A DNA stretch of 64,000 nt from an uncultured Prevotellaceae bacterium (GTDB lineage: Bacteria > Bacteroidota > Bacteroidia > Bacteroidales > Bacteroidaceae): NCBI GenBank assembly GCA_902776665.1, contig CACYQZ010000003.1, positions 1-64,000 on the forward strand. The letters are read 5' to 3'. Of the stretch, positions 1 through 64,000 are shown one piece after another (position 1 is the stretch's first letter; every line of letters begins with the position of its first letter). The notes beneath the pieces are model-generated. The model was given only the letters and a program-made list of their open reading frames with translations, had not been told where the DNA came from and searched no databases. Made by a program: the position numbers and the translations under genes.

Positions 1-1
1 C

Positions 2-247
2 TATGGCAATGAGGTGACCGATGGGCGAGAATACACATTGTTGTCGGTTTACGAGGATGGCGAATGTATTTTTACCAAAGACGACTTCAACGCACAAGCT
101 ATCGGTACAAATGGAATTGAAACGACTCGGAAAAACGCTTCCAATTCCATAGACGATGCCATTTTCGACCTGCAAGGGCGTCGGCTGAAAACTGTGCCAG
201 AAAAAGGCGTTTATATTCGCAGTGGGAAAAAAATAGTGAGTAAGTGA
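2..247 (+). CDS. C-terminal end of a secreted protein with a T9SS-like tail (5' truncated)
   Basis: The frame is open from base 2, so the gene begins outside the window; the GTG at 14 is only the first possible start codon inside it. The last 30 residues carry FDLQGRRL followed by KGVYIRSGKKIV, a short tail common at the end of secreted Bacteroidales proteins. It resembles a degenerate type IX secretion (type A) sorting domain. The next gene ends in almost the same motif. No enzymatic domain is visible in the part present, so the protein's function is unknown. Confidence 0.7.
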   Translation, partial: YGNEVTDGREYTLLSVYEDGECIFTKDDFNAQAIGTNGIETTRKNASNSIDDAIFDLQGRRLKTVPEKGVYIRSGKKIVSK

Positions 248-288
248 GCGCAGAAAAACTGATAACAAATTAATCCTAATACATAACT

Positions 289-993
289 ATGAACAGAAAA
301 AATTTATTGATGTTGTTGTTCGTTGTATGTTCTACATACGCGATTGCACAAACTGACTATTATTATTATCAAGGAAACAAAGTTCCCCTGACCCTTAACG
401 AAAACAAGGTCTGTGTCAGTATCTCTAAGGATTGTAATGAGGTTATTGAAAGATTTCGTGCAAATGTCAATGTTCTGTTTACGATTAAAGACGAGACTTC
501 TGGCATTTTTGTTATTTCGCAGTCAGATTTTGAGAAATTGAGGGCACAGGATTTCTGGGAAGAAGACGCAAAGTCTGTGATATTGACTTATAGTTATTTT
601 ACAGAGAGCAACAAGGAGGTTTTTGAAACCCCATACTTGAATGTACGCCTCAAGAAAGAAGAGGACAAGGATTTGCTGACTTCGTATGCAGAGATATATA
701 AACTCAAAATCGTGAGTCGTTCGACCTTAATGCCTGCTTGGTATATTTTAGCCATCACTTTAGACACAGAAAAGAGTACCTTAAAATGTGCGAATGCATT
801 ATATGAAAGTGGAAATTTCGCAGCATCAGTGCCAGACTTGTGTGAATTAAGTGACGAAATAAATCATGTGGATTTGATTAACGTAACCAATGAGCGTCAA
901 GAGTTTTTCGACCTGCAAGGCCGAAAAGTCTCGAAAAAACATCTTCCGAAGGGCATTTACATTGTGAATGGTCGTAAGGTCGTAATCAAATAA
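289..993 (+). CDS. secreted hypothetical protein with FDLQGR-type C-terminal tail
   Basis: The 234-residue product starts with a clear signal peptide (hydrophobic run LLMLLFVVCSTYAIAQ, cleavage expected after AIAQ). No known catalytic motif was recognised in the middle, which is rich in charged residues and aromatics. The C-terminus FFDLQGRKV...KGIYIVNGRKVVIK matches the tail of the preceding truncated gene 42 bases upstream, so the two may be co-transcribed paralogues sharing an export or anchoring signal. The region is AT-richer than the rest of the window. The function is unknown; periplasmic or surface location is inferred from the signal peptide and tail. Confidence 0.75.
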   Translation: MNRKNLLMLLFVVCSTYAIAQTDYYYYQGNKVPLTLNENKVCVSISKDCNEVIERFRANVNVLFTIKDETSGIFVISQSDFEKLRAQDFWEEDAKSVILTYSYFTESNKEVFETPYLNVRLKKEEDKDLLTSYAEIYKLKIVSRSTLMPAWYILAITLDTEKSTLKCANALYESGNFAASVPDLCELSDEINHVDLINVTNERQEFFDLQGRKVSKKHLPKGIYIVNGRKVVIK

Positions 994-1055
994 TCACATT
1001 CCAACAAGGCAAGAGGGCGCATCGGAAACGGTGCACTACTAAAAACTAAAAGTCT

Positions 1056-1673
1056 ATGGAACGAAAAGAAAAAATGAAAAAGAAGAAAAGCGCTCTGCGC
1101 CTTTTCTTGGTGATGATTTTCGTCTGCCTGCTGCTGCCGGTGGGATTGGCTGCGTGTAGCAGCGATGAAGATATTATTCCTGAAGAAAAAGGAGTTCTCT
1201 CAGATTTCTTTGAAAAATCGTTCCCAATTGAAAAGGAAGGCGAAGGAACAAATGTCAAAAACGTTCCATTCTCTGGGTTTGACAATCAAGAGAACGTTTG
1301 TGTCGTCATCAATTCCTACGAAGAATTCAAGTCGGTTTATCAGGGAAATGAACCATTGCCAGAAGTCGATTTTTCGAAAAATTCGTTGGTGATTGGTCGT
1401 GCATGGCTGAATGTCGGGAAAAAATATCAGAAACTAATCGTTGAACAAGCCGATCATTATACTTTTATAACCCTTCGTTTCACAAATTTGAGTGATGCTG
1501 CTTGGGCAGTAATGACCTACTATTATTATTGGGATTTAATACCCAAATTTCTGCCCCAAACTATTGTTACAAACATCGATGGTTCCACCACTATGTCACC
1601 CATCATCGTCAGCAGTGAAGAAGTCAAATCTTTTTTTGAGGCAGAACTTCCTATCACACGATTGAAAACATAG
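1056..1673 (+). CDS. putative lipoprotein, unknown function
   Basis: The 205-residue protein has a lysine-rich N-terminus, a hydrophobic segment (LFLVMIFVCLLLPVGLAAC) and a LAAC lipobox, so it is predicted to be a lipoprotein anchored at Cys33 or so. An in-frame ATG at 1074 is an alternative start and gives a more usual signal peptide length. The mature part is a soluble domain of about 170 residues with no motif recognised. It follows the small secreted genes with a 62-base gap and precedes a promoter for the transporter at 1839. The function cannot be assigned. Confidence 0.7.
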   Translation: MERKEKMKKKKSALRLFLVMIFVCLLLPVGLAACSSDEDIIPEEKGVLSDFFEKSFPIEKEGEGTNVKNVPFSGFDNQENVCVVINSYEEFKSVYQGNEPLPEVDFSKNSLVIGRAWLNVGKKYQKLIVEQADHYTFITLRFTNLSDAAWAVMTYYYYWDLIPKFLPQTIVTNIDGSTTMSPIIVSSEEVKSFFEAELPITRLKT

Positions 1674-1727
1674 ACCAGAAAAAAAATTGAAATTCATCAG
1701 ACTTACGCCTCATTTGTACCGTTTTTC

Positions 1728-1758
1728 TTGCAATTTCCAATAATTTATATTATCTTTG
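1728..1758 (+). promoter_or_regulatory. Bacteroidota promoter for the NSS transporter gene
   Basis: A TTG at 1728-1730 is followed after 20 bases by TATCTTTG at 1751-1758, matching the Bacteroidota -33/-7 consensus. Transcription would start near 1764, giving a 5' leader of about 75 bases before the ATG at 1839. Confidence 0.7.
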
Positions 1759-1838
1759 CAGCGACAAAGGCTAAACAATAGTGACCTAATGGCTACTAAC
1801 ACAAGGGTAATAGAATTTAAATCTTAAAACAAGCATTT

Positions 1839-3245
1839 ATGGAGAATGCAAGAGAACGAGGTAGTTTTGGCAGCAAACTGGGCGTGATTTTGGCGACGGC
1901 GGGCTCGGCTGTGGGCTTGGGCAACGTGTGGCGCTTCCCCTATATGGCGGGCGAGAACGGCGGTGCTGCCTTCATTCTGATTTATTTGATTTGCGTGTTG
2001 TTGCTGGGCATTCCCTGTATGGTCAGTGAGTTTATCATTGGTCGTCGGGGCGGCACGAATGCGAGCCGTGTGTTTGCGAAAGTGGCGCAGCAGAGCGGTC
2101 GGAAATCGCTGTTCGGGGCGCATCTTTTCCCGAAATTCATCGGCTACATGGGCATCCTGACGGGCCTTTTGATTATCAGCTACTACGCGGTGGTGTCGGG
2201 TTGGTGTTTGCAGTATATCTACGCCTCGGCAGCGGGCGAATTGTCGGGCGATGTGAACTATGTCACGAAATATTTTGAAGATTTTTCGGCGTCAGCGACG
2301 ATGCCGGTGGTTTGGACGGTGGCGATTCTTGTGATGAGCCATCTGATTATCTGTCGCGGTGTGCGCGGTGGCATTGAGAAGGCCGCGAAGTTGATGATGC
2401 CTCTGCTGTTCATCCTGCTGCTGATGCTGGTTGGCGCTTCGTGTCTGTTGCCGGGGGCTTCGAAGGGCATTGCGTTTCTTCTTCATCCCGATTTTTCGAG
2501 CATCGACGGCAATGTGTTTCTCGGTGCGCTGGGTCAGGCGTTCTACTCGCTGAGCATCGGAATGGGTGCGCTGTGTACCTATGCCAGTTATTTCAATAGC
2601 AAGACGAATTTGGTGACGTCGGCGGTGCAGATTTCGCTGGTCGATTCGTTTGTGGCGATTCTCGCCGGACTGATGATTTTCCCGGCGGCGTTCTCGGTGG
2701 GTGTGAACCCCGGAAGCGGTCCGTCGTTGGTGTTCATCACACTGCCCAACGTCTTTAGTCAGGCGTTTGCGTCGATGCCGGCAGTGGGTTGGGCGGTGGC
2801 GTTGTTGTTCTACGTGCTGCTGTCGCTGGCTGCGCTGACTTCGCTGATGTCGCTTCACGAGGTTTTGACGGCGTTCTGCGTCGAGGAACTGCACGTTTCG
2901 CGCAACCGTGGCACGCTGATGGTGACCATTGCAGCCTGCGTGATCGGTGCGTTTTGTTCGTTGTCGCTCGGTGCTGCCGACATTTCCATAGCAGGTCGAT
3001 CGCTGTTCGACATTTTCGACTTCGTCACGGGTCAGATTCTTCTGCCCGTCGGCGGTTTCCTGACGTGTCTGTTCTTGGGTTGGGGTGTGTCGAAACGGCT
3101 TGTGCGCGAGGAATTTTTCACGGGTTACACCCCCTTGCGAGCCGCTACGGGGCAGTTGGTTTTCAACATTTTCCTGTTCTTGATTCGCGTGGTCTGTCCG
3201 ATTGCCATTGCTGCCATTTTCTTGCATCAATTCGGCGTGATTTAA
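1839..3245 (+). CDS. sodium-dependent transporter, NSS (neurotransmitter:sodium symporter) family
   Basis: The 468-residue integral membrane protein has the LeuT-fold hallmarks. The N-terminal segment GSFGSKLGVILATAGSAVGL and the following GNVWRFPY form the unwound TM1 region that binds sodium and amino acid in this family. TM6 and TM8 regions (FYSLSIGMGALCTYASYF) are also recognisable. About 11-12 hydrophobic segments are present, in line with bacterial homologues near 450 residues. The likely substrate is an amino acid, but it cannot be read from sequence. It has its own promoter at 1728-1758 and is followed 21 bases later by the helix-hairpin-helix gene, so the two may be co-transcribed. 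Confidence 0.9.
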   Translation: MENARERGSFGSKLGVILATAGSAVGLGNVWRFPYMAGENGGAAFILIYLICVLLLGIPCMVSEFIIGRRGGTNASRVFAKVAQQSGRKSLFGAHLFPKFIGYMGILTGLLIISYYAVVSGWCLQYIYASAAGELSGDVNYVTKYFEDFSASATMPVVWTVAILVMSHLIICRGVRGGIEKAAKLMMPLLFILLLMLVGASCLLPGASKGIAFLLHPDFSSIDGNVFLGALGQAFYSLSIGMGALCTYASYFNSKTNLVTSAVQISLVDSFVAILAGLMIFPAAFSVGVNPGSGPSLVFITLPNVFSQAFASMPAVGWAVALLFYVLLSLAALTSLMSLHEVLTAFCVEELHVSRNRGTLMVTIAACVIGAFCSLSLGAADISIAGRSLFDIFDFVTGQILLPVGGFLTCLFLGWGVSKRLVREEFFTGYTPLRAATGQLVFNIFLFLIRVVCPIAIAAIFLHQFGVI

Positions 3246-3266
3246 ACCTCTAAAACGACTGTCGGA

Positions 3267-4193
3267 ATGCATATCAGGGAGTTTTTCCATATCCGAAAAG
3301 GCGACCGCACGGCGATGTGCGTATTGCTGATTGTCGCGGTGGTTGTGGCGGCCTTGTTCCACGTGTTGGGCAGTCACGACAGTACGCCTTTCGACGAAGC
3401 CGACAGCCTTGACGTTGCGCAGTTCAACGATGGGGAAAATCGCTATGAAAAGGGTGGAAAACGCTATCAGAACGCCGATTTCGAGGGCTATTCGGTAACT
3501 TCAGCAGATTTATTTCCTTTCGACCCGAACACCGCCACGCCCGAGGAACTTTTGCGACTCGGACTGAAGCCTTGGCAGGTGAAAAATATGATGAAATATC
3601 GGTCGAAGGGCGGTGTTTATCGCAAGGCGGAAGATTTTGCGAAACTCTACGGTCTGACGGTCGAGAAATTCAAGCAGTTGGAGCCTTACCTGCGCTTCAC
3701 GACCGACCATCGGCCTGCATCGGAGTTGTTTGCATCGGAAAAATCGTCGGAAATGACTGAAAAAAACGATTCGCTGCGCTATCCCGTGAAAATCAAGGCC
3801 GACGAACTTGTCACCATCGATATGAACGACCCCGACACGGCGATGCTGCGTCGCGTGCCTGGCATCGGGAGTTATTTTGCGCGGAAAATCGTGGATTACG
3901 GTAGGCGGTTGGGCGGATATGTCAGCCTGGAGCAGTTGTCGGAAATCGACGGTTTGCCCGAGGAGTCGCTGCGCTATTTCTCGCTCGGCAAGACGAATGT
4001 TCGCAAACTCAATCTTAATAAATTGGATATCAATCAGTTGAGGCGCCATCCGTATGTTAATTTCTATCAGGCACGTGCCATCGTCGATCGCCGTCGGTTG
4101 CACGGGTCGCTGAAAAACCTCGACGACCTGCGGTTCTTGCCCGAATTTCCCGAAGAGGCCATCACGCGGCTTGCGCCGTATGTGGAGTTTTAG
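3267..4193 (+). CDS. membrane-anchored helix-hairpin-helix protein (ComEA-like)
   Basis: The 308-residue product has one N-terminal membrane segment (about residues 17-35) and then three successive helix-hairpin-helix repeats. These are recognisable at FDPNTATPEELLRLGL, IDMNDPDTAMLRRVPGIGSY and LNLNKLDINQLRRHPYV. The second holds the best glycine hairpin (VPGIGSYFARKI). HhH repeats of this kind bind DNA non-specifically, as in ComEA, so a role in DNA uptake or periplasmic DNA binding is plausible. Related three-repeat proteins are widespread in Bacteroidales and are not experimentally assigned. Its stop codon abuts a GC-rich palindromic repeat. Confidence 0.8.
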   Translation: MHIREFFHIRKGDRTAMCVLLIVAVVVAALFHVLGSHDSTPFDEADSLDVAQFNDGENRYEKGGKRYQNADFEGYSVTSADLFPFDPNTATPEELLRLGLKPWQVKNMMKYRSKGGVYRKAEDFAKLYGLTVEKFKQLEPYLRFTTDHRPASELFASEKSSEMTEKNDSLRYPVKIKADELVTIDMNDPDTAMLRRVPGIGSYFARKIVDYGRRLGGYVSLEQLSEIDGLPEESLRYFSLGKTNVRKLNLNKLDINQLRRHPYVNFYQARAIVDRRRLHGSLKNLDDLRFLPEFPEEAITRLAPYVEF

Positions 4194-4225
4194 GCCCCCT
4201 CCCGACCTCCCCCAGAATGGGGAGG
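4194..4225. repeat. GC-rich palindromic element, intergenic copy
   Basis: CCTCCCC (4206-4212), a six-base loop and GGGGAGG (4219-4225) form a hairpin, preceded by GCCCCCTCCCGA. It directly follows the stop of the HhH gene. The same core recurs inside purL, cdsA and the helicase. Here it might also act as a 3' end, although no T tract follows. Confidence 0.75.
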
Positions 4226-4238
4226 AAAATCGAAATTC

Positions 4239-4311
4239 GAGGAACGAGGAGGAATAAAATAGTAAAATTGTAAATAAATTGTAAATAGTAAATTGTCAAA
4301 TCGTAAATAAA
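4239..4311. repeat. heptanucleotide arrays (CGAGGAA and GTAAATA types)
   Basis: Two units of CGAGGAR at 4239-4252 are followed by a run of GTAAATA/GTAAATT/GTCAAAT variants up to the maturase start codon. The register is close to 7 bases. This places three repeat types side by side in one 120-base intergenic gap. Confidence 0.7.
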
Positions 4312-4312
4312 T

Positions 4313-5533
4313 ATGATTCTCGCCCCTTTCAGTCGCCCCTTTTCGATGATGGCGAAGCCCGTCGGAGCCCGTTGCAACCTTGCGTGCACCTATTGTTACT
4401 ACCTTGAGAAAGCCAATCTGACCCAAGGAAATGGTGTGATGGACGACAAGTTGCTCGAGCGCTTCATTCAGCAATACATCGAGGCGCAAACCGTTCCTTT
4501 CGTGCAGTTTACGTGGCACGGCGGTGAACCGCTGATGCGCAACATCCGTTTTTTCAAACTCGCGCTCGAACTGCAAAAGCGCTACGGCGGCGGTCGAACC
4601 ATCGAAAACAGCATTCAGACCAACGGCACACTGCTCACCGACGAGTGGTGCCGATTTTTCGCTGAAAATCGCTTCCTCGTGGGCATTTCCATCGACGGAC
4701 CGCGTGAGCACCACGATGCTTTCCGCCATACGCGACGCGGCACCTCGACTTTCGACGACGTGATGCGAGGCATTGATTTGCTCAACAAACACGGGGTCGA
4801 TTGGAATGCGCTAGCGACTGTGAACAGTGCGAATGTCGAGCAGCCACGCGAATTTTACGAGTTTTTCCGCGAAATCGGTTGCCAATTCCTGCAATTTACG
4901 CCTGTAGTGGAGCGTGGAATTTTCGAGGAAGGAGGAAGGAGGAGCGAGGAAGGACTTTCTAAGTTGCCTGGCTTCGATGGCAGTGGCGAGTTGATGCCCT
5001 ATTCCGTGCGGCCTGAACAGTGGGGCAAATTCCTCTGTGAGGTGTTTGACCTTTGGGTTCGGCGCGATGTCGGACGGCTTTTCGTGCAGTTGTTCGACAC
5101 GACGTTGGCGAATTGGGTGGGCGAGATGCCTGGCGTCTGCACGCTGAGCAAGACCTGTGCCAACAGCGCCGTCATCGAGGCCGATGGCAGCGTCTATGAC
5201 TGCGACCACTTCGTTTTTCCGCAGTATCGACTCGGCAACCTTCGCGACAAAACCATCCTCGAACTCATCTACAGCCCTCAGCATCAGCAGTTTGCACGTC
5301 AGAAAACCGACCAACTCGCTTCAACGTGCCGTTCGTGCGAGTGGCTTTTCGCCTGCCACGGCGAGTGTCCGCGCAACCGATTCCTGCCTGACACCGACGG
5401 TCGCTTCACCGTGAATTACCTTTGCGAAGGCTATCGCCAATTCTTCCAGCACGTTGCGCCGTATATGAAGTTTATGGCCGACGAGTTGCGAGAAAAACGT
5501 CCGCCAGCGAATGTGATGAACTTGTTTAAATAG
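4313..5533 (+). CDS. anaerobic sulfatase-maturating enzyme (radical SAM, SPASM)
   Basis: The 406-residue protein has the radical SAM cluster motif CNLACTYC at residues 21-28 (Cys21, Cys25, Cys28), then WHGGEPL, and a cysteine-rich C-terminal SPASM region (CTLSKTCANS, CRSCEWLFACHGECP, YLCEGY) for auxiliary 4Fe-4S clusters. These fit the anSME family, which oxidises an active-site Ser or Cys of sulfatases to formylglycine under anaerobic conditions. A sulfatase with a Ser-type motif is encoded at 46421-47974, so the two could be partners despite the distance. A heptamer array at 4925-4952 inserts about nine residues (EEGGRRSEE) after the conserved PVVERGIF segment. Confidence 0.92.
   Translation: MILAPFSRPFSMMAKPVGARCNLACTYCYYLEKANLTQGNGVMDDKLLERFIQQYIEAQTVPFVQFTWHGGEPLMRNIRFFKLALELQKRYGGGRTIENSIQTNGTLLTDEWCRFFAENRFLVGISIDGPREHHDAFRHTRRGTSTFDDVMRGIDLLNKHGVDWNALATVNSANVEQPREFYEFFREIGCQFLQFTPVVERGIFEEGGRRSEEGLSKLPGFDGSGELMPYSVRPEQWGKFLCEVFDLWVRRDVGRLFVQLFDTTLANWVGEMPGVCTLSKTCANSAVIEADGSVYDCDHFVFPQYRLGNLRDKTILELIYSPQHQQFARQKTDQLASTCRSCEWLFACHGECPRNRFLPDTDGRFTVNYLCEGYRQFFQHVAPYMKFMADELREKRPPANVMNLFK
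4925..4952. repeat. intragenic heptamer array (GAGGAAG x4) in the sulfatase maturase gene
   Basis: Four consecutive 7-base units (GAGGAAG, GAGGAAG, GAGGAGC, GAGGAAG) lie in frame within the radical SAM gene. They encode a Glu/Gly/Arg-rich loop that is not needed for the family motifs. Confidence 0.8.
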
Positions 5534-5570
5534 AAAAATCGGCAATCGAGAGGATTCGATTGTCGATTTT
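5534..5570. terminator. bidirectional intrinsic terminator between the maturase gene and tRNA-Pro
   Basis: A-rich AAAAATCGGCAATCG pairs with CGATTGTCGATTTT across a short loop, leaving an A/T tract on each side. The position, between two converging transcripts, fits use from both strands. Confidence 0.7.
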
Positions 5571-5572
5571 GG

Positions 5573-5645
5573 TCGGGATGAGGCGACTCGAACGCCCGAC
5601 CCCTACGTCCCGAACGTAGTGCGCTACCAACTGCGCTACATCCCG
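5573..5645 (-). tRNA. tRNA-Pro (anticodon CGG)
   Basis: On the minus strand the sequence folds as a 73-base tRNA. The acceptor is CGGGATG pairing CATCCCG with discriminator A, the D stem is GCGC/GCGC, and the anticodon stem CTACG/CGTAG encloses the loop TTCGGGA. The T arm is CGGGC/GCTCG-like with GTTCGAGTC. The anticodon is CGG (codon CCG). CCA is not encoded. Confidence 0.92.
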
Positions 5646-5696
5646 ATTCCTGCAAGGCTGAAGCCCTCAATCGCAGGGCAATTTTCTAATTGCCGT

Positions 5697-5705
5697 GCAA
5701 AGGTA
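5697..5705 (-). promoter_or_regulatory. -7 box for tRNA-Pro
   Basis: On the minus strand this reads TACCTTTGC, a -7 element about 50 bases upstream of the tRNA 5' end. A well-spaced -33 box was not obvious. Confidence 0.5.
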
Positions 5706-5748
5706 CTGCAAAATTTTGAATTACGTGCAAATTTTCCGAAGTTTTTTT

Positions 5749-7143
5749 CTACAACAACGCTGGAAGTTGATGAAGTCGGGTGCTGTTCGAACCTTTTAAA
5801 AGGATATAAAAGCCCTCGGGATGCTCGTCGGCAATGGCGATTTTCGCCTCATCGACATCGTGGAACTTGCGGTAGTGGCATTTGATGTCGGCGTAGGCAT
5901 CGCCGATGAGCCAGACGCGGTCGAAACGGCATTTTTTCAGCACTTTCACGATGTGGCGGTGCTCTTCGTCGCTGCTCTCGCCGAGTTCGCGCATTTCGCC
6001 GATAATCGCCATTTTCGGACTCACATCCATCTGATGGAAATTCTCGAGCGCGAGTTCCATCGAAGTCGGATTGGCATTGTAGGCATCGACGATGAGGCGG
6101 TTTTTGGCGGTTTCGGTGAATTGCGAACGGTTGTTCGAGGGAATATAATTCTCGATGGCGTGGCAGATTTTGTCGGGCTCGACGGCGAATTGCAGGCCGA
6201 TGGTGATGGCTGCCAACACATTGTTGATATTGTAGGAGCCGATGAGATGCGTCTGGATGTCGTACCACTTCGGTTCTTCGCCGCGTTCCTCGAGGTCGAG
6301 GCCGTTTTCCTGCCAGCGGAGGTTTAGATAAGGGCTGTTAGGTGTTAGGTGTTGGGTGTTGGATGTTGAATTTTTGATGACTTCACCCACCACGCAACCG
6401 TCGGCATTGGCGAGGTTCGTGCTGTAGGGCGACACCCACGCCGTCTCGGGCAGAATCGAGGTCAGCAGTTCGTCGTCGGCATTGATGAAAACCACGCTTT
6501 CGTCGCGTGTGGCGAGGTAGTCGTAGAGCTCGCCCTTCGTCTTGAGAACGCCTTTCAGCGACCCGAAACCCTGCAAATGCGCCTTTCCGACGTTGGTGAT
6601 GAGGCCGCAGGTGGGCTCGGCAGTCTCGGCGAGCGTGCGGATGTCGCCCGGATGGCTCGCACCCATCTCGATGACGGCGATGTCGTGGTCGGCGGTCAGT
6701 CGGAACAGCGTTTTCGGAACACCCACATCGTTGTTGAAATTGCCCTCGGTGGCCAGAACATTGTATTTCTCGGCAAGCACGGCACGAATCAGCTCTTTTG
6801 TCGTGGTTTTTCCGTTGGTGCCCGTGATGCCGATGACGGGAATCTGGAACTGCCGCCGATGCTCGCGAGCGAGGTCTTTGAAGGCTTGCAGCGCGTCGGG
6901 GACGAGGCAAAGTCGAGTTGAGAGTTGAGAGTCGAGAGTTGACAGTTGTGCTTTTTCAACGACATTCGGGTCATCGACCACAGCCAGCGCACAGCCTTTT
7001 TCCAAGGCTTGCAGGGCAAACTGGTTGCCGTCGAACGACTCGCCTTTCAACGCGAAAAAAATGCTTCCCTCGGGACAGTCGCGGCTGTCGGTCGTCACAA
7101 CGGGATGCTGCTTGTAAAATTCGTATAGTTCGTTGATATTCAT
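5749..7143 (-). CDS. murF: UDP-N-acetylmuramoyl-tripeptide--D-alanyl-D-alanine ligase
   Basis: MurF adds D-Ala-D-Ala to the UDP-MurNAc tripeptide in the cytoplasm, the last soluble step of peptidoglycan precursor synthesis. The 464-residue product has the Mur ligase P-loop ITGTNGKTTTKELI, the central EMGASHPGDI motif and the C-terminal motif VDAYNANPTSMELAL. The start at 7143 (MNINELYEFYKQ) is preferred over an in-frame ATG at 7212, because the minus-strand promoter box at 7169-7176 lies between them. Two heptamer arrays are embedded in frame, giving the non-conserved peptides AQLSTLDSQLSTR and NTQHLTPNSPYL. Confidence 0.95.
   Translation of the reverse strand: MNINELYEFYKQHPVVTTDSRDCPEGSIFFALKGESFDGNQFALQALEKGCALAVVDDPNVVEKAQLSTLDSQLSTRLCLVPDALQAFKDLAREHRRQFQIPVIGITGTNGKTTTKELIRAVLAEKYNVLATEGNFNNDVGVPKTLFRLTADHDIAVIEMGASHPGDIRTLAETAEPTCGLITNVGKAHLQGFGSLKGVLKTKGELYDYLATRDESVVFINADDELLTSILPETAWVSPYSTNLANADGCVVGEVIKNSTSNTQHLTPNSPYLNLRWQENGLDLEERGEEPKWYDIQTHLIGSYNINNVLAAITIGLQFAVEPDKICHAIENYIPSNNRSQFTETAKNRLIVDAYNANPTSMELALENFHQMDVSPKMAIIGEMRELGESSDEEHRHIVKVLKKCRFDRVWLIGDAYADIKCHYRKFHDVDEAKIAIADEHPEGFYILLKGSNSTRLHQLPALL
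6334..6368. repeat. intragenic heptamer array (GGTGTTG type) in murF
   Basis: Five 7-base units (GCTGTTA, GGTGTTA, GGTGTTG, GGTGTTG, GATGTTG on the plus strand) lie in frame inside murF, between two conserved blocks. Read on the coding strand they give NTQHLTP-like peptide. Confidence 0.85.
6915..6949. repeat. intragenic heptamer array (GAGTTGA type) in murF
   Basis: Five 7-base units (GAGTTGA, GAGTTGA, GAGTCGA, GAGTTGA, CAGTTGT) lie near the N-terminal domain coding part of murF. The encoded peptide is QLSTLDSQLST. The same unit occurs in purL and, as its complement, in ksgA. Confidence 0.85.
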
Positions 7144-7168
7144 TGTTTCATTTTTATGGATTGCGTCA

Positions 7169-7176
7169 CAAAAGTA
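7169..7176 (-). promoter_or_regulatory. -7 box for murF
   Basis: Minus-strand TACTTTTG fits TAnnTTTG and lies 25 bases upstream of the murF ATG at 7143. It is divergent from the folP promoter. Confidence 0.5.
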
Positions 7177-7218
7177 CTGAAAAACTTTCATATCCGCAAA
7201 ATTTTTCGTCATTCATTC

Positions 7219-7247
7219 TTGATTTCCATCAGAAATTTGTATCTTTG
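7219..7247 (+). promoter_or_regulatory. promoter for folP
   Basis: TTG at 7219-7221 and TATCTTTG at 7240-7247, 18 bases apart. The short distance to ATG 7261 means a leader of about eight bases and rules out the in-frame upstream start at 7156. Confidence 0.7.
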
Positions 7248-7260
7248 CAAAATTATAAAG

Positions 7261-8094
7261 ATGATGGATATGGACTTCTCTATCAACGTCGGTGGACGAC
7301 TCTTGTCGCTCGAAAGCCCTTTGGTGATGGGTATTTTGAACTGCACGCCCGACTCGTTTTTCAGCGGTAGTCGGAAGCAGACGGAGCGCGAGATTGCCGA
7401 GCGGGCACAGCAGATTGTGGCCGAGGGCGGTCGGATGATTGACGTCGGGGCGTTTTCGACGCGCCCGGGTGCTGACGAAGTGCCGATGGAGGAGGAATTG
7501 CGGCGGTTGCAGACGGCGTTGCAGATTGTGCGCCGCGAGGTGCCCGACGCCATTGTCAGCGTCGATACATACCGTCCGTTGGTGGCGCGTCGCTGCGTGG
7601 AGGAGTGGGGTGCAGACATCGTGAACGACGTGTCGGAAGGCGGTCGCACGGGCATTGTCGGTGTCGCGATTCACGAAGAAGAGTCGATGTTCGCAACGGT
7701 GGCGCAGTTGGGTGTGCCGTACATCTTGATGTCGGTGCAGCCGACCATCGAAACGATGCTGAAAACGTGGGCCGACGATGTGCTGCAACTGCGCTCACTC
7801 GGTCAGAAAGACATCATTCTCGACCCAGGATTCGGCTTCGGAAAGACGCTCGACGAAAACTATGCCGTGATGGGCGAACTGGAGAAACTCGCGGTGATGG
7901 AACTGCCGCTGTTGGTGGGTGTTTCGCGCAAGAGTATGATTTGGAAACTGCTCGACGGCACACCCGACACGGCTTTGAACGGAACGACTGCCCTGAACGC
8001 CATCGCACTGCTGAAAGGTGCCAAAATTCTGCGTGTTCACGATGTGAAGGAGGCGGTGGAAACTATAGAGATTGTAAAAAGGTTAAAGGGTTAA
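7261..8094 (+). CDS. folP: dihydropteroate synthase
   Basis: DHPS condenses p-aminobenzoate with dihydropterin pyrophosphate in folate synthesis and is the sulfonamide target. The 277-residue TIM-barrel protein shows the family motifs in order: MGILNCTPDSFF, DVGAFSTRPGA, VSVDTYRP, IVNDVSEG, ILDPGFGFGKT and GVSRKSMI. The start was placed at 7261 because the promoter box ends at 7247; methionines at 7264 and 7270 are close alternatives. It is followed by an AT-rich heptamer array and then cdaA, the conserved folP-cdaA order of many Bacteroidales. Confidence 0.95.
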   Translation: MMDMDFSINVGGRLLSLESPLVMGILNCTPDSFFSGSRKQTEREIAERAQQIVAEGGRMIDVGAFSTRPGADEVPMEEELRRLQTALQIVRREVPDAIVSVDTYRPLVARRCVEEWGADIVNDVSEGGRTGIVGVAIHEEESMFATVAQLGVPYILMSVQPTIETMLKTWADDVLQLRSLGQKDIILDPGFGFGKTLDENYAVMGELEKLAVMELPLLVGVSRKSMIWKLLDGTPDTALNGTTALNAIALLKGAKILRVHDVKEAVETIEIVKRLKG

Positions 8095-8104
8095 AATATA
8101 AATT

Positions 8105-8134
8105 GTCAAATAGTAAATAGTCAAATAGTAAATT
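8105..8134. repeat. intergenic heptamer-like array (GTCAAAT/AGTAAAT)
   Basis: Four units alternate between GTCAAAT and AGTAAAT with one extra base, filling most of the 46-base gap between folP and cdaA. It is the same type as the array before the maturase gene at 4262-4311. Confidence 0.65.
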
Positions 8135-8140
8135 GAAATT

Positions 8141-8917
8141 ATGCCATTCGATTTTGGAATCAAGGATATCATCGACATCCTACTTGTCGCACTGATGCTC
8201 TACTACGTCTATCGGCTGATGAAAGAAAGTCGGTCGCTGAGCGTTTTCGGCGGAATTATGGTGTTTGTGCTGGTGTGGCTGCTGGTGAGCCAAATCTTCG
8301 AGATGCGCCTGATGGGTAGCATTCTCGACAAATTGGTGAGCGTGGGTGTCATTGGCCTCGTCGTGCTGTTTCAGGAGGAAATCCGCAAGTTTCTCTATTC
8401 GCTCGGAGGCAGTCAGCGTTTCCGCAGCATCGCCCATTTCTTCAGGTTGAGGCACCACAAAGACGAGGTTGTCGAAGACAAGGAAACGATTATGCCGATT
8501 GTGATGGCGTGTATGAATATGGCGCGCCAGAAAGTCGGTGCGCTCATCGTGATGGAGCGCGGCGTGGTGCTCGACGATGTCGTGGAGACGGGCGACCGCA
8601 TCGATGCCCGCATCAACCAACGGCTCATCGAGAATATTTTCTTCAAGAATTCGCCGTTGCACGACGGTGCGATGATTATTTCCAAGAAACGAATCAAGGC
8701 CGCTGGCTGTATTCTGCCCGTGAGCCACGATTTGCACATTCCGAAGGAACTCGGCCTGCGCCACCGTGCCGCAATGGGTATTTCGCAGGAGAGCGATGCC
8801 CTCGCCATCGTCGTTTCCGAGGAAACAGGTCGCATCAGCGTCGCCATTCACGGTCATTTCCGCCTGCGCCTCTCGGCAGAGGAACTGGAAGCGATTTTGG
8901 CGAAGGAAGTGAGGTGA
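8141..8917 (+). CDS. cdaA: membrane diadenylate cyclase (c-di-AMP synthase)
   Basis: The 258-residue protein makes c-di-AMP from two ATP. An N-terminal membrane domain with about three helices (residues 10-75) precedes a DisA_N-type catalytic domain. The catalytic DGA motif is in LHDGAMII and the RHR motif in RHRAAMGISQ, both intact. Length and order match the CdaA/DacA class. The stop codon at 8915-8917 abuts base-for-base the stop of the convergent transporter gene on the other strand. Confidence 0.93.
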   Translation: MPFDFGIKDIIDILLVALMLYYVYRLMKESRSLSVFGGIMVFVLVWLLVSQIFEMRLMGSILDKLVSVGVIGLVVLFQEEIRKFLYSLGGSQRFRSIAHFFRLRHHKDEVVEDKETIMPIVMACMNMARQKVGALIVMERGVVLDDVVETGDRIDARINQRLIENIFFKNSPLHDGAMIISKKRIKAAGCILPVSHDLHIPKELGLRHRAAMGISQESDALAIVVSEETGRISVAIHGHFRLRLSAEELEAILAKEVR

Positions 8918-9490
8918 TTACAACAGCATCAACCCTGCGAACGCCGCGAATCCAATCATTTGAATCGGGTTGATTTTCACGTATTTTGTACCGACAAAAG
9001 TCGCGACGAAAAGTCCCACGCTAATCCAAAAATGCCACGGGTCGCCCGTCATCGTCTTAAAATTGTCAGCATTCATCAGCAGCAAGGTTGCAGCGGCCAA
9101 CAGTCCGACAACGACGGGACGCAATGCCGTGAAAATGCTTTGCATCACGGGCGTGTCCATATATTTCATAAACATTTTGCTAATCAGAATCATCAGAATC
9201 ACCGACGGAAGAACGAGTGCGAAAGTGGCTGTGAACGAGCCGAGAACGGCCATCGCGTCACCGAAACCGGCTTTTTCTGCCGCCGCATAGCCGCAGTAGG
9301 TCGCCGTATTGATGCCGACGGGGCCGGGTGTCATCTGCGAAATCGCCACAATGTTCGTGAATTCCGCCGTCGTGAGCCATTGGTGCTGCACAACGGTCTC
9401 GGTCTGGATGAGCGAGAGCATTCCGTAGCCGCCACCGAAACCGAAGAGGCCGATTTGGAAAAAGGTGATGAATAACTCTAAATATATCAT
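8918..9490 (-). CDS. chromate transporter family protein, second half-size subunit
   Basis: The 190-residue membrane protein belongs to the CHR family. It has the N-terminal block FFQIGLFGFGGGYGMLSLIQ and TEFTNIVAISQMTPGPVGINTATYCGY, typical of short-chain CHR proteins. It pairs with a second half-size gene 57 bases upstream on the same strand; such tandem halves are thought to assemble with opposite topology. The substrate may be chromate or another oxyanion and cannot be read from sequence. Confidence 0.85.
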   Translation of the reverse strand: MIYLELFITFFQIGLFGFGGGYGMLSLIQTETVVQHQWLTTAEFTNIVAISQMTPGPVGINTATYCGYAAAEKAGFGDAMAVLGSFTATFALVLPSVILMILISKMFMKYMDTPVMQSIFTALRPVVVGLLAAATLLLMNADNFKTMTGDPWHFWISVGLFVATFVGTKYVKINPIQMIGFAAFAGLMLL

Positions 9491-9547
9491 TTTTATTTTT
9501 CAATTTGACGATTTTACCATGTACAATTGCTTTTTCAATTTCATCCT

Positions 9548-10096
9548 TCATCCATTTTCATTTTCCGTAGGCTTGATGAACTGTCCGTAGAGATAGCCGC
9601 CGAGCGCCGCTGCGAGGATGATGAGGATGGGATTGACACCGAGCAGCCAGATGAGTAGGGCGGTGACGATGGGAATCCAGCAGTTCGACAGGGTGATGTG
9701 GGCGCTTTTTGCGAGGTTGAACGTCGGCACGGCGATGAGCGCAACCACTGCCGGACGGATGCCGTTGAACATCGCTGCGACCCAAGGGACATCCATAAAA
9801 CGATGGAAAAACAGGGCGATGAGCAGGATGATGAGGAACGAGGGCAGTGCCGCACCTGCCGCTGCGACGATGGCACCCGTGTGGCGGCGCAATCGGAAGC
9901 CGATGAAAGTCGAGATGTTGATGGCAAAAACGCCCGGACAACTCTGTGCCACGGCAATCAAATCGACAAATTCCTCTTTGGAAAGCCAGTGGTGGTTATC
10001 GACCACCTCGGTCTCAATCATCGGAATCATCGCGTAGCCACCACCGAAGGTGAATGCGCCGATTTTGCTGAATGTTTTGAATAGTTGATAGTGCAT
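9548..10096 (-). CDS. chromate transporter family protein, first half-size subunit
   Basis: The 182-residue partner of the downstream CHR half shows KIGAFTFGGGYAMIPMIE and VAQSCPGVFAINISTFIGFR. The 57-base spacing and shared strand suggest one transcript. Its start codon and first residues (MHYQLFK) fall inside a heptamer array (10083-10145), so the translation start itself is built from repeat units. No later methionine would keep the conserved N-terminal block, so this start is likely correct. Confidence 0.85.
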   Translation of the reverse strand: MHYQLFKTFSKIGAFTFGGGYAMIPMIETEVVDNHHWLSKEEFVDLIAVAQSCPGVFAINISTFIGFRLRRHTGAIVAAAGAALPSFLIILLIALFFHRFMDVPWVAAMFNGIRPAVVALIAVPTFNLAKSAHITLSNCWIPIVTALLIWLLGVNPILIILAAALGGYLYGQFIKPTENENG

Positions 10097-10145
10097 AGTG
10101 TAGAGTGCATAGTGTAGAGTGCATAGTGTAGAGTGTAGAGTGGAA
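10083..10145. repeat. heptamer array (AGTGTAG/AGTGCAT) spanning a start codon
   Basis: Nine units keep a perfect 7-base register: AGTTGAT, then AGTGCAT and AGTGTAG alternating, ending AGTGTAG, AGTGGAA. The array fills the purL to CHR-transporter gap and continues into the transporter coding region, providing its ATG (complement of AGTGCAT). Confidence 0.9.
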
Positions 10146-10159
10146 AGTTTTTTACCCTT

Positions 10160-13100
10160 TTACCTTTTTACTTTTCCCTCTACCCATTTTCTGGCATTGA
10201 CAAAGGCCTCTATCCACGGCGTCACCTCGTCCAAACGGCGATTTTGCGGATACCACGCGTTCTGCCACGGAAAAATGGCGCGTTCCAAGTGGGGCATCAT
10301 CGCCAAGTGGCGACCATCAGCCGAGCAGATGCCTGCCACGTCGTAGTCCGAACCGTTGGGATTGGCGGGATAGTCGTGGTGGTTGTATTTTGCGACGATG
10401 TTGTAGTGGTTTTCGCCCTCGGGCAACGAGAATCGACCTTCGCCGTGCGCCACCCAGATGCCGAGTTTCGAACCGCTGAGCGAACGAAGCATAACGCTTT
10501 TATTTTCAGGGATTTGCAGTGTCAAAAAGGCACTTTCGAATTTCTGGGAAACGTTGTGGAGCATTTTTGAGTTTGACGATTTGCCCAATAACCCCAGTTC
10601 CACCATTAATTGACAACCGTTGCAGATGCCGAGCGACAGCGTGTCTTCGCGGGCATAGAAGCGGTCGAGCGCCTCTTTCGCTTTCGGATTGTAGAGGAAC
10701 GCGCCGGCCCAGCCCTTCGCCGAACCCAACACGTCGCTGTTCGAGAAACCGCCGCAGAACACAATCATCTGCACTTCGTCGAGCGTCTCGCGACCCGAAA
10801 TCAGGTCGGTCATCATCACGTCTTTCACCTCGAAACCTGCCAAATAGAGGCAATAGGCCATTTCGCGCTCGCCATTCGTGCCTTTTTCTCGGATAATGGC
10901 AGCCTTTGGCGTTGGGTGTTGGGTGTTGGGTGCTGAAGCTTTCTTCCAGCGGTCGGGACTCAGTCCGTATTGCCGCAGACTGCCCGTGAAACCGCGTGGG
11001 AAGCGCATTTCCACAGGTTGATGCTTGTAATTTTTGACACGCTCGTCGGCCATTCCGTTGAAACTCTGTTTGCGGTCGAGTTCGTGGCTCGTTTCGTACC
11101 AAATGTCGCGCAAATGGTCGATGTCGAGGGTCAGGGTGTTGGGTGTTAGGTGTTGGGTGTTAGGTGTTGGGTGTTGGGTGTTGGGTGTTGGCAAAACGAT
11201 TTCGATTTCGCGACTATTTTCGACAGGATAGCCGATTTTCGCGAAGCCCACGCCCACATCCTCGAGGAATTCGCGTAGGTCGAACTTGTGTTCGTCGCTC
11301 ACCTGAATCACCACGCCCGGATTCTCGGCGAAAAGTGTTTTTCTGATGTCGCCATCGCTGCAAATGTCGTGCAAATTGATGTGCAGACCGCCTCGCGTAT
11401 TGGCAAAAGTCATTTCGAGCAGCGTCGTGATGAGACCGCCAGCCGAAATGTCGTGGCCGGCCATCACCCAACCGCGCCGAATCAGTTCCTGAACGGCGTT
11501 GAAGCAATCGACGAAATACTCGGGATTCTCGACCGTCGGCACGTCGCTGCCCACTTTTCCGAGGCTCTGGGCGAAGGCCGAACCGCCGAGTCGCTGTTCG
11601 CAGAACGAAAAATCGATGTGGTAGAGGCTCGACCGCTTGTCATTGACGACGACGGGGCTCACCACCTTGCGCACATCGCTCACTTCGCCGCCACTGCTGA
11701 CGATGACCGTGCCCGGTGCGATGATTTTCTCGCCATTCGGATATTGTTGGGTCATTGAGAGCGAATCCTTGCCCGTCGGCACGTTCACACCGATGGAACA
11801 ACAGAAGTCAGAAAGGGCCTCGACGGCTTTGTAGAGCCGTGCATCCTCGCCTTCCTGCGACCGACACGGCCACATCCAGTTGGCCGACAGCGATACGCTT
11901 TTCAAACCGTCGGCGAGAGGTGCCCAAACGAGGTTCGTGAGCGATTCGGCAACCGAGAGCACACTGCCAGCCTCGGGCGATGCCAAACCAGCTTGCGGTG
12001 CGTGACCGATGGCGGTGGCAATGCCTTTGCGACCGCGATAGTCGAGGGCAACCACGCCACAGTCAGAGAGCGGCAGTTGCAGTTCGCCTTGGCACTGTTG
12101 TCGGGCGATTTTTCCCGTCACCGAGCGATCGACCTTGTTCGTCAGCCAGTCTTTGCAGGCGACGGCTTCGAGGCGAAGGACTTTTTCAAGTTGAGAGTTG
12201 ATAGTTGAGAGTTGACAGTCATAATCAATGTTTTCGAATGTCCTTTCCACCGTCATATCTTTCATCACTGTTTTCGGCGAATGACCGAACATCTGCGCCA
12301 CGTCGAGGTCGAAAGGTTTTGTGTCGCCTTGTTTGAAGGAGAAATGCGCGTCGCCCGTCGTTTCGCCGACCACGTAGAGCGGAGCCCGTTCGCGTTCGGC
12401 AATCTGGCGTACGTGGTCGATGTGTTGCTCGTCGATGAGCAGCCCCATTCGTTCCTGACTTTCGTTGGCGATGATTTCCTTTGCCGAGAGTGTTTTGTCG
12501 CCGATGGGCAGTTTCGACATATCGATTTCGCCACCGCAGTCCTCAACCAGTTCCGAAAGGCAATTCAGATGGCCTGCCGAACCGTGGTCGTGAATCGAAA
12601 TGACGGGGTTCTGGTCTTCCTCGACCAGTGCTCGCACGAGGTTGTAGGCACGTTTTTGCATTTCGGGGTTGGCACGTTGAATGGCATTGAGTTCGATGCC
12701 GTTGCTGTAGCGTCCCGTGTCGACCGACGACACCGAGCCGCCGCCGAGTCCGATGCGATAGTTGTCGCCACCCACGACCACCACTTTATTGCCCTTCTGA
12801 GGCTCTTTTTTCAGGCAGTCGCGCTTCTTGCCGTAGCCCACGCCGCCTGCCAGCATAATCACTTTGTCGTAGGAATAGAGAGCCCCATCCTGACCTCCCC
12901 CCGTAGGGGAGGAATGATGCTCGAACGTCAGCACCGAACCGCAAATCAGCGGTTGTCCGAACTTGTTTCCGAAGTCCGACGCGCCGTTCGACGCCTTGAT
13001 GAGGATCTGCTCGGGCGTCTGATAGAGCCAGTCGCGCTGTGCCGAGCGCGGCGCAGTCATATAAACTGCCGTTCCGGCAATCGGCCACGAGCCAACGCCA

Positions 13101-13936
13101 CCGCCCATTCGGTCGCGGATTTCGCCGCCTGTGCCCGTCGCAGCACCATTGAACGGTTCTACCGTCGTCGGGAAATTATGCGTCTCAGCTTTCAGCGAAA
13201 TCACGCTCTCGATTTCCTTCACGCCGAACCAGTCGGCAGTCGATTGATCAGCAGGTGCAAATTGCTCAACCACAGGACCTTGCGCGAATGCCACATTATC
13301 TTTATAGGCCGAAAGAATTTTGTTCGGATGCTCTGCCGTCGTCTTTTTAATCATCTGGAAAAGCGACGATTCTTTTTCCTCGCCGTCGATGATGAACGTG
13401 CCACCGAAAATCTTATGTCGGCAATGCTCCGAATTGATTTGTGCGAAGCCGAAAACCTCCGAATCGGTCAATTTTCGGCCATTTTTCTGCTCGATTTCGT
13501 GCAAATAGGCGATTTCCTCTGCCGAGAGCGCCAGACCCTCCTGTTCATTGTACGCTTCGAGGTCGTCGATGTAGCGAATCGGTTCGGGCTCGATGTCAAT
13601 CGTGAAAATCTCTTGGTCGAGACCCTCGTAGATTCGTTGCAGCATTGGGTCGAAAGAGGCCTCCAACCTCCCCCCATCGGGCGAGGCCAAAACGAACTCT
13701 TCTACTCGCGAAATCCCACTGAGATTCATATTCTGCGTGATTTCCACAGCATTCGTGCTCCACGGCGTCACCATTTCGCGTCGCGGACCGACGAATCGCC
13801 CTTCCAACTGGCTTTCCGACAGCATTTCCGCACCGCCGAACAGCCAGCACAGCGCATCTTTTTCCGTTTGCACAAGCTCGTGGTCCACCGCCACGGCAAT
13901 CACACTCTCTTCTGGGGTTTTGAAAAACAAAATCAT
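10160..13936 (-). CDS. purL: phosphoribosylformylglycinamidine synthase
   Basis: The single-chain 1258-residue enzyme converts FGAR to FGAM in purine synthesis, using ATP and glutamine. The ATP-binding synthase half carries KAETHNFPTTVEPFNGAATG and the repeated AIRS-like domains. The C-terminal class I amidotransferase domain has GICNGCQLMVELG with the nucleophilic Cys and the late histidine region WVAHGEGRF. Three heptamer arrays and two GC-rich palindromes are embedded in frame, giving peptides such as TPNTQHPTPNTQHL and SSPTGGGQDG that are not part of the conserved enzyme. A -7 box sits 30 bases upstream of the start. Confidence 0.96.
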   Translation of the reverse strand: MILFFKTPEESVIAVAVDHELVQTEKDALCWLFGGAEMLSESQLEGRFVGPRREMVTPWSTNAVEITQNMNLSGISRVEEFVLASPDGGRLEASFDPMLQRIYEGLDQEIFTIDIEPEPIRYIDDLEAYNEQEGLALSAEEIAYLHEIEQKNGRKLTDSEVFGFAQINSEHCRHKIFGGTFIIDGEEKESSLFQMIKKTTAEHPNKILSAYKDNVAFAQGPVVEQFAPADQSTADWFGVKEIESVISLKAETHNFPTTVEPFNGAATGTGGEIRDRMGGGVGSWPIAGTAVYMTAPRSAQRDWLYQTPEQILIKASNGASDFGNKFGQPLICGSVLTFEHHSSPTGGGQDGALYSYDKVIMLAGGVGYGKKRDCLKKEPQKGNKVVVVGGDNYRIGLGGGSVSSVDTGRYSNGIELNAIQRANPEMQKRAYNLVRALVEEDQNPVISIHDHGSAGHLNCLSELVEDCGGEIDMSKLPIGDKTLSAKEIIANESQERMGLLIDEQHIDHVRQIAERERAPLYVVGETTGDAHFSFKQGDTKPFDLDVAQMFGHSPKTVMKDMTVERTFENIDYDCQLSTINSQLEKVLRLEAVACKDWLTNKVDRSVTGKIARQQCQGELQLPLSDCGVVALDYRGRKGIATAIGHAPQAGLASPEAGSVLSVAESLTNLVWAPLADGLKSVSLSANWMWPCRSQEGEDARLYKAVEALSDFCCSIGVNVPTGKDSLSMTQQYPNGEKIIAPGTVIVSSGGEVSDVRKVVSPVVVNDKRSSLYHIDFSFCEQRLGGSAFAQSLGKVGSDVPTVENPEYFVDCFNAVQELIRRGWVMAGHDISAGGLITTLLEMTFANTRGGLHINLHDICSDGDIRKTLFAENPGVVIQVSDEHKFDLREFLEDVGVGFAKIGYPVENSREIEIVLPTPNTQHPTPNTQHLTPNTLTLDIDHLRDIWYETSHELDRKQSFNGMADERVKNYKHQPVEMRFPRGFTGSLRQYGLSPDRWKKASAPNTQHPTPKAAIIREKGTNGEREMAYCLYLAGFEVKDVMMTDLISGRETLDEVQMIVFCGGFSNSDVLGSAKGWAGAFLYNPKAKEALDRFYAREDTLSLGICNGCQLMVELGLLGKSSNSKMLHNVSQKFESAFLTLQIPENKSVMLRSLSGSKLGIWVAHGEGRFSLPEGENHYNIVAKYNHHDYPANPNGSDYDVAGICSADGRHLAMMPHLERAIFPWQNAWYPQNRRLDEVTPWIEAFVNARKWVEGKVKR
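10908..10935. repeat. intragenic heptamer array (GGTGTTG x4) in purL
   Basis: GGCGTTG, GGTGTTG, GGTGTTG, GGTGCTG in register, encoding APNTQHPTPK on the purL strand, just before the amidotransferase domain. Confidence 0.85.
11135..11190. repeat. intragenic heptamer array (GGTGTTG/GGTGTTA x8) in purL
   Basis: Eight 7-base units without slippage. Since 21 bases make seven codons, the encoded peptide repeats every seven residues (PNTQHPT, PNTQHLT). It is the most regular array of this unit in the window. Confidence 0.92.
12189..12223. repeat. intragenic heptamer array (AGTTGAG type) in purL
   Basis: Five units: AGTTGAG, AGTTGAT, AGTTGAG, AGTTGAC, AGTCATA. The encoded peptide is DCQLSTINSQLEK, close to the murF peptide from the same unit. 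Confidence 0.85.
12894..12912. repeat. GC-rich palindrome inside purL
   Basis: CCTCCCC, five-base loop, GGGGAGG. It is read in frame as the loop SSPTGGGQDG between conserved CGSVLTFEH and YDKVIMLAGG. Confidence 0.85.
13659..13687. repeat. degenerate GC-rich palindrome inside purL
   Basis: CCTCCAACCTCCCCCCATCGGGCGAGG-like sequence related to the other palindromes but with imperfect pairing, giving LASPDGGRLEASF. It is probably a decayed copy. Confidence 0.55.
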
Positions 13937-13965
13937 ATTATTTCGGTCAAAATTCTTTCGTGCTG

Positions 13966-13973
13966 CAAAGTTA
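13966..13973 (-). promoter_or_regulatory. -7 box for purL
   Basis: Minus-strand TAACTTTG, 29 bases before the purL ATG at 13936, giving a leader of about 25 bases. Confidence 0.6.
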
Positions 13974-14015
13974 CGAAATTTTCGTCAGAATTTCTGACTT
14001 ATCGTTTCGGAAAAA

Positions 14016-16256
14016 TCACGGTTCGATGGTGAAATTGAGTTGCCGTTTTTCGAGATTGGCCGAGGCCACGCGGATGTGAATCGGGTCGCCCAACTGATAG
14101 ACGTGGCGGCGACGACGGCCCACGAGGCAATAGTTTTGCTCGTCGAAGTCGTAGTAGTCGTCGTCGAGGTCGCCGATGGGCACAAGGCCCTCGCAGTGGT
14201 TTTCGTCGATTTCGCAGTAGATTCCAAACGAGCGGATGCCCGAAATGTGGGCGGCGAAATCCTCGCCGATGTGCTCCGACATATATTCCACCATCTTGTA
14301 TTTGATGGATTCGCGCTCAGCCGAGGCCGCGAGTTGTTCCATATCCGACGAATGTTCGCATTGCTCCTCGTAATAACGCTCGTTGCCGCTCTTTCCGCCC
14401 TGTTCGTAGCGCGTGAGCAGGCGATGGACCATCGTGTCGGGATAGCGGCGGATGGGCGAGGTGAAGTGCGTGTAGTAGGGGAATGCGAGGCCGAAATGGC
14501 CGATGTTGTGGACGGAATATTTCGCTTTCATCATTGCGCGAAGGGCGATGCTTTGGATGAGTTTTTGTTCGCGTTTTCCTTCAACATCGTCCATCAATTT
14601 GTTCAGCGACCGCGCCGTCTGACCGCTTGTTCCGGCAGTTTTCAGCCGATAGCCGAAGCGCTTGATGAACTCGCTCAACTGCTCCAATTTCTGCACGTCG
14701 GGATTCTCGTGGATACGATAGGGCAGCGTCTTCGCCTTCTTGCCGCGCTGCGGTTTTCCGATGGATTCGGCGACGGTTCGGTTGGCCAACAGCATAAATT
14801 CCTCGATGAGTTTGTTGGCATCGCGCTGCCGCTTGAAATAGGCGCGAAGCGGACGGCCTTTCTCATCGACGTCGAAGTGTAGTTCCTCGCCCTCGAACTT
14901 GATGGCACCGTTTTTGAAGCGTTCGGCACGCAGTTTTTTCGCCAGCATATCGAGCAAGAGCAGTTGTTCGGCGTTTTCGCCCTTAAGGTGATGCGGATTC
15001 AGCTTTTTCGCATTGTCGAAAAGGTTGGGCGATGGTTCGCCCGTGCCATCGACCACGCCGTTTTGCTCAAGCAACTCCTGCACTTCCTCGTAGGCGTAGC
15101 GGCGGTTCGACTTGATGACGGTGTGGACAATGCGATGCGAGCGCACTTGCGCGTCTTCGTCCATCAGCAGAATGACGCTGTAGCAGAGTTTTTCCTCGTC
15201 GGGACGCAGCGAACAAACGAAGTTGCAGAGGTGTTCGGGCAGCATCGGAATCGTTCTATCGACGAGATAGACCGACGTGGCGCGTTTTTGCGCCTCTTTG
15301 TCGATGATGGAACCCTCGGTGACGTAGTGCGACACGTCGGCAATGTGGACGCCAACTTCGAAAAGTTTGTCTTTTTTCCGAATCGACAAGGCATCGTCGA
15401 AGTCTTTCGCGTCGTGTGGGTCGATGGTGCAAGTCCATACGTCGCGGAAATCCTCACGCTCGGCGAGGTCTTTTGCCGTCACCTTGCCCGAAATCTTGTT
15501 GGCAGCCTCCTCGACCTCCTTCGGATAGCGGTAGGGCAGACCGTATTGCGCCAGAATCGCGTGCATCTCGGCGTTGTTTTCGCCCTGCTGACCGAGAATG
15601 TCGATGACTTCGCCCACCATATTGCGATGTTGCGCGTCGGGCCACTGCGTGATGCGCACCAGTGCCTTGTCGTCGCTTTTTCCGCCCATCAACTTGCTTT
15701 TCGGGATGAGAATGTCCTGCACGATGAGGTTGTCTTGCGTCACGAGGAAGGCGATGTCGCTATCGACGCGCAGCGTTCCCACAAACGTGTCCTTCGCCCG
15801 TTGCAGAATCTCCAAGACCTGTGCCTCGCGAATGTGGTTCCGACGGCGTGCCATCAACGAAAAGCGCACGCGGTCGCCGTTTTGCGCCCACAGCGAATTG
15901 CGTTCCGAGACGAAAATCGGCTTGTCGGTACCGTCGGGAACAATCGAGTTCTTGCCGTTCAACTTCCTAACGAAGCGACCTTCCTGCACCTGTCCGCCCA
16001 TGTTCAGACGGAAGGCGTTGTCGCCCTCTTTTTTCAGGAAATCGTCCCATGCCATCTCGTCCAACACGCTGAGTGCCAGCATTTTCAGCGGATGCGTGTT
16101 GAGTCGGAGTTCGCGGAAAATATCCTTCAGTTTGAAAGTCGTTTGCGGATTACCCATGAACAGATTTTGCAGCATCTGTTCCACATCGGCCTTGCTATTC
16201 CTGCGTCGGCGCGGTTTTTCGGCAGCCTTGGCTGCCTGCCTCTTACTTCTTCCCAT
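14016..16256 (-). CDS. rnr: ribonuclease R
   Basis: The 746-residue 3'-5' exoribonuclease degrades structured RNA. The N-terminal winged-helix-like and cold-shock regions are followed by the RNB catalytic domain with DPHDAKDFDDAL (metal-binding aspartates), HYVTEGS and FTSPIRRYPD, and a C-terminal S1 domain (GIRSFGIYCEIDENHCEGLVP). The start has a lysine/arginine-rich head. It reads toward purL and is separated from it by the purL promoter. Its own -7 box is at 16287-16294. Confidence 0.94.
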   Translation of the reverse strand: MGRSKRQAAKAAEKPRRRRNSKADVEQMLQNLFMGNPQTTFKLKDIFRELRLNTHPLKMLALSVLDEMAWDDFLKKEGDNAFRLNMGGQVQEGRFVRKLNGKNSIVPDGTDKPIFVSERNSLWAQNGDRVRFSLMARRRNHIREAQVLEILQRAKDTFVGTLRVDSDIAFLVTQDNLIVQDILIPKSKLMGGKSDDKALVRITQWPDAQHRNMVGEVIDILGQQGENNAEMHAILAQYGLPYRYPKEVEEAANKISGKVTAKDLAEREDFRDVWTCTIDPHDAKDFDDALSIRKKDKLFEVGVHIADVSHYVTEGSIIDKEAQKRATSVYLVDRTIPMLPEHLCNFVCSLRPDEEKLCYSVILLMDEDAQVRSHRIVHTVIKSNRRYAYEEVQELLEQNGVVDGTGEPSPNLFDNAKKLNPHHLKGENAEQLLLLDMLAKKLRAERFKNGAIKFEGEELHFDVDEKGRPLRAYFKRQRDANKLIEEFMLLANRTVAESIGKPQRGKKAKTLPYRIHENPDVQKLEQLSEFIKRFGYRLKTAGTSGQTARSLNKLMDDVEGKREQKLIQSIALRAMMKAKYSVHNIGHFGLAFPYYTHFTSPIRRYPDTMVHRLLTRYEQGGKSGNERYYEEQCEHSSDMEQLAASAERESIKYKMVEYMSEHIGEDFAAHISGIRSFGIYCEIDENHCEGLVPIGDLDDDYYDFDEQNYCLVGRRRRHVYQLGDPIHIRVASANLEKRQLNFTIEP

Positions 16257-16286
16257 GATTTTTAGTTTTTAGTGATAAATTCGATG

Positions 16287-16294
16287 CAAAGATA
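16287..16294 (-). promoter_or_regulatory. -7 box for rnr
   Basis: Minus-strand TATCTTTG (complement CAAAGATA), 30 bases before the rnr ATG, separating rnr from the rsfS-ftsH-cdsA transcript. Confidence 0.6.
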
Positions 16295-16322
16295 ATGAAA
16301 ATTATTCAGAATCATATCGATT

Positions 16323-17213
16323 TTATCCTAAAAATTGCAGGGTGTAGATGTAAATAACGGCAGCTGGAATCGCCATCAACGACGAATCGAAGCGGTCGAG
16401 CATTCCACCGTGTCCGGGCAGGATGTTGCCAGAGTCCTTGATGCCGAGCGTGCGCTTGAAAAGCGATTCGACAAGGTCGCCCCAAGTGCCGAAAACAACG
16501 ACGACGAGGGCGAGGCCTATCCAGTGGAGAAGCCTCTCCCCCTGCCCCTCTCCAAATAGAGAGGGGAGCATTTGAACTGTTCCGTTTTCTTTTGTAAAAT
16601 GTGAAATCAGCGCAGCGACGAGGAGCACGAGCACGGCACCTCCGATGCTTCCTTCCCACGATTTTTTCGGGGAAATGCGCGGAAAAAGGCGATGTTTTCC
16701 GAAGAGTGAACCGACGCAGTAGGCACCCGTGTCGTTCATCCAAAGAAACACAAAAATGCTCATCGGCAACAGCCAGTTGTAGGCGACTTGTCCGCTTGTT
16801 GGGTCGGCTTGGAACGCCAATACGTTGATGGTCGAGAAAGGCAGGGCGATGTACATCTGTCCGAGCATCGTGTAAGCCCAGTCTTGAACGGGATTTTTCT
16901 GTTGCAGATAGAGTTCGCTGATGAACAGGTAAACCACCGTGAGCAGGTAGGGAATGAAAGCTGCCGAGGGAACAAGGTCGGTGCAATAGCCGGCGAAGGC
17001 AAGGAAAAGATAAACGCCTGCCGCCGTGGAAATGAAGCGATTGACATTCGTGTCCTTGACGTGCTGATTGACGAGGCCGGTGTATTCCCAGAGCGTGAAC
17101 CCCGTAATGAGGGCGAACAGCAGAATCATCGCGTCGCCGCGAAAGCAGATGCCCGTCACCATAACGGCTACGAACAGGATGCCTGTGATGGCTCGAACGA
17201 TAAAATTTTTCAT
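16323..17213 (-). CDS. cdsA: phosphatidate cytidylyltransferase (CDP-diglyceride synthase)
   Basis: The membrane enzyme makes CDP-diacylglycerol for phospholipid synthesis. The 296-residue protein has about eight membrane segments and the family signature near the C-terminus: GTWGDLVESLFKRTLGIKDS followed by LPGHGGMLDRFDS. KSWEGSIGGAV is also typical. It lies 20 bases after ftsH on the same strand, so rsfS-ftsH-cdsA is one operon, a conserved Bacteroidota order. A GC-rich palindrome adds PSLFGEGQGERLL to a loop between membrane segments. Confidence 0.93.
   Translation of the reverse strand: MKNFIVRAITGILFVAVMVTGICFRGDAMILLFALITGFTLWEYTGLVNQHVKDTNVNRFISTAAGVYLFLAFAGYCTDLVPSAAFIPYLLTVVYLFISELYLQQKNPVQDWAYTMLGQMYIALPFSTINVLAFQADPTSGQVAYNWLLPMSIFVFLWMNDTGAYCVGSLFGKHRLFPRISPKKSWEGSIGGAVLVLLVAALISHFTKENGTVQMLPSLFGEGQGERLLHWIGLALVVVVFGTWGDLVESLFKRTLGIKDSGNILPGHGGMLDRFDSSLMAIPAAVIYIYTLQFLG
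16530..16569. repeat. GC-rich palindrome inside cdsA
   Basis: CCCCTCTC (16545-16552), six-base loop, GAGAGGGG (16559-16566), preceded by GCCTCTCCCCCTG. It is in frame, in a soluble loop of the membrane protein. Confidence 0.8.
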
Positions 17214-17233
17214 TTTTCTACTCCTTAATTATA

Positions 17234-19330
17234 TTACTCCTCACTCGTTTCCCGTTCCTCGTTTTCCGTTTCTCCTTCCTCACTACTCGCTACTCGTTCC
17301 TCGTACTCCGCCTGTGCCTGCTTCACCTCGTCGGGCATATCCTCGAGTTTGGGAGCATTGGCAGCCTCGGCAAGGGCGAGCGTTTCGTTTTCCTCGATAA
17401 TCTCCTGCGAACGGCTCACCCACGGGCGTGCGCCAAAGATTCTTTCGACATCTTCGGCGAAAATCACCTCACGCGTAATCAGCAGTTCGGCCAGTTCGTT
17501 GTGACCATCTTTATGCTCGGTGAGCAGCGCTTTTGCACGCGCATATTGCTCGTTCACCATCTTCAGCACCTCGTCGTCGATGATTTTCGCCGTCGTCTCG
17601 GAATAAGGCCGTTGGAACTGGTATTCCTGATTGTTGTAATAGCAAATATTGGGCAGTCGCTCGCTCATTCCGGCGTAGGCAATCATTCCGAAAGCACTCT
17701 TCGTGGCACGTTCGAGGTCGTTCATCGCACCGGTCGAAATTTGGCCGATGAAAAGTTCCTCGGCAGCGCGTCCACCGAGCAGCGAACACATTTCGTCGAG
17801 CATTTGTTCCTTCGTCGTGATTTGACGCTCTTCGGGCAGATACCACGCCGCGCCGAGGGCTTGTCCGCGAGGCACAATCGACACTTTTACCAATGGATTG
17901 GCGTGCTCGCAGAACCACGAAACCGTCGCGTGACCTGCTTCGTGCAGGGCGATGGCGCGTTTTTCGGCGGCAGTCATCACCTTCGTTTTCTTCTCCAGAC
18001 CGCCGATGATGCGATCGACCGCGTCGAGGAAGTCTTGTTTCGTCACGTTTTCAGCGTTGCGACGGGCGGCGATGAGCGCGGCCTCGTTGCAGACGTTGGC
18101 GATGTCGGCACCCGAAAAACCAGGCGTTTGACGGGCGAGGAAGTCGATGTCGAGGCTTGTATCGATCTTAATCGGCTTCAGATGGACTTGGAAAATCTCT
18201 TTGCGCTCGGTCAGGTCGGGCAAATCGACGTGGATTTCGCGGTCGAAACGACCTGCGCGAAGCAGTGCCGAGTCGAGCATATCGACGCGGTTCGTCGCCG
18301 CCAAAACGATGACACCCGAGTTCGTTCCGAAGCCGTCCATCTCGGTGAGCAGGGCGTTGAGCGTGTTTTCGCGCTCGTCGTTGCCACCCATCGCCGGATT
18401 TTTCGAACGGGCACGGCCCACGGCGTCGATTTCGTCGATGAAAATGATGCAGGGGGCTTTCGTCTTGGCTTGTTGGAAGGCATCGCGCACGCGACTCGCT
18501 CCCACGCCGACGAACATTTCCACGAAATCGCTTCCCGACATCGAGAAGAACGGCACGCCAGCCTCGCCAGCAACGGCTTTCGCCAACAGCGTTTTTCCCG
18601 TTCCCGGAGGACCCACGAGCAACGCTCCCTTGGGAATTTTTCCGCCCAAATCGGTGTATTTCTTCGGATTTTTCAGGAATTCCACGATTTCCTGCACTTC
18701 CTGCTTCGCTCCCACCTGTCCGGCGACATCCTTGAACGTCACGCCAAGGTCGTTGGCCTTCTCGTAGAGTTTCGCCTTCGACTTGCCGACGTTGAACATT
18801 CCACCGCCCAAACCGCTTCCCATACGGCTGTAGAGCAGGTACATCAGGAACACGAAAAGAATCAGCGGACCGAAATTGTAGAAAATTCGTTCCAGCGTGC
18901 TCGTGCTATTGTTGTTGTAACTGAAATCGGTGATTTTCCCGCTCTGTTGCATCTCGGTCAGATAGGCTTCCAGATTGTCGGGCGAACCGTATTCCACCGT
19001 GACGAAAGGCTCCGGCCCCGTTTCCTGCGCCGTGCGATTGAACACGTCGCGAATGTGCTCGGTTTTCACAAACATCTTCAGTTTGCGCTCCGTCGTGTTC
19101 ACTTCCACCTTCTTGGCGTAGCCGCTATCGACATATTCCTTGAACTTCGTGTAAGTGGCTTCCTGTCGCACACCGCCGACAGCTGAATTGGTCAGCGAAT
19201 TGCCCGCGTCGAACATAAAAACGTAAATCAGAGCGACGAGAATCAGCATATAGAGCCAGCCCATATTGAACTTGGGCATCTTCGGGTCTTTGCCCTGATT
19301 GGGCGATTTTTTATCTTTATTTTGTTCCAT
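17234..19330 (-). CDS. ftsH: ATP-dependent zinc metalloprotease FtsH
   Basis: The 698-residue membrane protease degrades misfolded and regulatory membrane proteins. Two membrane segments flank a periplasmic region; then come the AAA ATPase ([34 protein letters not shown] box [18 protein letters not shown]) and the M41 peptidase with HEAGH. The C-terminal 25 residues are Glu/Ser/Arg-rich ([18 protein letters not shown]) and are encoded by a heptamer array reaching almost to the stop, so the tail looks like a repeat-derived extension. Confidence 0.96.
17236..17309. repeat. heptamer array (ACTCCTC/ACTCGTT type) forming the 3' end of ftsH
   Basis: About ten degenerate 7-base units (ACTCCTC, ACTCGTT, TCCCGTT, CCTCGTT, TTCCGTT and so on) run through the last codons of ftsH. 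Confidence 0.75.
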
Positions 19331-19350
19331 TTTTCGTTGATTATTTTTTT

Positions 19351-19378
19351 ACTCCTCGTTCCTCGTAACTCCTTCCTC
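19351..19378. repeat. intergenic heptamer array (ACTCCTC/GTTCCTC) between rsfS and ftsH
   Basis: Four units ACTCCTC, GTTCCTC, GTAACTC, CTTCCTC in the 55-base gap between rsfS and ftsH. Confidence 0.75.
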
Positions 19379-19385
19379 GAAAAAA

Positions 19386-19745
19386 TTACTCGACATCAGG
19401 AATCTCCGTAATCGTGGCATCTTGCCAGAGGTTTTCGATGTTGTAATAATTGCGCATTTCGGGCACGAAAATATGCACGATGACATCCGTGTAGTCCATC
19501 GCCACCCACTGCGCCAGTTCCAGTCCAATCAGGTGCACCGGCTTTTCGCTACACTCCACGCGCACCGTCTCCTCCACCGAGTCGGCGATGGCCTCGACCT
19601 GCGTCGGCGTGTTTCCCTGACAAATCACAAAATAATGGGCGATGGCCCCTTCAATATTACTCAGGTCAATGACCGTGATGCCTTGACCTTTTTTCTCCTG
19701 AATACCCTTTACGATGGTATCAACTATCTTTTTTGTTTCTTCCAT
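19386..19745 (-). CDS. rsfS: ribosome silencing factor
   Basis: RsfS binds ribosomal protein uL14 and blocks 50S-30S joining when nutrients are low. The 119-residue product matches the family over its length: IVKGIQEKKGQGITVIDLSN, YFVICQGNTPTQVEAIADSV, and WVAMDYTDVIVHIFVPEMR. It heads the rsfS-ftsH-cdsA operon. The promoter -7 box ends only four bases before the ATG, so the mRNA is expected to be leaderless. Confidence 0.93.
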   Translation of the reverse strand: MEETKKIVDTIVKGIQEKKGQGITVIDLSNIEGAIAHYFVICQGNTPTQVEAIADSVEETVRVECSEKPVHLIGLELAQWVAMDYTDVIVHIFVPEMRNYYNIENLWQDATITEIPDVE

Positions 19746-19749
19746 AGTG

Positions 19750-19757
19750 CAAAGGTA
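19750..19757 (-). promoter_or_regulatory. -7 box abutting the rsfS start codon
   Basis: Minus-strand TACCTTTG is followed by CACT and then ATG. Given the usual distance from this box to the start site, transcription would begin at or next to the A of ATG. Confidence 0.65.
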
Positions 19758-19830
19758 CAGTGTTTTGTCGGAAAAACAAGTGAAATTGCTTCGATTTTGA
19801 TATTTTTTATAAAAAAAACAGTGAAAAATG

Positions 19831-19860
19831 TTGGAGGTTCAAAAAAAAGCAGTACCTTTG
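19831..19860 (+). promoter_or_regulatory. promoter for tRNA-Gln
   Basis: TTG (19831-19833), 19 bases, TACCTTTG (19853-19860): a full match to the Bacteroidota consensus. The leader to the tRNA is about 65 bases. Confidence 0.75.
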
Positions 19861-19930
19861 CAGTCGCAAAATCGAATTTTGCACGCGCTGACTGGCGTTT
19901 CGCAGGCGTGAAACCCGCAGCACGGAAGTT

Positions 19931-20001
19931 TGGGGTATGGTGTAATGGTAACACTGCAGATTCTGGTCCTGCCTTTCCTGGTTCGAGTCCGGGTACCCCA
20001 A
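19931..20001 (+). tRNA. tRNA-Gln (anticodon CTG)
   Basis: The 71-base cloverleaf has acceptor TGGGGTA pairing TACCCCA with discriminator A, and a short D arm (GTGT/ACAC). The anticodon loop is TTCTGGT, giving CTG (codon CAG). The T arm is CCTGG-TTCGAGT-CCGGG. The last anticodon stem pair is A-C, a mismatch. CCA is not encoded. Confidence 0.9.
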
Positions 20002-20013
20002 CACTCAGACACG

Positions 20014-20042
20014 AAAAAGGCTTCCTCGAGGAAGCCTTTTTT
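20014..20042 (+). terminator. intrinsic terminator after tRNA-Gln
   Basis: AGGCTTCC, four-base loop TCGA, GGAAGCCT, then a run of six T. It also has an A run on the opposite side, so it may stop the GH18 transcript from the other strand. Confidence 0.9.
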
Positions 20043-20048
20043 CGTTGG

Positions 20049-22613
20049 TTATTTCTTGATGATACTCCGACTGACTTGCTGTCCGTTCTTCAGCCTGATT
20101 CTGGCGAGATAGACGCCGGCAGGCAGCGAATTCGCGGAAACCGTCGCCGCCTTCGACTCGCGTATTTTCACGCCCGTAGAGGTGAAAAGTTCCATCAAAG
20201 CGACCTCGTTGTCGGAAATGTTGGCCGCGCTAAAGGTTTGTTCCGAAGCGTTGTAGCGAATCTGAACCTCTTGCGAAGCATCGGAATTGACATGCTCGAT
20301 GGAGGTAGTGATGTGCTTGATATCTACCTCAGTGACGAGCGTATCGACGTTGCTGGACAGACCATAGTTGCAGTACTTCGCGTAGCTCCACTTCTGGTTG
20401 GGCTTGTAGTCGTTGCCCATGTCCCAGTAGAAAATACCCTGCAGGTTGTTGTCAACGCAGAATTTCGCACGCATATACACTTGATAGGGGCCCATGAAGG
20501 TGAAGTTATAGCCGTTCCACTTGTTCGTTTCGGCTCTGCCGTCGGTGGGAGGGGTATAGTTGGAGGGAAGGATTCCCCAGTTGACACCGATGACGTCGCG
20601 CCCCCAGCTGCCATTGTCGTTGGAACCCGATGACGTGATGGTGGCGTATGAGAGGTAGATTTTGTTGTTGGGATAGCCGTAGTTGCGGAAGGCGTTGTAG
20701 CCATTGACAAAGCTGTTGTAGCTATACCATCCCGCCTGTGGGCCGTATTGCTGGAAGGTGAAGCCATCGACGGTGGAAATCTTGTTTTTCGGATACTGGT
20801 AGGCACCATATTGGTGGTGTGAAATCATCAGTGTTTTTCCCTTCGGCAGCAGTTTCAACACCTCGTCGGCCAACAGTGCGAGGTTGGTTTGCGTGCCGTC
20901 CATCCATTCGAGGTCGAATTCTATGCCGTCGAACTCCTCGGCACACTTGACCAAATCGGCTGCGATTCGTTTGCGGTTGGCATCGTTGGCAATGACTTCT
21001 TTCCAGTCCCAACCCACTGCACTGGCGGCATATCCTATCAACGAAAGGCGAATCTGATAGCCGCGGTAGCCCTTGTAGGCCTCCTCAACAATGCGTCGCC
21101 ATTCGTCTTGCGAGAAAGAGTCGTGACCGGGCTTTTCTGCGCGGTCGTAGGCATAGAGGGCGATGGCTTTAGCGACGTTGCCGCTGTCAACTTTCTTGCC
21201 CAGTCCGGGCATGAAGGGGATTTCCGTCATGTGACTGCGCAGTTCACTGGCGGTGAAGCTGACGGTCCAGAATACGGTGTTGTCGAACTTGGCGTTGAGA
21301 CCTTCGCCCAGGTATGCCGACAGGCTTCCCATACCGCGTGGCGTGGTGTTGCTGCTGTTGTCGGAAAGGCTTCCGTCGGCCCATTTCGTGACACCGTTAT
21401 AGGTGAAAAGGAAGGCTCTTGTGGGCGAAGTTCCGTTGATGGTCGTGACAGCGAAATGCACCCATTTTCCTACACTCATCGAACCGATATTGACGAATTT
21501 CTTGCCATTGACGCGCACGATGACTTCTTTCGTGTCTTCTTGTCCCAGACTGATAGAAAAACCTTTCTTCTTGTCGGCACTTTCGCGGCGGAAAATATAG
21601 GCTCCCTCGGTCCATTCCTCCAAGTAAATCCATGTTTCGAAGGTGTAGGTGTCGCGCTCTCTGATGACGGTCGGGGGGCAGATTAGCCGCGAGCCACTCG
21701 TTCCCGTGACCGAAAGGACACCCTCGCGTCCTTGGTATTCTTCGAGGCGATGGGCATTGCTGAGGGTGGCGTGGTCGTTGGGCGTGATGGGCTCCACATG
21801 GCCATCCCTGAAGATGTCTGCGCCAATCATGATGACGTCGTTGGACAGCAGGAACTGGTCGCGCGTCAGGCCACAGTCGAAAAATCGCTTGTTGTCGGTG
21901 TAGGCACCACAGAGCAAGTAGGGCAGACCGGTGTTGTCGGTGACGATTTCTCGCACCACATTGCCGCTGATGACCCCGTGGTGGTTGTATTCGCTGGGTT
22001 TGAACAATGCCTTGTAATCGACGATGTTCGGGCATTGTTCTTGGTCGAATTTGAAGTAGGCGACGAGGTTGTCGAGTTGGGGCACGAACTTGTTGATGGT
22101 GTTGTTGATGAAGTAGTTGAACTCGCCGTTGACTGCGGTTTTCCACACGCGCAGTTCGTCGATGCAACCGTCGAAACCGCCTCCGATGATGAAGGAGGCA
22201 TCGTCCTCAGCCAGCGTGAAGTTGCCGTTCGCGCTCTTAGCCTGTCGGCCGTTGATGAGGATTTTCATCGCGTTTTTGGCGTAGATGAAGGTGAGTTGAG
22301 TCCATTTTCCTGGGGCCAATCCAGAATTGGTTACCGCCAGCGAATTTCCTCCTGCTACGATTTGAATCGTGTTTGTCGTGGTGGTTTGGATTTTGAAGCC
22401 GTCGCCTCGCGAGAGAATCACGGCATTGTCTTTCCACGTTCCAGTCTTCATCCAGAACTGGATGGTGTAGGCCGACTGCCCGTCTAATTCGGGCATCGCA
22501 CCGCAATCGATACTGCCGCCATTGGACAGGCGGATACAATAGTTATCCACTTGCGCCCACGCGCTCGCGCACGAAAGACACAACACGATGAAAGTCAACA
22601 ACGTTTTTTTCAT
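20049..22613 (-). CDS. secreted GH18-like protein with LamG-type domains and T9SS C-terminal domain
   Basis: The start at 22613 gives 854 residues with a signal peptide (LLTFIVLCLSCASAWAQ). Two concanavalin A/LamG-like domains fill roughly residues 25-190 and 270-420. A GH18-type barrel follows, with DGIEFDLEW near residues 562-570; the catalytic Glu (about 569) is kept while the usual second Asp of DGxDxDxE is Glu. The last 70 residues resemble a type IX secretion sorting domain (PAGVYLARIRLKNGQQVSRSIIKK). It probably acts on chitin-like or N-glycan GlcNAc bonds outside the cell. Its ATG overlaps the upstream DUF349 stop (ATGA). Confidence 0.8.
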   Translation of the reverse strand: MKKTLLTFIVLCLSCASAWAQVDNYCIRLSNGGSIDCGAMPELDGQSAYTIQFWMKTGTWKDNAVILSRGDGFKIQTTTTNTIQIVAGGNSLAVTNSGLAPGKWTQLTFIYAKNAMKILINGRQAKSANGNFTLAEDDASFIIGGGFDGCIDELRVWKTAVNGEFNYFINNTINKFVPQLDNLVAYFKFDQEQCPNIVDYKALFKPSEYNHHGVISGNVVREIVTDNTGLPYLLCGAYTDNKRFFDCGLTRDQFLLSNDVIMIGADIFRDGHVEPITPNDHATLSNAHRLEEYQGREGVLSVTGTSGSRLICPPTVIRERDTYTFETWIYLEEWTEGAYIFRRESADKKKGFSISLGQEDTKEVIVRVNGKKFVNIGSMSVGKWVHFAVTTINGTSPTRAFLFTYNGVTKWADGSLSDNSSNTTPRGMGSLSAYLGEGLNAKFDNTVFWTVSFTASELRSHMTEIPFMPGLGKKVDSGNVAKAIALYAYDRAEKPGHDSFSQDEWRRIVEEAYKGYRGYQIRLSLIGYAASAVGWDWKEVIANDANRKRIAADLVKCAEEFDGIEFDLEWMDGTQTNLALLADEVLKLLPKGKTLMISHHQYGAYQYPKNKISTVDGFTFQQYGPQAGWYSYNSFVNGYNAFRNYGYPNNKIYLSYATITSSGSNDNGSWGRDVIGVNWGILPSNYTPPTDGRAETNKWNGYNFTFMGPYQVYMRAKFCVDNNLQGIFYWDMGNDYKPNQKWSYAKYCNYGLSSNVDTLVTEVDIKHITTSIEHVNSDASQEVQIRYNASEQTFSAANISDNEVALMELFTSTGVKIRESKAATVSANSLPAGVYLARIRLKNGQQVSRSIIKK

Positions 22614-24565
22614 GCTTCTCCTTCTTCTGATTGTTTGCTGTTTTCCTCGTCGATGGCCTTGATTTTCTCGTAGGTGAGTTTCAGGTCGTCTTTGAGTTTC
22701 TGCACCTTGCGGTTCATTTCGTCGATGAGCGAACTGCCTTTCTTCGAGGCGGCATTCAGGAATCCGAGGTTGTTCTCGTAGGTCTGAATTTCCTGCTTCA
22801 TCTGCTCGTAGCGACGCATCAGGCGCGTGCGCTCGCTGTCGAGGGCATCCTCGCCGCGCTTCGCCATATTCTTCAAGTTGCTCTTGAAGTTGTCGAGACG
22901 GCGGTGGGCAGCCGAAATGTTGAGGTCTTTGTAGAGTTTGTCGAGCACCTCGCGATACTCCTTGTAGAGTTTGTCTTTCTCTTTGTAGGGCACGTGGCCG
23001 ATTTGGTTGTATTGCTCGACGAGTTCGTGAACCTTCTCCTGCAATCCGTCGGCGACTTCCTGCTCGGAAAGTTCCTTCAACTGCTCGATGATGGCTCGCT
23101 TGGCCTCGAGGTTGGCGCGTTCTTCGTTGCGAGTGCCTGCTGTGGCGGCATTTCTGGCCTCGAAGAACTTGTTGCAGGCGGCGAGGAAGTCGTTCCAGAG
23201 TTGGTCGCCGAGTTTCTTGGGCACCAATCCGATGGTCTTCCATTCTTTCTGCAGGGCGATGAACTTGTCGCTCGTCGATTTCCAGTCGGTCGAGTCTTGC
23301 AGTTCTTGAGCCTTTTCGACGAGGGCGCGCTTTTTCTCGGCATTCTCGGCGAATTGCTCTTTCATCGTCTTGAAATAGGTGGCTTTACGGGTGAAGAAAT
23401 CGTCGCAGGCGGCGCGGAAACGCTCGAAAATCTTGACGTTCATCTTCTGCGGTGCAAATCCGATGGTTTTCCATTCGTTTTGCAACTCGATGATTTGCTT
23501 CGTATGTTTCTCCCAGTCGCCAGCACCCTTGTTTTCTTCCTGTGCGATGGCCTCGACCTTCTCGCAAAGTTCGGTTTTCTTCTGCAGATTTTCTTCCTCA
23601 CGGGCGCGAAGTCCCTCGAAGTGCTGCTGGTGACGCTTGTTGATGACGGTCGAAGCGGCTTTGAAGCGCTGCCACATCTCTTCGCGCAAATCCTTCGCCA
23701 CAGGACCGATTTCGCGGTATTGCTGATGCAGTTCCTGCAACTGGTGGAAGGCACTGATGACATCGCTCTCGTCGGCGAGTTTCTCGGCGGCTTCGCAGAG
23801 TTTCGTTTTCAGTTCGAGGTTTTTCTTGAAATCGTATTCGCGGGCCTCGTTGTTGAGTTTCAACAGGTCGTAGAACTGCTCGACATAGAGTTGATAGTTG
23901 CGCCAGAGTTCGTTGGCTTTCTCGGCTGGAACGGCCTTGATTTCGCGCCATTCGTCTTGCAGTGCCTTGAATTCCTTGTACGACTTGTTGGCCTCGTCGG
24001 GCGAGGTCACCATCGACTTGATTTTCTCGATGATCTCAAGTTTTCTTTGCAGATTTTCCTGTTTTTCGGCCTCCTGCGCCTGGAAAACCTTCGCGCGCTT
24101 CTCCTTGATGACGTTCATCTCGACCTTGAACATTTCTTCGAGGTCGTCGGGGCGCACTTGGTATTTCTCGGGGTCGCCACCACCGTCGAGGTATTCCTTC
24201 ATCTGCTGCTCGCGCTCGGCGATGTGCAACTTGTAGAAGACGGTTTTCAGCAAATCGACCTCGTCTTTCGCGGGAGCCTCGTCGCTTTGGGCGATTTCCT
24301 TGATGCGGTCGAGCACTTCCTGCTTCGTGTTGTAGATTTTCTTCTCTACGGGTTCTTCGGCAGTCGGTTCTTCGACGGTTTCAGGGGCTTCCTCAACGAT
24401 TTCGGGAGTTTCCTCAACGGCTTTTTCTTCCGTTTCAGCCACTTCCTCGACGGGAACTTCCGCTACGGTTTCCTGCGTGTTCTGTACTTCGGCCACAGTC
24501 TCGGCAGCAGCCTGTTCTTCTGCAAACTGGCCCTTTTCGAGGGCATTTTCTTGAGAGTTCATCAT
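22610..24565 (-). CDS. DUF349-repeat coiled-coil protein
   Basis: The 651-residue cytoplasmic protein has a Glu/Val/Ala-rich acidic head (residues 1-85) and then at least five DUF349 repeats with the pattern W/Y-x-x-I-G-x-V/A-P. Examples are YREIGPVAKDLREEMW, WKTIGFAPQKMNVKIF, WKTIGLVPKKLGDQLW and YNQIGHVPYKEKDKLY. High Glu/Lys/Leu content suggests long coiled coils. DUF349 proteins are conserved in Bacteroidota and their job is not established. The gene overlaps the secreted GH18-like gene by four bases, an unexpected pairing of a cytoplasmic and an exported product. Confidence 0.85.
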   Translation of the reverse strand: MMNSQENALEKGQFAEEQAAAETVAEVQNTQETVAEVPVEEVAETEEKAVEETPEIVEEAPETVEEPTAEEPVEKKIYNTKQEVLDRIKEIAQSDEAPAKDEVDLLKTVFYKLHIAEREQQMKEYLDGGGDPEKYQVRPDDLEEMFKVEMNVIKEKRAKVFQAQEAEKQENLQRKLEIIEKIKSMVTSPDEANKSYKEFKALQDEWREIKAVPAEKANELWRNYQLYVEQFYDLLKLNNEAREYDFKKNLELKTKLCEAAEKLADESDVISAFHQLQELHQQYREIGPVAKDLREEMWQRFKAASTVINKRHQQHFEGLRAREEENLQKKTELCEKVEAIAQEENKGAGDWEKHTKQIIELQNEWKTIGFAPQKMNVKIFERFRAACDDFFTRKATYFKTMKEQFAENAEKKRALVEKAQELQDSTDWKSTSDKFIALQKEWKTIGLVPKKLGDQLWNDFLAACNKFFEARNAATAGTRNEERANLEAKRAIIEQLKELSEQEVADGLQEKVHELVEQYNQIGHVPYKEKDKLYKEYREVLDKLYKDLNISAAHRRLDNFKSNLKNMAKRGEDALDSERTRLMRRYEQMKQEIQTYENNLGFLNAASKKGSSLIDEMNRKVQKLKDDLKLTYEKIKAIDEENSKQSEEGEA

Positions 24566-24657
24566 TTCAATCTTTAATGTTCAATGATTCGGGTTATTAA
24601 CATCATACTGGACGTGGAAAACGAGATGTTTCTTTCGTCGCCCAATATTTCAACCTG

Positions 24658-24665
24658 CAAATTTA
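24658..24665 (-). promoter_or_regulatory. -7 box for the DUF349 gene
   Basis: Minus-strand TAAATTTG, about 90 bases before the ATG at 24565. Confidence 0.45.
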
Positions 24666-24708
24666 GAGAAAAAAAGTCGAATTGCCAAAAGATATTCTTT
24701 TTTTTTCG

Positions 24709-24716
24709 TAACTTTG
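24709..24716 (+). promoter_or_regulatory. -7 box for the phosphopantetheinyl transferase gene
   Basis: TAACTTTG, 35 bases before the ATG at 24752. It is divergent from the DUF349 promoter. Confidence 0.55.
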
Positions 24717-24751
24717 CCGAAAATTCACGGTTTTTCGACAAAAAATAGGAT

Positions 24752-25342
24752 ATGATTTACATCAACGACCACCTTTTCGACTTCGACCTCGACGCCGCTC
24801 TCGCCCAACTCTCAGAACAGCGTCGGGAGCAGGCGTTGCGCTATCGCCACGAACTCGGTCGGCGCACCTGTGCAGCGGCCTATTTGCTGCTGTGCGAGGG
24901 GTTGAAGAAGGAATACGGCATCACCGAAAAGCCCATTTTTGAGTATGGCGAACACGGAAAACCGTCGATTGTTGGCCGGCCCGACATCCATTTCAGCCTG
25001 AGCCACTGCCGCGAGGCCGCGATTTGCGTCGTGAGCGACCGTCCTGTCGGGGTCGATGTCGAAACGATTCACCGCTACAGCGAAAGCCTCGTCCGCTACA
25101 CGATGAACGACGAGGAAATCGCCCAAATCCTCGCTTCCGCCCGTCCCGACCTCGCTTTCACCCGCCTCTGGACGCAGAAAGAAGCCCTCGTGAAATGCAC
25201 GGGCGAAGGCATCAACAATGACCTGAAAAATGTTTTGTCGAATTTTTTAAATCACTCCTCGCTCCTCACTCCTCGCTCCCCACTCCTCGAAACTGTCGAA
25301 AGCCCCGATGGTCGCTATGTTTATAGCATTTGCAATGGGTGA
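24752..25342 (+). CDS. 4'-phosphopantetheinyl transferase (Sfp superfamily)
   Basis: The enzyme transfers phosphopantetheine from CoA to a carrier protein serine. The 196-residue protein shows the two family blocks: PVGVDVETIHRY (Mg-binding Asp and Glu) and FTRLWTQKEALVKCTGEGI (W-x-x-K-E-A). FSLSHCREAAICVV precedes the first. No polyketide or non-ribosomal gene lies nearby, so it may serve fatty-acid or flexirubin/aryl-polyene carriers elsewhere. A heptamer array near the 3' end encodes NHSSLLTPRSPLLET. Confidence 0.88.
   Translation: MIYINDHLFDFDLDAALAQLSEQRREQALRYRHELGRRTCAAAYLLLCEGLKKEYGITEKPIFEYGEHGKPSIVGRPDIHFSLSHCREAAICVVSDRPVGVDVETIHRYSESLVRYTMNDEEIAQILASARPDLAFTRLWTQKEALVKCTGEGINNDLKNVLSNFLNHSSLLTPRSPLLETVESPDGRYVYSICNG
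25254..25288. repeat. intragenic heptamer array (ACTCCTC/GCTCCTC x5)
   Basis: Five in-register units (ACTCCTC, GCTCCTC, ACTCCTC, GCTCCCC, ACTCCTC) within the last 90 bases of the Sfp-type gene. Confidence 0.88.
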
Positions 25343-25349
25343 ATCGACG

Positions 25350-26276
25350 TTAAATCAACCGCTTATACCGTAGCAGTGCCCACGACGCACCTGAAACGAC
25401 GAAGGAAATGACGAGGGCGATGGCGAAGCCGAAGCGCGACGTTTCCATTCCGTTCACGAGGTTCATTCCGAAGAGCGAGGCGATGAGCGTGGGGAACATC
25501 ATCACAATCGAGACCGATGTGAGCGTGCGCATCACGGTGTTCATATTGTTGTTGATAATCGAGGAATACGTGTCCATCGTCGATTCGAGGATGTTGGAGT
25601 AGATGGCGGTGGTCTCGCGGGCCTGCGTCATCTCGATGTTCACGTCTTCGATGAGGTCGTCGTCGAGTTCATCGACTTGGAGCTTGAATTTCAGTTTTTG
25701 CAGCAGGTTTTCGTTGCCTCGGATGGAGGTTTGGAAATAGGTCAGCGAGTCTTGCAGGCGCGAGAGTCCGATGAGGCTTTCGTTGTTCACCGAGTGGTCG
25801 AGGTTGTGCTTGGCCTTGTCGATGAGGGTGTTGATTTGCTTGAGTCGCTTCAGGTACCACACCGCCGACGACAGGAAGAGTCGGAAGGTCAGATCGACGT
25901 GGTCGATGAAGCCTGCGCCGCGTTTCTGGTGGAAACTAACGAAGTCGAGCATCATATTCGTCTCGTGGAAGCAGACGGTGATGGTGACGTCGCGCTTGTG
26001 GATGATGCCGAGGGGCACGGTGGTGTAGGGCGTGCGCGAGCGGATTTCCTTGACGTAGGGAATGCGCAGGATGATGAGCATCCAGCCGTCGTCGTACTCG
26101 TAGCGGGCGCGCTCGTCGGTATCGCTGATGTCGTTGATGAAATAGTCGGGAATCTCGAATCGTTCTTCGAGTTCGCGCTGGTCTTCTTCTGTCGGACAGG
26201 TCACCTGAATCCAACAGTTCGGTTCCCACTCTTGCAAGTGAGAGAGTTTGCCGGTTGTGTTCCAGTAAGTCTTCAT
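25350..26276 (-). CDS. corA: CorA-family magnesium transporter
   Basis: The 308-residue protein has the CorA layout: a large N-terminal cytoplasmic domain with long helices, and two C-terminal membrane segments with the GMN selectivity motif (FGMNLVNGME) after the first. It likely imports Mg2+ as a pentamer. Its stop lies seven bases from the convergent Sfp-type gene. The mRNA has a leader of about 140 bases with a 15-codon upstream ORF and two competing hairpins. The sequence AGAGGA, eight bases before the ATG, lies in one hairpin arm, so translation control is expected. Confidence 0.92.
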   Translation of the reverse strand: MKTYWNTTGKLSHLQEWEPNCWIQVTCPTEEDQRELEERFEIPDYFINDISDTDERARYEYDDGWMLIILRIPYVKEIRSRTPYTTVPLGIIHKRDVTITVCFHETNMMLDFVSFHQKRGAGFIDHVDLTFRLFLSSAVWYLKRLKQINTLIDKAKHNLDHSVNNESLIGLSRLQDSLTYFQTSIRGNENLLQKLKFKLQVDELDDDLIEDVNIEMTQARETTAIYSNILESTMDTYSSIINNNMNTVMRTLTSVSIVMMFPTLIASLFGMNLVNGMETSRFGFAIALVISFVVSGASWALLRYKRLI

Positions 26277-26279
26277 TGT

Positions 26280-26350
26280 GCTAATCCTCTTTTTTTAAAT
26301 TGGCAAATGCCCAGAGGATTAGCCTTTTCGGTGTGGCTTTATCCTCGGGC
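26280..26350 (-). promoter_or_regulatory. corA leader with two mutually exclusive hairpins
   Basis: Hairpin A pairs GCCCGAGGATAAAGCC (26350-26335) with GGCTAATCCTCTGGGC (26324-26309), 13 pairs with one bulge and one internal loop. Hairpin B pairs GCTAATCCTCT (26323-26313) with AGAGGATTAGC (26290-26280), 11 perfect pairs. Both use the same central segment, so only one can form. Hairpin B covers the purine-rich stretch just before the corA ATG; hairpin A frees it. Confidence 0.75.
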
Positions 26351-26386
26351 TACAGGTTTATAACTGTCCGCCGGATAATCGTCCAT
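26339..26386 (-). CDS. corA leader peptide (upstream ORF)
   Basis: ATG at 26386 to TAA at 26339 encodes MDDYPADSYKPVARG. Its stop codon and last three codons lie inside the 5' arm of hairpin A. Acidic residues and prolines early in the peptide recall Mg-sensing leaders known from enterobacteria (mgtL, corL), where low Mg2+ destabilises ribosomes on such codons. The ORF is too short to judge by codon use; its placement against the hairpins is the main support. Confidence 0.6.
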   Translation of the reverse strand: MDDYPADSYKPVARG

Positions 26387-26425
26387 AGTTGTTGTTAATT
26401 TAGTGAATAATTGATTTTTGCGCTG

Positions 26426-26433
26426 CAAAGGTA
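26426..26433 (-). promoter_or_regulatory. -7 box for the corA transcript
   Basis: Minus-strand TACCTTTG. It places the start near 26420, upstream of the leader ORF, giving a leader of about 140 bases. Confidence 0.6.
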
Positions 26434-26496
26434 AGCATTTTTTTGTGAAATCGTGCGAAAAAACGAATATTTTTCCTCTGTTTTTGAAAAAAAATG

Positions 26497-26504
26497 TATC
26501 TTTG
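26497..26504 (+). promoter_or_regulatory. -7 box for the GH20 gene
   Basis: TATCTTTG, 47 bases before ATG 26552. It lies inside the longer in-frame ORF beginning at 26453, so that earlier start is unlikely. Confidence 0.65.
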
Positions 26505-26551
26505 CAAGGTCGTTCGACAGGAAAGTCGGCGATTTTTTCCGTGAAAAAGAG

Positions 26552-28489
26552 ATGAAGATGTATATAAATAAGGTGTGGAGGCGAGTTCTTTTAGGGCTTT
26601 TACTCAGTGCTTCTTATATGTTGGCGAATGCTCGTGTGCCGCACCTGCTTCCTCGTCCGCAGCAACTCGTCGAGAACGTCGGCGAGAAGATGTTTCTGTT
26701 GGGTCGGAAGGTGGCGTTGAGCGACCCGACGAACTGCCAAATGCTGCGCGATGTTTTCGAGGAAAACGACTGCGAAATCGTCGAAAAGTCGAAGGGTAGG
26801 GTGGAAGTGCGGCTCGTGGATGCGATTTCGGGTGCTTTCGACTATCGGCTCGACGGCTACGAAAACGAGGCTTACCGCTTGACGGTCACAGAACATTTGA
26901 TTCTGATTGAGGCAATGACACCGACGGGTGTGATTCGCGCTGCGCAGACGCTTCAGCAGTTGGCCGAGGGCTACAAGGCGCGGTCGGCCATTGAAGCCGT
27001 GACCATCACCGACTGGCCCGCTTTCAAATTGCGCGGGTTTATGCACGACTGCGGTCGAAGTTTTATTCCAATCGACGACCTGAAACGCCACATCCGACTG
27101 CTTTCGCGCTTCAAAATCAATACGTTTCACTGGCATCTGACCGAAAATCAGGCTTGGCGGTTCGAGGTGAAAAGTTATCCGCAACTCACTGCCGCCGCTT
27201 CGATGATGCGCAACGCGGGGCAGTTCTACACGCAGGACGAATGTCGCGAATTGGAGGCTTATGCACGGCAATTCGGCATCGTTGTCATTCCCGAAATCGA
27301 CATTCCTGGCCACAGCGCGGCGTTTCGTCGGGCGATGGGTCACGATATGCAGACGCGACAGGGCTTGAACGTGCTGAAAAGTGTGCTTGCCGAGGTCGTC
27401 GAGGCGTTTCCGCAGGCACCTTACATCCATCTCGGTGCCGACGAGGTGAAAATTACGATGTCCGAACTCGTTCCGTCGTTGATGGCGTGGGTGCGGTCGT
27501 TGGGGCGCAAGGCGGTGGTTTGGAATCCGACCGCTATCGACGCTTCGCAGGCCGATATGGTGCAGGTTTGGAGCCGCACGGGACAGATGATTTCGGGTCG
27601 TCCGAACATCGACTGCCGACTGAACTATCTGAACCATTTCGACCTGTTTTCCGACGTGGCCGCCAACTATCTCCGTCCGATTTTCGGTGCCGAGCAAGGC
27701 TCAGAAGAGATGGCTGGAACCATCGCCTGCGTTTGGAACGACCACGTTCTGCCGTCCGTTGCCGACATCGAGCGGCAAAACAGTTTTTATGTGGCGACGA
27801 TAGCCTCTGCTGCGAGAGCTTGGCAGGGCGGAAAACCCTCTTTTGAGGGACAAAACTCCTCGTTTGTCGTTCCTCGAATCTCGAAAGATTTTTCTGATTT
27901 TGAAGACCGCTTCCTCTTCCACAAGACCCATTCGCTCGAAAACGAGCCGATTGCGTATGTTCGGCAGTCGCATTTGCGGTGGAAGGTCGATTTCAAGGGC
28001 AAAACCTACGAGGCGATGGGCGCGACGGTCTATTTGAACCACACGTGGCGACAGCACGTAGAAGGGCTTTTGCCGTTGGGTCAGACGGGTGACACCGCCT
28101 ACGTTTCCACCCGCGTTTTCTCGCCCGAGGAGCAGAAAGTTGGCGCCCTCATCGAATTTCAGAACTATTCGCGCTCCGATGCCGATACCGTGCCCGACTA
28201 TGGCCGTTGGGATTTTCGGGGTTCGCGCATCTGGCTCAACGGCGTGGAAATCATCGCACCGCTGTGGCAACACCACGGTCAGCGTGTCGGACTTGAAACA
28301 CCGCTCGCCGACGAGAATATGGCAGCAAGAAAACCCTTCGTGCTCCATCTCGACAAAGGTTGGAACACGGTGAAAATGGTGCTTCCCTATGCGGAAACGC
28401 CGAAAATTCGCCTCAATAAATGGATGTTTACCTTCGTGTTCACCGACCTCGAAGGCCGTCGCGCCCTCGACCTTGATTATGCGCCATGA
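26552..28489 (+). CDS. GH20 beta-N-acetylhexosaminidase
   Basis: The 645-residue exported enzyme removes terminal GlcNAc or GalNAc. A signal peptide (LLGLLLSASYMLANA) leads into a GH20b domain (about 30-150) and the catalytic barrel, with GFMHDCGRSFIPIDDLKRH, FHWHLTENQAWR, EIDIPGHSAAF and the catalytic pair in HLGADEV (Asp297-Glu298). The first residues fit two close methionines (26552, 26558). A heptamer array lies in frame at 27855-27882. It stands alone next to the fructan locus; the GH18-like protein could supply substrate. Confidence 0.92.
   Translation: MKMYINKVWRRVLLGLLLSASYMLANARVPHLLPRPQQLVENVGEKMFLLGRKVALSDPTNCQMLRDVFEENDCEIVEKSKGRVEVRLVDAISGAFDYRLDGYENEAYRLTVTEHLILIEAMTPTGVIRAAQTLQQLAEGYKARSAIEAVTITDWPAFKLRGFMHDCGRSFIPIDDLKRHIRLLSRFKINTFHWHLTENQAWRFEVKSYPQLTAAASMMRNAGQFYTQDECRELEAYARQFGIVVIPEIDIPGHSAAFRRAMGHDMQTRQGLNVLKSVLAEVVEAFPQAPYIHLGADEVKITMSELVPSLMAWVRSLGRKAVVWNPTAIDASQADMVQVWSRTGQMISGRPNIDCRLNYLNHFDLFSDVAANYLRPIFGAEQGSEEMAGTIACVWNDHVLPSVADIERQNSFYVATIASAARAWQGGKPSFEGQNSSFVVPRISKDFSDFEDRFLFHKTHSLENEPIAYVRQSHLRWKVDFKGKTYEAMGATVYLNHTWRQHVEGLLPLGQTGDTAYVSTRVFSPEEQKVGALIEFQNYSRSDADTVPDYGRWDFRGSRIWLNGVEIIAPLWQHHGQRVGLETPLADENMAARKPFVLHLDKGWNTVKMVLPYAETPKIRLNKWMFTFVFTDLEGRRALDLDYAP
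27855..27882. repeat. intragenic heptamer array (ACTCCTC/GTTCCTC) in the GH20 gene
   Basis: Four units ACTCCTC, GTTTGTC, GTTCCTC, GAATCTC, encoding NSSFVVPRIS after the catalytic barrel. Confidence 0.75.
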
Positions 28490-28555
28490 AGATGTATTTT
28501 TATGAAAAATTGAACGAAAAATCGAATATTTTTCCCTTATTTTAGAAAAAAAATG

Positions 28556-28563
28556 TATCTTTG
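28556..28563 (+). promoter_or_regulatory. -7 box for the fructan regulator gene
   Basis: TATCTTTG, 30 bases before the ATG at 28594. An AAATGAAC operator-like site lies immediately downstream (28579-28589). Confidence 0.6.
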
Positions 28564-28578
28564 CAGGGATTTTTTACG

Positions 28579-28589
28579 AAATGAACAAT
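28579..28589 (+). promoter_or_regulatory. operator-like site AAATGAACAAT in the regulator's own leader
   Basis: Differs at one base from the 11-bp arms of the inverted repeat upstream of susC. A looser relative (AAATTGAACGAAAAA) lies upstream at 28508-28522. Being downstream of the expected start site, it would fit autorepression. Confidence 0.5.
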
Positions 28590-28593
28590 TTTT

Positions 28594-30207
28594 ATGGACG
28601 GTGGACTAAAAAATAGATACAAAAATATAAGGTACGAAAGGCTTTGGCTTCGCGTGGTTTGCGCCCTTGTCTTCGTGCTGCTGGTGTCGTGCTCTCGGAA
28701 CGATAAGAAATATCTCATCGGTGTGTCGCAATGCAGTAGCGACATCTGGCGCAACAAACTCATCGCCGAGATTGAAACCGCCAACTACAGCCACGACGAC
28801 GTGGCGTTGAGCATCGTTTCTGCCAACGACGACGACCAACGGCAAATCGCCCAAATCGACAGCCTCATCAGCGTGGGAGTCGATTTGCTCATCGTGTCGC
28901 CCAACCAAGTTTCGACCATTTCGCCAGCCATCGACCGCGCCTTCCAGAAAGGCATCAAGGTGATACTTTTCGACCGCAAGACCGACAGTCCGAACTACAC
29001 TGCTTTCATGGGTGCCGACAACTATGCTGTGGGGCACGCCATGGGCGAATACATCGCCAATCAATTGGGCGGACAAGGCAATGTGCTCGAAATCACGGGA
29101 CTCAAAGGCTCCTCGCCCGCCATCGATCGTCATCGTGGTTTTGCCGATGCCATTGCAAAACATCCGAAAATGCGGCTACTCGCGTCGCTGCAGGGCGACT
29201 GGACAGAGGAAAGTGCTTCCAAGGCGATGCAAGATTTTATGGCAAAAAATCCCTCGGTCAGCAGTCAAATCGACTATGTTTTCGGACAAAATGACCGCAT
29301 GGCCATCGGTGCACGGGCGGCTTTCGTTGCATCGAAAACGACCGAAAAACTTCCTGCTTTCTGCGGAATCGACGCGCTGGCCATCCCCGACGGCGGCATC
29401 GAGCAGATTCTCAAGGGAAATCTCGAGGCTTCGTATATTTATCCCACGCGTGGCGACGAACTGTTTCAGTTGGCGATGAACATCCTCGAAGACAAGCCTT
29501 TCGAGCGTGAAAACCACCTGAAAGCCGCCATTGTCACCCGCGACAATGCCAATGTGATGCTCATGCAGGCCGAGGAATTGGCGCGTCAGACCCACAACAT
29601 CGAAACGATTCACGGAAGGGTGGACGACTACATGCAGCGGCTCGCCAACCAGCGTATTCTCACGGGTATGGCAATCGGCATCATCGTGCTGTTGGTCGTG
29701 GTCATCGTGCTTTTCTACCTCTATCACCTTCGCAAAATTGCTTTGCAGCGCGAGCGCGTCGTCAATACGCTGTGGAACCTCAAGCCCGAGGACGTTGCGG
29801 CCGTTCCAGAAGCTCATGTCGCTTCGGAAACCACCGAAGACACCGAGAATTCTGACCAAGAAAATGAAGACGAGCCCGTTCCCGTATCGCATTTCATCAC
29901 CCGATTCAAGGAAGTCATCGAAGCGCGTTTGGAAGACAGCGATGTGAGCGTTGAAGACCTCGCCGCCGACATGAATTTGAGTCGCGTGCAACTCTATCGC
30001 AAGGTGAAATCCCTGTCGGGTCGGTCGCCAGTGGAATTGCTGCGCACGGCTCGGTTGAATCGCGCCTATCAGTTGTTGCTCAGTTCCGACAAAAGCGTTT
30101 CGGAAGTGGCTTACGCCGTCGGATTTTCCGCACCGAGTTATTTCACGAAATGCTTCCGCGACGAATTTGGCGTCAGCCCGTCGGAAGTGAGCAATGAAAC
30201 CGCTTAA
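28594..30207 (+). CDS. membrane one-component regulator: sugar-binding periplasmic domain fused to AraC-type HTH
   Basis: The 537-residue protein has an N-terminal membrane anchor or signal segment (about 17-33, ending VSCS), a type I periplasmic sugar-binding domain (40-330; FDRKTDSPNYTAFMGADNY, ITGLKGSSPAIDRHRGF), one membrane helix (355-377), an acidic linker and a C-terminal AraC HTH (436-531; VEDLAADMNLSRVQLYRKVK, VSEVAYAVGFSAPSYFTKCF). The sensor resembles that of Bacteroides fructan HTCS regulators, but histidine kinase and receiver domains are absent. It likely senses fructose in the periplasm and activates the adjacent SusC operon. Confidence 0.88.
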   Translation: MDGGLKNRYKNIRYERLWLRVVCALVFVLLVSCSRNDKKYLIGVSQCSSDIWRNKLIAEIETANYSHDDVALSIVSANDDDQRQIAQIDSLISVGVDLLIVSPNQVSTISPAIDRAFQKGIKVILFDRKTDSPNYTAFMGADNYAVGHAMGEYIANQLGGQGNVLEITGLKGSSPAIDRHRGFADAIAKHPKMRLLASLQGDWTEESASKAMQDFMAKNPSVSSQIDYVFGQNDRMAIGARAAFVASKTTEKLPAFCGIDALAIPDGGIEQILKGNLEASYIYPTRGDELFQLAMNILEDKPFERENHLKAAIVTRDNANVMLMQAEELARQTHNIETIHGRVDDYMQRLANQRILTGMAIGIIVLLVVVIVLFYLYHLRKIALQRERVVNTLWNLKPEDVAAVPEAHVASETTEDTENSDQENEDEPVPVSHFITRFKEVIEARLEDSDVSVEDLAADMNLSRVQLYRKVKSLSGRSPVELLRTARLNRAYQLLLSSDKSVSEVAYAVGFSAPSYFTKCFRDEFGVSPSEVSNETA

Positions 30208-30270
30208 AACTTAGTTTTTTTGATTCTTTTCGGCTGTTTCCACCGTTATTTTTCGCGATTTTCTGCAATT

Positions 30271-30329
30271 ATCGTTCATTTGCTGTCAAAAATGTTACAT
30301 CGCAACAAATTTTCAATGAAATGAACGAT
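30271..30329. promoter_or_regulatory. inverted-repeat operator upstream of susC
   Basis: ATCGTTCATTT (30271-30281) and AAATGAACGAT (30319-30329) are perfect 11-bp inverted repeats 37 bases apart. The near arm ends 29 bases before the -7 box, a typical activator position. AraC-family dimers bind such spaced half-sites. Confidence 0.6.
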
Positions 30330-30358
30330 TTTTGTTTATGTTCGCATACAAAATAATA

Positions 30359-30366
30359 TAATTTTG
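30359..30366 (+). promoter_or_regulatory. -7 box for the fructan operon
   Basis: TAATTTTG, 59 bases before the susC ATG. It lacks a convincing TTG at -33, in keeping with activator dependence. Confidence 0.55.
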
Positions 30367-30425
30367 CAGCGAAAACGAAAACGTATCAAACAAACCTAAG
30401 TACTAACATTAAAATCAAACACAAC

Positions 30426-33400
30426 ATGGAAAAGCAGAAAACAATTTCAGCTCTTGGCCTGACTCGTCGGCTGTTCCTGTCGTTCGTCTTCCTCATGGTG
30501 GGCAGCATTGCCTTCGCCCAGACGGAAGCCAGCGGCACGATTGTTGACAACACAGGCGAACCCATCATCGGTGCCACCGTCATGGAGAAAGGCACGTCGA
30601 ACGGAACTATCACCGACATCGACGGAAATTTCCGCCTGAAGACCGCCACCGGTGCCACTCTCGTCGTCTCCTACATTGGCTTTGCCACGCAGGAGTTGCC
30701 CGCTTCGGCAGGTATGAACATCACTTTGAGCGACAACGCCAAGGAACTCTCCGAGGTGGTTGTCACGGGTTACACCGTACAGCGCAAGGCCGACCTGACT
30801 GGTGCGGTGGCTGTGGTGAAGACCGATGAACTCAAGACTTCGAGCGACACCGACCCCATGCGCGCCCTGCAAGGCAAGGTGCCGGGCATGACCATTTCGC
30901 ACGATGGCTCGCCAGTGGGTGCAGGTACGGTTCGCATTCGTGGTATCGGTTCGTTCAACTCGTCGCAGGACCCGCTCTTCATCATCGACGGCGTGCCCAC
31001 GACCACCAACCTGAACACCTTGAACATGAACGACATCGAGTCGATGCAGGTGCTGAAAGACGCAGCCTCGGCCAGTATCTACGGTTCGCGTGCTGCCAAC
31101 GGCGTCATCATCATCACGACGCGCTCGGGTAAGAAGGGCGACAAGGTGAAAGTCGATTTCTCGGCCAATGTCACCGCGCAGTTCTACAACTCGCAGACGA
31201 TGATGAAACTCGCCAACACCGCCGAGTATGCCACCTCGATGGCTCAGGCCGCCCTCAACGACGGACTCGACCCCGTGGCCTACGCTTCTAACTACGGTTT
31301 GAATCTCAATGCCAAGGAAGGTACGCACATCCGCGCATGGGATCCCGCCAAAGGCGACTACAACGATTACACGGTGAATGGTCTTTACGACGGATTCATC
31401 AATGCGAAGCGCACGATGCGATTCTCCGACACCGACTGGCTCAAGGAGATTTCTCGCACGGGCTTCCTGCAGAACTACGACCTCGCCATTTCGAACGCCA
31501 CCGACAGAACTTCGGCCTTGGTTTCGTTTGGTTATAAGAAGAACAACGGTATCTTGAAATACACTGATTTCGAGAGCATTTCGGGTCGTATCAACACCAG
31601 TTTCAAAATCAACAAGATGCTGACCATCGGCGAAAACATGACCATCACCTATTCGAATCAGGTCGATTGCCAGCCGCTGGAAAATGCTCTGAAGATGGCT
31701 CCCACGGTGCCTGTGTATGAAGAAGACGGCGTGACCTTCTCAGGTCCTGTCGGTGGCATGAGCGACCGCCAGAATCCGCTCCGCGAACTCTACCACAACC
31801 GCGACAACCGCCTGAAAATCTGGCGTATCTTCGGTAATGCCTATGTCAATCTGACGCCAGTCAAGGGACTGCTGTTGCGCTCGAACTTCGGTATCGACTA
31901 CGACGCCGGCTTCATCCACAGCGTCACCTACACGTGGCACTCCGACGTGGTGAACAACTCCACGCCTGCCGCCTCGGTTTCGCAGGCCAACGACTTGAAG
32001 TGGACGTGGTCGAACACCGCCACCTACAACTTCACGCTCGCTGCCGAGCACACGTTCAACATCCTCGCCGGTATGGAACTTCACAGCCAGACCCGCGACG
32101 ATTTCTCGTCGTATGCTCAGATGTACGCCTTGGAAAACTACAAATACATGTGGCCCAATGCCGCCACGGGAACGCAGCGTGCCTCGGGTATCGAGGAAGG
32201 CTACAACCTCGTGTCGTTCTTCGGCAAAATCGACTATAACTGGAAAGACCTGCTGCTGGCTTCGTTCACGATTCGTCACGACGGTTCGAGCCGTTTCGGT
32301 GAGAACAACCGCTATGGTACGTTCCCCGCTGTGACGCTCGGTTATCGTATTTCGCAGCATCTCAACCAAAACTGGATCGACGACTTGAAACTGCGTGCAT
32401 CGTGGGGTGAAACGGGTAACCAAGCCATCTCGAACTACGCTCGCTACGGTCTGTATGCCGCAACCTACGGCGGTGGTCGCAACGAATCGACTGCCTACGA
32501 CATCGCCCTGCAAGGTTCGGGTATCTTCCCCTCGGGCTACCGCGCCACACAGTCGCAGAACAACAACCTGAAGTGGGAAACCACCGAGCAGTACAACCTC
32601 GGTCTCGACTTCACGCTCTTCGGCAACTCGCTCTATGGTACGGTCGATGCTTATATTAAAAAGGTGAAAGACATGCTCATCAATCCCGCCTACCTCGGTT
32701 CGATGGGTGAGGGTGGTGCTTCGTGGCTGAATGGTCCGAGCCTGCAGAACAAGGGTATGGAGTTTGCCTTGGGCTATCGCCACACCACCAACTACGGTCT
32801 GCGCTACAATGTCAATGGTAGCCTCGACTTCTTCCGTTCGAAGGTGACTTATCTGCCCGAGACGACGACCGGTTCCTATGTGCACACCGCCAAGGAAAAC
32901 CTCGTCGAGTCGAAGCGCCCCTACGGTTCCATCGTGGGATACGTGGTTGACGGACTCTTCCAGAATCGCGAGGAAGTGCTGGCCAGCGGTCAGGACAACG
33001 CCCGCGTGGGTGGTTTGAAATATGCCGACCTCGACGGTAACGGCATCATCAACGAGCAAGACCAAACTTGGATTTTCTCGCCCGTGCCCGATTTCTCTTG
33101 GGGTTTGAACTTCGAACTTGGCTACAAGGATTTCGACTTCACCATGTTCTGGCAGGGTGTCGCTGGTCAGGATGTTTACAACGACCAGAAGTTCCAAACC
33201 GACTTCTACAGCATCACCGATGCTGGTTCGAACAAGGGTAATCGCATGTTGGGTGCTTGGACGACAGGCAACACCTCATCGACCATTCCCGCTCTGACCA
33301 CCAACAACGTCGGCAACGAGAACCGCACCTCGACCTATTTCGTGGAAAATGGTTCTTACGCCAAACTCCGTCAGGTGCAAATCGGCTACTCGCTGCCCGC

Positions 33401-33566
33401 TTCCATCGTGCAGAAACTGAGCATGAGCAGCCTCCGCTTCTACGTTTCGGGCCACAACCTGCTGACGCTGAAGACCAAGTCGCTGACTTGCTCCGACCCC
33501 GAGAACCCGCGTTGGATGTATCCTAACAACACCTCGTTCACACTCGGACTTCAGGCTTCGTTTTAA
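30426..33566 (+). CDS. SusC/RagA-type TonB-dependent outer membrane transporter (fructan)
   Basis: The 1046-residue outer membrane importer has a signal peptide (FLSFVFLMVGSIAFAQ), a CarboxypepD_reg-like domain (GEPIIGATVMEKGTSNGTITD), a TonB-box-like VVVTGY segment, a plug domain (VRIRGIGSFNSSQDPLFIIDG) and a long beta-barrel ending in an aromatic residue (LGLQASF). It forms a pair with the SusD gene directly downstream. Substrate assignment to fructan or fructo-oligosaccharides rests on the GH32 enzymes and fructokinase in the same operon. Confidence 0.95.
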   Translation: MEKQKTISALGLTRRLFLSFVFLMVGSIAFAQTEASGTIVDNTGEPIIGATVMEKGTSNGTITDIDGNFRLKTATGATLVVSYIGFATQELPASAGMNITLSDNAKELSEVVVTGYTVQRKADLTGAVAVVKTDELKTSSDTDPMRALQGKVPGMTISHDGSPVGAGTVRIRGIGSFNSSQDPLFIIDGVPTTTNLNTLNMNDIESMQVLKDAASASIYGSRAANGVIIITTRSGKKGDKVKVDFSANVTAQFYNSQTMMKLANTAEYATSMAQAALNDGLDPVAYASNYGLNLNAKEGTHIRAWDPAKGDYNDYTVNGLYDGFINAKRTMRFSDTDWLKEISRTGFLQNYDLAISNATDRTSALVSFGYKKNNGILKYTDFESISGRINTSFKINKMLTIGENMTITYSNQVDCQPLENALKMAPTVPVYEEDGVTFSGPVGGMSDRQNPLRELYHNRDNRLKIWRIFGNAYVNLTPVKGLLLRSNFGIDYDAGFIHSVTYTWHSDVVNNSTPAASVSQANDLKWTWSNTATYNFTLAAEHTFNILAGMELHSQTRDDFSSYAQMYALENYKYMWPNAATGTQRASGIEEGYNLVSFFGKIDYNWKDLLLASFTIRHDGSSRFGENNRYGTFPAVTLGYRISQHLNQNWIDDLKLRASWGETGNQAISNYARYGLYAATYGGGRNESTAYDIALQGSGIFPSGYRATQSQNNNLKWETTEQYNLGLDFTLFGNSLYGTVDAYIKKVKDMLINPAYLGSMGEGGASWLNGPSLQNKGMEFALGYRHTTNYGLRYNVNGSLDFFRSKVTYLPETTTGSYVHTAKENLVESKRPYGSIVGYVVDGLFQNREEVLASGQDNARVGGLKYADLDGNGIINEQDQTWIFSPVPDFSWGLNFELGYKDFDFTMFWQGVAGQDVYNDQKFQTDFYSITDAGSNKGNRMLGAWTTGNTSSTIPALTTNNVGNENRTSTYFVENGSYAKLRQVQIGYSLPASIVQKLSMSSLRFYVSGHNLLTLKTKSLTCSDPENPRWMYPNNTSFTLGLQASF

Positions 33567-33601
33567 TGATTAAAATGTTTCAAGGTAAAAAAGTTAAAGT
33601 T

Positions 33602-35359
33602 ATGATTACCAAATATATCAAGAATATTGCATTTGCAGGTCTGGTCGGTTTCGCCACCGCAGCAAGCCTCTCTTCCTGCAACGATTTCATCGATGTTGAG
33701 CCGCAGGGTGTCATCAGCGAAGACCTGGCCATGAGCCAGCCCAATGAAATGGTTACCTCGGCTTACGCCAAACTGGGCGACGACTGGTACACCTATCCTT
33801 TCAACCTCTGGCCCTACGGCGACGTTTCGAGCGACGATGCCATGAAAGGCGGTTCGGGAACAACCGACACGAACTATCACCCCGTGGAAGTGTGGTCAAC
33901 GCTGACCGCTTCGACCCCCGACCACATGGACGAACAGTGGTATCACTTCTATTGCAGCATCAGCCGTTGCAACCGCGCACTGGTGTCGCTGGCTCAGTAT
34001 GGCGACGAGAAACTCGGTGCCGAGACGAAGGCTATCCGCGAGGCTGAAGTTCGCTTCCTTCGCGCACATTTCTACTTCAAACTGGTGCAAATGTGGTATC
34101 AAGTGCCTTGGATCGACGAGGAAGTCTATAAGAACCACACTGAGGAGCAGACTCCCAACAACCAGTTCACCCACGCTGAACTGATGGAGAAAATCGTGGC
34201 CGACTTCAAGGTTGCCTACGACGTTCTGCCCGTCACGCAGGCGGAAGGCGGTCGTGCCAACAAGATTGCTGCCGCTGCCTACCTCGCCAAGTGCTATCTG
34301 ACGATGGCTTGGGGCGACGGCTACGAAGCAACGACCGGCGTCAACCACATCAACCAGCAGTATATGCAGGAAGTGGTGAAATACACCGAAGTGGTGAAAA
34401 ATTCTTCCTACGGCTACCTCGAGGACTACGGCGACATCTTCCTGCCCGAGTACAAAAACTCGAAAGAGAGCATTTTCGCCGTGCAACACTCTGACTACAA
34501 AGACGATAACACGCTCTTCGGACGTGCCAACTGGTCGAACATGCTGAACGGCTGCTGGGGTATCTGGTCGTGCGGATGGGACTTCCACAAGCCCACACAG
34601 AACCTCGTCAACGCCTTCAAGACGAAAGACGGTCTGCCCATGTTCAACGACTTCAACAACGAAATTGCCTACCCCATCAATGGCAAGCCCACCGCTCAGA
34701 AATGGGATCCGCGCCTCTTCCACACGGTTGGAATGCCGACTTTCCCCTACAAATACGAGGCGGCATACACCATGACGAAGGACAATTCGCGCACGCCGAA
34801 CACCTACGGCTACTACGCTTCGATGAAGGAAGTGCCGCAGCGCTCGAAGGGCGAGACGTTCGACAACCCGTGGCAGGCATTCGCCATGAACGACTACGTG
34901 CTGCGCTACACCGACGTGATGCTCATGCGTGCCGAGGCCCTCATCGAGACGGGTAAACTCGAAGAGGCTCGCTCCATCATCAACGACATTCGCCAGCGTG
35001 CGAAGAACTCCGTCGGCAAGCACATCGGCTATGCCAAGGACCACTGCGACATCGCACTCTATCCCTCGACCTATTTCCAGACCAAGGAACAGGCTCGCCA
35101 GTGCTTGCAGTGGGAGCGTCGTCTGGAGCTCGCCATGGAAAATGGCCGCTACTTCGACCTGCGCCGCTGGGGTATCGCCTCGCAGACGCTCAACAAGTTC
35201 TTCGAGAAAGAACAGAACGTCAGCTACGAAGGACAGACTTATGCCCAGTACTACAAGGACGCTCACTACACAAGCGCCAAGAACGAGTACTTCCCCCTGC
35301 CTTACATCCAGCTCTTCTATGTGCCCGGACTCTACACGCAGAACAAAGGATATAAATAA
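33602..35359 (+). CDS. SusD/RagB-type surface glycan-binding lipoprotein
   Basis: The protein caps the SusC barrel and captures oligosaccharides. The start at 33602 (MITKYIKNIAF) gives 585 residues and a normal lipoprotein signal with lipobox LSSC; an in-frame ATG at 33566 overlaps the susC stop (TAATG) and may be used for coupling. Typical SusD features include the N-terminal CNDFIDVEPQG, the TPR-like helical region, and a C-terminal ending in FYVPGLYTQNKGYK. Confidence 0.93.
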   Translation: MITKYIKNIAFAGLVGFATAASLSSCNDFIDVEPQGVISEDLAMSQPNEMVTSAYAKLGDDWYTYPFNLWPYGDVSSDDAMKGGSGTTDTNYHPVEVWSTLTASTPDHMDEQWYHFYCSISRCNRALVSLAQYGDEKLGAETKAIREAEVRFLRAHFYFKLVQMWYQVPWIDEEVYKNHTEEQTPNNQFTHAELMEKIVADFKVAYDVLPVTQAEGGRANKIAAAAYLAKCYLTMAWGDGYEATTGVNHINQQYMQEVVKYTEVVKNSSYGYLEDYGDIFLPEYKNSKESIFAVQHSDYKDDNTLFGRANWSNMLNGCWGIWSCGWDFHKPTQNLVNAFKTKDGLPMFNDFNNEIAYPINGKPTAQKWDPRLFHTVGMPTFPYKYEAAYTMTKDNSRTPNTYGYYASMKEVPQRSKGETFDNPWQAFAMNDYVLRYTDVMLMRAEALIETGKLEEARSIINDIRQRAKNSVGKHIGYAKDHCDIALYPSTYFQTKEQARQCLQWERRLELAMENGRYFDLRRWGIASQTLNKFFEKEQNVSYEGQTYAQYYKDAHYTSAKNEYFPLPYIQLFYVPGLYTQNKGYK

Positions 35360-35404
35360 GGAGTTATAGAAGTTAAGTAGTTAAGTAGAAATATTTTAAG
35401 AGTT

Positions 35405-36907
35405 ATGAAAAAAATATCATTCATTATCATAGCGATGTTCGCACTTGTTCTGACTGCCTGTCAGGACAAAGACATCGACCGCGAAGCCATGAAGGTCATG
35501 GCTCCCGATGTGACCCAAATCAGCGGTCAACTCTCTGGCGACGACTACATTCTGACTTGGCCGGCACTGGCTAACGGTCTGAAAATGCAGGTGGCCATCT
35601 ATCGCAACGGTACGCTTTCGTCCTCAGAGATCGTCAGCGGCACCAGCTATACGCAGAAAGACGTTCCCACGAATGTTCCTTTCGAATATGTGTTCAAACT
35701 GACCGACGACCAGAACTTCTCGACGGGCGTCATCAAGAACTACACCCGCGTTGGTGCCACGAGCATCACCGGTCTGATGATGTCGCAACTCGACAAGACA
35801 GGCGGCTACGACGCTTACGTGGAGTGGGACAAGGCTGCAGATGCCACCAGCATCCGCTTCACCGCCACCAACGGCAAGCGCACCATCACCGAGACGCTCC
35901 CCGGAACGGCTCGCAATTTCACAATTCCCGACGTGCAGACTGGCGAAGTCTGGGAAGTGACCGTCGTTGCTGTCAACGACAAAGGCACTTCGTTGGCCAC
36001 GCGCTCGTCGCTCCGCATCGGTAAGACCGCCATCGGTTTCTTGAGCGTCTATGCTACGCCCGATGAACTCGTGAAGGATGGCGACGACGATGAGGCTTCG
36101 GCTTGGCTGTGGTTGCACGCCAACTATCCCACCGCCGAGTTCGTCAGCTTCAACGATGTGAAGTCGGTTGCCGACGTTGACCGCTTCCGCGTGCTGTTCT
36201 GGATGCGCGACCTCGAAGGCGTCAGCGAGAGCGACGTGTGGAACATTCCCGCCAACGTGGAGGCTGCAACGCCTGCCATCCGCGAGTGGTACAAGGAGGG
36301 TGGTTCGCTGCTGCTCTGGAGCCATGCCACTGTCTATGCCGGTCATCTCGGTCGCGTCAGCCTCGACGAAATGAAGGGCAACGACCACGCCTTCGGCTTC
36401 GGCCCTGGCGGCATCAACAACGATGTTTGGAAGATGGCTGTTGAACTCTATCCCGACCGCAAGTTCAAGAAAGACCACTCTTCTCACCCGATTTACAAGG
36501 GTCTGGAAGTGGAAACCAATGCCGACACCAAACTCATCGCCTTCAAGGGTCCGGGTTGGACGGAAGACCACAACTGTCTGTACTTCAACCTGCCCAGCCT
36601 GTGGACGGGTCTCGGCAACGGCGACGAAGCTTGCTACACGCAACTCACGCAGACCTACGGTGTGTTCCCGCTCGGAACGTGGGACAGCCAGATTTGGTGG
36701 GTCAGCCAGATGAACGTATGGGAAGCCCAGCAGGGCAACACCGAGTTCAAGGGCACACTGCTCTGCATCGGTAACGGTGGTTGCGAGTTCTCGATGAAGA
36801 ACCCCGACGGCACGCCCGACAAGAGCGCTCGCCCGAAGAACAACATCTATCAGGACAACGTGCTGACGCTGGCCAAGAACTCTTTGGAATATCTGAAGAC
36901 ACGATAA
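35405..36907 (+). CDS. DUF4960-like surface lipoprotein of the fructan locus
   Basis: The 500-residue lipoprotein (lipobox LTAC) has about two N-terminal immunoglobulin or fibronectin-like segments (residues 35-200) and a large C-terminal domain with many Trp residues (GGSLLLWSHATVYAG, WTEDHNCLYFNLPSLWTG). That domain looks like DUF4960, found in fructan loci next to SusD. It occupies the position of a third surface glycan-binding protein, so levan or inulin binding is inferred. No catalytic motif was recognised. A hairpin follows the stop codon. Confidence 0.75.
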   Translation: MKKISFIIIAMFALVLTACQDKDIDREAMKVMAPDVTQISGQLSGDDYILTWPALANGLKMQVAIYRNGTLSSSEIVSGTSYTQKDVPTNVPFEYVFKLTDDQNFSTGVIKNYTRVGATSITGLMMSQLDKTGGYDAYVEWDKAADATSIRFTATNGKRTITETLPGTARNFTIPDVQTGEVWEVTVVAVNDKGTSLATRSSLRIGKTAIGFLSVYATPDELVKDGDDDEASAWLWLHANYPTAEFVSFNDVKSVADVDRFRVLFWMRDLEGVSESDVWNIPANVEAATPAIREWYKEGGSLLLWSHATVYAGHLGRVSLDEMKGNDHAFGFGPGGINNDVWKMAVELYPDRKFKKDHSSHPIYKGLEVETNADTKLIAFKGPGWTEDHNCLYFNLPSLWTGLGNGDEACYTQLTQTYGVFPLGTWDSQIWWVSQMNVWEAQQGNTEFKGTLLCIGNGGCEFSMKNPDGTPDKSARPKNNIYQDNVLTLAKNSLEYLKTR

Positions 36908-36913
36908 AAATTT

Positions 36914-36942
36914 GAGGTAGTTGCCGTCATGGCAGCTACCTC
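36914..36942 (+). terminator. intercistronic hairpin between the DUF4960 gene and the GH32 gene
   Basis: GAGGTAGTTGCC pairs with GGCAGCTACCTC across GTCAT (one mismatch, 11 pairs), followed by only TCTTTC. It is a weak terminator or an mRNA processing/stability element that would lower or decouple enzyme expression from the SusCD part. Confidence 0.65.
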
Positions 36943-36956
36943 TTTCACAAAAACGT

Positions 36957-38459
36957 ATGAAAAAGAACCTATTTTCCACATTACTAACGCTGGCAATGGT
37001 CATCATCCTGTCGGCATGTTCGAAAGACGAGTTGAATCCAACCCCCGAACCGCCAGACCAGCCAGACGACCCAATCCCGACGACGGAAAGCTACAACGAG
37101 CAGTATCGTCCGCAAATCCACTTCACACCCGCCAAAAACTGGGTGAACGACCCCAACGGACTGGTGTTTGTCAATGGAACTTACCATTTGTTCTATCAGT
37201 ACAACCCGATGGGCAACAACTGGGGCAATATGTCGTGGGGACACGCCACTTCGACCAACCTTATCCACTGGGAAGAGCAGTCGGTGGCTTTGACACGGGA
37301 CGAACTCGGCGACATTTTCTCGGGCTCTGCCGTCATCGACCAAGCCAATACTGCTGGTTTCGGTGCTGGAACGATGGTTGCCCTCTACACTTCGGCAGGC
37401 TCGGCACAACAGCAGAGCATGGCCTACTCGACCGATGGCGGAAAAACGTTTCTGAGATATGCCAACAATCCTGTCATCAAGAACAACGACGACAACCTGC
37501 GCGACCCGAAGGTTTTCTGGCATGAAGCCACGAAGCAGTGGATCATGGTGCTGGCCAAAGGTTGGAAGATGGGTGTGGAAATCTACGGCTCGACCAACTT
37601 GAAGACATGGAACCACCTGAGCACCTTTTTCGTCGATTTGACCTCGGCTGGCCGTCCCAGTCTTCAATGGGAATGTCCCGACCTGTTGCAGTTCGGCGAC
37701 AAATGGGTGATGCTCGTCAGTGTGAACCCGGGTGGCCCGATTCTCGGCTCTGGAACGATGTATTTCGTCGGTAATTTCGACGGAAAGGAGTTCAAGGCCG
37801 ACAACCTCGACTATCCGCTTTGGCTCGACTACGGCATGGACAATTACGCCGGTGTAACGTGGTCGAACACGGGCGATCGGAAAATCCTCATCGGATGGAT
37901 GAACAACTGGCAATATGCCGGCGACGTGCCCTGTTCGCCTTGGCGCTCGGCCTTCACGCTGCCGCGTGAGTTGAAACTCGTCGAGTTCGACGGGAAACCG
38001 CTGCTCGCCAACACCGTCGTGAAGGAAATCGAGACAATTGCCGATTCGTGGAAGACAACCACGGGCAAAATCGACGCAAAAGACGCCTACCAACTTCGAC
38101 TGACCATCGACCTCGACAAGAAATCAACCATCACCCTGACCAACGCTTCCAACGAGCGTTTCATCATCGACATCAACGCTTCCGACCGCACGCTGACCGC
38201 CCATCGCACGGCTGTTTCGGGAAAAACGTCGTTCAACGGCTTTTTCTCCATTCCCTCGATGCAGGCACCGCTCAACGTGTCGGGCAACAGCGTCACGCTC
38301 GACCTCTTCGTCGATCAGTCGTCGGTTGAAATTTTCACGCAGTCGGGCACCATGGCCATGACAAATCTTGTCTTCCCGACCAGTATCTACAACGAGTTCA
38401 CCGTCGAAGGTGCCACTGCCAAGGCACAAGTGCGCTCGCTGAAGCGAATCTGGAAGTAA
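36957..38459 (+). CDS. GH32 lipoprotein, probable surface endo-fructanase
   Basis: The 500-residue lipoprotein (lipobox LSAC, acidic/Pro linker after it) has a five-bladed GH32 catalytic domain: nucleophile in WVNDPNG (Asp65), RDPK (Asp183) and acid/base in WECPD (Glu239), then a C-terminal beta-sandwich. The lipid anchor points to the cell surface, where B. thetaiotaomicron places its endo-levanase. Whether it prefers levan (beta-2,6) or inulin (beta-2,1) cannot be read. The start at 36957 was chosen for the signal peptide over an upstream in-frame ATG at 36921 inside the hairpin. Confidence 0.92.
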   Translation: MKKNLFSTLLTLAMVIILSACSKDELNPTPEPPDQPDDPIPTTESYNEQYRPQIHFTPAKNWVNDPNGLVFVNGTYHLFYQYNPMGNNWGNMSWGHATSTNLIHWEEQSVALTRDELGDIFSGSAVIDQANTAGFGAGTMVALYTSAGSAQQQSMAYSTDGGKTFLRYANNPVIKNNDDNLRDPKVFWHEATKQWIMVLAKGWKMGVEIYGSTNLKTWNHLSTFFVDLTSAGRPSLQWECPDLLQFGDKWVMLVSVNPGGPILGSGTMYFVGNFDGKEFKADNLDYPLWLDYGMDNYAGVTWSNTGDRKILIGWMNNWQYAGDVPCSPWRSAFTLPRELKLVEFDGKPLLANTVVKEIETIADSWKTTTGKIDAKDAYQLRLTIDLDKKSTITLTNASNERFIIDINASDRTLTAHRTAVSGKTSFNGFFSIPSMQAPLNVSGNSVTLDLFVDQSSVEIFTQSGTMAMTNLVFPTSIYNEFTVEGATAKAQVRSLKRIWK

Positions 38460-38483
38460 TCAAACCTAAAAACAAAAACAAAC

Positions 38484-40316
38484 ATGAAAAAATTCTTAGC
38501 AATCGCCGCGATTCTGCTGCATAGCCTCGGCTTGAGCGCTCAGGCACAAATGCTGTCGGACCATCACGCCATGATGCGCATCGACGTGACGGGTCGCTAT
38601 CTGCTGCTGCCCGTGCAGGAGCGCGAGGAAAATGCAAACATCCGCGTCATCGCGGGCGGAAAGGAAGTGATGTCGTTCAACGCACGCCTCGCTGCCGACA
38701 AGGTTGACTACTACGTGCCGCTCGACCTCAGCCGCTTCGCCGACGCGAAAACGCTGCTGCTCGATGTCACTTTCCATGCGAATCGACGCACCACGGGAGC
38801 TGTGAAGGGCTTCGTCTGCTGGAAGGAAATTCGCCAGAGCGATACGTTCGACACGACCAACCTAGAACAATTCCGTCCCTACTATCATCATACGCCCGTA
38901 TATGGCTGGATGAACGACCCGAACGGAATGTTCTACAAGGATGGCGTGTGGCACCTCTACTACCAGTGGAATCCCTACGGTTCGCAATGGGAAAACATGA
39001 CTTGGGGCCATTCCACGTCGCGCGACCTCGTTCATTGGGAAGCGCAGCCTGCCGCCATCGAACCCGATGCGCTCGGAGCCATTTTTAGCGGTTCGTGCGT
39101 CATCGACAAGGACAACACGGCAGGTTTCGGTGCGGGTGCCGTCGTCGCGATGTACACTTCGGCTGGACAGAACCAGACGCAGAGCATCGCCTATTCGACC
39201 GACGGCGGAAAAACGTTCACGAAATACGACCGCAACCCCGTCATCACACTCGATGCACCCGATTTCCGCGACCCGAAAATGTTCTGGTTTGAGGCGACAA
39301 AACGCTGGATTGTGGTGCTGGCAGTGGGGCAGGAGGTGCAGTTCTACAGCTCGCCTGACCTGAAAAATTGGACTTACGAGAGTTCTTTCGGTCGAGAATA
39401 TGGCAACCACGACGGCGTCTGGGAGTGTCCCGACCTGCTGAAATTGGCAGGAACGGAAGTGACTTCTCCCTTCAACCTGAAAACCTCGCAACCCCAGCGT
39501 TTCGAGAAGTGGGTGCTGCTGCTCAACATCAATCCGGGTGGACCCTTTGGCGGCTCGGCCACGCAGTATTTCGTCGGACAATTCGACGGCCATAAATTCA
39601 CCTGCGAAGATGCTCCCGAGGAAACGAAATGGATGGACTACGGCAAGGACCACTATGCCACGGTGACGTTCTCGAACGCTCCCGACAACCGCACGGTGGC
39701 CATCGCTTGGATGTCGAATTGGCAATACGCCAATCAGGTGCCCACGCAGCAGTTCCGCTCGGCCAACTCCATTCCTCGCGACCTTCATCTGGCGCAACTC
39801 GACGGCGAAACCTATCTCGTCAGCACTCCGTCGAAGGAAATGCTCGCCATGCGCGCTAAAGCCGTGAAAAAAGGCTCTGCCACGGGCAGGAAAGACTTCA
39901 AAAACCTGTTGAAGAAGAACCATGGTGCCTATGAAATCACCGCGACGCTCGACATGCAGAAATCCGAGCAGGCTCAACTCACCTTATTGAATAATAAGGG
40001 CGAAGAGGTTGTCATCGGCTTCGACACGGCGAAAAAAGAATACTATTTCGACCGTACCAAGAGCGGACAGACCGCCTTCTCCGACGATTTTGCATCGGTG
40101 ACACGCGCCCCGCTGCCCGACGTCGGTCGCTATCAGTTGCGCATCTTCGTCGATAAGGCCAGCATCGAGATTTTTATCGACCCCGGCTTCGGCAATAGCG
40201 GTCTCTTCCCGATGACCAGCATCGTGTTCCCCTCTGAGCCTTACAACCATCTGCGTTTCGACGGCAAGGGCAAGGCTCGCATTGAAGACCTCAACATTTA
40301 TTTGCTTGAAAAATAA
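38484..40316 (+). CDS. GH32 exo-fructosidase with N-terminal accessory domain
   Basis: The 610-residue protein has a cleavable signal peptide (AIAAILLHSLGLSAQAQ) without a lipobox, so it is probably periplasmic. Residues 22-115 form a small beta-rich domain like DUF4980, which often precedes GH32 in this phylum. The catalytic part has WMNDPNG (Asp145), FRDPK and WECPD. It likely releases fructose from imported oligosaccharides. It starts 24 bases after the first GH32 gene; the two enzymes share about the same motifs but differ in N-terminal architecture and location. Confidence 0.92.
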   Translation: MKKFLAIAAILLHSLGLSAQAQMLSDHHAMMRIDVTGRYLLLPVQEREENANIRVIAGGKEVMSFNARLAADKVDYYVPLDLSRFADAKTLLLDVTFHANRRTTGAVKGFVCWKEIRQSDTFDTTNLEQFRPYYHHTPVYGWMNDPNGMFYKDGVWHLYYQWNPYGSQWENMTWGHSTSRDLVHWEAQPAAIEPDALGAIFSGSCVIDKDNTAGFGAGAVVAMYTSAGQNQTQSIAYSTDGGKTFTKYDRNPVITLDAPDFRDPKMFWFEATKRWIVVLAVGQEVQFYSSPDLKNWTYESSFGREYGNHDGVWECPDLLKLAGTEVTSPFNLKTSQPQRFEKWVLLLNINPGGPFGGSATQYFVGQFDGHKFTCEDAPEETKWMDYGKDHYATVTFSNAPDNRTVAIAWMSNWQYANQVPTQQFRSANSIPRDLHLAQLDGETYLVSTPSKEMLAMRAKAVKKGSATGRKDFKNLLKKNHGAYEITATLDMQKSEQAQLTLLNNKGEEVVIGFDTAKKEYYFDRTKSGQTAFSDDFASVTRAPLPDVGRYQLRIFVDKASIEIFIDPGFGNSGLFPMTSIVFPSEPYNHLRFDGKGKARIEDLNIYLLEK

Positions 40317-40334
40317 TTCTTAAAAACAAAAACT

Positions 40335-41519
40335 ATGACCTCTCAAACTAAAAAAACTGCCATTCTTTCGGTGATGCTGTGCTTTTTCTGCATGGGTTTC
40401 GTTGACCTCGTGGGCATCGCCTCGAACTATGTGAAAGAAGACCTCGGCCTGAGCGACTCGATGGCCAATATCTTCCCCTCGCTCGTATTTTTCTGGTTCC
40501 TCATCTTCAGCGTGCCTACGGGTGTGCTGATGAACCGCATCGGACGCAAGAAAACGGTGGTGCTGTCGCTTATCGTGACCATCGCATCGCTGTTTATTCC
40601 CCTCTTCGGCAATAGTTTCACGGTGATGCTCATCGCGTTCTCGCTGCTCGGCATCGGAAACACGCTGATGCAGACGTCGCTCAATCCGCTTGTATCGACC
40701 GTGCTCGGCGACAAAAACCTCGCTTCGACGCTCACCTTCGGACAATTTGTCAAGGCCATCGCCTCGTTCCTTGCGCCTTATCTGGCGATGTGGGGCGCCA
40801 CGAAGGTTATTCCGTCGTTCGGACTCGACTGGCGCGTGCTGTTCCTCATCTATTTCGTTGTGGGCATCCTCGCCACTCTTCTGCTTCTCGCCACGCCCAT
40901 CCATGAAAACATGGAAGAGTTGGCCGCCGAGAAGAGTGCTGCGCTTTCGACACAGTATGTCGAGTCGTTCAAACTGCTTGGAACGCCCATCGTGTTGCTG
41001 TCGTTCCTCGGCATCATGTGCCACGTGGGCATCGATGTCGGCACGAACACCACCGCCCCGAAAATTCTGATGGAACGCCTCGGAATGAGCCTCAACGAGG
41101 CCGCTTTTGCCACCTCGCTCTACTTCATTTTCCGTACCATCGGCTGTCTGACGGGCTCGTTCTTCCTCCGCGTGCTGAGCAATCGCACGTTCTTCATCGC
41201 CAGCGTGTGCATGATGGCTCTTTCCATGCTGCTGCTCTTCATCGGAACCGAGAAATGGGAACTCTACACTGCCATCGCCCTCGTCGGCTACGGCAATTCA
41301 AACATCTTCTCCATCTGCTTCGCTCAGGCGCTGACATCCGTGCCCAGTAAGCAGAACGAAGTCAGCGGACTGATGATTATGGGTCTGTTTGGTGGCACCG
41401 TCTTCCCGCTTCTCATGGGCTTCATGAGCGACGGATTCGGTCAGGCTGGCGCAGTGCTGGTCATGGCGGTCGGTGTGCTCTATCTTTTCAGCTATATCCC
41501 GAAAGTTTCGAAAAAATAA
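40335..41519 (+). CDS. MFS sugar transporter (FucP/GluP-like), probable fructose importer
   Basis: The 394-residue protein has 12 predicted membrane helices and matches the sugar:H+ symporter class in Bacteroidota (FCMGFVDLVGIASNYVKEDL; NRIGRKKTVVLS loop; GNTLMQTSLNPLV). It is located 18 bases after the exo-fructosidase and before the fructokinase, which supports inner-membrane uptake of fructose. The equivalent position in the B. thetaiotaomicron fructan locus also holds an MFS hexose importer. Confidence 0.88.
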   Translation: MTSQTKKTAILSVMLCFFCMGFVDLVGIASNYVKEDLGLSDSMANIFPSLVFFWFLIFSVPTGVLMNRIGRKKTVVLSLIVTIASLFIPLFGNSFTVMLIAFSLLGIGNTLMQTSLNPLVSTVLGDKNLASTLTFGQFVKAIASFLAPYLAMWGATKVIPSFGLDWRVLFLIYFVVGILATLLLLATPIHENMEELAAEKSAALSTQYVESFKLLGTPIVLLSFLGIMCHVGIDVGTNTTAPKILMERLGMSLNEAAFATSLYFIFRTIGCLTGSFFLRVLSNRTFFIASVCMMALSMLLLFIGTEKWELYTAIALVGYGNSNIFSICFAQALTSVPSKQNEVSGLMIMGLFGGTVFPLLMGFMSDGFGQAGAVLVMAVGVLYLFSYIPKVSKK

Positions 41520-41521
41520 TT

Positions 41522-41586
41522 TGAGGAGTTGAGGAGTAAGGAGTAAAAGGAATCTATTCTCGTTCCTCGCCCCTCGTTCCTCGAAA
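41522..41586. repeat. intergenic heptamer arrays (GAGGAGT and TCGTTCC types)
   Basis: GAGGAGTT/GAGGAGT/AAGGAGT units and then TCGTTCC, TCGCCCC, TCGTTCC fill the 80-base gap between the transporter and fructokinase genes. Purine-rich and pyrimidine-rich arrays are near complements and could pair in the mRNA. Confidence 0.7.
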
Positions 41587-41599
41587 AAAAAACAAAAAT

Positions 41600-42478
41600 A
41601 TGAATCAATTAGTAGTTGGACTGGGCGAAGCACTCTGGGACGTGCTGCCCGAAGGAAAAAAACTGGGCGGAGCACCTGCCAACTTCGCCTATCACGCCGG
41701 ACAGTTTCTCGGTCAGGAAAACACGCTGGCCATCAGTGCACTCGGCGAGGACAAACTGGCAGAGGAAACTATTGAGTCGCTCGAGGAACACGGACTGCGC
41801 TACCTGATGCCGCGTGTGCCGTATCCCACTGGCACCGTGCAGGTGCAACTCGACGAACAGGGCATTCCCACTTACGACATCCGCGAAAATGTGGCATGGG
41901 ACAACATTCCCTTCACGCCTGAAATCGAGGAGGTGGCGCGTCAGTGCCGTGCCGTGTGCTTCGGTTCGCTGGCACAGCGCAACGTCGTCTCACGCGAGAA
42001 TATCCATCGTTTCCTCGATGCCACGCCGAAAGACTGCATGAAGATTTTCGACATCAACCTGCGCCAGAATTTCTACACTCGCGAGGTAATTCAAGAGTCG
42101 ATACAGCGTTGTAACATCCTGAAAATCAACGATGAAGAACTCGTCACCATCGGACGGATGTTTGGCTATCCGGGACTTGACATCGAGAACAAATGCTGGC
42201 TCATTCTCGGCAAATACAATCTCGACATGCTCGTGCTCACCTGCGGCACCAACGGTTCGTATGTGTTTGCACCTGGTCAGATGTTCTTCCGCGAAACGCC
42301 GAAAGTGCAGGTTGCCGACACCGTCGGTGCTGGCGACTCCTTTACAGGCGCCTTCTGCTCGGCCATTCTCACGGGAAAAACCATCGCCGAAGCCCACAAA
42401 CTTGCGGTGGAGGTTTCTGCCTACGTCTGCACGCAAAACGGTGCGATGCCGAAGGTGTCGATTGAAATGTTCGATTAG
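41600..42478 (+). CDS. PfkB-family fructokinase
   Basis: The 292-residue ribokinase-fold kinase phosphorylates fructose in the cytoplasm, closing the fructan pathway. The substrate-side motif GAPANFAYHAG and the C-terminal signature ADTVGAGDSFTGAFC with the catalytic Asp are intact. It is the last gene of the locus, 80 bases after the MFS gene. Its stop overlaps the last four bases of the convergent deaminase gene. Confidence 0.9.
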   Translation: MNQLVVGLGEALWDVLPEGKKLGGAPANFAYHAGQFLGQENTLAISALGEDKLAEETIESLEEHGLRYLMPRVPYPTGTVQVQLDEQGIPTYDIRENVAWDNIPFTPEIEEVARQCRAVCFGSLAQRNVVSRENIHRFLDATPKDCMKIFDINLRQNFYTREVIQESIQRCNILKINDEELVTIGRMFGYPGLDIENKCWLILGKYNLDMLVLTCGTNGSYVFAPGQMFFRETPKVQVADTVGAGDSFTGAFCSAILTGKTIAEAHKLAVEVSAYVCTQNGAMPKVSIEMFD

Positions 42479-42942
42479 TATTCTGTCTTCTCCTCGCTCG
42501 ACTCCCAAAGTTTGAAGGCTTCGAGGGCTTCTTTGCGAAGTAACGGCTTCATCGGGCGATGGCGATGTTTCGGTTCGATGGCAATTTCATCATAGATGAA
42601 GTTGTCATCGAATCCTATTTTGGCAGCATCTTTGCGGTCGTTGCCGTAGTAGATGCGGTCGAGGTGCGCCCAATAGATGGCACCGAGGCACATCGGGCAG
42701 GGTTCGCACGAGGTGTAGATTTCACAACCAGCAAGGTCGAAGGTCGAAAGCTTTTTCGTAGCCTTGCGAATACAATTCACTTCCGCGTGGGCGGTGGGGT
42801 CGTTGTCGAGCGTCACGCTGTTCGACGCCTCGGCAATGATTTCACCGTCTTTCGCGATGACGGCTCCGAAGGGTCCGCCACCCGTTTTCACACTATTTAT
42901 TGACAGGACAATCGCCCTGCGCATCAATTCTTCTTTCGTCAT
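42475..42942 (-). CDS. cytidine-deaminase-fold nucleobase deaminase, probable guanine deaminase
   Basis: The 155-residue zinc enzyme has HAEVN (His52, Glu54) and PCPMC (Cys82, Cys85), the metal site of the deaminase fold. The C-terminal part (KIGFDDNFIYDEI, then LLRKEALEAFKLW) matches the guanine deaminase type rather than TadA, which makes guanine to xanthine the likely reaction. The promoter -7 box lies seven bases from the ATG, so the transcript is nearly leaderless. Confidence 0.82.
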   Translation of the reverse strand: MTKEELMRRAIVLSINSVKTGGGPFGAVIAKDGEIIAEASNSVTLDNDPTAHAEVNCIRKATKKLSTFDLAGCEIYTSCEPCPMCLGAIYWAHLDRIYYGNDRKDAAKIGFDDNFIYDEIAIEPKHRHRPMKPLLRKEALEAFKLWESSEEKTEY

Positions 42943-42949
42943 AATGGCG

Positions 42950-42957
42950 CAAAAATA
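42950..42957 (-). promoter_or_regulatory. -7 box next to the deaminase start
   Basis: Minus-strand TATTTTTG followed by seven bases and ATG. It is divergent from the helicase promoter 35 bases away. Confidence 0.5.
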
Positions 42958-42991
42958 ATGCTTTTCCCTCGAATATCAAAAGAAAAATGCG

Positions 42992-42999
42992 TATATTTG
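42992..42999 (+). promoter_or_regulatory. -7 box for the nuclease-helicase gene
   Basis: TATATTTG, 20 bases before the ATG at 43020. Confidence 0.55.
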
Positions 43000-43019
43000 C
43001 AAATCATTAACAAAAACGG

Positions 43020-46000
43020 ATGAAAAAGACGACGAAATCATACCTCACGGCGACCGATTTGTTCGACCGCGTGGCGGAAATTTTAGACTTGCCCGAGGAC
43101 GTAGCGGCCAACCGACTGATGCACGAAACGCTGGTTTTGTGCTGTGCGGAAGCCTTGCGCGACGAAAAAATGGCCTTCGGCAACCTGTTTTCGCAGGTCG
43201 ATTTCCTGTGCAAGCGGTTTCGGGTGCATTTGGGCGACGTGGTGGCGATACAAAAAATGCGCCGCGACAGCAACCGCCGCAAATCGATGGCTCGCGAGGA
43301 TGTTTTGTATGGTTGTCGGGCGTTGTCGATGTTCATTGCGGCGGTGTTTGAAACGTCGATTCCGTCGGTGCTCATCGGTCGGATTCCGCCCACGAACAAG
43401 CCTCGCGAAGACAAGGATTTCGCTGCCGAGCGGTTCGAATGTCTGCGGTGCATCGTCGATGAGTTCGACGACACGACGATTCGCGTGACAGTCGATGACG
43501 ATGAGGCGGAAACGTTCGTGGTCGATTATTCTGCCGACCATCTGCGCCATTTGCAGCCGATTCTGCGACGCGATATGCAGTTGAACCTCTTGGATGCGAC
43601 CTTTGAAAAGGACGAACCCGACTGCCTCGTGCCGAAATTGATTGTCGTCGAACCCGATTACCTGCTCGACATCAGTTCCATCGCGGCCTGTTTTCAGCCC
43701 ATCGGCCACCATCCGCTCGGCTACACCATCCGCAACATCGCGCCCAACGCCAATTCGCAGGCGCTGCTGCTAGGTAATTTCGCGGGTCGCGCCCTCGACG
43801 ACGTCATCAACAGCGACGGCGACTACGATTGGCGAAGCACCCTGCGCGCCCATTTCCGCCAGCAGGCACTCGACTATTGCGCTTGCGACGACCTGAATCG
43901 CAACGAGGATTTCAAACAGGCGGCAGCGCGGCAGGCAGCCAATATCGTCCAGATTGTCAATGAATTATTCAATACCCATCACCCATCACCCAACACCCGA
44001 CACCTATCACCCAACACCCAACAATTCAACATCCATCATTCAATATTAGAGCCTTCATTTGTCTGCGAACGCCTCGGTTTGCAGGGTCGCGTCGATTTGA
44101 TGACGACCGATTTCAGCCTGTTGGTTGAGCAAAAATCGGGTAAAAATTTCAACATCGAGCGAGGCCGACCCAACGAATTTGGCAGTTTTCAGAAGGAAGA
44201 CCACTACGTGCAGTTGTTGCTCTACTACGGCGTTCTGACGCAGAATTTCAACCTCGGAACGCGGAAAATCGACGCTCGACTGCTCTATTCGAAATATCCG
44301 CTGCCAGGCGGTCTGGTCGCCGTGAATTTCTACCAAAAACTCTTCCACGAGGCCATCGCCCTGCGCAATCGCATCGCCGACATCGATTTCCGCCTCGCCA
44401 CCGAGGGTTTCGAGTCGATTCTCGACGATTTGAATGCCGAAACACTCAACGAGAAACATCTTTCGAGCACATTTTTCGAGCAATACATCAAACCGCAGAC
44501 CGAGGCCGTCACCCAACCGATTCACCGCCTTTCGCCGCTCGAAAAATCCTACGTTTGCCGAATGTTGACCTTTTGCTACCGCGAACAACTGGCTTCGCGA
44601 CTTGGCAACCGACAGAAGCCGGGCGGTGGCGTGGCCGACCTTTGGAACCTGCCGACCGCCGAGAAAAAGGAACTGGGCAACATTTTCACCGACCTTCAAG
44701 TCATCGAAAAGGAGAAAAGCGACCCCGACCGTGGCTTCGACCTCATCACGTTGGCCGTGCCCGAACAGGGCGAGAATTTCCTGCCGAATTTCCGCGCTGG
44801 CGACAGCGTCTATCTCTATGCCTACAATGACGGCGACGAGCCCGATGTGCGGCGCAGTCTGCTCTTCCGCGCCACGCTCATCGACATTTCCGCCAATCAA
44901 CTGACGGTTGCCTTACGCGACGGACAGAAGAACCCGAAAATATTGTCGAGTGAGAAAAAATACGCCATCGAGCACAGTGACATCGGCGGAAGTGCCCCGA
45001 TGAAAGCCATTGCCGCCTTCGCCTCGGCAGCCCCGAATCGTCGCGCCCTCTTGCTCGGACAGCGTGAACCGCAAATCGACACTTCCGTGCAACTTTCGCG
45101 CAGTTATCACCCTGCCTACGACGATGTTTTGCTGAAAGCGAAGCAGGCGCAAGACTATTTCCTGCTCATCGGACCGCCGGGAACGGGAAAAACCTCGTTG
45201 GCACTGCGCTTTTTGGTCGAGGAAGCCCTTGCGGACACTCCAAAATGCTTCCAAAATCCTTCTTCGTTCCTCCCTCCTCCTTCCTCCATATTACTCACCG
45301 CCTACACCAACCGCGCCGTCGATGAAATCTGCGATATGCTCGAAACCGCCAATTTAGACTATATGCGCATCGGAAGGCGATATTCTTGCGACCCCCGTTT
45401 CCGTCATCGGCTGTTGCAGCAGACCATCGGCGACCAACCGCAACTCAGTGCGATTCGGCAGCGATTGGACGAGGTCAGAATCGTTGTGGGAACGACCACT
45501 TCGTTGCAGGCACAAATGTCGCTGTTCACGTTGAAGAATTTCTCGTTGCTCATCGTTGATGAAGCCTCGCAAATCCTTGAACCTCAGTTGATTGGACTGC
45601 TTTGTCAGGTGCCAAAATTCATTCTCATCGGCGACCATAAACAACTGCCAGCCGTCGTGCAACAAAGTGAGGCGGAATCGGAAGTGACCGACGAAAAACT
45701 GCGCGAAATCGGACTGACGAATTGCCGAAATTCCCTGTTTGAAAGGCTTTTGAATAATATTTCAAGCGACAATCAAACTCCCCTCCCGTCGGGAGGGGTA
45801 GGGGGTGGGTCTTCGATCGGCATCCTCCGCCGCCAAGGTCGAATGCACCCCGACATCGCCGAATGGCCGAACCGAATGTTCTACCGCCGCGAAAAACTCT
45901 TGCCCGTGCCCCTTCCGCATCAAAAAGAAGAGTCGAAAGAGCCGCGAATCGTCTTCATTCCGTCGGAAAACTCCAATTCAAACACCTCCCCTTCGGGGGG

Positions 46001-46478
46001 AGGCAGGGAGGGGGCTTCCTTTTCTGACAAAGTCAACCCTTCCGAAGCCCGCATTGTCGCCAGCGAACTCAAGAAAATTTTCGAGGAATACAGCGCGGAC
46101 TTCAACCCCGACAAAACCGTCGGCGTCATTGTGCCCTACCGCAATCAAATCAGTATGATACGGCGCGAAATCGAGGCGTTGGCGATTCCCGAACTGCTGA
46201 AAATCAGCATCGACACCGTCGAGCGTTACCAAGGTTCGCAGCGCGATGTCATCATCTACAGCACCACCGTCACCCATCGCTATCAACTCGATTTCCTTTG
46301 CGCCAACACGTTTGTGGAAGATGATGCCGTCATCGACCGCAAGTTGAACGTGGCACTGACAAGGGCTCGCTGCCGAATGATCATCACTGGCCACGAGCCC
46401 ACGCTGCGTCAGAATCCGCTTTATTGCGACTTGCTCGACTTCATCAGCCGAAGTTCTTCCAACTCTTCTCTTAGTTGA
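43020..46478 (+). CDS. PD-(D/E)XK nuclease-like / superfamily 1 helicase (DNA2-UPF1 type)
   Basis: The 1152-residue protein has an N-terminal region of no recognised family (1-330), a PD-(D/E)XK-like segment (GRVDLM with Asp359, then VEQKSGK with Glu370 and Lys372) and a C-terminal SF1 helicase. The helicase shows Walker [10 protein letters not shown] (718-726), LIVDEAS, GDHKQLP, VERYQGSQRD and motif VI NVALTRAR. The order recalls Dna2/Cas4-helicase fusions that act on DNA ends; a repair or defence role is open. Two heptamer arrays and two GC-rich palindromes are embedded in frame, mostly at domain borders. Its 3' end overlaps the convergent sulfatase gene by 58 bases. Confidence 0.85.
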   Translation: MKKTTKSYLTATDLFDRVAEILDLPEDVAANRLMHETLVLCCAEALRDEKMAFGNLFSQVDFLCKRFRVHLGDVVAIQKMRRDSNRRKSMAREDVLYGCRALSMFIAAVFETSIPSVLIGRIPPTNKPREDKDFAAERFECLRCIVDEFDDTTIRVTVDDDEAETFVVDYSADHLRHLQPILRRDMQLNLLDATFEKDEPDCLVPKLIVVEPDYLLDISSIAACFQPIGHHPLGYTIRNIAPNANSQALLLGNFAGRALDDVINSDGDYDWRSTLRAHFRQQALDYCACDDLNRNEDFKQAAARQAANIVQIVNELFNTHHPSPNTRHLSPNTQQFNIHHSILEPSFVCERLGLQGRVDLMTTDFSLLVEQKSGKNFNIERGRPNEFGSFQKEDHYVQLLLYYGVLTQNFNLGTRKIDARLLYSKYPLPGGLVAVNFYQKLFHEAIALRNRIADIDFRLATEGFESILDDLNAETLNEKHLSSTFFEQYIKPQTEAVTQPIHRLSPLEKSYVCRMLTFCYREQLASRLGNRQKPGGGVADLWNLPTAEKKELGNIFTDLQVIEKEKSDPDRGFDLITLAVPEQGENFLPNFRAGDSVYLYAYNDGDEPDVRRSLLFRATLIDISANQLTVALRDGQKNPKILSSEKKYAIEHSDIGGSAPMKAIAAFASAAPNRRALLLGQREPQIDTSVQLSRSYHPAYDDVLLKAKQAQDYFLLIGPPGTGKTSLALRFLVEEALADTPKCFQNPSSFLPPPSSILLTAYTNRAVDEICDMLETANLDYMRIGRRYSCDPRFRHRLLQQTIGDQPQLSAIRQRLDEVRIVVGTTTSLQAQMSLFTLKNFSLLIVDEASQILEPQLIGLLCQVPKFILIGDHKQLPAVVQQSEAESEVTDEKLREIGLTNCRNSLFERLLNNISSDNQTPLPSGGVGGGSSIGILRRQGRMHPDIAEWPNRMFYRREKLLPVPLPHQKEESKEPRIVFIPSENSNSNTSPSGGGREGASFSDKVNPSEARIVASELKKIFEEYSADFNPDKTVGVIVPYRNQISMIRREIEALAIPELLKISIDTVERYQGSQRDVIIYSTTVTHRYQLDFLCANTFVEDDAVIDRKLNVALTRARCRMIITGHEPTLRQNPLYCDLLDFISRSSSNSSLS
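43971..44047. repeat. intragenic heptamer array (ATCACCC/AACACCC x11) in the helicase gene
   Basis: Eleven in-register 7-base units (77 bases), the complement of the GGTGTTG type. It encodes His/Pro/Asn/Ser-rich peptide directly before the PD-(D/E)XK motif. It is the longest array in the window. Confidence 0.92.
45259..45286. repeat. intragenic heptamer array (GTTCCTC/CTTCCTC) in the helicase gene
   Basis: CTTCTTC, GTTCCTC, CCTCCTC, CTTCCTC, encoding PSSFLPPPSS between Walker A and the next helicase motif. Confidence 0.8.
45780..45809. repeat. GC-rich palindrome inside the helicase gene (copy 1)
   Basis: CCCCTCCC, loop GTC, GGGAGGGG, then TAGGGGGTGGG. In frame as TPLPSGGVGGGSS. Confidence 0.88.
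45985..46012. repeat. GC-rich palindrome inside the helicase gene (copy 2)
   Basis: CCTCCCC, five-base loop, GGGGAGG, then CAGGGAGGG. In frame as TSPSGGGREGAS. It lies 176 bases after copy 1. Confidence 0.88.
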
Positions 46479-47974
46479 TTGGCCACCGCTTGGTGCGATT
46501 CATAGACATTGACACCCTCGAATTTTGAATCGGCGAGGTTGTAAAGTTGCGGAACGGGGGAATAGCCCGTTTCAATGCCTGTCAGCCGTTGCACGGGACT
46601 GCCGTTCATCGGCTCGATGTATTTCCAATCTTTCGTGCGATACGACAAACCACGCGCCTGCGCCATTTCCACGACGAAATCGCGGCCTTTTTCGTCGTCG
46701 CCGAGCCACGTAGAAAGATAATTTTTGCTGTCGTAAGCCTGTCCGAGCGGCACTTCCACGCCCACGAGCGCGGCAAATGTGCCGATGTTGTCGATGAGCG
46801 AGACGAGTGCGTCGGAAACCTTTCCTTCCTTGATGCGCGCCGGCCAATTCACGATGAAGGGAACAGCCGTTCCAGCCTCAAAAGCACTGTATTTTCCGCC
46901 GCGCCACGGACCAGCAGGCTTGTGGTCGCCGACCAATTCCGCCGCTTGGTCCTGATAACCGTCGTCGAGCACGGGACCGTTGTCGCTCGTGATGACGAGC
47001 AGCGTGTTGTCGGCGATGCCGAGGCTGTCGAGGGCGGCAGCGATGCGTCCGACGGTGTAGTCGAACTGCAAAATCGCGTCACCGCGCAATCCCATCGGAC
47101 TTTTTCCACGAAAACGGTCGGCAGGGTAGCGCGGGACGTGTATGTCGTTGGTACACAGATACATAAAGAACGGTCTTTCTTTATTTTCTGCCATAAATTT
47201 GATGGATTTTACAATCATCGAATCGGCCAAATCCTCGTCGCGCCACAGCGCTTTACCACCGCCTTTCATAAAACCGATGCGCCCGATGCCGTTCACAATG
47301 CTCATATCGTGACCGTGGCTCGCTTTCAACTTCGTCAGCAACTCAGGATTGTTCTTACCCGTCGGTTCGCCGTCGAAATTTTGGTTGTACGACACAAAAA
47401 TCGGTGCTGAAGGGTCGTGGTTCTCGACTTTTCCCTGTTCGATGAAGACGCAGGGCACGCGGTCGGCGGTCGCAGCCATCAGATAGTGGTAGTCGAAGCC
47501 GATGTCACGCGGTGTCCAATCGAGTTCGGCGTTCCAGTCCTGTTTTCCGCTTTCGCTGCCTAGTCCGAGGTGCCATTTTCCGATGGCAGCCGTACGATAG
47601 CCAGCACTTTGGAACACGTCGGCGAGCGTGTATTGCTCGGGTTTGATAATCATTCCAGCGTTGCCTGCGGCGATGTCGGTGCCTGTGCGACGGAAGCAAT
47701 ATTCGCCCGTCAGCACCGAGTAGCGCGAGGGCGTACTCGTCGAGGCGACGGCGTGGCAGTCGGTGAAGCGGATGCCGTTTCGCGCAATGCTATCGACGTT
47801 CGGCGTGCTGACGCGGGTCGCCCCGTAGCACGAAAGGTCACCATAGCCGAGGTCGTCGGCCATCAGGAAAATCACGTTCGGACGCTGCTCGTCTTGCGCC
47901 ACGGCACTGGCGGCGAGACCGAGACAGGGAAAAAGGATGTTTCGTGGGCTCATCATGGTTTTCGTTTTTATCAT
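46421..47974 (-). CDS. secreted sulfatase (Ser-type, needs formylglycine maturation)
   Basis: The 517-residue arylsulfatase-family enzyme hydrolyses sulfate esters. RPNVIFLMADDLGYGDL gives metal-binding aspartates, and STPSRYSVLTG holds the active-site Ser80 in the S-x-P-S-R motif that is converted to formylglycine. GKWHLG and SDNGP complete the metal site. A signal peptide (ILFPCLGLAASAVAQ) points to the periplasm. The start at 47974 overlaps the DUF4435 stop (ATGA), so it is translationally coupled to a defence-like gene pair. Its probable activator is the radical SAM enzyme at 4313-5533. Confidence 0.92.
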   Translation of the reverse strand: MIKTKTMMSPRNILFPCLGLAASAVAQDEQRPNVIFLMADDLGYGDLSCYGATRVSTPNVDSIARNGIRFTDCHAVASTSTPSRYSVLTGEYCFRRTGTDIAAGNAGMIIKPEQYTLADVFQSAGYRTAAIGKWHLGLGSESGKQDWNAELDWTPRDIGFDYHYLMAATADRVPCVFIEQGKVENHDPSAPIFVSYNQNFDGEPTGKNNPELLTKLKASHGHDMSIVNGIGRIGFMKGGGKALWRDEDLADSMIVKSIKFMAENKERPFFMYLCTNDIHVPRYPADRFRGKSPMGLRGDAILQFDYTVGRIAAALDSLGIADNTLLVITSDNGPVLDDGYQDQAAELVGDHKPAGPWRGGKYSAFEAGTAVPFIVNWPARIKEGKVSDALVSLIDNIGTFAALVGVEVPLGQAYDSKNYLSTWLGDDEKGRDFVVEMAQARGLSYRTKDWKYIEPMNGSPVQRLTGIETGYSPVPQLYNLADSKFEGVNVYESHQAVANQLREELEELRLMKSSKSQ

Positions 47975-48975
47975 GAAGTTTTTTGACTCGAAAAAAGTCG
48001 CTCCGCATCGGCCTGAATACGGCGGAAAGGCTCGGAAAGCACGTAGCCGAGGTTCTTTTTGAGCGTTCCTTCGATGTCGGCGACGCTTTTCGTGTAGCAC
48101 GACAGTTCGTTGCGACGCTGCGTGCTGTGCTGGCTCTGGCGATGAATTTCGTTTTGCCGCTCATTGACGAGTTGGCTGCAAATCTTCTTGAGCATCGGCA
48201 TCACCACACCATCGAACAAATGATGGCCTTGGATGTATAAATAGGTGGTGTCGGGCGTCACGCCGAGTTCCCGAATCGACTCTTTCACGGCGAGATACGA
48301 CTCTTTCGCGTCGGGATGCTGGCGTTGCAACTGAGCGATGCGCGTTCCGACTTTCCGACGCACGCGCTGAAGGATTTCGGGGGCTTTCTGAATCGTGAAA
48401 TTGCCCGTTTCGATGACCGAACAGAAGTCGCTGATGGTGAAATCTCTGTAAACGTCCTGCCGATAGTACCAAATGCTCCAGACGAAGAGCGGGAAAATGG
48501 CTTGCGAATACTCGCGCAGGTATTCGGCGATGTCGAAAATCTGTCGGTCGTTGAGTGTCACGGCCACGCAAACGTCGCGCAACGTGGGCGCGAAGCATTG
48601 CAGATTCTCGATGGCGTAGGCGTAGGTGTGAAGGATATAGGGGTTGTTGAGCAACTGCCGCGAAGTCTCGGTGTTGCCCTGAATCAGGTAGTCGTAGTCG
48701 GCATCGACGCAGGCAATCATATTGCGCCCGACCTTGTCCGACAGCAACTTCATCATCGCGGCTTTCTTGCCTCGCTCGAGTTTGCCGACACGCGTCGGAA
48801 GCAACACTTCAAAATATCGCTCGCTGTTTTCAAACCGACTCAACACCGTGCGCCAGAAAAATACGTCGTCGTAGGCCTCGACATAGGCCACGATGCGCTT
48901 TCGGGCGGTTTTCGGCTTCATTCGGTTGGCCGCCTCGAAGTATTGCGATGAAATGTTGTCTTTGAGTCGCTTCAA
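47971..48975 (-). CDS. DUF4435 (TOPRIM-like) protein
   Basis: The 334-residue protein has the DUF4435 pattern: an early acidic motif VEAYDDVFFW (Glu33, Asp36, Asp37) and CVDADYDYL (Asp91, Asp93, Asp95), which together look like a TOPRIM metal site. DUF4435 proteins form the effector (AriB) of the PARIS anti-phage system together with an AAA ATPase. Here the ATPase gene lies 21 bases upstream. Residues after 110 are helical and not assigned. Nuclease activity is inferred from the fold only. Confidence 0.8.
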   Translation of the reverse strand: MKRLKDNISSQYFEAANRMKPKTARKRIVAYVEAYDDVFFWRTVLSRFENSERYFEVLLPTRVGKLERGKKAAMMKLLSDKVGRNMIACVDADYDYLIQGNTETSRQLLNNPYILHTYAYAIENLQCFAPTLRDVCVAVTLNDRQIFDIAEYLREYSQAIFPLFVWSIWYYRQDVYRDFTISDFCSVIETGNFTIQKAPEILQRVRRKVGTRIAQLQRQHPDAKESYLAVKESIRELGVTPDTTYLYIQGHHLFDGVVMPMLKKICSQLVNERQNEIHRQSQHSTQRRNELSCYTKSVADIEGTLKKNLGYVLSEPFRRIQADAERLFSSQKTS

Positions 48976-48996
48976 TATTTCCCCCTTTTACCTTTT

Positions 48997-49818
48997 TTAC
49001 TCATTCACCAAAATATCGCTCACCTCCGTCACGTGGTCCATCCATCCGTTCATAATGACGGCGGGCGAGTGGGTCGTCAGGATGATTTGCACGTTGGGGT
49101 TGAGTTCGAGCACGAGGTCAATCAACTGCTTCTGCCACTCGATGTGTAGGCTCACTTCGGGCTCGTCCATAAACAGCACGTAAGGCTCGTTGTCTTGCAC
49201 GAGCACCGTCAGCAGAATGGCGAGCATCTGCTTCTCGCCCGACGACAGTTGGTAGGGCATCAGCGTCTCGCCGATTTGCGTGAAGCGGATTTCGTTCTCG
49301 GTGCGGATAATGCGCTTGCCCGTTTCCTTGAAAAGGTCGTCGAGCATATCCTGAAAACGGGTTTTCCGCTGCGAAATGTCTTGTGCTTTCTGCGCCGCAT
49401 CGGGCTCGCCACTCTGCAAAATGGCGATGAGGCGGTTGCCGATGTTCACCTGATAGTCGAGGTATTTGCGTTGCAGGTTGTAGAGTTGGAAATCGAGTGC
49501 CGACGAGATTCGCGAGTCGATTTGTGCGATGGTGTCGGCGTCGAGCACGGGCATATCAAACGACCGCATCAGGTCGTAGCGAATCCATTTCGCATCCTTC
49601 GGCTCCACCTTCAGATGGACGCCCTTGAGCAAATGGCTCGGAAATTCACCGCCCTGCGCCAGACTTTTCACGACCTTGTTCAAAATCGTGCTCTTGCCCT
49701 CGCCGTTGATGCCGCTCAGCACGTTCACGTGGCGATTCAGGTTCCAAACGACGTGTTTTCGGCCGCTCCAAAGCGAGTCGATTTCAATCTGTGTGATGTA
49801 TTCTGCGTATTTGGGCAT
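48997..49818 (-). CDS. AAA ATPase (ABC/OLD-like), partner of the DUF4435 protein
   Basis: The compact 273-residue ATPase has Walker A GINGEGKST (36-44), signature LSSGEKQ (191-197), Walker B VLFMDEPEVSLH (Asp218-Glu219) and switch LTTHSP (His250). The ABC-type signature places it with the OLD/AAA15 ATPases of PARIS and related systems. At 273 residues it lacks much of the long coiled-coil insertion typical of larger relatives. It lies three bases after nhaD and 21 before the DUF4435 gene, so all share a transcript. Confidence 0.82.
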   Translation of the reverse strand: MPKYAEYITQIEIDSLWSGRKHVVWNLNRHVNVLSGINGEGKSTILNKVVKSLAQGGEFPSHLLKGVHLKVEPKDAKWIRYDLMRSFDMPVLDADTIAQIDSRISSALDFQLYNLQRKYLDYQVNIGNRLIAILQSGEPDAAQKAQDISQRKTRFQDMLDDLFKETGKRIIRTENEIRFTQIGETLMPYQLSSGEKQMLAILLTVLVQDNEPYVLFMDEPEVSLHIEWQKQLIDLVLELNPNVQIILTTHSPAVIMNGWMDHVTEVSDILVNE

Positions 49819-49821
49819 AAA

Positions 49822-51183
49822 TTACAACATTCCGATGTTTTCAAAGATGAAAGTGCGCAGTGCCCAGTAGCAGATAATGCCGGCGAGGTAGCCCACGAAG
49901 GCAATCCACGTGATTTTCCGCAGATACCAGCCGAAAGTGATTTTCTCCAGTCCCATCACGATGACGCCAGCCGCCGAGCCGATAATCAGCATCGAACCGC
50001 CGACACCGGCGCAGTAGGCCAACAGCTGCCAGAAAATGCCATCGACAGCCATATCGCCAGCGGCCTGAACGGGATACATTCCCATACAACCTGCCACGAG
50101 CGGCACATTATCGACAATCGACGACAGCACACCGATGATACCCGTGACAAGGTAGTGGTTGCCCTCGAAAGCCACGTCGAGACCCTTGCCGAGCGATGTC
50201 AGCACACCGATGGTCTCCAGACAAGCCACAGCCATCAGAATGCCGAGGAAGAACAGAATCGTGGACATATCGATGCGCGAAAGCATATCCGTCACGCGCT
50301 TCTGCATCGCCCCTTTCTCTTCTTTTTCCTTCAAATTGGCATAGAAAATTTCCGTCACCGTCCACAAAACGCCCAAAACGAGCAAGATGCCGATGAACGG
50401 CGGCAGATGGGTAATCGACTTGAAAATCGGCACGAAAATCAAACCGCCCACACCGAGGAAGAAGATGATTTTACGCTGGCTCGTTGTCAGTTCGCTAGCC
50501 TGAAAACTATGCGCCTGATCTTTCGTGAACGACAGGTTGCCCTTCAACGAGAACGACAGGATATAGGCAGGAATCACCATCGACACGAGCGACGGAATGA
50601 AAATCTCCATAATCACACCAGCCGCCGTAATCACACCCTTGTTCCAGAGCATAATCGTCGTCACGTCGCCAATCGGCGAGAAGGCACCGCCCGAATTGGC
50701 TGAAATCACCACCAGCGCGGCGTAAATCAGACGGTCTTTCTTGTCGCTGACGAGTTTTCTGAGAATCATAATCATCACAATCGACGTCGTCAGATTGTCG
50801 AGAATCGCCGACAAAATGAAGGTCATAAACGCGATGCGCCACAGCAGCGTCTTTTTGCTGTGTGTTTGCAACATGTCGCGCACGAAATTGAACCCCCCGT
50901 TCTGATCAACCAGTTCGACGATGGTCATTGCGCCCATCAGGAAGAACAGCGTGGTCGAGGTCGAACCCAGATGGTGCTCGATGACGGAACTGACCGCGAG
51001 CGCCTTGCCCTCTCCGATGGCGTTGGCGAGATACTGCGCCGGATCAATCATAAACAGGGTCCAGCAGACGACAAACATCAGCAGCGCAATGGCCGCTTTG
51101 TTAACTTTGGTAACGCTTTCAATGGCAATGCAGAAGTAGCCGATGACGAAAGCCGTGATAATGGCAATGGTTAAACTTGACAT
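49822..51183 (-). CDS. nhaD: NhaD-type sodium:proton antiporter
   Basis: The 453-residue inner membrane antiporter has about 12 hydrophobic segments and NhaD features: ESVTKVNKAAIALLMF, STTLFFLMGAMTIVEL, and the ion-transporter-superfamily-like SAILDNLTTSIVMIMIL and VDNVPLVAG. It exchanges Na+ or Li+ for H+. It is the first gene of the nhaD-AAA-DUF4435-sulfatase transcript, with a -7 box at 51249-51256 and a leader of about 60 bases. Confidence 0.9.
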   Translation of the reverse strand: MSSLTIAIITAFVIGYFCIAIESVTKVNKAAIALLMFVVCWTLFMIDPAQYLANAIGEGKALAVSSVIEHHLGSTSTTLFFLMGAMTIVELVDQNGGFNFVRDMLQTHSKKTLLWRIAFMTFILSAILDNLTTSIVMIMILRKLVSDKKDRLIYAALVVISANSGGAFSPIGDVTTIMLWNKGVITAAGVIMEIFIPSLVSMVIPAYILSFSLKGNLSFTKDQAHSFQASELTTSQRKIIFFLGVGGLIFVPIFKSITHLPPFIGILLVLGVLWTVTEIFYANLKEKEEKGAMQKRVTDMLSRIDMSTILFFLGILMAVACLETIGVLTSLGKGLDVAFEGNHYLVTGIIGVLSSIVDNVPLVAGCMGMYPVQAAGDMAVDGIFWQLLAYCAGVGGSMLIIGSAAGVIVMGLEKITFGWYLRKITWIAFVGYLAGIICYWALRTFIFENIGML

Positions 51184-51248
51184 TTTTTTATTGATTTTTT
51201 TTGATTAAATATTTTTCTGTTTTACACCTATTTATATTTTAAGGCGTG

Positions 51249-51256
51249 CAAAGTTA
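51249..51256 (-). promoter_or_regulatory. -7 box for the nhaD operon
   Basis: Minus-strand TAACTTTG (complement CAAAGTTA), about 65 bases before the nhaD ATG. Confidence 0.55.
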
Positions 51257-51304
51257 CATACTTTTCTCGAAAGTAGAAAAATAAAAGATAAAAAAATGAA
51301 AATC

Positions 51305-51337
51305 TTTGTGTTTAGCCGACGATTTTTTGTAATTTTG
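51305..51337 (+). promoter_or_regulatory. promoter for the acyltransferase gene
   Basis: TTTG (51305-51308), 21 bases, TAATTTTG (51330-51337). It lies inside the longer in-frame ORF from 51296 and so favours the ATG at 51356. Confidence 0.6.
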
Positions 51338-51355
51338 CAGAAAATTCAAGCAAAA

Positions 51356-52489
51356 ATGAATCATCGGAACAGCAGCGTTTTCTCCGACTCAAAGCCCCAC
51401 TACGAAATCCTCGACGGACTGCGTGGCGTGGCGGCTTTGCTCGTCATCGTCTTCCACGTTTTCGAGTGTTTCGACTGGTCGCCAGCACCGCACGGCTACC
51501 TCGCAGTCGATTTTTTCTTCGTGTTGTCGGGATTCGTCATCGGCTATGCCTACGACGATCGTTGGAAATCGTCTGATGAGCGTAAGTCTTTGACAATCAG
51601 TGGATTTTTCCGCCGTCGTCTCATCCGTCTGCACCCGATGGTGCTTCTCGGAGCTGTTTTTGGCGTGGTTTGTTTCCTGATTCAGGGCGGTGTGCGCTGG
51701 GATGGAACGCCGGTCGCCGTCGGGTGGGTGATGCTGGCGTTGCTGCTCAATATGCTGATGCTTCCCGTTTTCCCGAACGCCAGTGCCGACGTGCGTGGAA
51801 ACGGCGAAATGTTTCCGCTGAACGGACCGCATTGGTCGCTATTTTTCGAATATATCGGCAACATTCTCTATGCCCTGCTATTGCGCCGACTGCCCACGAA
51901 AATCTTGGCGCTCGTTGCCATTGTTTCGGGCGCGACGTTGGCCTCTATCGCCCTGCGCGACGGCTTTCTCGGTGTCGGTTGGTCGATGGTCGATGGCGGT
52001 TTTTGGGGTGGACTGGTGCGAATGCTCTTTCCTTACACCGTCGGACTGCTGATGGCGCGAATTTTCAAGCCTTGCAAACTGAAAAATGCCTTTTGGATTT
52101 GCAGCGCAGCGATTGTCTTGGTTGGCTGTCTGCCGTTGGCTTTCGGTGAACTGCAACCGTGGCAAAACGGCCTTTACGATACCCTTTGCGTCATTGTTGT
52201 GTTCCCCGCGCTCGTTTGGTTGGGTGCATCGGAACTCAATGTCGGTCAGAAAACCGCGCAGGTGAGCCGTTTTCTCGGCGACCTCAGCTATCCGCTCTAC
52301 GCCATCCACTATCCGCTGATGTACCTGTTCTATGCCCACATCGGCTTCTCGGGCGAACTCGTGCCCATTGCCAAACTCAACGACGTCTGGCCCGAAGCCC
52401 TGCTGTTGCCCGTTGCCTGCGTCCTGTTGGCGTGGCTCAGCTTCCGCTTCTACGACCTGCCTGTGCGGCGTTGGCTGACAAGGCGTTAA
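51356..52489 (+). CDS. acyltransferase 3 family membrane protein
   Basis: The 377-residue protein has about ten membrane helices and the acyltransferase 3 hallmark near the start: LDGLRGVAALLVIVFHVFE with the conserved His. FFVLSGFVIGYAY is also typical, followed by an arginine-rich loop (FFRRRLIRLHPM). The family O-acetylates surface polysaccharides or lipids. The acceptor here is unknown; the surface-glycan operon starting at 57.5 kb is one candidate source. Confidence 0.9.
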   Translation: MNHRNSSVFSDSKPHYEILDGLRGVAALLVIVFHVFECFDWSPAPHGYLAVDFFFVLSGFVIGYAYDDRWKSSDERKSLTISGFFRRRLIRLHPMVLLGAVFGVVCFLIQGGVRWDGTPVAVGWVMLALLLNMLMLPVFPNASADVRGNGEMFPLNGPHWSLFFEYIGNILYALLLRRLPTKILALVAIVSGATLASIALRDGFLGVGWSMVDGGFWGGLVRMLFPYTVGLLMARIFKPCKLKNAFWICSAAIVLVGCLPLAFGELQPWQNGLYDTLCVIVVFPALVWLGASELNVGQKTAQVSRFLGDLSYPLYAIHYPLMYLFYAHIGFSGELVPIAKLNDVWPEALLLPVACVLLAWLSFRFYDLPVRRWLTRR

Positions 52490-52535
52490 CCATTTCCTTG
52501 AAAAAAAGATTTTTTGAACCAAAATAAAGCAAAAT

Positions 52536-54038
52536 ATGACCAATCAAAAGAATTTCCTCGCTATCGACCTCGGCGCAACGAGCGGGCGAACCATCGTCGG
52601 AACCTTCGCCGACGGAAAAATGAATATGCAGGAACTGACGCGCTTCGAAAATCACCTCATCGAGATGGGCGGACACGTCTATTGGGACATTTTCGCGCTC
52701 TACCGCGAGGTTCTCAGTGTCCTGAAACTCGTTGCCCAACGCGGCATCGGAATCGAGAGCATCGGCATCGACACGTGGGGCGTCGATTTCGTGTGCATCG
52801 GCGACGACGGCGCCATTCTGCGCAATCCACTGGCCTACCGCGACCCACACACGTTCGAGGCGATGAACGACTATCTGGAAAACATTTCCAGCCGCGAGGA
52901 GGTTTACAACATCACGGGCATCGAGTTTATGAATTTCAACTCGCTCTTCCAACTCCACGCGATGCGGCGCGAAGGCAATTCCGCCCTGAAAAATGCCGCG
53001 AAAATCCTGTTGATGCCCGACGCACTGGCCTATCTGCTCACGGGCGAGGCGGTTTGCGAATACACGATTGCCTCGACTTCGCAATTGCTCGACCCGCGAA
53101 CGAAGGATTTTTCGACGGAAATGCTCGCTTCTGTCGATTTGACACGCGAAAAATTCGGTCGGATGGTGTTTTCGGGCGAGAAAATCGGCACGCTCACCGA
53201 CGAAATCCAACGGTTGACGGGACTCGGTGCCGTGCCTGTGGTTGCTGTCGCGAGTCACGACACAGCCTCGGCCATCGCCGCCGTGCCTGCGAAAAACGAG
53301 CATTTCGCCTATCTGTCGAGCGGAACGTGGAGCTTGATGGGCATCGAACTGAAAAATCCAGCCATCACGCCGCGCAGTTACGACCTCGATTTCACCAACG
53401 AGGGCGGCATCGACGGCTCGACTTGTTTCTTGAAAAACATCTGTGGAATGTGGCTCTACGAGCGGTGTCGCAAGGAATGGAAAGAAAGCGGCATCGAAGG
53501 CCTTTCGCACGCGGAATTGTTGGCTGCGGCGGCCTCGGAAGCACCTTTCCGCTCGGTGGTGAACCCCGACGACGCGGTTTTCGCCAATCCTTCCTCGATG
53601 GTTGAGGCGATTCAGGATTTTTGTCGAAAAACAAACCAAGACATACCCGAAAGCACGGCGCAAATCTGCCGTTGCATTTTCGATTCGCTGGCCCTGCGCT
53701 ATCGGCAGGTCTTCGCGTGGCTGAAAGAGTTCTCGCCCGTGCCCATCGACACGCTGCACATCATCGGCGGCGGCTCGCAAAACGCCCTGCTCAACCAAAT
53801 GACCGCCGACGCCTGCAACGTCACCGTCGTGGCAGGGCCGCAGGAGTGTACCGCCCTCGGCAACGTGATGCTGCAAGCTCGCGCCGCCGGCCTCGTCGGC
53901 GATGTCTGGGAAATGCGTCGCTGCATTGCCGAAACCTCGACAATGCAGCGATTCGAGCCCCAATCAACTGTCGATTGGCAAGCAGCGTTCGAAAAATTCG
54001 TGCTTATTTCACCGGCACTTCCTCAAGCGTTTTCTTGA
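52536..54038 (+). CDS. rhaB: rhamnulokinase
   Basis: The 500-residue FGGY-family kinase phosphorylates L-rhamnulose. AIDLGATSGRTIVG binds ATP, and GIDTWGVDFVCIGDDG with YRDPHT matches rhamnulokinase rather than xylulokinase or glycerol kinase. ASHDTASAIAAVP and LSSGTWSLMGIE complete the core, and IIGGGSQNALLNQMTAD is the C-terminal ATP motif. No other rhamnose genes are adjacent in the window. Its 3' end overlaps the convergent pepD gene by 35 bases. Confidence 0.9.
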   Translation: MTNQKNFLAIDLGATSGRTIVGTFADGKMNMQELTRFENHLIEMGGHVYWDIFALYREVLSVLKLVAQRGIGIESIGIDTWGVDFVCIGDDGAILRNPLAYRDPHTFEAMNDYLENISSREEVYNITGIEFMNFNSLFQLHAMRREGNSALKNAAKILLMPDALAYLLTGEAVCEYTIASTSQLLDPRTKDFSTEMLASVDLTREKFGRMVFSGEKIGTLTDEIQRLTGLGAVPVVAVASHDTASAIAAVPAKNEHFAYLSSGTWSLMGIELKNPAITPRSYDLDFTNEGGIDGSTCFLKNICGMWLYERCRKEWKESGIEGLSHAELLAAAASEAPFRSVVNPDDAVFANPSSMVEAIQDFCRKTNQDIPESTAQICRCIFDSLALRYRQVFAWLKEFSPVPIDTLHIIGGGSQNALLNQMTADACNVTVVAGPQECTALGNVMLQARAAGLVGDVWEMRRCIAETSTMQRFEPQSTVDWQAAFEKFVLISPALPQAFS

Positions 54039-55461
54039 GCAGCGTCCAGAACGGCTCGACGGTCGGGATGTAGGCACGCTCGATGGTGGTGTGCGGACTC
54101 TTCATCGTCGGACCGAGGCTCACCACGTCCAAATGCGGGTATTTGCCGAGGATAATCGAACATTCCAGACCGGCGTGATCGACCTGAATGATGCCGTCCT
54201 TGCCGAACAAATCTTTATAGACCTTCAGCAGCAGGTGCAGCACTTCCGAGTCGGGATTCGGATCCCAACCGCTGTAACTGGCAGCCGTCGTCACCTTCAT
54301 TCCAGCCATATTGAAGCAACTTTCGAGCGTTTTCACGACATAGTCCTTCATATCCTCGCGACTCGAACGAGCGAGTACCTTCAGCGATGCCTTGCCGCCC
54401 TCGATGTCGATGATGGCGAGGTTCGACGAGGTTTCAACCACTTCGGGATAACTCGGAATCATACGCAAAACGCCGTTGTGACAGCCGTAAATGGCATTCA
54501 CAAGGTTGTCTTGAATCTCGACGGGCACTTCCATCTTCGGCGTTTCCACTTCCTCGGCGAAGAACTCAATGCCGCTCTCGATGCCCTTGAATTCGTCGAT
54601 GAAATCGGCTTTCCAGTCCTCGATGCGCTCTTTCAATGCCGGAATGTTCTCCTTCGGCAACGTCAGCACGACCTCGGCCTTGAACGGGATGGCGTTGCGC
54701 ATATTTCCACCGTGCCAGACGGCCAGACGCGCCTCACATTCCTCGATGGCCTCGCGCACGAAGCGAACCATCAGCTTGTTGGCATTGCCGCGACCCTCGT
54801 GGATTTCCAAACCCGAGTGACCGCCCTTCAAACCCTTCAGCGTCACGCGAACGGCAGCGTCTTCGGGATCGGTTTCCACTTCCTTGTAGTCGAGCGTGGC
54901 GGTCACGTCGATGCCACCAGCCGAACCGATGACGAACTTACCCCACGTCTCGGAGTCGAGGTTGAGCAGGATGTCACCTTGTAACTCGTTGTCAGGCAGT
55001 GCGTTAGCGCCAAACATGCCCGTTTCCTCGTCGGCGGTGATGAGCGCCTCAATCGGACCGTGTTTCAGGTCTTTCGCCTCAAGCACAGCCATCATCGCAG
55101 CCACGCCCAGACCGTTGTCGGCACCGAGCGTCGTGTTCTTCGCTCTCACCCAGTCGCCGTCAATCCACGCTTCGATGGGGTCGGTCTCGAAATTGTGCTT
55201 CGACTCCGGCGTTTTCTGCGGCACCATATCCATATGCGCCTGTAAAATCACACCTTTGCGATTCTCCATTCCAGGCGTGGCAGGCTTGCGCATCACCACG
55301 TTCTGTCCGCTGTCGATGAATGCCTCGACACCGATTTCCTTGGCGAAATCGAGCAGGAATTTCTGTACTTTCTCTAAGTGTCCGCTCGGACGCGGCACTT
55401 GCGTCAGTGCGTAGAAGTTCTTCCAAATGCACTGTGGGTTAAGATTTTGGATTTCGTTCAT
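54004..55461 (-). CDS. pepD: aminoacyl-histidine dipeptidase (M20 family)
   Basis: The 485-residue cytosolic zinc dipeptidase has the family head (WKNFYALTQVPRPSGH), the metal ligands in LQAHMDMVPQK, LGADNGLGVAAMMAVLE and ITADEETGMFGA, and the late HAGLECSII. It cleaves Xaa-His and other dipeptides. It follows the flippase-like gene by 11 bases on the same strand, so the two form an operon. Confidence 0.93.
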   Translation of the reverse strand: MNEIQNLNPQCIWKNFYALTQVPRPSGHLEKVQKFLLDFAKEIGVEAFIDSGQNVVMRKPATPGMENRKGVILQAHMDMVPQKTPESKHNFETDPIEAWIDGDWVRAKNTTLGADNGLGVAAMMAVLEAKDLKHGPIEALITADEETGMFGANALPDNELQGDILLNLDSETWGKFVIGSAGGIDVTATLDYKEVETDPEDAAVRVTLKGLKGGHSGLEIHEGRGNANKLMVRFVREAIEECEARLAVWHGGNMRNAIPFKAEVVLTLPKENIPALKERIEDWKADFIDEFKGIESGIEFFAEEVETPKMEVPVEIQDNLVNAIYGCHNGVLRMIPSYPEVVETSSNLAIIDIEGGKASLKVLARSSREDMKDYVVKTLESCFNMAGMKVTTAASYSGWDPNPDSEVLHLLLKVYKDLFGKDGIIQVDHAGLECSIILGKYPHLDVVSLGPTMKSPHTTIERAYIPTVEPFWTLLKKTLEEVPVK

Positions 55462-55472
55462 AATAATAATAG

Positions 55473-56507
55473 TTAAAGGTTTGATATTAAAGATGTTACG
55501 TTGTTTTTAGTTAATGCGAGAACGAGCCAAGCATAAATTCCCAAGGTGATGACCAACAGCGTTTGAATCGAGTGGACAATCAGCACGAAATAAAGCGCAT
55601 CCGTCTCACCCACACCATAGAGAATCAACATCGTCTTCACCGCGAAATGCCACGGCCCAGCACCATTCGGCGTGGGTACGATGATGGCGAAACTACCGAC
55701 AATGAACGTCGCCATCGCACAACCGATGCTCAACGACTCCATCGCCTCGAAACAGAAAAACGTCAGGTAGTAATGCAGGAAATAGCAGCCCCAAATCGCC
55801 AGCGTGTAGAACACAAACAGCGGAATATTCCGCACGTTCCGCAGCGACACGATGCCCTGCCAAATGCCTGCCAACGACTCCCTCACCTTATTATATATAG
55901 AAGACTGCGGACGGCTCGACCTCTTTAGCGCGGCCCTCGACACGAAAAACCACGCCAGGATGCCGATGGCAACGATGCAAACCGCCGTGACAACCCATCC
56001 CGTCAAGGTAAAACGGTGGAAAATACCGTCGAGACTCGTGCCCGTCTCCTCAAAAAACGACGAAAAAACACGAAATTGCGTGGCAACCGTCAGCAACGCG
56101 ATGACCACGACCAACAACGTGTCGATGGCGCGTTCCGTTACCACCGTTCCCAAGGCTTTCGGAAACGAAACACCGTCTTTCTGCCGCAACACGCCGCACC
56201 GCAAAAATTCACCGCTTCGGGGAATCAGCAGCGAGGCCGCATACGACAAAAACACGGCGTGGACGCGCACCGAAGCCCTCGACTTCTCGCCTAACGGCTC
56301 CAACGACTGCCGCCACCGCCATCCGCGGAAAACCTGCGCCATGATGCCGAACGGAAACGACAACAGCATCCACGTCCACGACATCTCGCTCGTGAGCACA
56401 TCGCGGACGCGCTCGAAGTCGAAACCACGATACATCCAATAGAGAATCGCACCGCCCAGCACGAGCGAAACAACCACGTTCAGCGCATTTTTCCTTATTT
56501 TTTTCAC
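55473..56507 (-). CDS. flippase-like membrane protein (UPF0104 / LPG synthase TM family)
   Basis: The 344-residue protein has seven to eight membrane helices and the LPG_synthase_TM pattern: SLLIPRSGEFLRCGVLRQKDG followed by VVTERAIDTLLVV, and a late PTPNGAGPWH. The family is linked to lipid or glycolipid flipping and to integral membrane proteins of glycan synthesis; the precise role here is unknown. It leads an operon with pepD. A -7 box (minus-strand TAACTTTG) is at 56538-56545. Confidence 0.85.
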   Translation of the reverse strand: MKKIRKNALNVVVSLVLGGAILYWMYRGFDFERVRDVLTSEMSWTWMLLSFPFGIMAQVFRGWRWRQSLEPLGEKSRASVRVHAVFLSYAASLLIPRSGEFLRCGVLRQKDGVSFPKALGTVVTERAIDTLLVVVIALLTVATQFRVFSSFFEETGTSLDGIFHRFTLTGWVVTAVCIVAIGILAWFFVSRAALKRSSRPQSSIYNKVRESLAGIWQGIVSLRNVRNIPLFVFYTLAIWGCYFLHYYLTFFCFEAMESLSIGCAMATFIVGSFAIIVPTPNGAGPWHFAVKTMLILYGVGETDALYFVLIVHSIQTLLVITLGIYAWLVLALTKNNVTSLISNL

Positions 56508-56537
56508 TCTGACTACCCCTTTTCGGTTTTCAAGTCA

Positions 56538-56545
56538 CAAAGTTA
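56538..56545 (-). promoter_or_regulatory. -7 box for the flippase-pepD operon
   Basis: Minus-strand TAACTTTG, 30 bases before the ATG at 56507. Confidence 0.55.
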
Positions 56546-56606
56546 CGAATAAACGAGTGAAATGCAAAAGAAAAACTCATTTTTCTTTTCATTTCCGAGT
56601 GCAAAA

Positions 56607-56638
56607 TTTGGTTTTTCTCTCTTTTAATAGTAATTTTG
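56607..56638 (+). promoter_or_regulatory. promoter abutting the ksgA start codon
   Basis: TTTG (56607-56610), 20 bases, TAATTTTG (56631-56638), then five bases and ATG at 56644. It predicts a leaderless mRNA. Confidence 0.7.
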
Positions 56639-56643
56639 CAGCC

Positions 56644-57489
56644 ATGAAACTGGTGAAACCCAAGAAAAACCTCGGTCAGCATTTTCTTTGCGACCTCGAC
56701 ATCGCCCGCCGCATCGCCGACACCGTCGATGCTTGTCCCGACATTCCCATCCTCGAAATCGGTCCCGGAATGGGCGTCCTCACGCAGTTTCTCGCCCAAA
56801 AACAACGCGAATTCAAAGCCGTCGAAATCGACCACGAAAGCGTCGAATTCCTCCAAAATCACCCCACACTCCACACTCCACACTCCTCACCCAACTCTCA
56901 ACTGTCAACTGTCAACTCTCAACTCTCAATTATCGAGGCCGATTTCCTCCGCATGGACCTCAACGAAGTCTTCGGCGGTCGCCCCTTCGTGCTCACGGGC
57001 AACTATCCCTACGACATTTCCTCGCAAATTTTCTTCAAAATGCTCGACAACCGCGATTTGATTCCCTGCTGCACCGGCATGATTCAGCACGAAGTCGCCC
57101 TCCGCATGGCCGCCCAGCCCGGCACGAAAGCCTACGGCATCCTCTCCGTGTTGATGCAGGCGTGGTACGATGTCGAATACCTTTTCACGGTCGAACCCTC
57201 CGTGTTCAATCCGCCGCCGAAAGTCCAGTCCGCCGTCATTCGCCTGACGCGAAACGCCGTCACCGATCTCGGTTGCGACGAAAAACTTTTTAAGCGCGTC
57301 GTGAAAACCACCTTCAACCAACGCCGGAAAATGCTGCGCGTGTCGCTTCGTCAAATCCTCAATCCACAAGCATCGGAAGAAAATGCAACATTCTACCATC
57401 AACATTCCGATTTTTTGACTTTCCGTCCCGAACAACTCACCATCCAACAGTTCGTCGAACTGACCAATTATCTGCCACAGAACATTTAA
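56644..57489 (+). CDS. ksgA: 16S rRNA dimethyladenosine transferase (KsgA/RsmA)
   Basis: The enzyme dimethylates A1518 and A1519 of 16S rRNA late in 30S assembly. The 281-residue product starts KPKKNLGQHFLCD and has the SAM motif ILEIGPGMGVLT, the catalytic NYPYDISS and the C-terminal VVKTTFNQRRKMLRVSLR. The start at 56644 is fixed by the family N-terminus and the promoter. A 70-base heptamer array inserts HTPHSSPNSQLSTVNSQLS between beta strands 3 and 4 of the methylase fold, just before IIEADFL. Confidence 0.95.
   Translation: MKLVKPKKNLGQHFLCDLDIARRIADTVDACPDIPILEIGPGMGVLTQFLAQKQREFKAVEIDHESVEFLQNHPTLHTPHSSPNSQLSTVNSQLSIIEADFLRMDLNEVFGGRPFVLTGNYPYDISSQIFFKMLDNRDLIPCCTGMIQHEVALRMAAQPGTKAYGILSVLMQAWYDVEYLFTVEPSVFNPPPKVQSAVIRLTRNAVTDLGCDEKLFKRVVKTTFNQRRKMLRVSLRQILNPQASEENATFYHQHSDFLTFRPEQLTIQQFVELTNYLPQNI
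56861..56930. repeat. chimeric intragenic heptamer array in ksgA (ACTCCAC then TCTCAAC)
   Basis: Ten units: ACCCCAC, ACTCCAC x2, ACTCCTC, ACCCAAC, TCTCAAC, TGTCAAC x2, TCTCAAC, TCTCAAT. The 7-base phase is unbroken across the change of unit type, so different heptamer families can join in one array. Confidence 0.92.
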
Positions 57490-57568
57490 AAAATATTAAG
57501 AATATATAAATTTATAAAACTTGGGGGGGTAAGACGGGGAAATCATCCGATTTCTCATTATTTATATT

Positions 57569-57576
57569 TACCTTTG
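57569..57576 (+). promoter_or_regulatory. -7 box for the surface-glycan operon
   Basis: TACCTTTG, followed by a leader of about 175 bases. A G7 tract lies 40 bases upstream (57523-57529). Confidence 0.6.
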
Positions 57577-57606
57577 CATTCAATATGAAATAAAACGGAA
57601 TTCTGC

Positions 57607-57716
57607 GAGATTCAACCATGAATCTCTAAGGCGGCACTCCTCCCGTGTTGCCCGCTTTTACGGCGTCGGCAGCAAAGCTCGCGCATACGCTCGCGCGAGA
57701 AAGGGATTGGTGTGCC
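57607..57716 (+). promoter_or_regulatory. structured leader RNA of the surface-glycan operon
   Basis: A small hairpin (GAGATTCA/TGAATCTC, 57607-57626) is followed by a larger fold. GGCAC-CC-TCCC near 57633 pairs with GGGA-GG-GTGCC near 57703-57716, enclosing a TTGCC/GGCAG stem and a CTCGCGC/GCGCGAG stem, that is, a three-way junction. GGCGGCAC at its start is slightly like the ops element bound by RfaH-type NusG paralogues. No known riboswitch class was recognised. Confidence 0.5.
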
Positions 57717-57756
57717 CAGTTCTTTCTTAATGATTAAAAATATAAAATCACATCAA

Positions 57757-58962
57757 ATGTTCAATTTAGATAAATTTATTAGCGAAAAGATTACCTTTCG
57801 CCCCATCAGCATGTTTGAGAGTGACATCCAAGCCAATGCTGCACGGCTGACTCAGGAAATAGAAGGTAAATCCGTGTGCGTCATCGGTGGTGCTGGTAGT
57901 ATCGGTTCTTCGTTTATTAAAGCCGTGCTGCGATTCAGACCTAGCAAACTGGTTGTCATCGACCTCAACGAGAATGGTTTGGCTGAACTGACCCGCGACA
58001 TCCGTTCTACGGAAGGGCTTTTTGTGCCGCAAGAATATCGCGCTTATACGCTGAACTTTGCTGACCCGATCTTCACAAGGATCTTCCGCGAAGAGAAAGG
58101 TTTTGACATCGTGGCCAATTTCTCCGCCCATAAGCATGTGCGTAGCGAGAAGGACAAATACTCCGTTCAGGCGCTCATCGAAAATAACGACATCAAAGCC
58201 AAGAATCTGATGGACTTGCTGTGCGAATTTCCACCCAAACATTTCTTCTGCGTGAGCACCGATAAGGCCGCCAATCCCGTGAACATCATGGGTGCCAGCA
58301 AGCGCATCATGGAGGATTTGGTGATGGCTTACAACGGCAAGTTTAAAGTAACAACCGCACGTTTTGCCAATGTCGCTTTCAGTAACGGATCTTTGCCTGA
58401 CGGCTGGCTGCACCGCTTGCAAAAGAAACAGCCTTTGGCCGCTCCCAACGATGTGAAGCGTTATTTTGTTTCGCCCGAAGAAAGTGGACAGATTTGCATG
58501 TTGGCTTGTATTTTGGGCAACGGTGGAGAGATATTCTTCCCGAAGTTGGGTGAAGACCAGATGCTTACTTTCAGTACAATTTGTGATGACTTTGTGAAAT
58601 CCGAGGGCTTCCAAAAGAAGGAATTTGCCAACGATGATGAGGCCAAGCATTATGCAAGCAAGATGTCCTACGACAGCGATACTTATCCTGTGGTTTACTT
58701 TAAGAGTGATACTACAGGTGAAAAAGCCTACGAGGAGTTCTATATCCCAGGTGAGAAAATCAACATGGAACGCTTCAAGGCCTTGGGTGTGGTGGAGGAA
58801 ACCACACGTCGCCCGATGAATGAGGTGAATGCCTTCTTCGCCAAGTTGGAAGCGTTATTCCAAGGCGATTTCACCAAGGAGGACGTGGTAAAAGCCATCA
58901 AGGAGTTTATTCCGAACTTCGAGCACGAGGAGAAGGGAAAGAATTTGGATCAGAAAATGTAA
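57757..58962 (+). CDS. UDP-N-acetylglucosamine 4,6-dehydratase-type SDR enzyme
   Basis: The 401-residue protein belongs to the CapD/FlaA1-type extended SDRs. It has the NAD motif VIGGAGSIGSSFIKAVLRF and the STDKAANPVN-IMGASKRIMED region, where S-T-D-K replaces the usual Y-x-x-x-K tyrosine area of epimerases. It likely forms a 4-keto-6-deoxy sugar for the aminotransferase encoded 21 bases downstream. The start at 57757 (MFNLDKFISEK) fits homologous N-termini; an ATG at 57730 is in frame. Codon use and AT content differ from the region before it. Confidence 0.85.
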   Translation: MFNLDKFISEKITFRPISMFESDIQANAARLTQEIEGKSVCVIGGAGSIGSSFIKAVLRFRPSKLVVIDLNENGLAELTRDIRSTEGLFVPQEYRAYTLNFADPIFTRIFREEKGFDIVANFSAHKHVRSEKDKYSVQALIENNDIKAKNLMDLLCEFPPKHFFCVSTDKAANPVNIMGASKRIMEDLVMAYNGKFKVTTARFANVAFSNGSLPDGWLHRLQKKQPLAAPNDVKRYFVSPEESGQICMLACILGNGGEIFFPKLGEDQMLTFSTICDDFVKSEGFQKKEFANDDEAKHYASKMSYDSDTYPVVYFKSDTTGEKAYEEFYIPGEKINMERFKALGVVEETTRRPMNEVNAFFAKLEALFQGDFTKEDVVKAIKEFIPNFEHEEKGKNLDQKM

Positions 58963-58983
58963 ATATAAAATATAATATACTCT

Positions 58984-60117
58984 ATGGGTTACAAAATTCC
59001 ATTATTCAACTTAAACTTTGACGAAAGAGAAGCCCAAGCGGCTTACGATACCATCAAATCGGGCTGGATTTCCACAGGCCCGAAAAACGAGCAACTGGAA
59101 CAGATGTTCATCGACATGTGGAAGGTGGGTTATGCGGTGAGCATGACCAACTGCACCGCTGCACTGCATGTCTGCTGCATGGTATGCGGCCTCGGCCCTG
59201 GCGATGAGGTGCTGGTGCCTTCGCTCACCTTTGCTGCTTCGGTGAACAGCATCCGTTATGTAGGGGCAACACCTGTCTTCTGCGACATTATCGGTCCTGA
59301 CCATATCAATATCGACCCGAAGGAAATCGAGAAGAAGATTACGCCTAAAACCAAGGCAATCGTAGTGGTTCACATGGCAGGCTTCCCTGCCCACATGGAC
59401 GAAATCATGGCTATTGCGCGCAAGCATAACCTGAAGGTGATTGAAGATGCTTGCCACGGCCCATTGTCGGAATACAAAGGTAAGAAACTGGGAACGCTCG
59501 GCGACTGCGCAGCTTTCAGTTTCTTCTCTAACAAGAACATCTCTACAGGTGAAGGCGGTATGTTCATCACCAACAGCGAGGAAATGGCCAAGAAAGCCCG
59601 TCTGCTGCGCTCGCATGGCATGACGACCATGAGCTACCAACGTGCCAGTGGCCATGCCACCACTTACGACATCCTAGAATTAGGCTATAACTACCGCATG
59701 GACGACATTCGTGCTGCCATTGCTATTGAGCAATTGAAGAAGTTGCCCGCCGACTTGGACGCTCGTATCAAGGTACGCCAGCGTTACGTGGAGCAACTGG
59801 CCAACGTAAAGGATGTGGTGGTGCCATTTGCCGACTACAAGGAGTTTGTGAGCAATTACATTATGCCTGTGGTGATTACCAAAGGTGATACGGCATACCG
59901 TGATGCTATCCGCGACAAGATTCATGCGGCTGGCATTCAAACCAGCGTGCACTATCCAGCCGTACACCGTTTCTCCATTTACAAGGATTATCCCGCAGTG
60001 TTGCCTCAAACGGAGTATGTGACCGACCATGAAATCACGCTCCCGATGTATGCGGCATTGACGATGGAACAAATTGACTTTATCGTTAAGACCCTTGACG
60101 AAGCCCTCCATGGATAA
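58984..60117 (+). CDS. DegT/DnrJ/EryC1/StrS aminotransferase (LegC-like)
   Basis: The 377-residue PLP enzyme aminates a keto sugar, probably the product of the upstream dehydratase. It has NCTAALHVCC, VIEDACHGPLSEYKGK, and FSFFSNKNISTGEGGMF with the PLP lysine. The pairing of a 4,6-dehydratase and this type of aminotransferase is typical for legionaminic-acid-like or bacillosamine-like sugars. Its last eight bases overlap the start of the next gene (ATGGATAA). Confidence 0.88.
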   Translation: MGYKIPLFNLNFDEREAQAAYDTIKSGWISTGPKNEQLEQMFIDMWKVGYAVSMTNCTAALHVCCMVCGLGPGDEVLVPSLTFAASVNSIRYVGATPVFCDIIGPDHINIDPKEIEKKITPKTKAIVVVHMAGFPAHMDEIMAIARKHNLKVIEDACHGPLSEYKGKKLGTLGDCAAFSFFSNKNISTGEGGMFITNSEEMAKKARLLRSHGMTTMSYQRASGHATTYDILELGYNYRMDDIRAAIAIEQLKKLPADLDARIKVRQRYVEQLANVKDVVVPFADYKEFVSNYIMPVVITKGDTAYRDAIRDKIHAAGIQTSVHYPAVHRFSIYKDYPAVLPQTEYVTDHEITLPMYAALTMEQIDFIVKTLDEALHG

Positions 60118-61297
60118 GAAAAGCATCCTCGTTTTCGGTGTGGGCGAACTGCAACGCTCTATCGTCCGTCGGGCCAAGCTGAAAGGTTTGTTCACCATAG
60201 GCATTGACCCATGTGCCGATGCGGTATGCAAGGACGAGGTGGATGCTTTTGAGATAGTTGGCGGACAAGACTTTGAGGGTACCTGTGCCGTAGTGGAAAA
60301 GTATGGTGTTGATGCCATTGTGACAGCAGCGACTGACAAGCCCCTGATAATGATGGCAAGAGTGGCCGAGAAGTATGGCTTCCCATTCTATTCCGTTGAG
60401 ACGGCGCAATGGTCCACGGATAAATACCAGATGAAACAACGCTTTTTGGAAGGCGGTGTGCCTTGTGCACGAGGCCGTCTTATCGCCAAGGCAGAAGAAG
60501 CCGACGATTTGTATTATCCGCTCATTGTGAAGCCTCGCGATAACTCAGGCAGTCGTGGCGTGAAACTATGCCGAAACAAGGAGGAGCTACAGGAAGCCAT
60601 GCAGGAGGCTTTGCAGTATTCCCATCTTGACACGGTGTTGGTGGAGGAATACATCGAAGGACAGGAATATAGCATCGAAGGTCTGCATTATGACGGCAAG
60701 AGCGAAGTAATCCAATTCACGGAAAAGACCACGACGGAGTTTCCCTATAATGTGGAATTGGCACACAAGCAACCGGCCAACCTGACAGAGGAGCAAAAGA
60801 ATGACATAAGGGAGCTGGTTTCAAAGATTGCAAAGTGTATGCATTTCGAGAATTGTCCTTCGCATACTGAGTTGAAGATTAACGAACGTGGTATTTTTAT
60901 CATAGAGACCAGTCCGCGTTTGGGTGGTGACTATATCACTTCCACTTTGGTGCCGCTTTCCACGGGGATCAATATGGAAGACCAACTGCTGAACATCGCT
61001 TTGGGAGAGAAAGTGGATACACAAACGGGGCGTGTTGAAAAAGCCTCTGGCGTTTGTTTCTTCTGTCTGCCCGAAGGCATAGTAAAAAAGATTGACCCAC
61101 AGATAAACGATGTGGCCTCTTGGCCAGGGGTGTATAGTTTTGAGTTGAAACTGGAGGAAGGTGACGAAGTACATCAGATTACGAGTAGCTTGAATCGGTA
61201 TGGGGAAATGATTATCTCAGCTGACAATCGGAAGGGACTCGATGATTTAATGGCCGATTATGAGCAGTGTTTTAATGATTTGATAAAGATTGGATAA
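60110..61297 (+). CDS. ATP-grasp ligase, copy 1
   Basis: The 395-residue protein has the ATP-grasp fold: an N-terminal Rossmann-like domain (ILVFGVGELQRSIVRRAKLKG), the ATP-binding loop VKPRDNSGSRGVKLC, EEYIEGQEYSIEGLHYDG, and the metal-binding ELKINERGIFIIETSPRLGG. A C-terminal domain of about 100 residues follows. The enzymes couple ATP hydrolysis to joining a carboxylate to an amine or thiol. The sugar-amine from the preceding aminotransferase could be the amine acceptor, but no substrate is known. The start at 60110 is chosen because it overlaps the previous stop. Confidence 0.85.
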   Translation: MDKKSILVFGVGELQRSIVRRAKLKGLFTIGIDPCADAVCKDEVDAFEIVGGQDFEGTCAVVEKYGVDAIVTAATDKPLIMMARVAEKYGFPFYSVETAQWSTDKYQMKQRFLEGGVPCARGRLIAKAEEADDLYYPLIVKPRDNSGSRGVKLCRNKEELQEAMQEALQYSHLDTVLVEEYIEGQEYSIEGLHYDGKSEVIQFTEKTTTEFPYNVELAHKQPANLTEEQKNDIRELVSKIAKCMHFENCPSHTELKINERGIFIIETSPRLGGDYITSTLVPLSTGINMEDQLLNIALGEKVDTQTGRVEKASGVCFFCLPEGIVKKIDPQINDVASWPGVYSFELKLEEGDEVHQITSSLNRYGEMIISADNRKGLDDLMADYEQCFNDLIKIG

Positions 61298-61307
61298 TAT
61301 TGGGTTT

Positions 61308-62876
61308 ATGAGTCAATATGTCTTAGCCATCATTGGTGCAGGAGAAGGCGCACTGCCTATTATCAATGCAGCCAAGGAAATGGGGGTAATTGTCGTTGCA
61401 TACGGCAGAAATGATTCTCTTGCCAAAGACCAAGTGGATGTTTTTGTGGAGGAGAATAATTTCGACATCCAGTTTATCGCTGATTCTTGTCGTGAACTGA
61501 ATGTGAATGGCGTAATGCCTTCAAGTGAGCTTTCCACTGAGGTCGCAGCAAGAGTTGCACATACAGCAGGACTTCTTTGCAATGACATTGAACATGGATT
61601 TGGAGGAAAGAACAAATACTTTATGAGAACGAAGGTGGCAAACCTTGTTTCTGTAAAGCAGCCAAAGTTCCAACTCTATAAAGAGGGATTGAATGTCGCG
61701 TTCCCAGTAGTGGTGAAGTCTGTAGATGCTTGTGGGAAAAGGGGTGTAAGCATTGCATATAATGAAGAGGACTTGAAACAGGCGGTTCAACAAGCCAGAG
61801 AAAACTCTTCCGATGGTTCGGCACTTGTAGAAGAGTACTTGAAAGGCGGCCAAGAATATTCCATCGAGTGTCTTTCTAACTGCAAGGGCAAACACTATGT
61901 AATCCAATATACAGAGAAAGAATCCTCTGGACCACCGCATTTTGTGGAGATAGCCCACCACCAGCCTGCAAATCTTTCCGACGAAACGAAAGCAAGGATT
62001 GACAAGGCTGCTTGGGATATTCTTGAGGTGCTTGGATTGAATTGCGGCATGGCGCATTTGGAAATCAAGATCATTGATAATGAGATCTACTTTATAGAAG
62101 TTGGTGCCCGAGGCGGCGGTGACCATATTTCAGACATTCTCACCCCTTTGAGCACCGGCTTTGATTATTACAAAGCCGCTATTGAGTGCCATTTGGGTAT
62201 ATATCAACCTACCACAATCACCAACAAAGCCTACACGGGTATTTATTTCCACAGCAAACAAAATGAACGTCTGAGGCCCTTGTTTGAGCAAGCCAAAACT
62301 GCTTCTTGGTGTATCAAGAACACGGTCGTTAAAGATGAGTTCGACGAGGCTTCGGGCAATGTAGGTGCCTCAAAATCAGGTTATATAATCTATTGTTCTG
62401 ATCACAAAATCAGCTTAAAGCATTGCAATAATAGGTTTCATGCTCAATTGATTAATCAACACCCCAATGCAAAAACGCTCATTAGGCAACACTGCCAAGA
62501 TATTGATAATGTATTAACTGATGAAAAATTTGAAGCGTGGTATAATAAGATTATTAATACTGGTAACTTGATTGCTGTTATAGACAGGGACAGGATTATT
62601 GCATTTGCCCTACTATATTGTAATCATATAGAAACTTTGGACGCGTATATTTGTAATGTGTATGTATTGTCTCAGTATCGAGGAATAGGATTGTCAGTGA
62701 AATTATTGGAAAAAGCAGTTGAGATTTGTCGTGAAAAAGGATTCAAGTCCATGTCGTTACATGTTGATAAACACAATTCTACTGCGATAAAAGTCTATGA
62801 AAAATTTGGTTTTGAGATATGTGATAATGATATTGCTGGAGATAGTCGGATTGCAATGAGGTTGCCCGTGAAATAA
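61308..62876 (+). CDS. ATP-grasp ligase, copy 2, fused to a GNAT acetyltransferase
   Basis: The 522-residue protein begins with an ATP-grasp part related to the previous gene (YVLAIIGAGEGALPIINAAK; VVKSVDACGKRGVSIAY; EEYLKGGQEYSIECLS; LEIKIIDNEIYFIEVGARGGG). The last 140 residues form a GNAT domain (IAVIDRDRIIAFALLYC, NVYVLSQYRGIGLSVKLLEKAVE, KVYEKFGFEICD). The fusion suggests one enzyme that ligates and another that N-acylates the same sugar intermediate. A TTG at 61290 is also in frame; ATG 61308 is preferred. It lies ten bases after copy 1. Confidence 0.82.
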   Translation: MSQYVLAIIGAGEGALPIINAAKEMGVIVVAYGRNDSLAKDQVDVFVEENNFDIQFIADSCRELNVNGVMPSSELSTEVAARVAHTAGLLCNDIEHGFGGKNKYFMRTKVANLVSVKQPKFQLYKEGLNVAFPVVVKSVDACGKRGVSIAYNEEDLKQAVQQARENSSDGSALVEEYLKGGQEYSIECLSNCKGKHYVIQYTEKESSGPPHFVEIAHHQPANLSDETKARIDKAAWDILEVLGLNCGMAHLEIKIIDNEIYFIEVGARGGGDHISDILTPLSTGFDYYKAAIECHLGIYQPTTITNKAYTGIYFHSKQNERLRPLFEQAKTASWCIKNTVVKDEFDEASGNVGASKSGYIIYCSDHKISLKHCNNRFHAQLINQHPNAKTLIRQHCQDIDNVLTDEKFEAWYNKIINTGNLIAVIDRDRIIAFALLYCNHIETLDAYICNVYVLSQYRGIGLSVKLLEKAVEICREKGFKSMSLHVDKHNSTAIKVYEKFGFEICDNDIAGDSRIAMRLPVK

Positions 62877-62883
62877 CACGAAA

Positions 62884-63939
62884 ATGAAAAATACGATAGA
62901 AAACAGAACTATTAACGTATGGGTATCCCTTCTTGATGCTATGAAAACCATGGATACTCAGAAAGTGAAAACTCTATTTGTGTTCGATGGTGAGCATTTC
63001 GAGGGATTATTGACCTTAGGCGATATCCAGAGGGCGATAATTAAAAACATTGCCTTGACGGAGCCTGTGAGCCGAATTTTGAACAAGAGCAAGATTTACG
63101 GCTATGTCACAGAAGATGAAACTGCCATCAAGGAAAAGATTCGCCGGATGCGTGCTGAGGTGATGCCTATCTTGGATGAAAAAGGAGAATTGGTGGATGT
63201 GTGGTTTTGGAGTGACCTTTTCAAAAAAACGGAGTTGGTGCAACGTGAACAAATCAACCTCCCCGTGGTCATCATGGCAGGTGGAAAAGGCACGCGCCTG
63301 AAACCCATCACCAATGTCATCCCCAAACCCTTGGTACCTATTGGCGACAAGACCATTCTTGAGGAAATCATGGACCAATTCGAAGCCATTGGCTGCCAAA
63401 AGTTCTATATGTCGGTCAATTACAAGAGCAATATGATGCGCTATTACCTTGACCAACTGCCCCATCATTATGATGTGAGTTTCTTTGAAGAGGACAAACC
63501 GCTTGGCACCATAGGTAGCGTATCGTTGCTGAAAGGAAAGATTGATACGTCCTTCTTTGTCAGCAACTGCGACATTGTCATTGATCAGGATATGCGCGAT
63601 GTGTATGACTATCACTGCGAAAACCACAATGACCTGACTATCGTGACGGCAGTGAAGAGTTTCCGCATTCCATACGGTGTGATTGAGACTGGTGAAGACG
63701 GCCTAATGACCGCCTTGAAGGAAAAACCAGAATTGACCTATATGATCAATACAGGTGTTTATATCCTCAATCCTGGGTGTATCGATGAAATACCCCAAGG
63801 CGAATTTTTCCATATCACCCAACTAATGGAAAAAATTAAAGCCCGCGGTGGCCGTGTGGGGTGTTTCCCCGTGAGTGAACAGTCTTGGAAGGATATGGGT
63901 GAATGGCCGGAGTATTTGAAGATGATAGATGTATTGTAA
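62884..63939 (+). CDS. CBS-domain sugar nucleotidyltransferase (PtmE-like)
   Basis: The 351-residue protein has an N-terminal CBS pair (about 1-115; VSLLDAMKTMDTQKVKTLFV) and a C-terminal nucleotidyltransferase with the signature MAGGKGTRLKPITNVIPKPL and FVSNCDIVID. The same architecture occurs in PtmE, the GlcN-1-phosphate guanylyltransferase of the Campylobacter legionaminic acid pathway. It starts seven bases after the ATP-grasp/GNAT gene. A nonulosonate pathway is likely but the synthase genes are not in the window. Confidence 0.85.
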   Translation: MKNTIENRTINVWVSLLDAMKTMDTQKVKTLFVFDGEHFEGLLTLGDIQRAIIKNIALTEPVSRILNKSKIYGYVTEDETAIKEKIRRMRAEVMPILDEKGELVDVWFWSDLFKKTELVQREQINLPVVIMAGGKGTRLKPITNVIPKPLVPIGDKTILEEIMDQFEAIGCQKFYMSVNYKSNMMRYYLDQLPHHYDVSFFEEDKPLGTIGSVSLLKGKIDTSFFVSNCDIVIDQDMRDVYDYHCENHNDLTIVTAVKSFRIPYGVIETGEDGLMTALKEKPELTYMINTGVYILNPGCIDEIPQGEFFHITQLMEKIKARGGRVGCFPVSEQSWKDMGEWPEYLKMIDVL

Positions 63940-63950
63940 ACTTGCTAGTT

Positions 63951-64000
63951 ATGACCAACAGAGAAAAATACCATTTTGATGACTTTACGCTTGATAATTA
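63951..64000 (+). CDS. start of the next surface-glycan gene (3' truncated)
   Basis: ATG at 63951 follows the previous stop by 11 bases and reads MTNREKYHFDDFTLDNY to the window edge. The frame and spacing fit the operon. The HFDDFTLDNY stretch is reminiscent of polysaccharide deacetylase-like proteins in such loci, but seventeen residues are too few to assign a function. Confidence 0.5.
   Translation, partial: MTNREKYHFDDFTLDN

Follow-up and report, generated by a model that had tools for sequence, protein, structure and literature searches.

The window analysed here, a stretch of 64,000 nucleotides from an uncultured Prevotellaceae bacterium, carries on its minus strand a gene whose product is identified as CorA (PF01544, E 2.7e-45), preceded by a leader in which a short upstream open reading frame (uORF) overlaps RNA segments that can pair in alternative ways. 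The draft genome (2.34 Mb in 52 contigs, 93% complete) holds a single corA match and a single such leader, whose features are, in the order of transcription:

26433-26426, minus strand: -7-type promoter box TACCTTTG, read from the sequence as a match to TANNTTTG
26386-26339, minus strand: uORF MDDYPADSYKPVARG, 15 codons plus TAA, read from the sequence; its start, MDDY, is conserved
26378-26370, minus strand: segment 1, within the uORF, paired to segment 2 in the fold without a ribosome; weak covariation
26350-26335, minus strand: segment 2, the 5' arm of hairpin A, containing the final uORF codons and stop; fold and 2:3 arm-swap covariation
26324-26309, minus strand: segment 3, the common arm (3' arm of hairpin A, 5' arm of hairpin B); folding
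26290-26280, minus strand: segment 4 AGAGGATTAGC, the 3' arm of hairpin B, which covers the ribosome-binding region of corA; fold and 3:4 covariation
26276-25350, minus strand: corA, 308 codons plus stop, ATG at 26276; sequence and profile match

We call TACCTTTG a promoter on the basis of TANNTTTG, which we take to be the consensus of the Bacteroidota -7 promoter box. Hairpin A (2:3) joins the arms 26350-26335 and 26324-26309, hairpin B (3:4) pairs 26323-26313 with 26290-26280 in 11 perfect pairs 5' of the corA start, and the two are mutually exclusive because the middle arm is common to both. A first-pass annotation of this DNA had described the promoter box, the 15-codon uORF and two hairpins with a common arm, the second of 11 perfect base pairs, and all of these were located where it had placed them. 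When folded on its own, the stretch 26352-26276 (-23.9 kcal/mol, z -3.81, equalled by 1 of 200 shuffles) has hairpin A formed. In the full-length fold of 26428-26240 (-38.7 kcal/mol, z -2.31, equalled by 4 of 200 shuffles), the uORF stretch 26378-26370 is paired to the 5' arm of A and hairpin B is formed, an arrangement that the first-pass annotation had missed. Directly past corA lies a degenerate short GAGGAGTG/GGGAGCGAGGAGTG repeat (25252-25290), which overlaps the 3' end of a converging ORF at 24752-25342.

Conservation of the upstream reading frame

The first-pass annotation had proposed to look in relatives for conservation of the uORF and of its stop position, and for compensatory changes in both stems. 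The first of these is borne out: among the matches listed, the uORF starts with MDDY in 80/80 named Prevotellaceae corA loci, from a named set of at least 80 loci that spans Prevotella, Hoylesella, Segatella, Xylanibacter, Marseilla, unnamed Prevotellaceae and others. The residue that follows, again among the matches listed, is H in 42 of these loci, P in 37 and Y in 1, and the consensus start, as read from the sequences, is M-D-D-Y-[H/P]-x-[E/D]. A fixed stop position, on the other hand, was not found, the uORF being exactly 11 codons long in 49 of the 80 named loci among the matches listed, and 15 in the window. Lengths range from 8 to 30 aa, the second half is without conservation and the frame ends well before corA is reached, all of which speaks against a peptide acting in trans, whose location before corA would merely couple its translation; this reading would suit the conserved peptide start, and we hold it to be scarcely plausible.

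A 20-mer taken from the uORF start gave one match each in 131 of 200 same-genus genomes, and its reversed control gave 0. As many as 120 of the 131 matches lie 95-203 nt upstream of corA on the same strand; of the other 11, for which the corA place was unlisted, 10 have corA directly downstream and 1 is at a contig edge, such that 130/130 checkable matches sit at corA. Among the 150 corA places listed, 30 belong to genomes without an exact 20-mer match.

At greater distances, a uORF starting with M-[DE]-[DE] was found in 202 of 240 readable corA upstream regions versus 41 of 4800 dinucleotide shuffles, with 89/89 in the genus sample, 72/81 in the family, 34/42 in the order and 7/28 in the class. 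The 21 class loci without the uORF belong to distant CorAs, 30-39% identical, and we counted them against the attenuator reading set out below. Since the samples overlap, the 202 leaders correspond to 199 distinct ones, and L145, a family member, is counted in the order sample. The family sample leaves out 6 of the 98 genomes with a match, which were partial, at the edge of a contig or overlooked, and the class sample leaves out 8 places; in the class, L260 is also without a placeable start. The matches at L160 and L165 (order) and L191 (class) are likely accidental; together with L245, they were kept in the 202 and excluded, on account of their distance from corA or their dissimilarity to the others, from the tests of stem pairing and ribosome position described below. 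Peptides found at order level include MDDYHPEID, MDDSNPRPYSKSIN, MDEGPYHSRINY and MDEDPVPKQVNIF.

Codons 2-4 change at third positions only across the 86 distinct genus leaders. The leader had also been described as rich in acidic and proline codons, of which the acidic half holds better: in the sequences compared, positions 2-3 are always acidic, although outside the genus this constancy comes partly by construction, the search itself requiring acidic residues there. Proline is common, not constant, occurring within the first seven residues in 45/86 genus, 36/72 family and 24/37 order/class leaders. As a side observation, the Asp2 codon is GAC in 85/86 genus, 72/72 family and 33/37 order/class leaders, when codon 3 freely mixes GAT and GAC. 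In 76/86 genus leaders, the uORF has a promoter-type box no more than 60 nt ahead of it, and in 1/86 it is preceded by a Shine-Dalgarno-like (SD-like) stretch. GGAGG or AGGAG stands before corA in just 29/86 genus leaders, which was likewise counted against the attenuator reading. Conservation in relatives rules out a chance origin; as judged by comparison of sequences, the leader is real and widely conserved, beyond one species.

Pairing of the RNA segments

The pairing of the leader arms was assessed by an alignment-free arm-swap test, in which the pairing of each leader's own arm is compared with that of arms from other leaders over 5000 permutations, on 161 representatives of 195 leaders (71 genus, 53 family, 37 order/class), a choice that partly removes kinship. 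For 3:4, z is -9.6 in the genus, -10.2 in the family and -6.3 in order/class, and for 2:3 it is -11.5, -6.6 and -7.4, with 0/5000 permutations reaching any of these values. With one arm reversed, the corresponding controls are 0.8, -1.2 and -0.8 for 3:4 and -3.7, -1.9 and -3.7 for 2:3; since the latter stay negative, composition explains part of the 2:3 signal. In the genus, stem B was anchored in 79 of the 86 leaders, of which 45 are distinct; 90% of its cells are paired versus 84% in column shuffles, double changes occur in 8/10 pairs (34 cells versus 11.2 in shuffles) and slid versions of the stem pair in at most 47%. Absence of covariation or of a conserved uORF in relatives would, according to the first-pass annotation, have refuted its proposal; the uORF is conserved and both stems covary, with arm-swap z from -6.3 to -11.5. 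The 1:2 pairing fares differently: its z of -4.1 in the genus stands against a reversed control of -2.6, it divides into -0.4 for leaders of the H type and -3.1 for those of the P type, and no 1:2 covariation was found by arm swap in the family and order/class samples. A firm 1:2 stem was demoted to a weak one.

In several sister genera (L207-L222 and other family loci), the SD before corA is lost and complementary arms of very different sequence are kept. L217 gives an example of pairing without GGAGG, GAATCTTTGC with GCAAAGGTTC, with one G-U.

These observations bear on two other ways of reading the leader. Two alternative structures upstream of a metal transporter would also be expected of a riboswitch directly binding Mg2+ or another ligand, with the uORF incidental, but the coding start of the uORF is the most conserved stretch, and outside it what is conserved, by inspection, is pairing rather than an unpaired core. 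Nor does the leader match a known Rfam element, Mg2+ riboswitches included, at the gathering threshold; at E up to 10, six matches appear, all far below gathering scores, the best at E 2.1. We regard this explanation as very improbable. Somewhat less remote, albeit still distinctly unlikely in our view, is Rho-dependent attenuation of transcription, as in enterobacterial corL and mgtL, in which the hairpins would expose or hide a termination site. In its favor, E. coli corA and its corL uORF act via Rho (PMC11552253). Against transcription attenuation, a scan of the leader strand for terminators of the intrinsic type found none, and 3:4 lies over the ribosome-binding region, its pairing persisting even in leaders that have no Shine-Dalgarno sequence left.

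Ribosome position and the proposed switch

The reading that we favor, and consider rather probable, is that corA is under translational attenuation and that the translating ribosome itself does the sensing, corA translation being raised in low Mg2+ and repressed in ample Mg2+. Segment 3 has two alternative partners: pairing with segment 4 would occlude the ribosome-binding region of corA and leave the gene shut, and pairing with segment 2 would leave it open. A ribosome on codons 1-8 would block 1:2 and leave segment 2 free to form 2:3, which would open corA. Close to the uORF stop, it would instead cover segment 2, allowing 3:4 to form and shut corA; and with no ribosome at all, 1:2 and 3:4 would both form, and corA would again be shut. 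By analogy with MgtL and MgtQ, low Mg2+ would slow or destabilize ribosomes on the acidic nascent start and corA translation would rise, when in ample Mg2+ ribosomes would presumably reach the uORF stop and corA would be repressed. We infer by the same analogy that starts such as MDDYHAE and MDDYPAD may slow or destabilize Bacteroidota ribosomes at low Mg2+.

To score this logic, equilibrium folding was simulated with the ribosome-covered stretch held single-stranded, and the unpaired fraction of the ribosome-binding site (RBS) region was recorded. In the window, this fraction is predicted at 0.57-0.61 with any of codons 1-8 in the P site, at 0.28-0.30 from codon 9 and at 0.28 without a ribosome. 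The first-pass annotation had proposed that ribosomes falling off or stalling early would open corA; the early stall agrees with the prediction for codons 1-8, whereas the drop-off does not, the ribosome-free RNA of the window being predicted shut, and for corA to be open a ribosome would therefore have to linger on codons 1-8, its absence not being enough. Averaged over the 86 leaders of the genus, the fraction is 0.46 at codon 1 and drops to 0.29 at codon 12 (0.27-0.35 beyond codon 12, with fewer leaders); ribosome-free, it is 0.38. When the early position is compared with the stop and differences above 0.1 are counted, 39 of 71 genus representatives go the predicted way and 1 the opposite way, versus 3 with shuffled spacers; in the family, 7 of 53 agree with the prediction and 3 oppose it (shuffled, 1), and in order/class 10 of 37 agree and 4 oppose it (shuffled, 1). 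Among 11 order/class leaders that were profiled, a drop is predicted in L162, L166, L169 and L249, the other seven being flat or nearly so. In these simulations, the proposal that an early ribosome opens corA and a ribosome at the stop shuts it thus appears to hold in the genus, but is weak in the family and mixed in order/class.

In ermC-type attenuators, a ribosome held in the leader frees the RBS through a hairpin swap; the swap proposed here is alike, the macrolide signal, the peptide and the gene being unrelated. The closer likeness is with mgtQ of Salmonella, a short uORF with Asp2 and Glu5 that sets 1:2/3:4 versus 2:3 and so the translation of mgtB, and whose layout and acidic codons were tested in that organism (PMC8092293). 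In attenuators of the mgtQ type, acidic codons reduce translation of the uORF and increase output of the gene behind it, an effect opposed by L31. Both leaders have an acidic start, the alternative 3:4 versus 2:3, a 3:4 pairing that hides the RBS of the transporter gene, and control that is, or for corA would be, translational; they differ in phylum and in main gene. The mgtQ uORF is intergenic within an operon and is preceded by a strong SD (PMC8092293), when the leader described here, with its SD-like stretch in 1/86 genus uORFs, lies 5' of corA and not between mgtC and mgtB. The counterpart of the mgtQ 1:2 stem is also weakly supported here, albeit formed in the fold of the window. We conclude that the corA leader would work like mgtQ, yet is not the same element. 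As for MgtL, its EPDP motif lets ribosomes drop off in low Mg2+ and thereby switches the RNA, and it shares with the corA leader acidic residues directly after Met and a place before a Mg2+ transporter gene; it acts through Rho-dependent termination (PMC11282234), when the stems of the corA leader point to translation initiation. The enterobacterial corL resembles the Bacteroidota leader in its corA target family and in combining a uORF with two exclusive structures, and its translation lowers corA, but it is Rho-dependent (PMC11552253). The published corA RNA motif is reported from Gammaproteobacteria and metagenomes only (PMC6429828), and the transcript map of B. thetaiotaomicron reports sORFs in long 5' UTRs, with corA absent as far as its main text goes (PMC7366714). 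The first-pass annotation knew of no such leader for a Bacteroidota corA, and none was found in the literature searched, mostly non-subscription journal papers; nor did the matches listed, for two of the queries the best 20 of 32 and the best 15 of 254, yield an account of any Bacteroidota Mg2+ leader.

Mg2+ as the probable signal, and leaders on other transporters

The main competitor for the nature of the signal keeps the identical RNA switch and makes it respond to general translation stress (EttA-type activity, EF-P, ribosome-targeting drugs or amino-acid supply) instead of Mg2+. It draws on E. coli, in which early acidic residues, those of MgtL included, make translation EttA-dependent (PMC11282234) and in which a uORF senses several drug classes (PMC12121999). 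We nevertheless consider it unlikely: all of the 130 checkable 20-mer matches are at corA, and similar leaders are found before genes of three unrelated Mg2+ transporter families.

The two further families are those of mgtA and mgtE. In the genus, a Mg-type P-ATPase is above the cut-off in 2 of 40 genomes; one of the two genes (L295) has an acidic uORF, MDDKSDSHIKNKPDVMKVD, followed by an 11-bp ATTACCTCCAT/ATGGAGGTAAT stem before the start (L295:463-580), and no such leader was found at the other (L294). Among 8 mgtA loci from 247 genomes of the order, one (L299) has a leader with the uORF MDDGPFSRKNAVTTTHQ and a GCCTCT/AGAGGC stem, six have none, and one (L300) contains an internal stop and has its start unplaced. 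For mgtE, 48 places were found in 47 of 119 order genomes and the start could be placed in 45, three of which have a leader (L304, L305 and L329), with the uORFs MDDVPGYIKQVY, MEEDPYRSYSREKETMC and MDEGPYSSKN, respectively; in all three, a TCCTTACA arm and an AAGGA-containing arm lie between the uORF and the mgtE start. L299, L304, L305 and L329 come from other families of the order. Further matches from the mgtE survey were excluded, L313 and L338 for their resemblance to the ends of coding genes lying upstream, and L310, L326 and L332 because they are without the anatomy. The uORF start of L329 is identical over 18 nt to that of the corA leaders L166 and L164 (E 2e-5 among 195 leaders, reversed query 0 matches); the best corA-leader matches of L295, L299, L304 and L305 are weaker (E at least 0.006). 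Folding profiles predict an early-open state in L299 (0.50 to 0.38) and a slight one in L295 (0.32 to 0.21); the L304 profile is irregular, and those of L305 and L329 are flat. Acidic leaders are a minority of mgtA and mgtE genes, most loci being without one, and this too was counted against the attenuator reading.

The presence of similar leaders before some mgtA and mgtE genes strengthens the link of the corA leader with Mg2+, and we read these sequences as one putative control design on three unrelated Mg2+ importers. Most likely, the leader is a translational attenuator of corA that reports the progress of ribosomes over the acidic peptide, and Mg2+ is most likely its signal. Whether there is, more broadly, a Bacteroidota family of ribosome-sensed Mg2+ switches, with one acidic design kept across a large part of the Bacteroidales and, outside that order, in a few other genomes of the class, standing before corA, mgtA or mgtE, with translation initiation as its target and an evolutionary origin separate from that of mgtL, corL and mgtQ, seems to us an even call.

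In common rumen and gut bacteria, CorA is probably the main Mg2+ importer, because MgtE was found in 0 of the 40 same-genus genomes searched, the P-ATPase in only the two mentioned above, and neither in the draft genome of the window (93% complete); the literature searched gave no account of the control of corA in such bacteria. Control of the mgtQ kind is known, and what would be new is a Bacteroidota corA version of it in another phylum. If the proposed reading is true, the sensing of Mg2+ by ribosome stability would be present in a second phylum, about 200 natural variants would reveal which residues and pairs are retained, and the switch would be directly testable in purified translation and with reporters.
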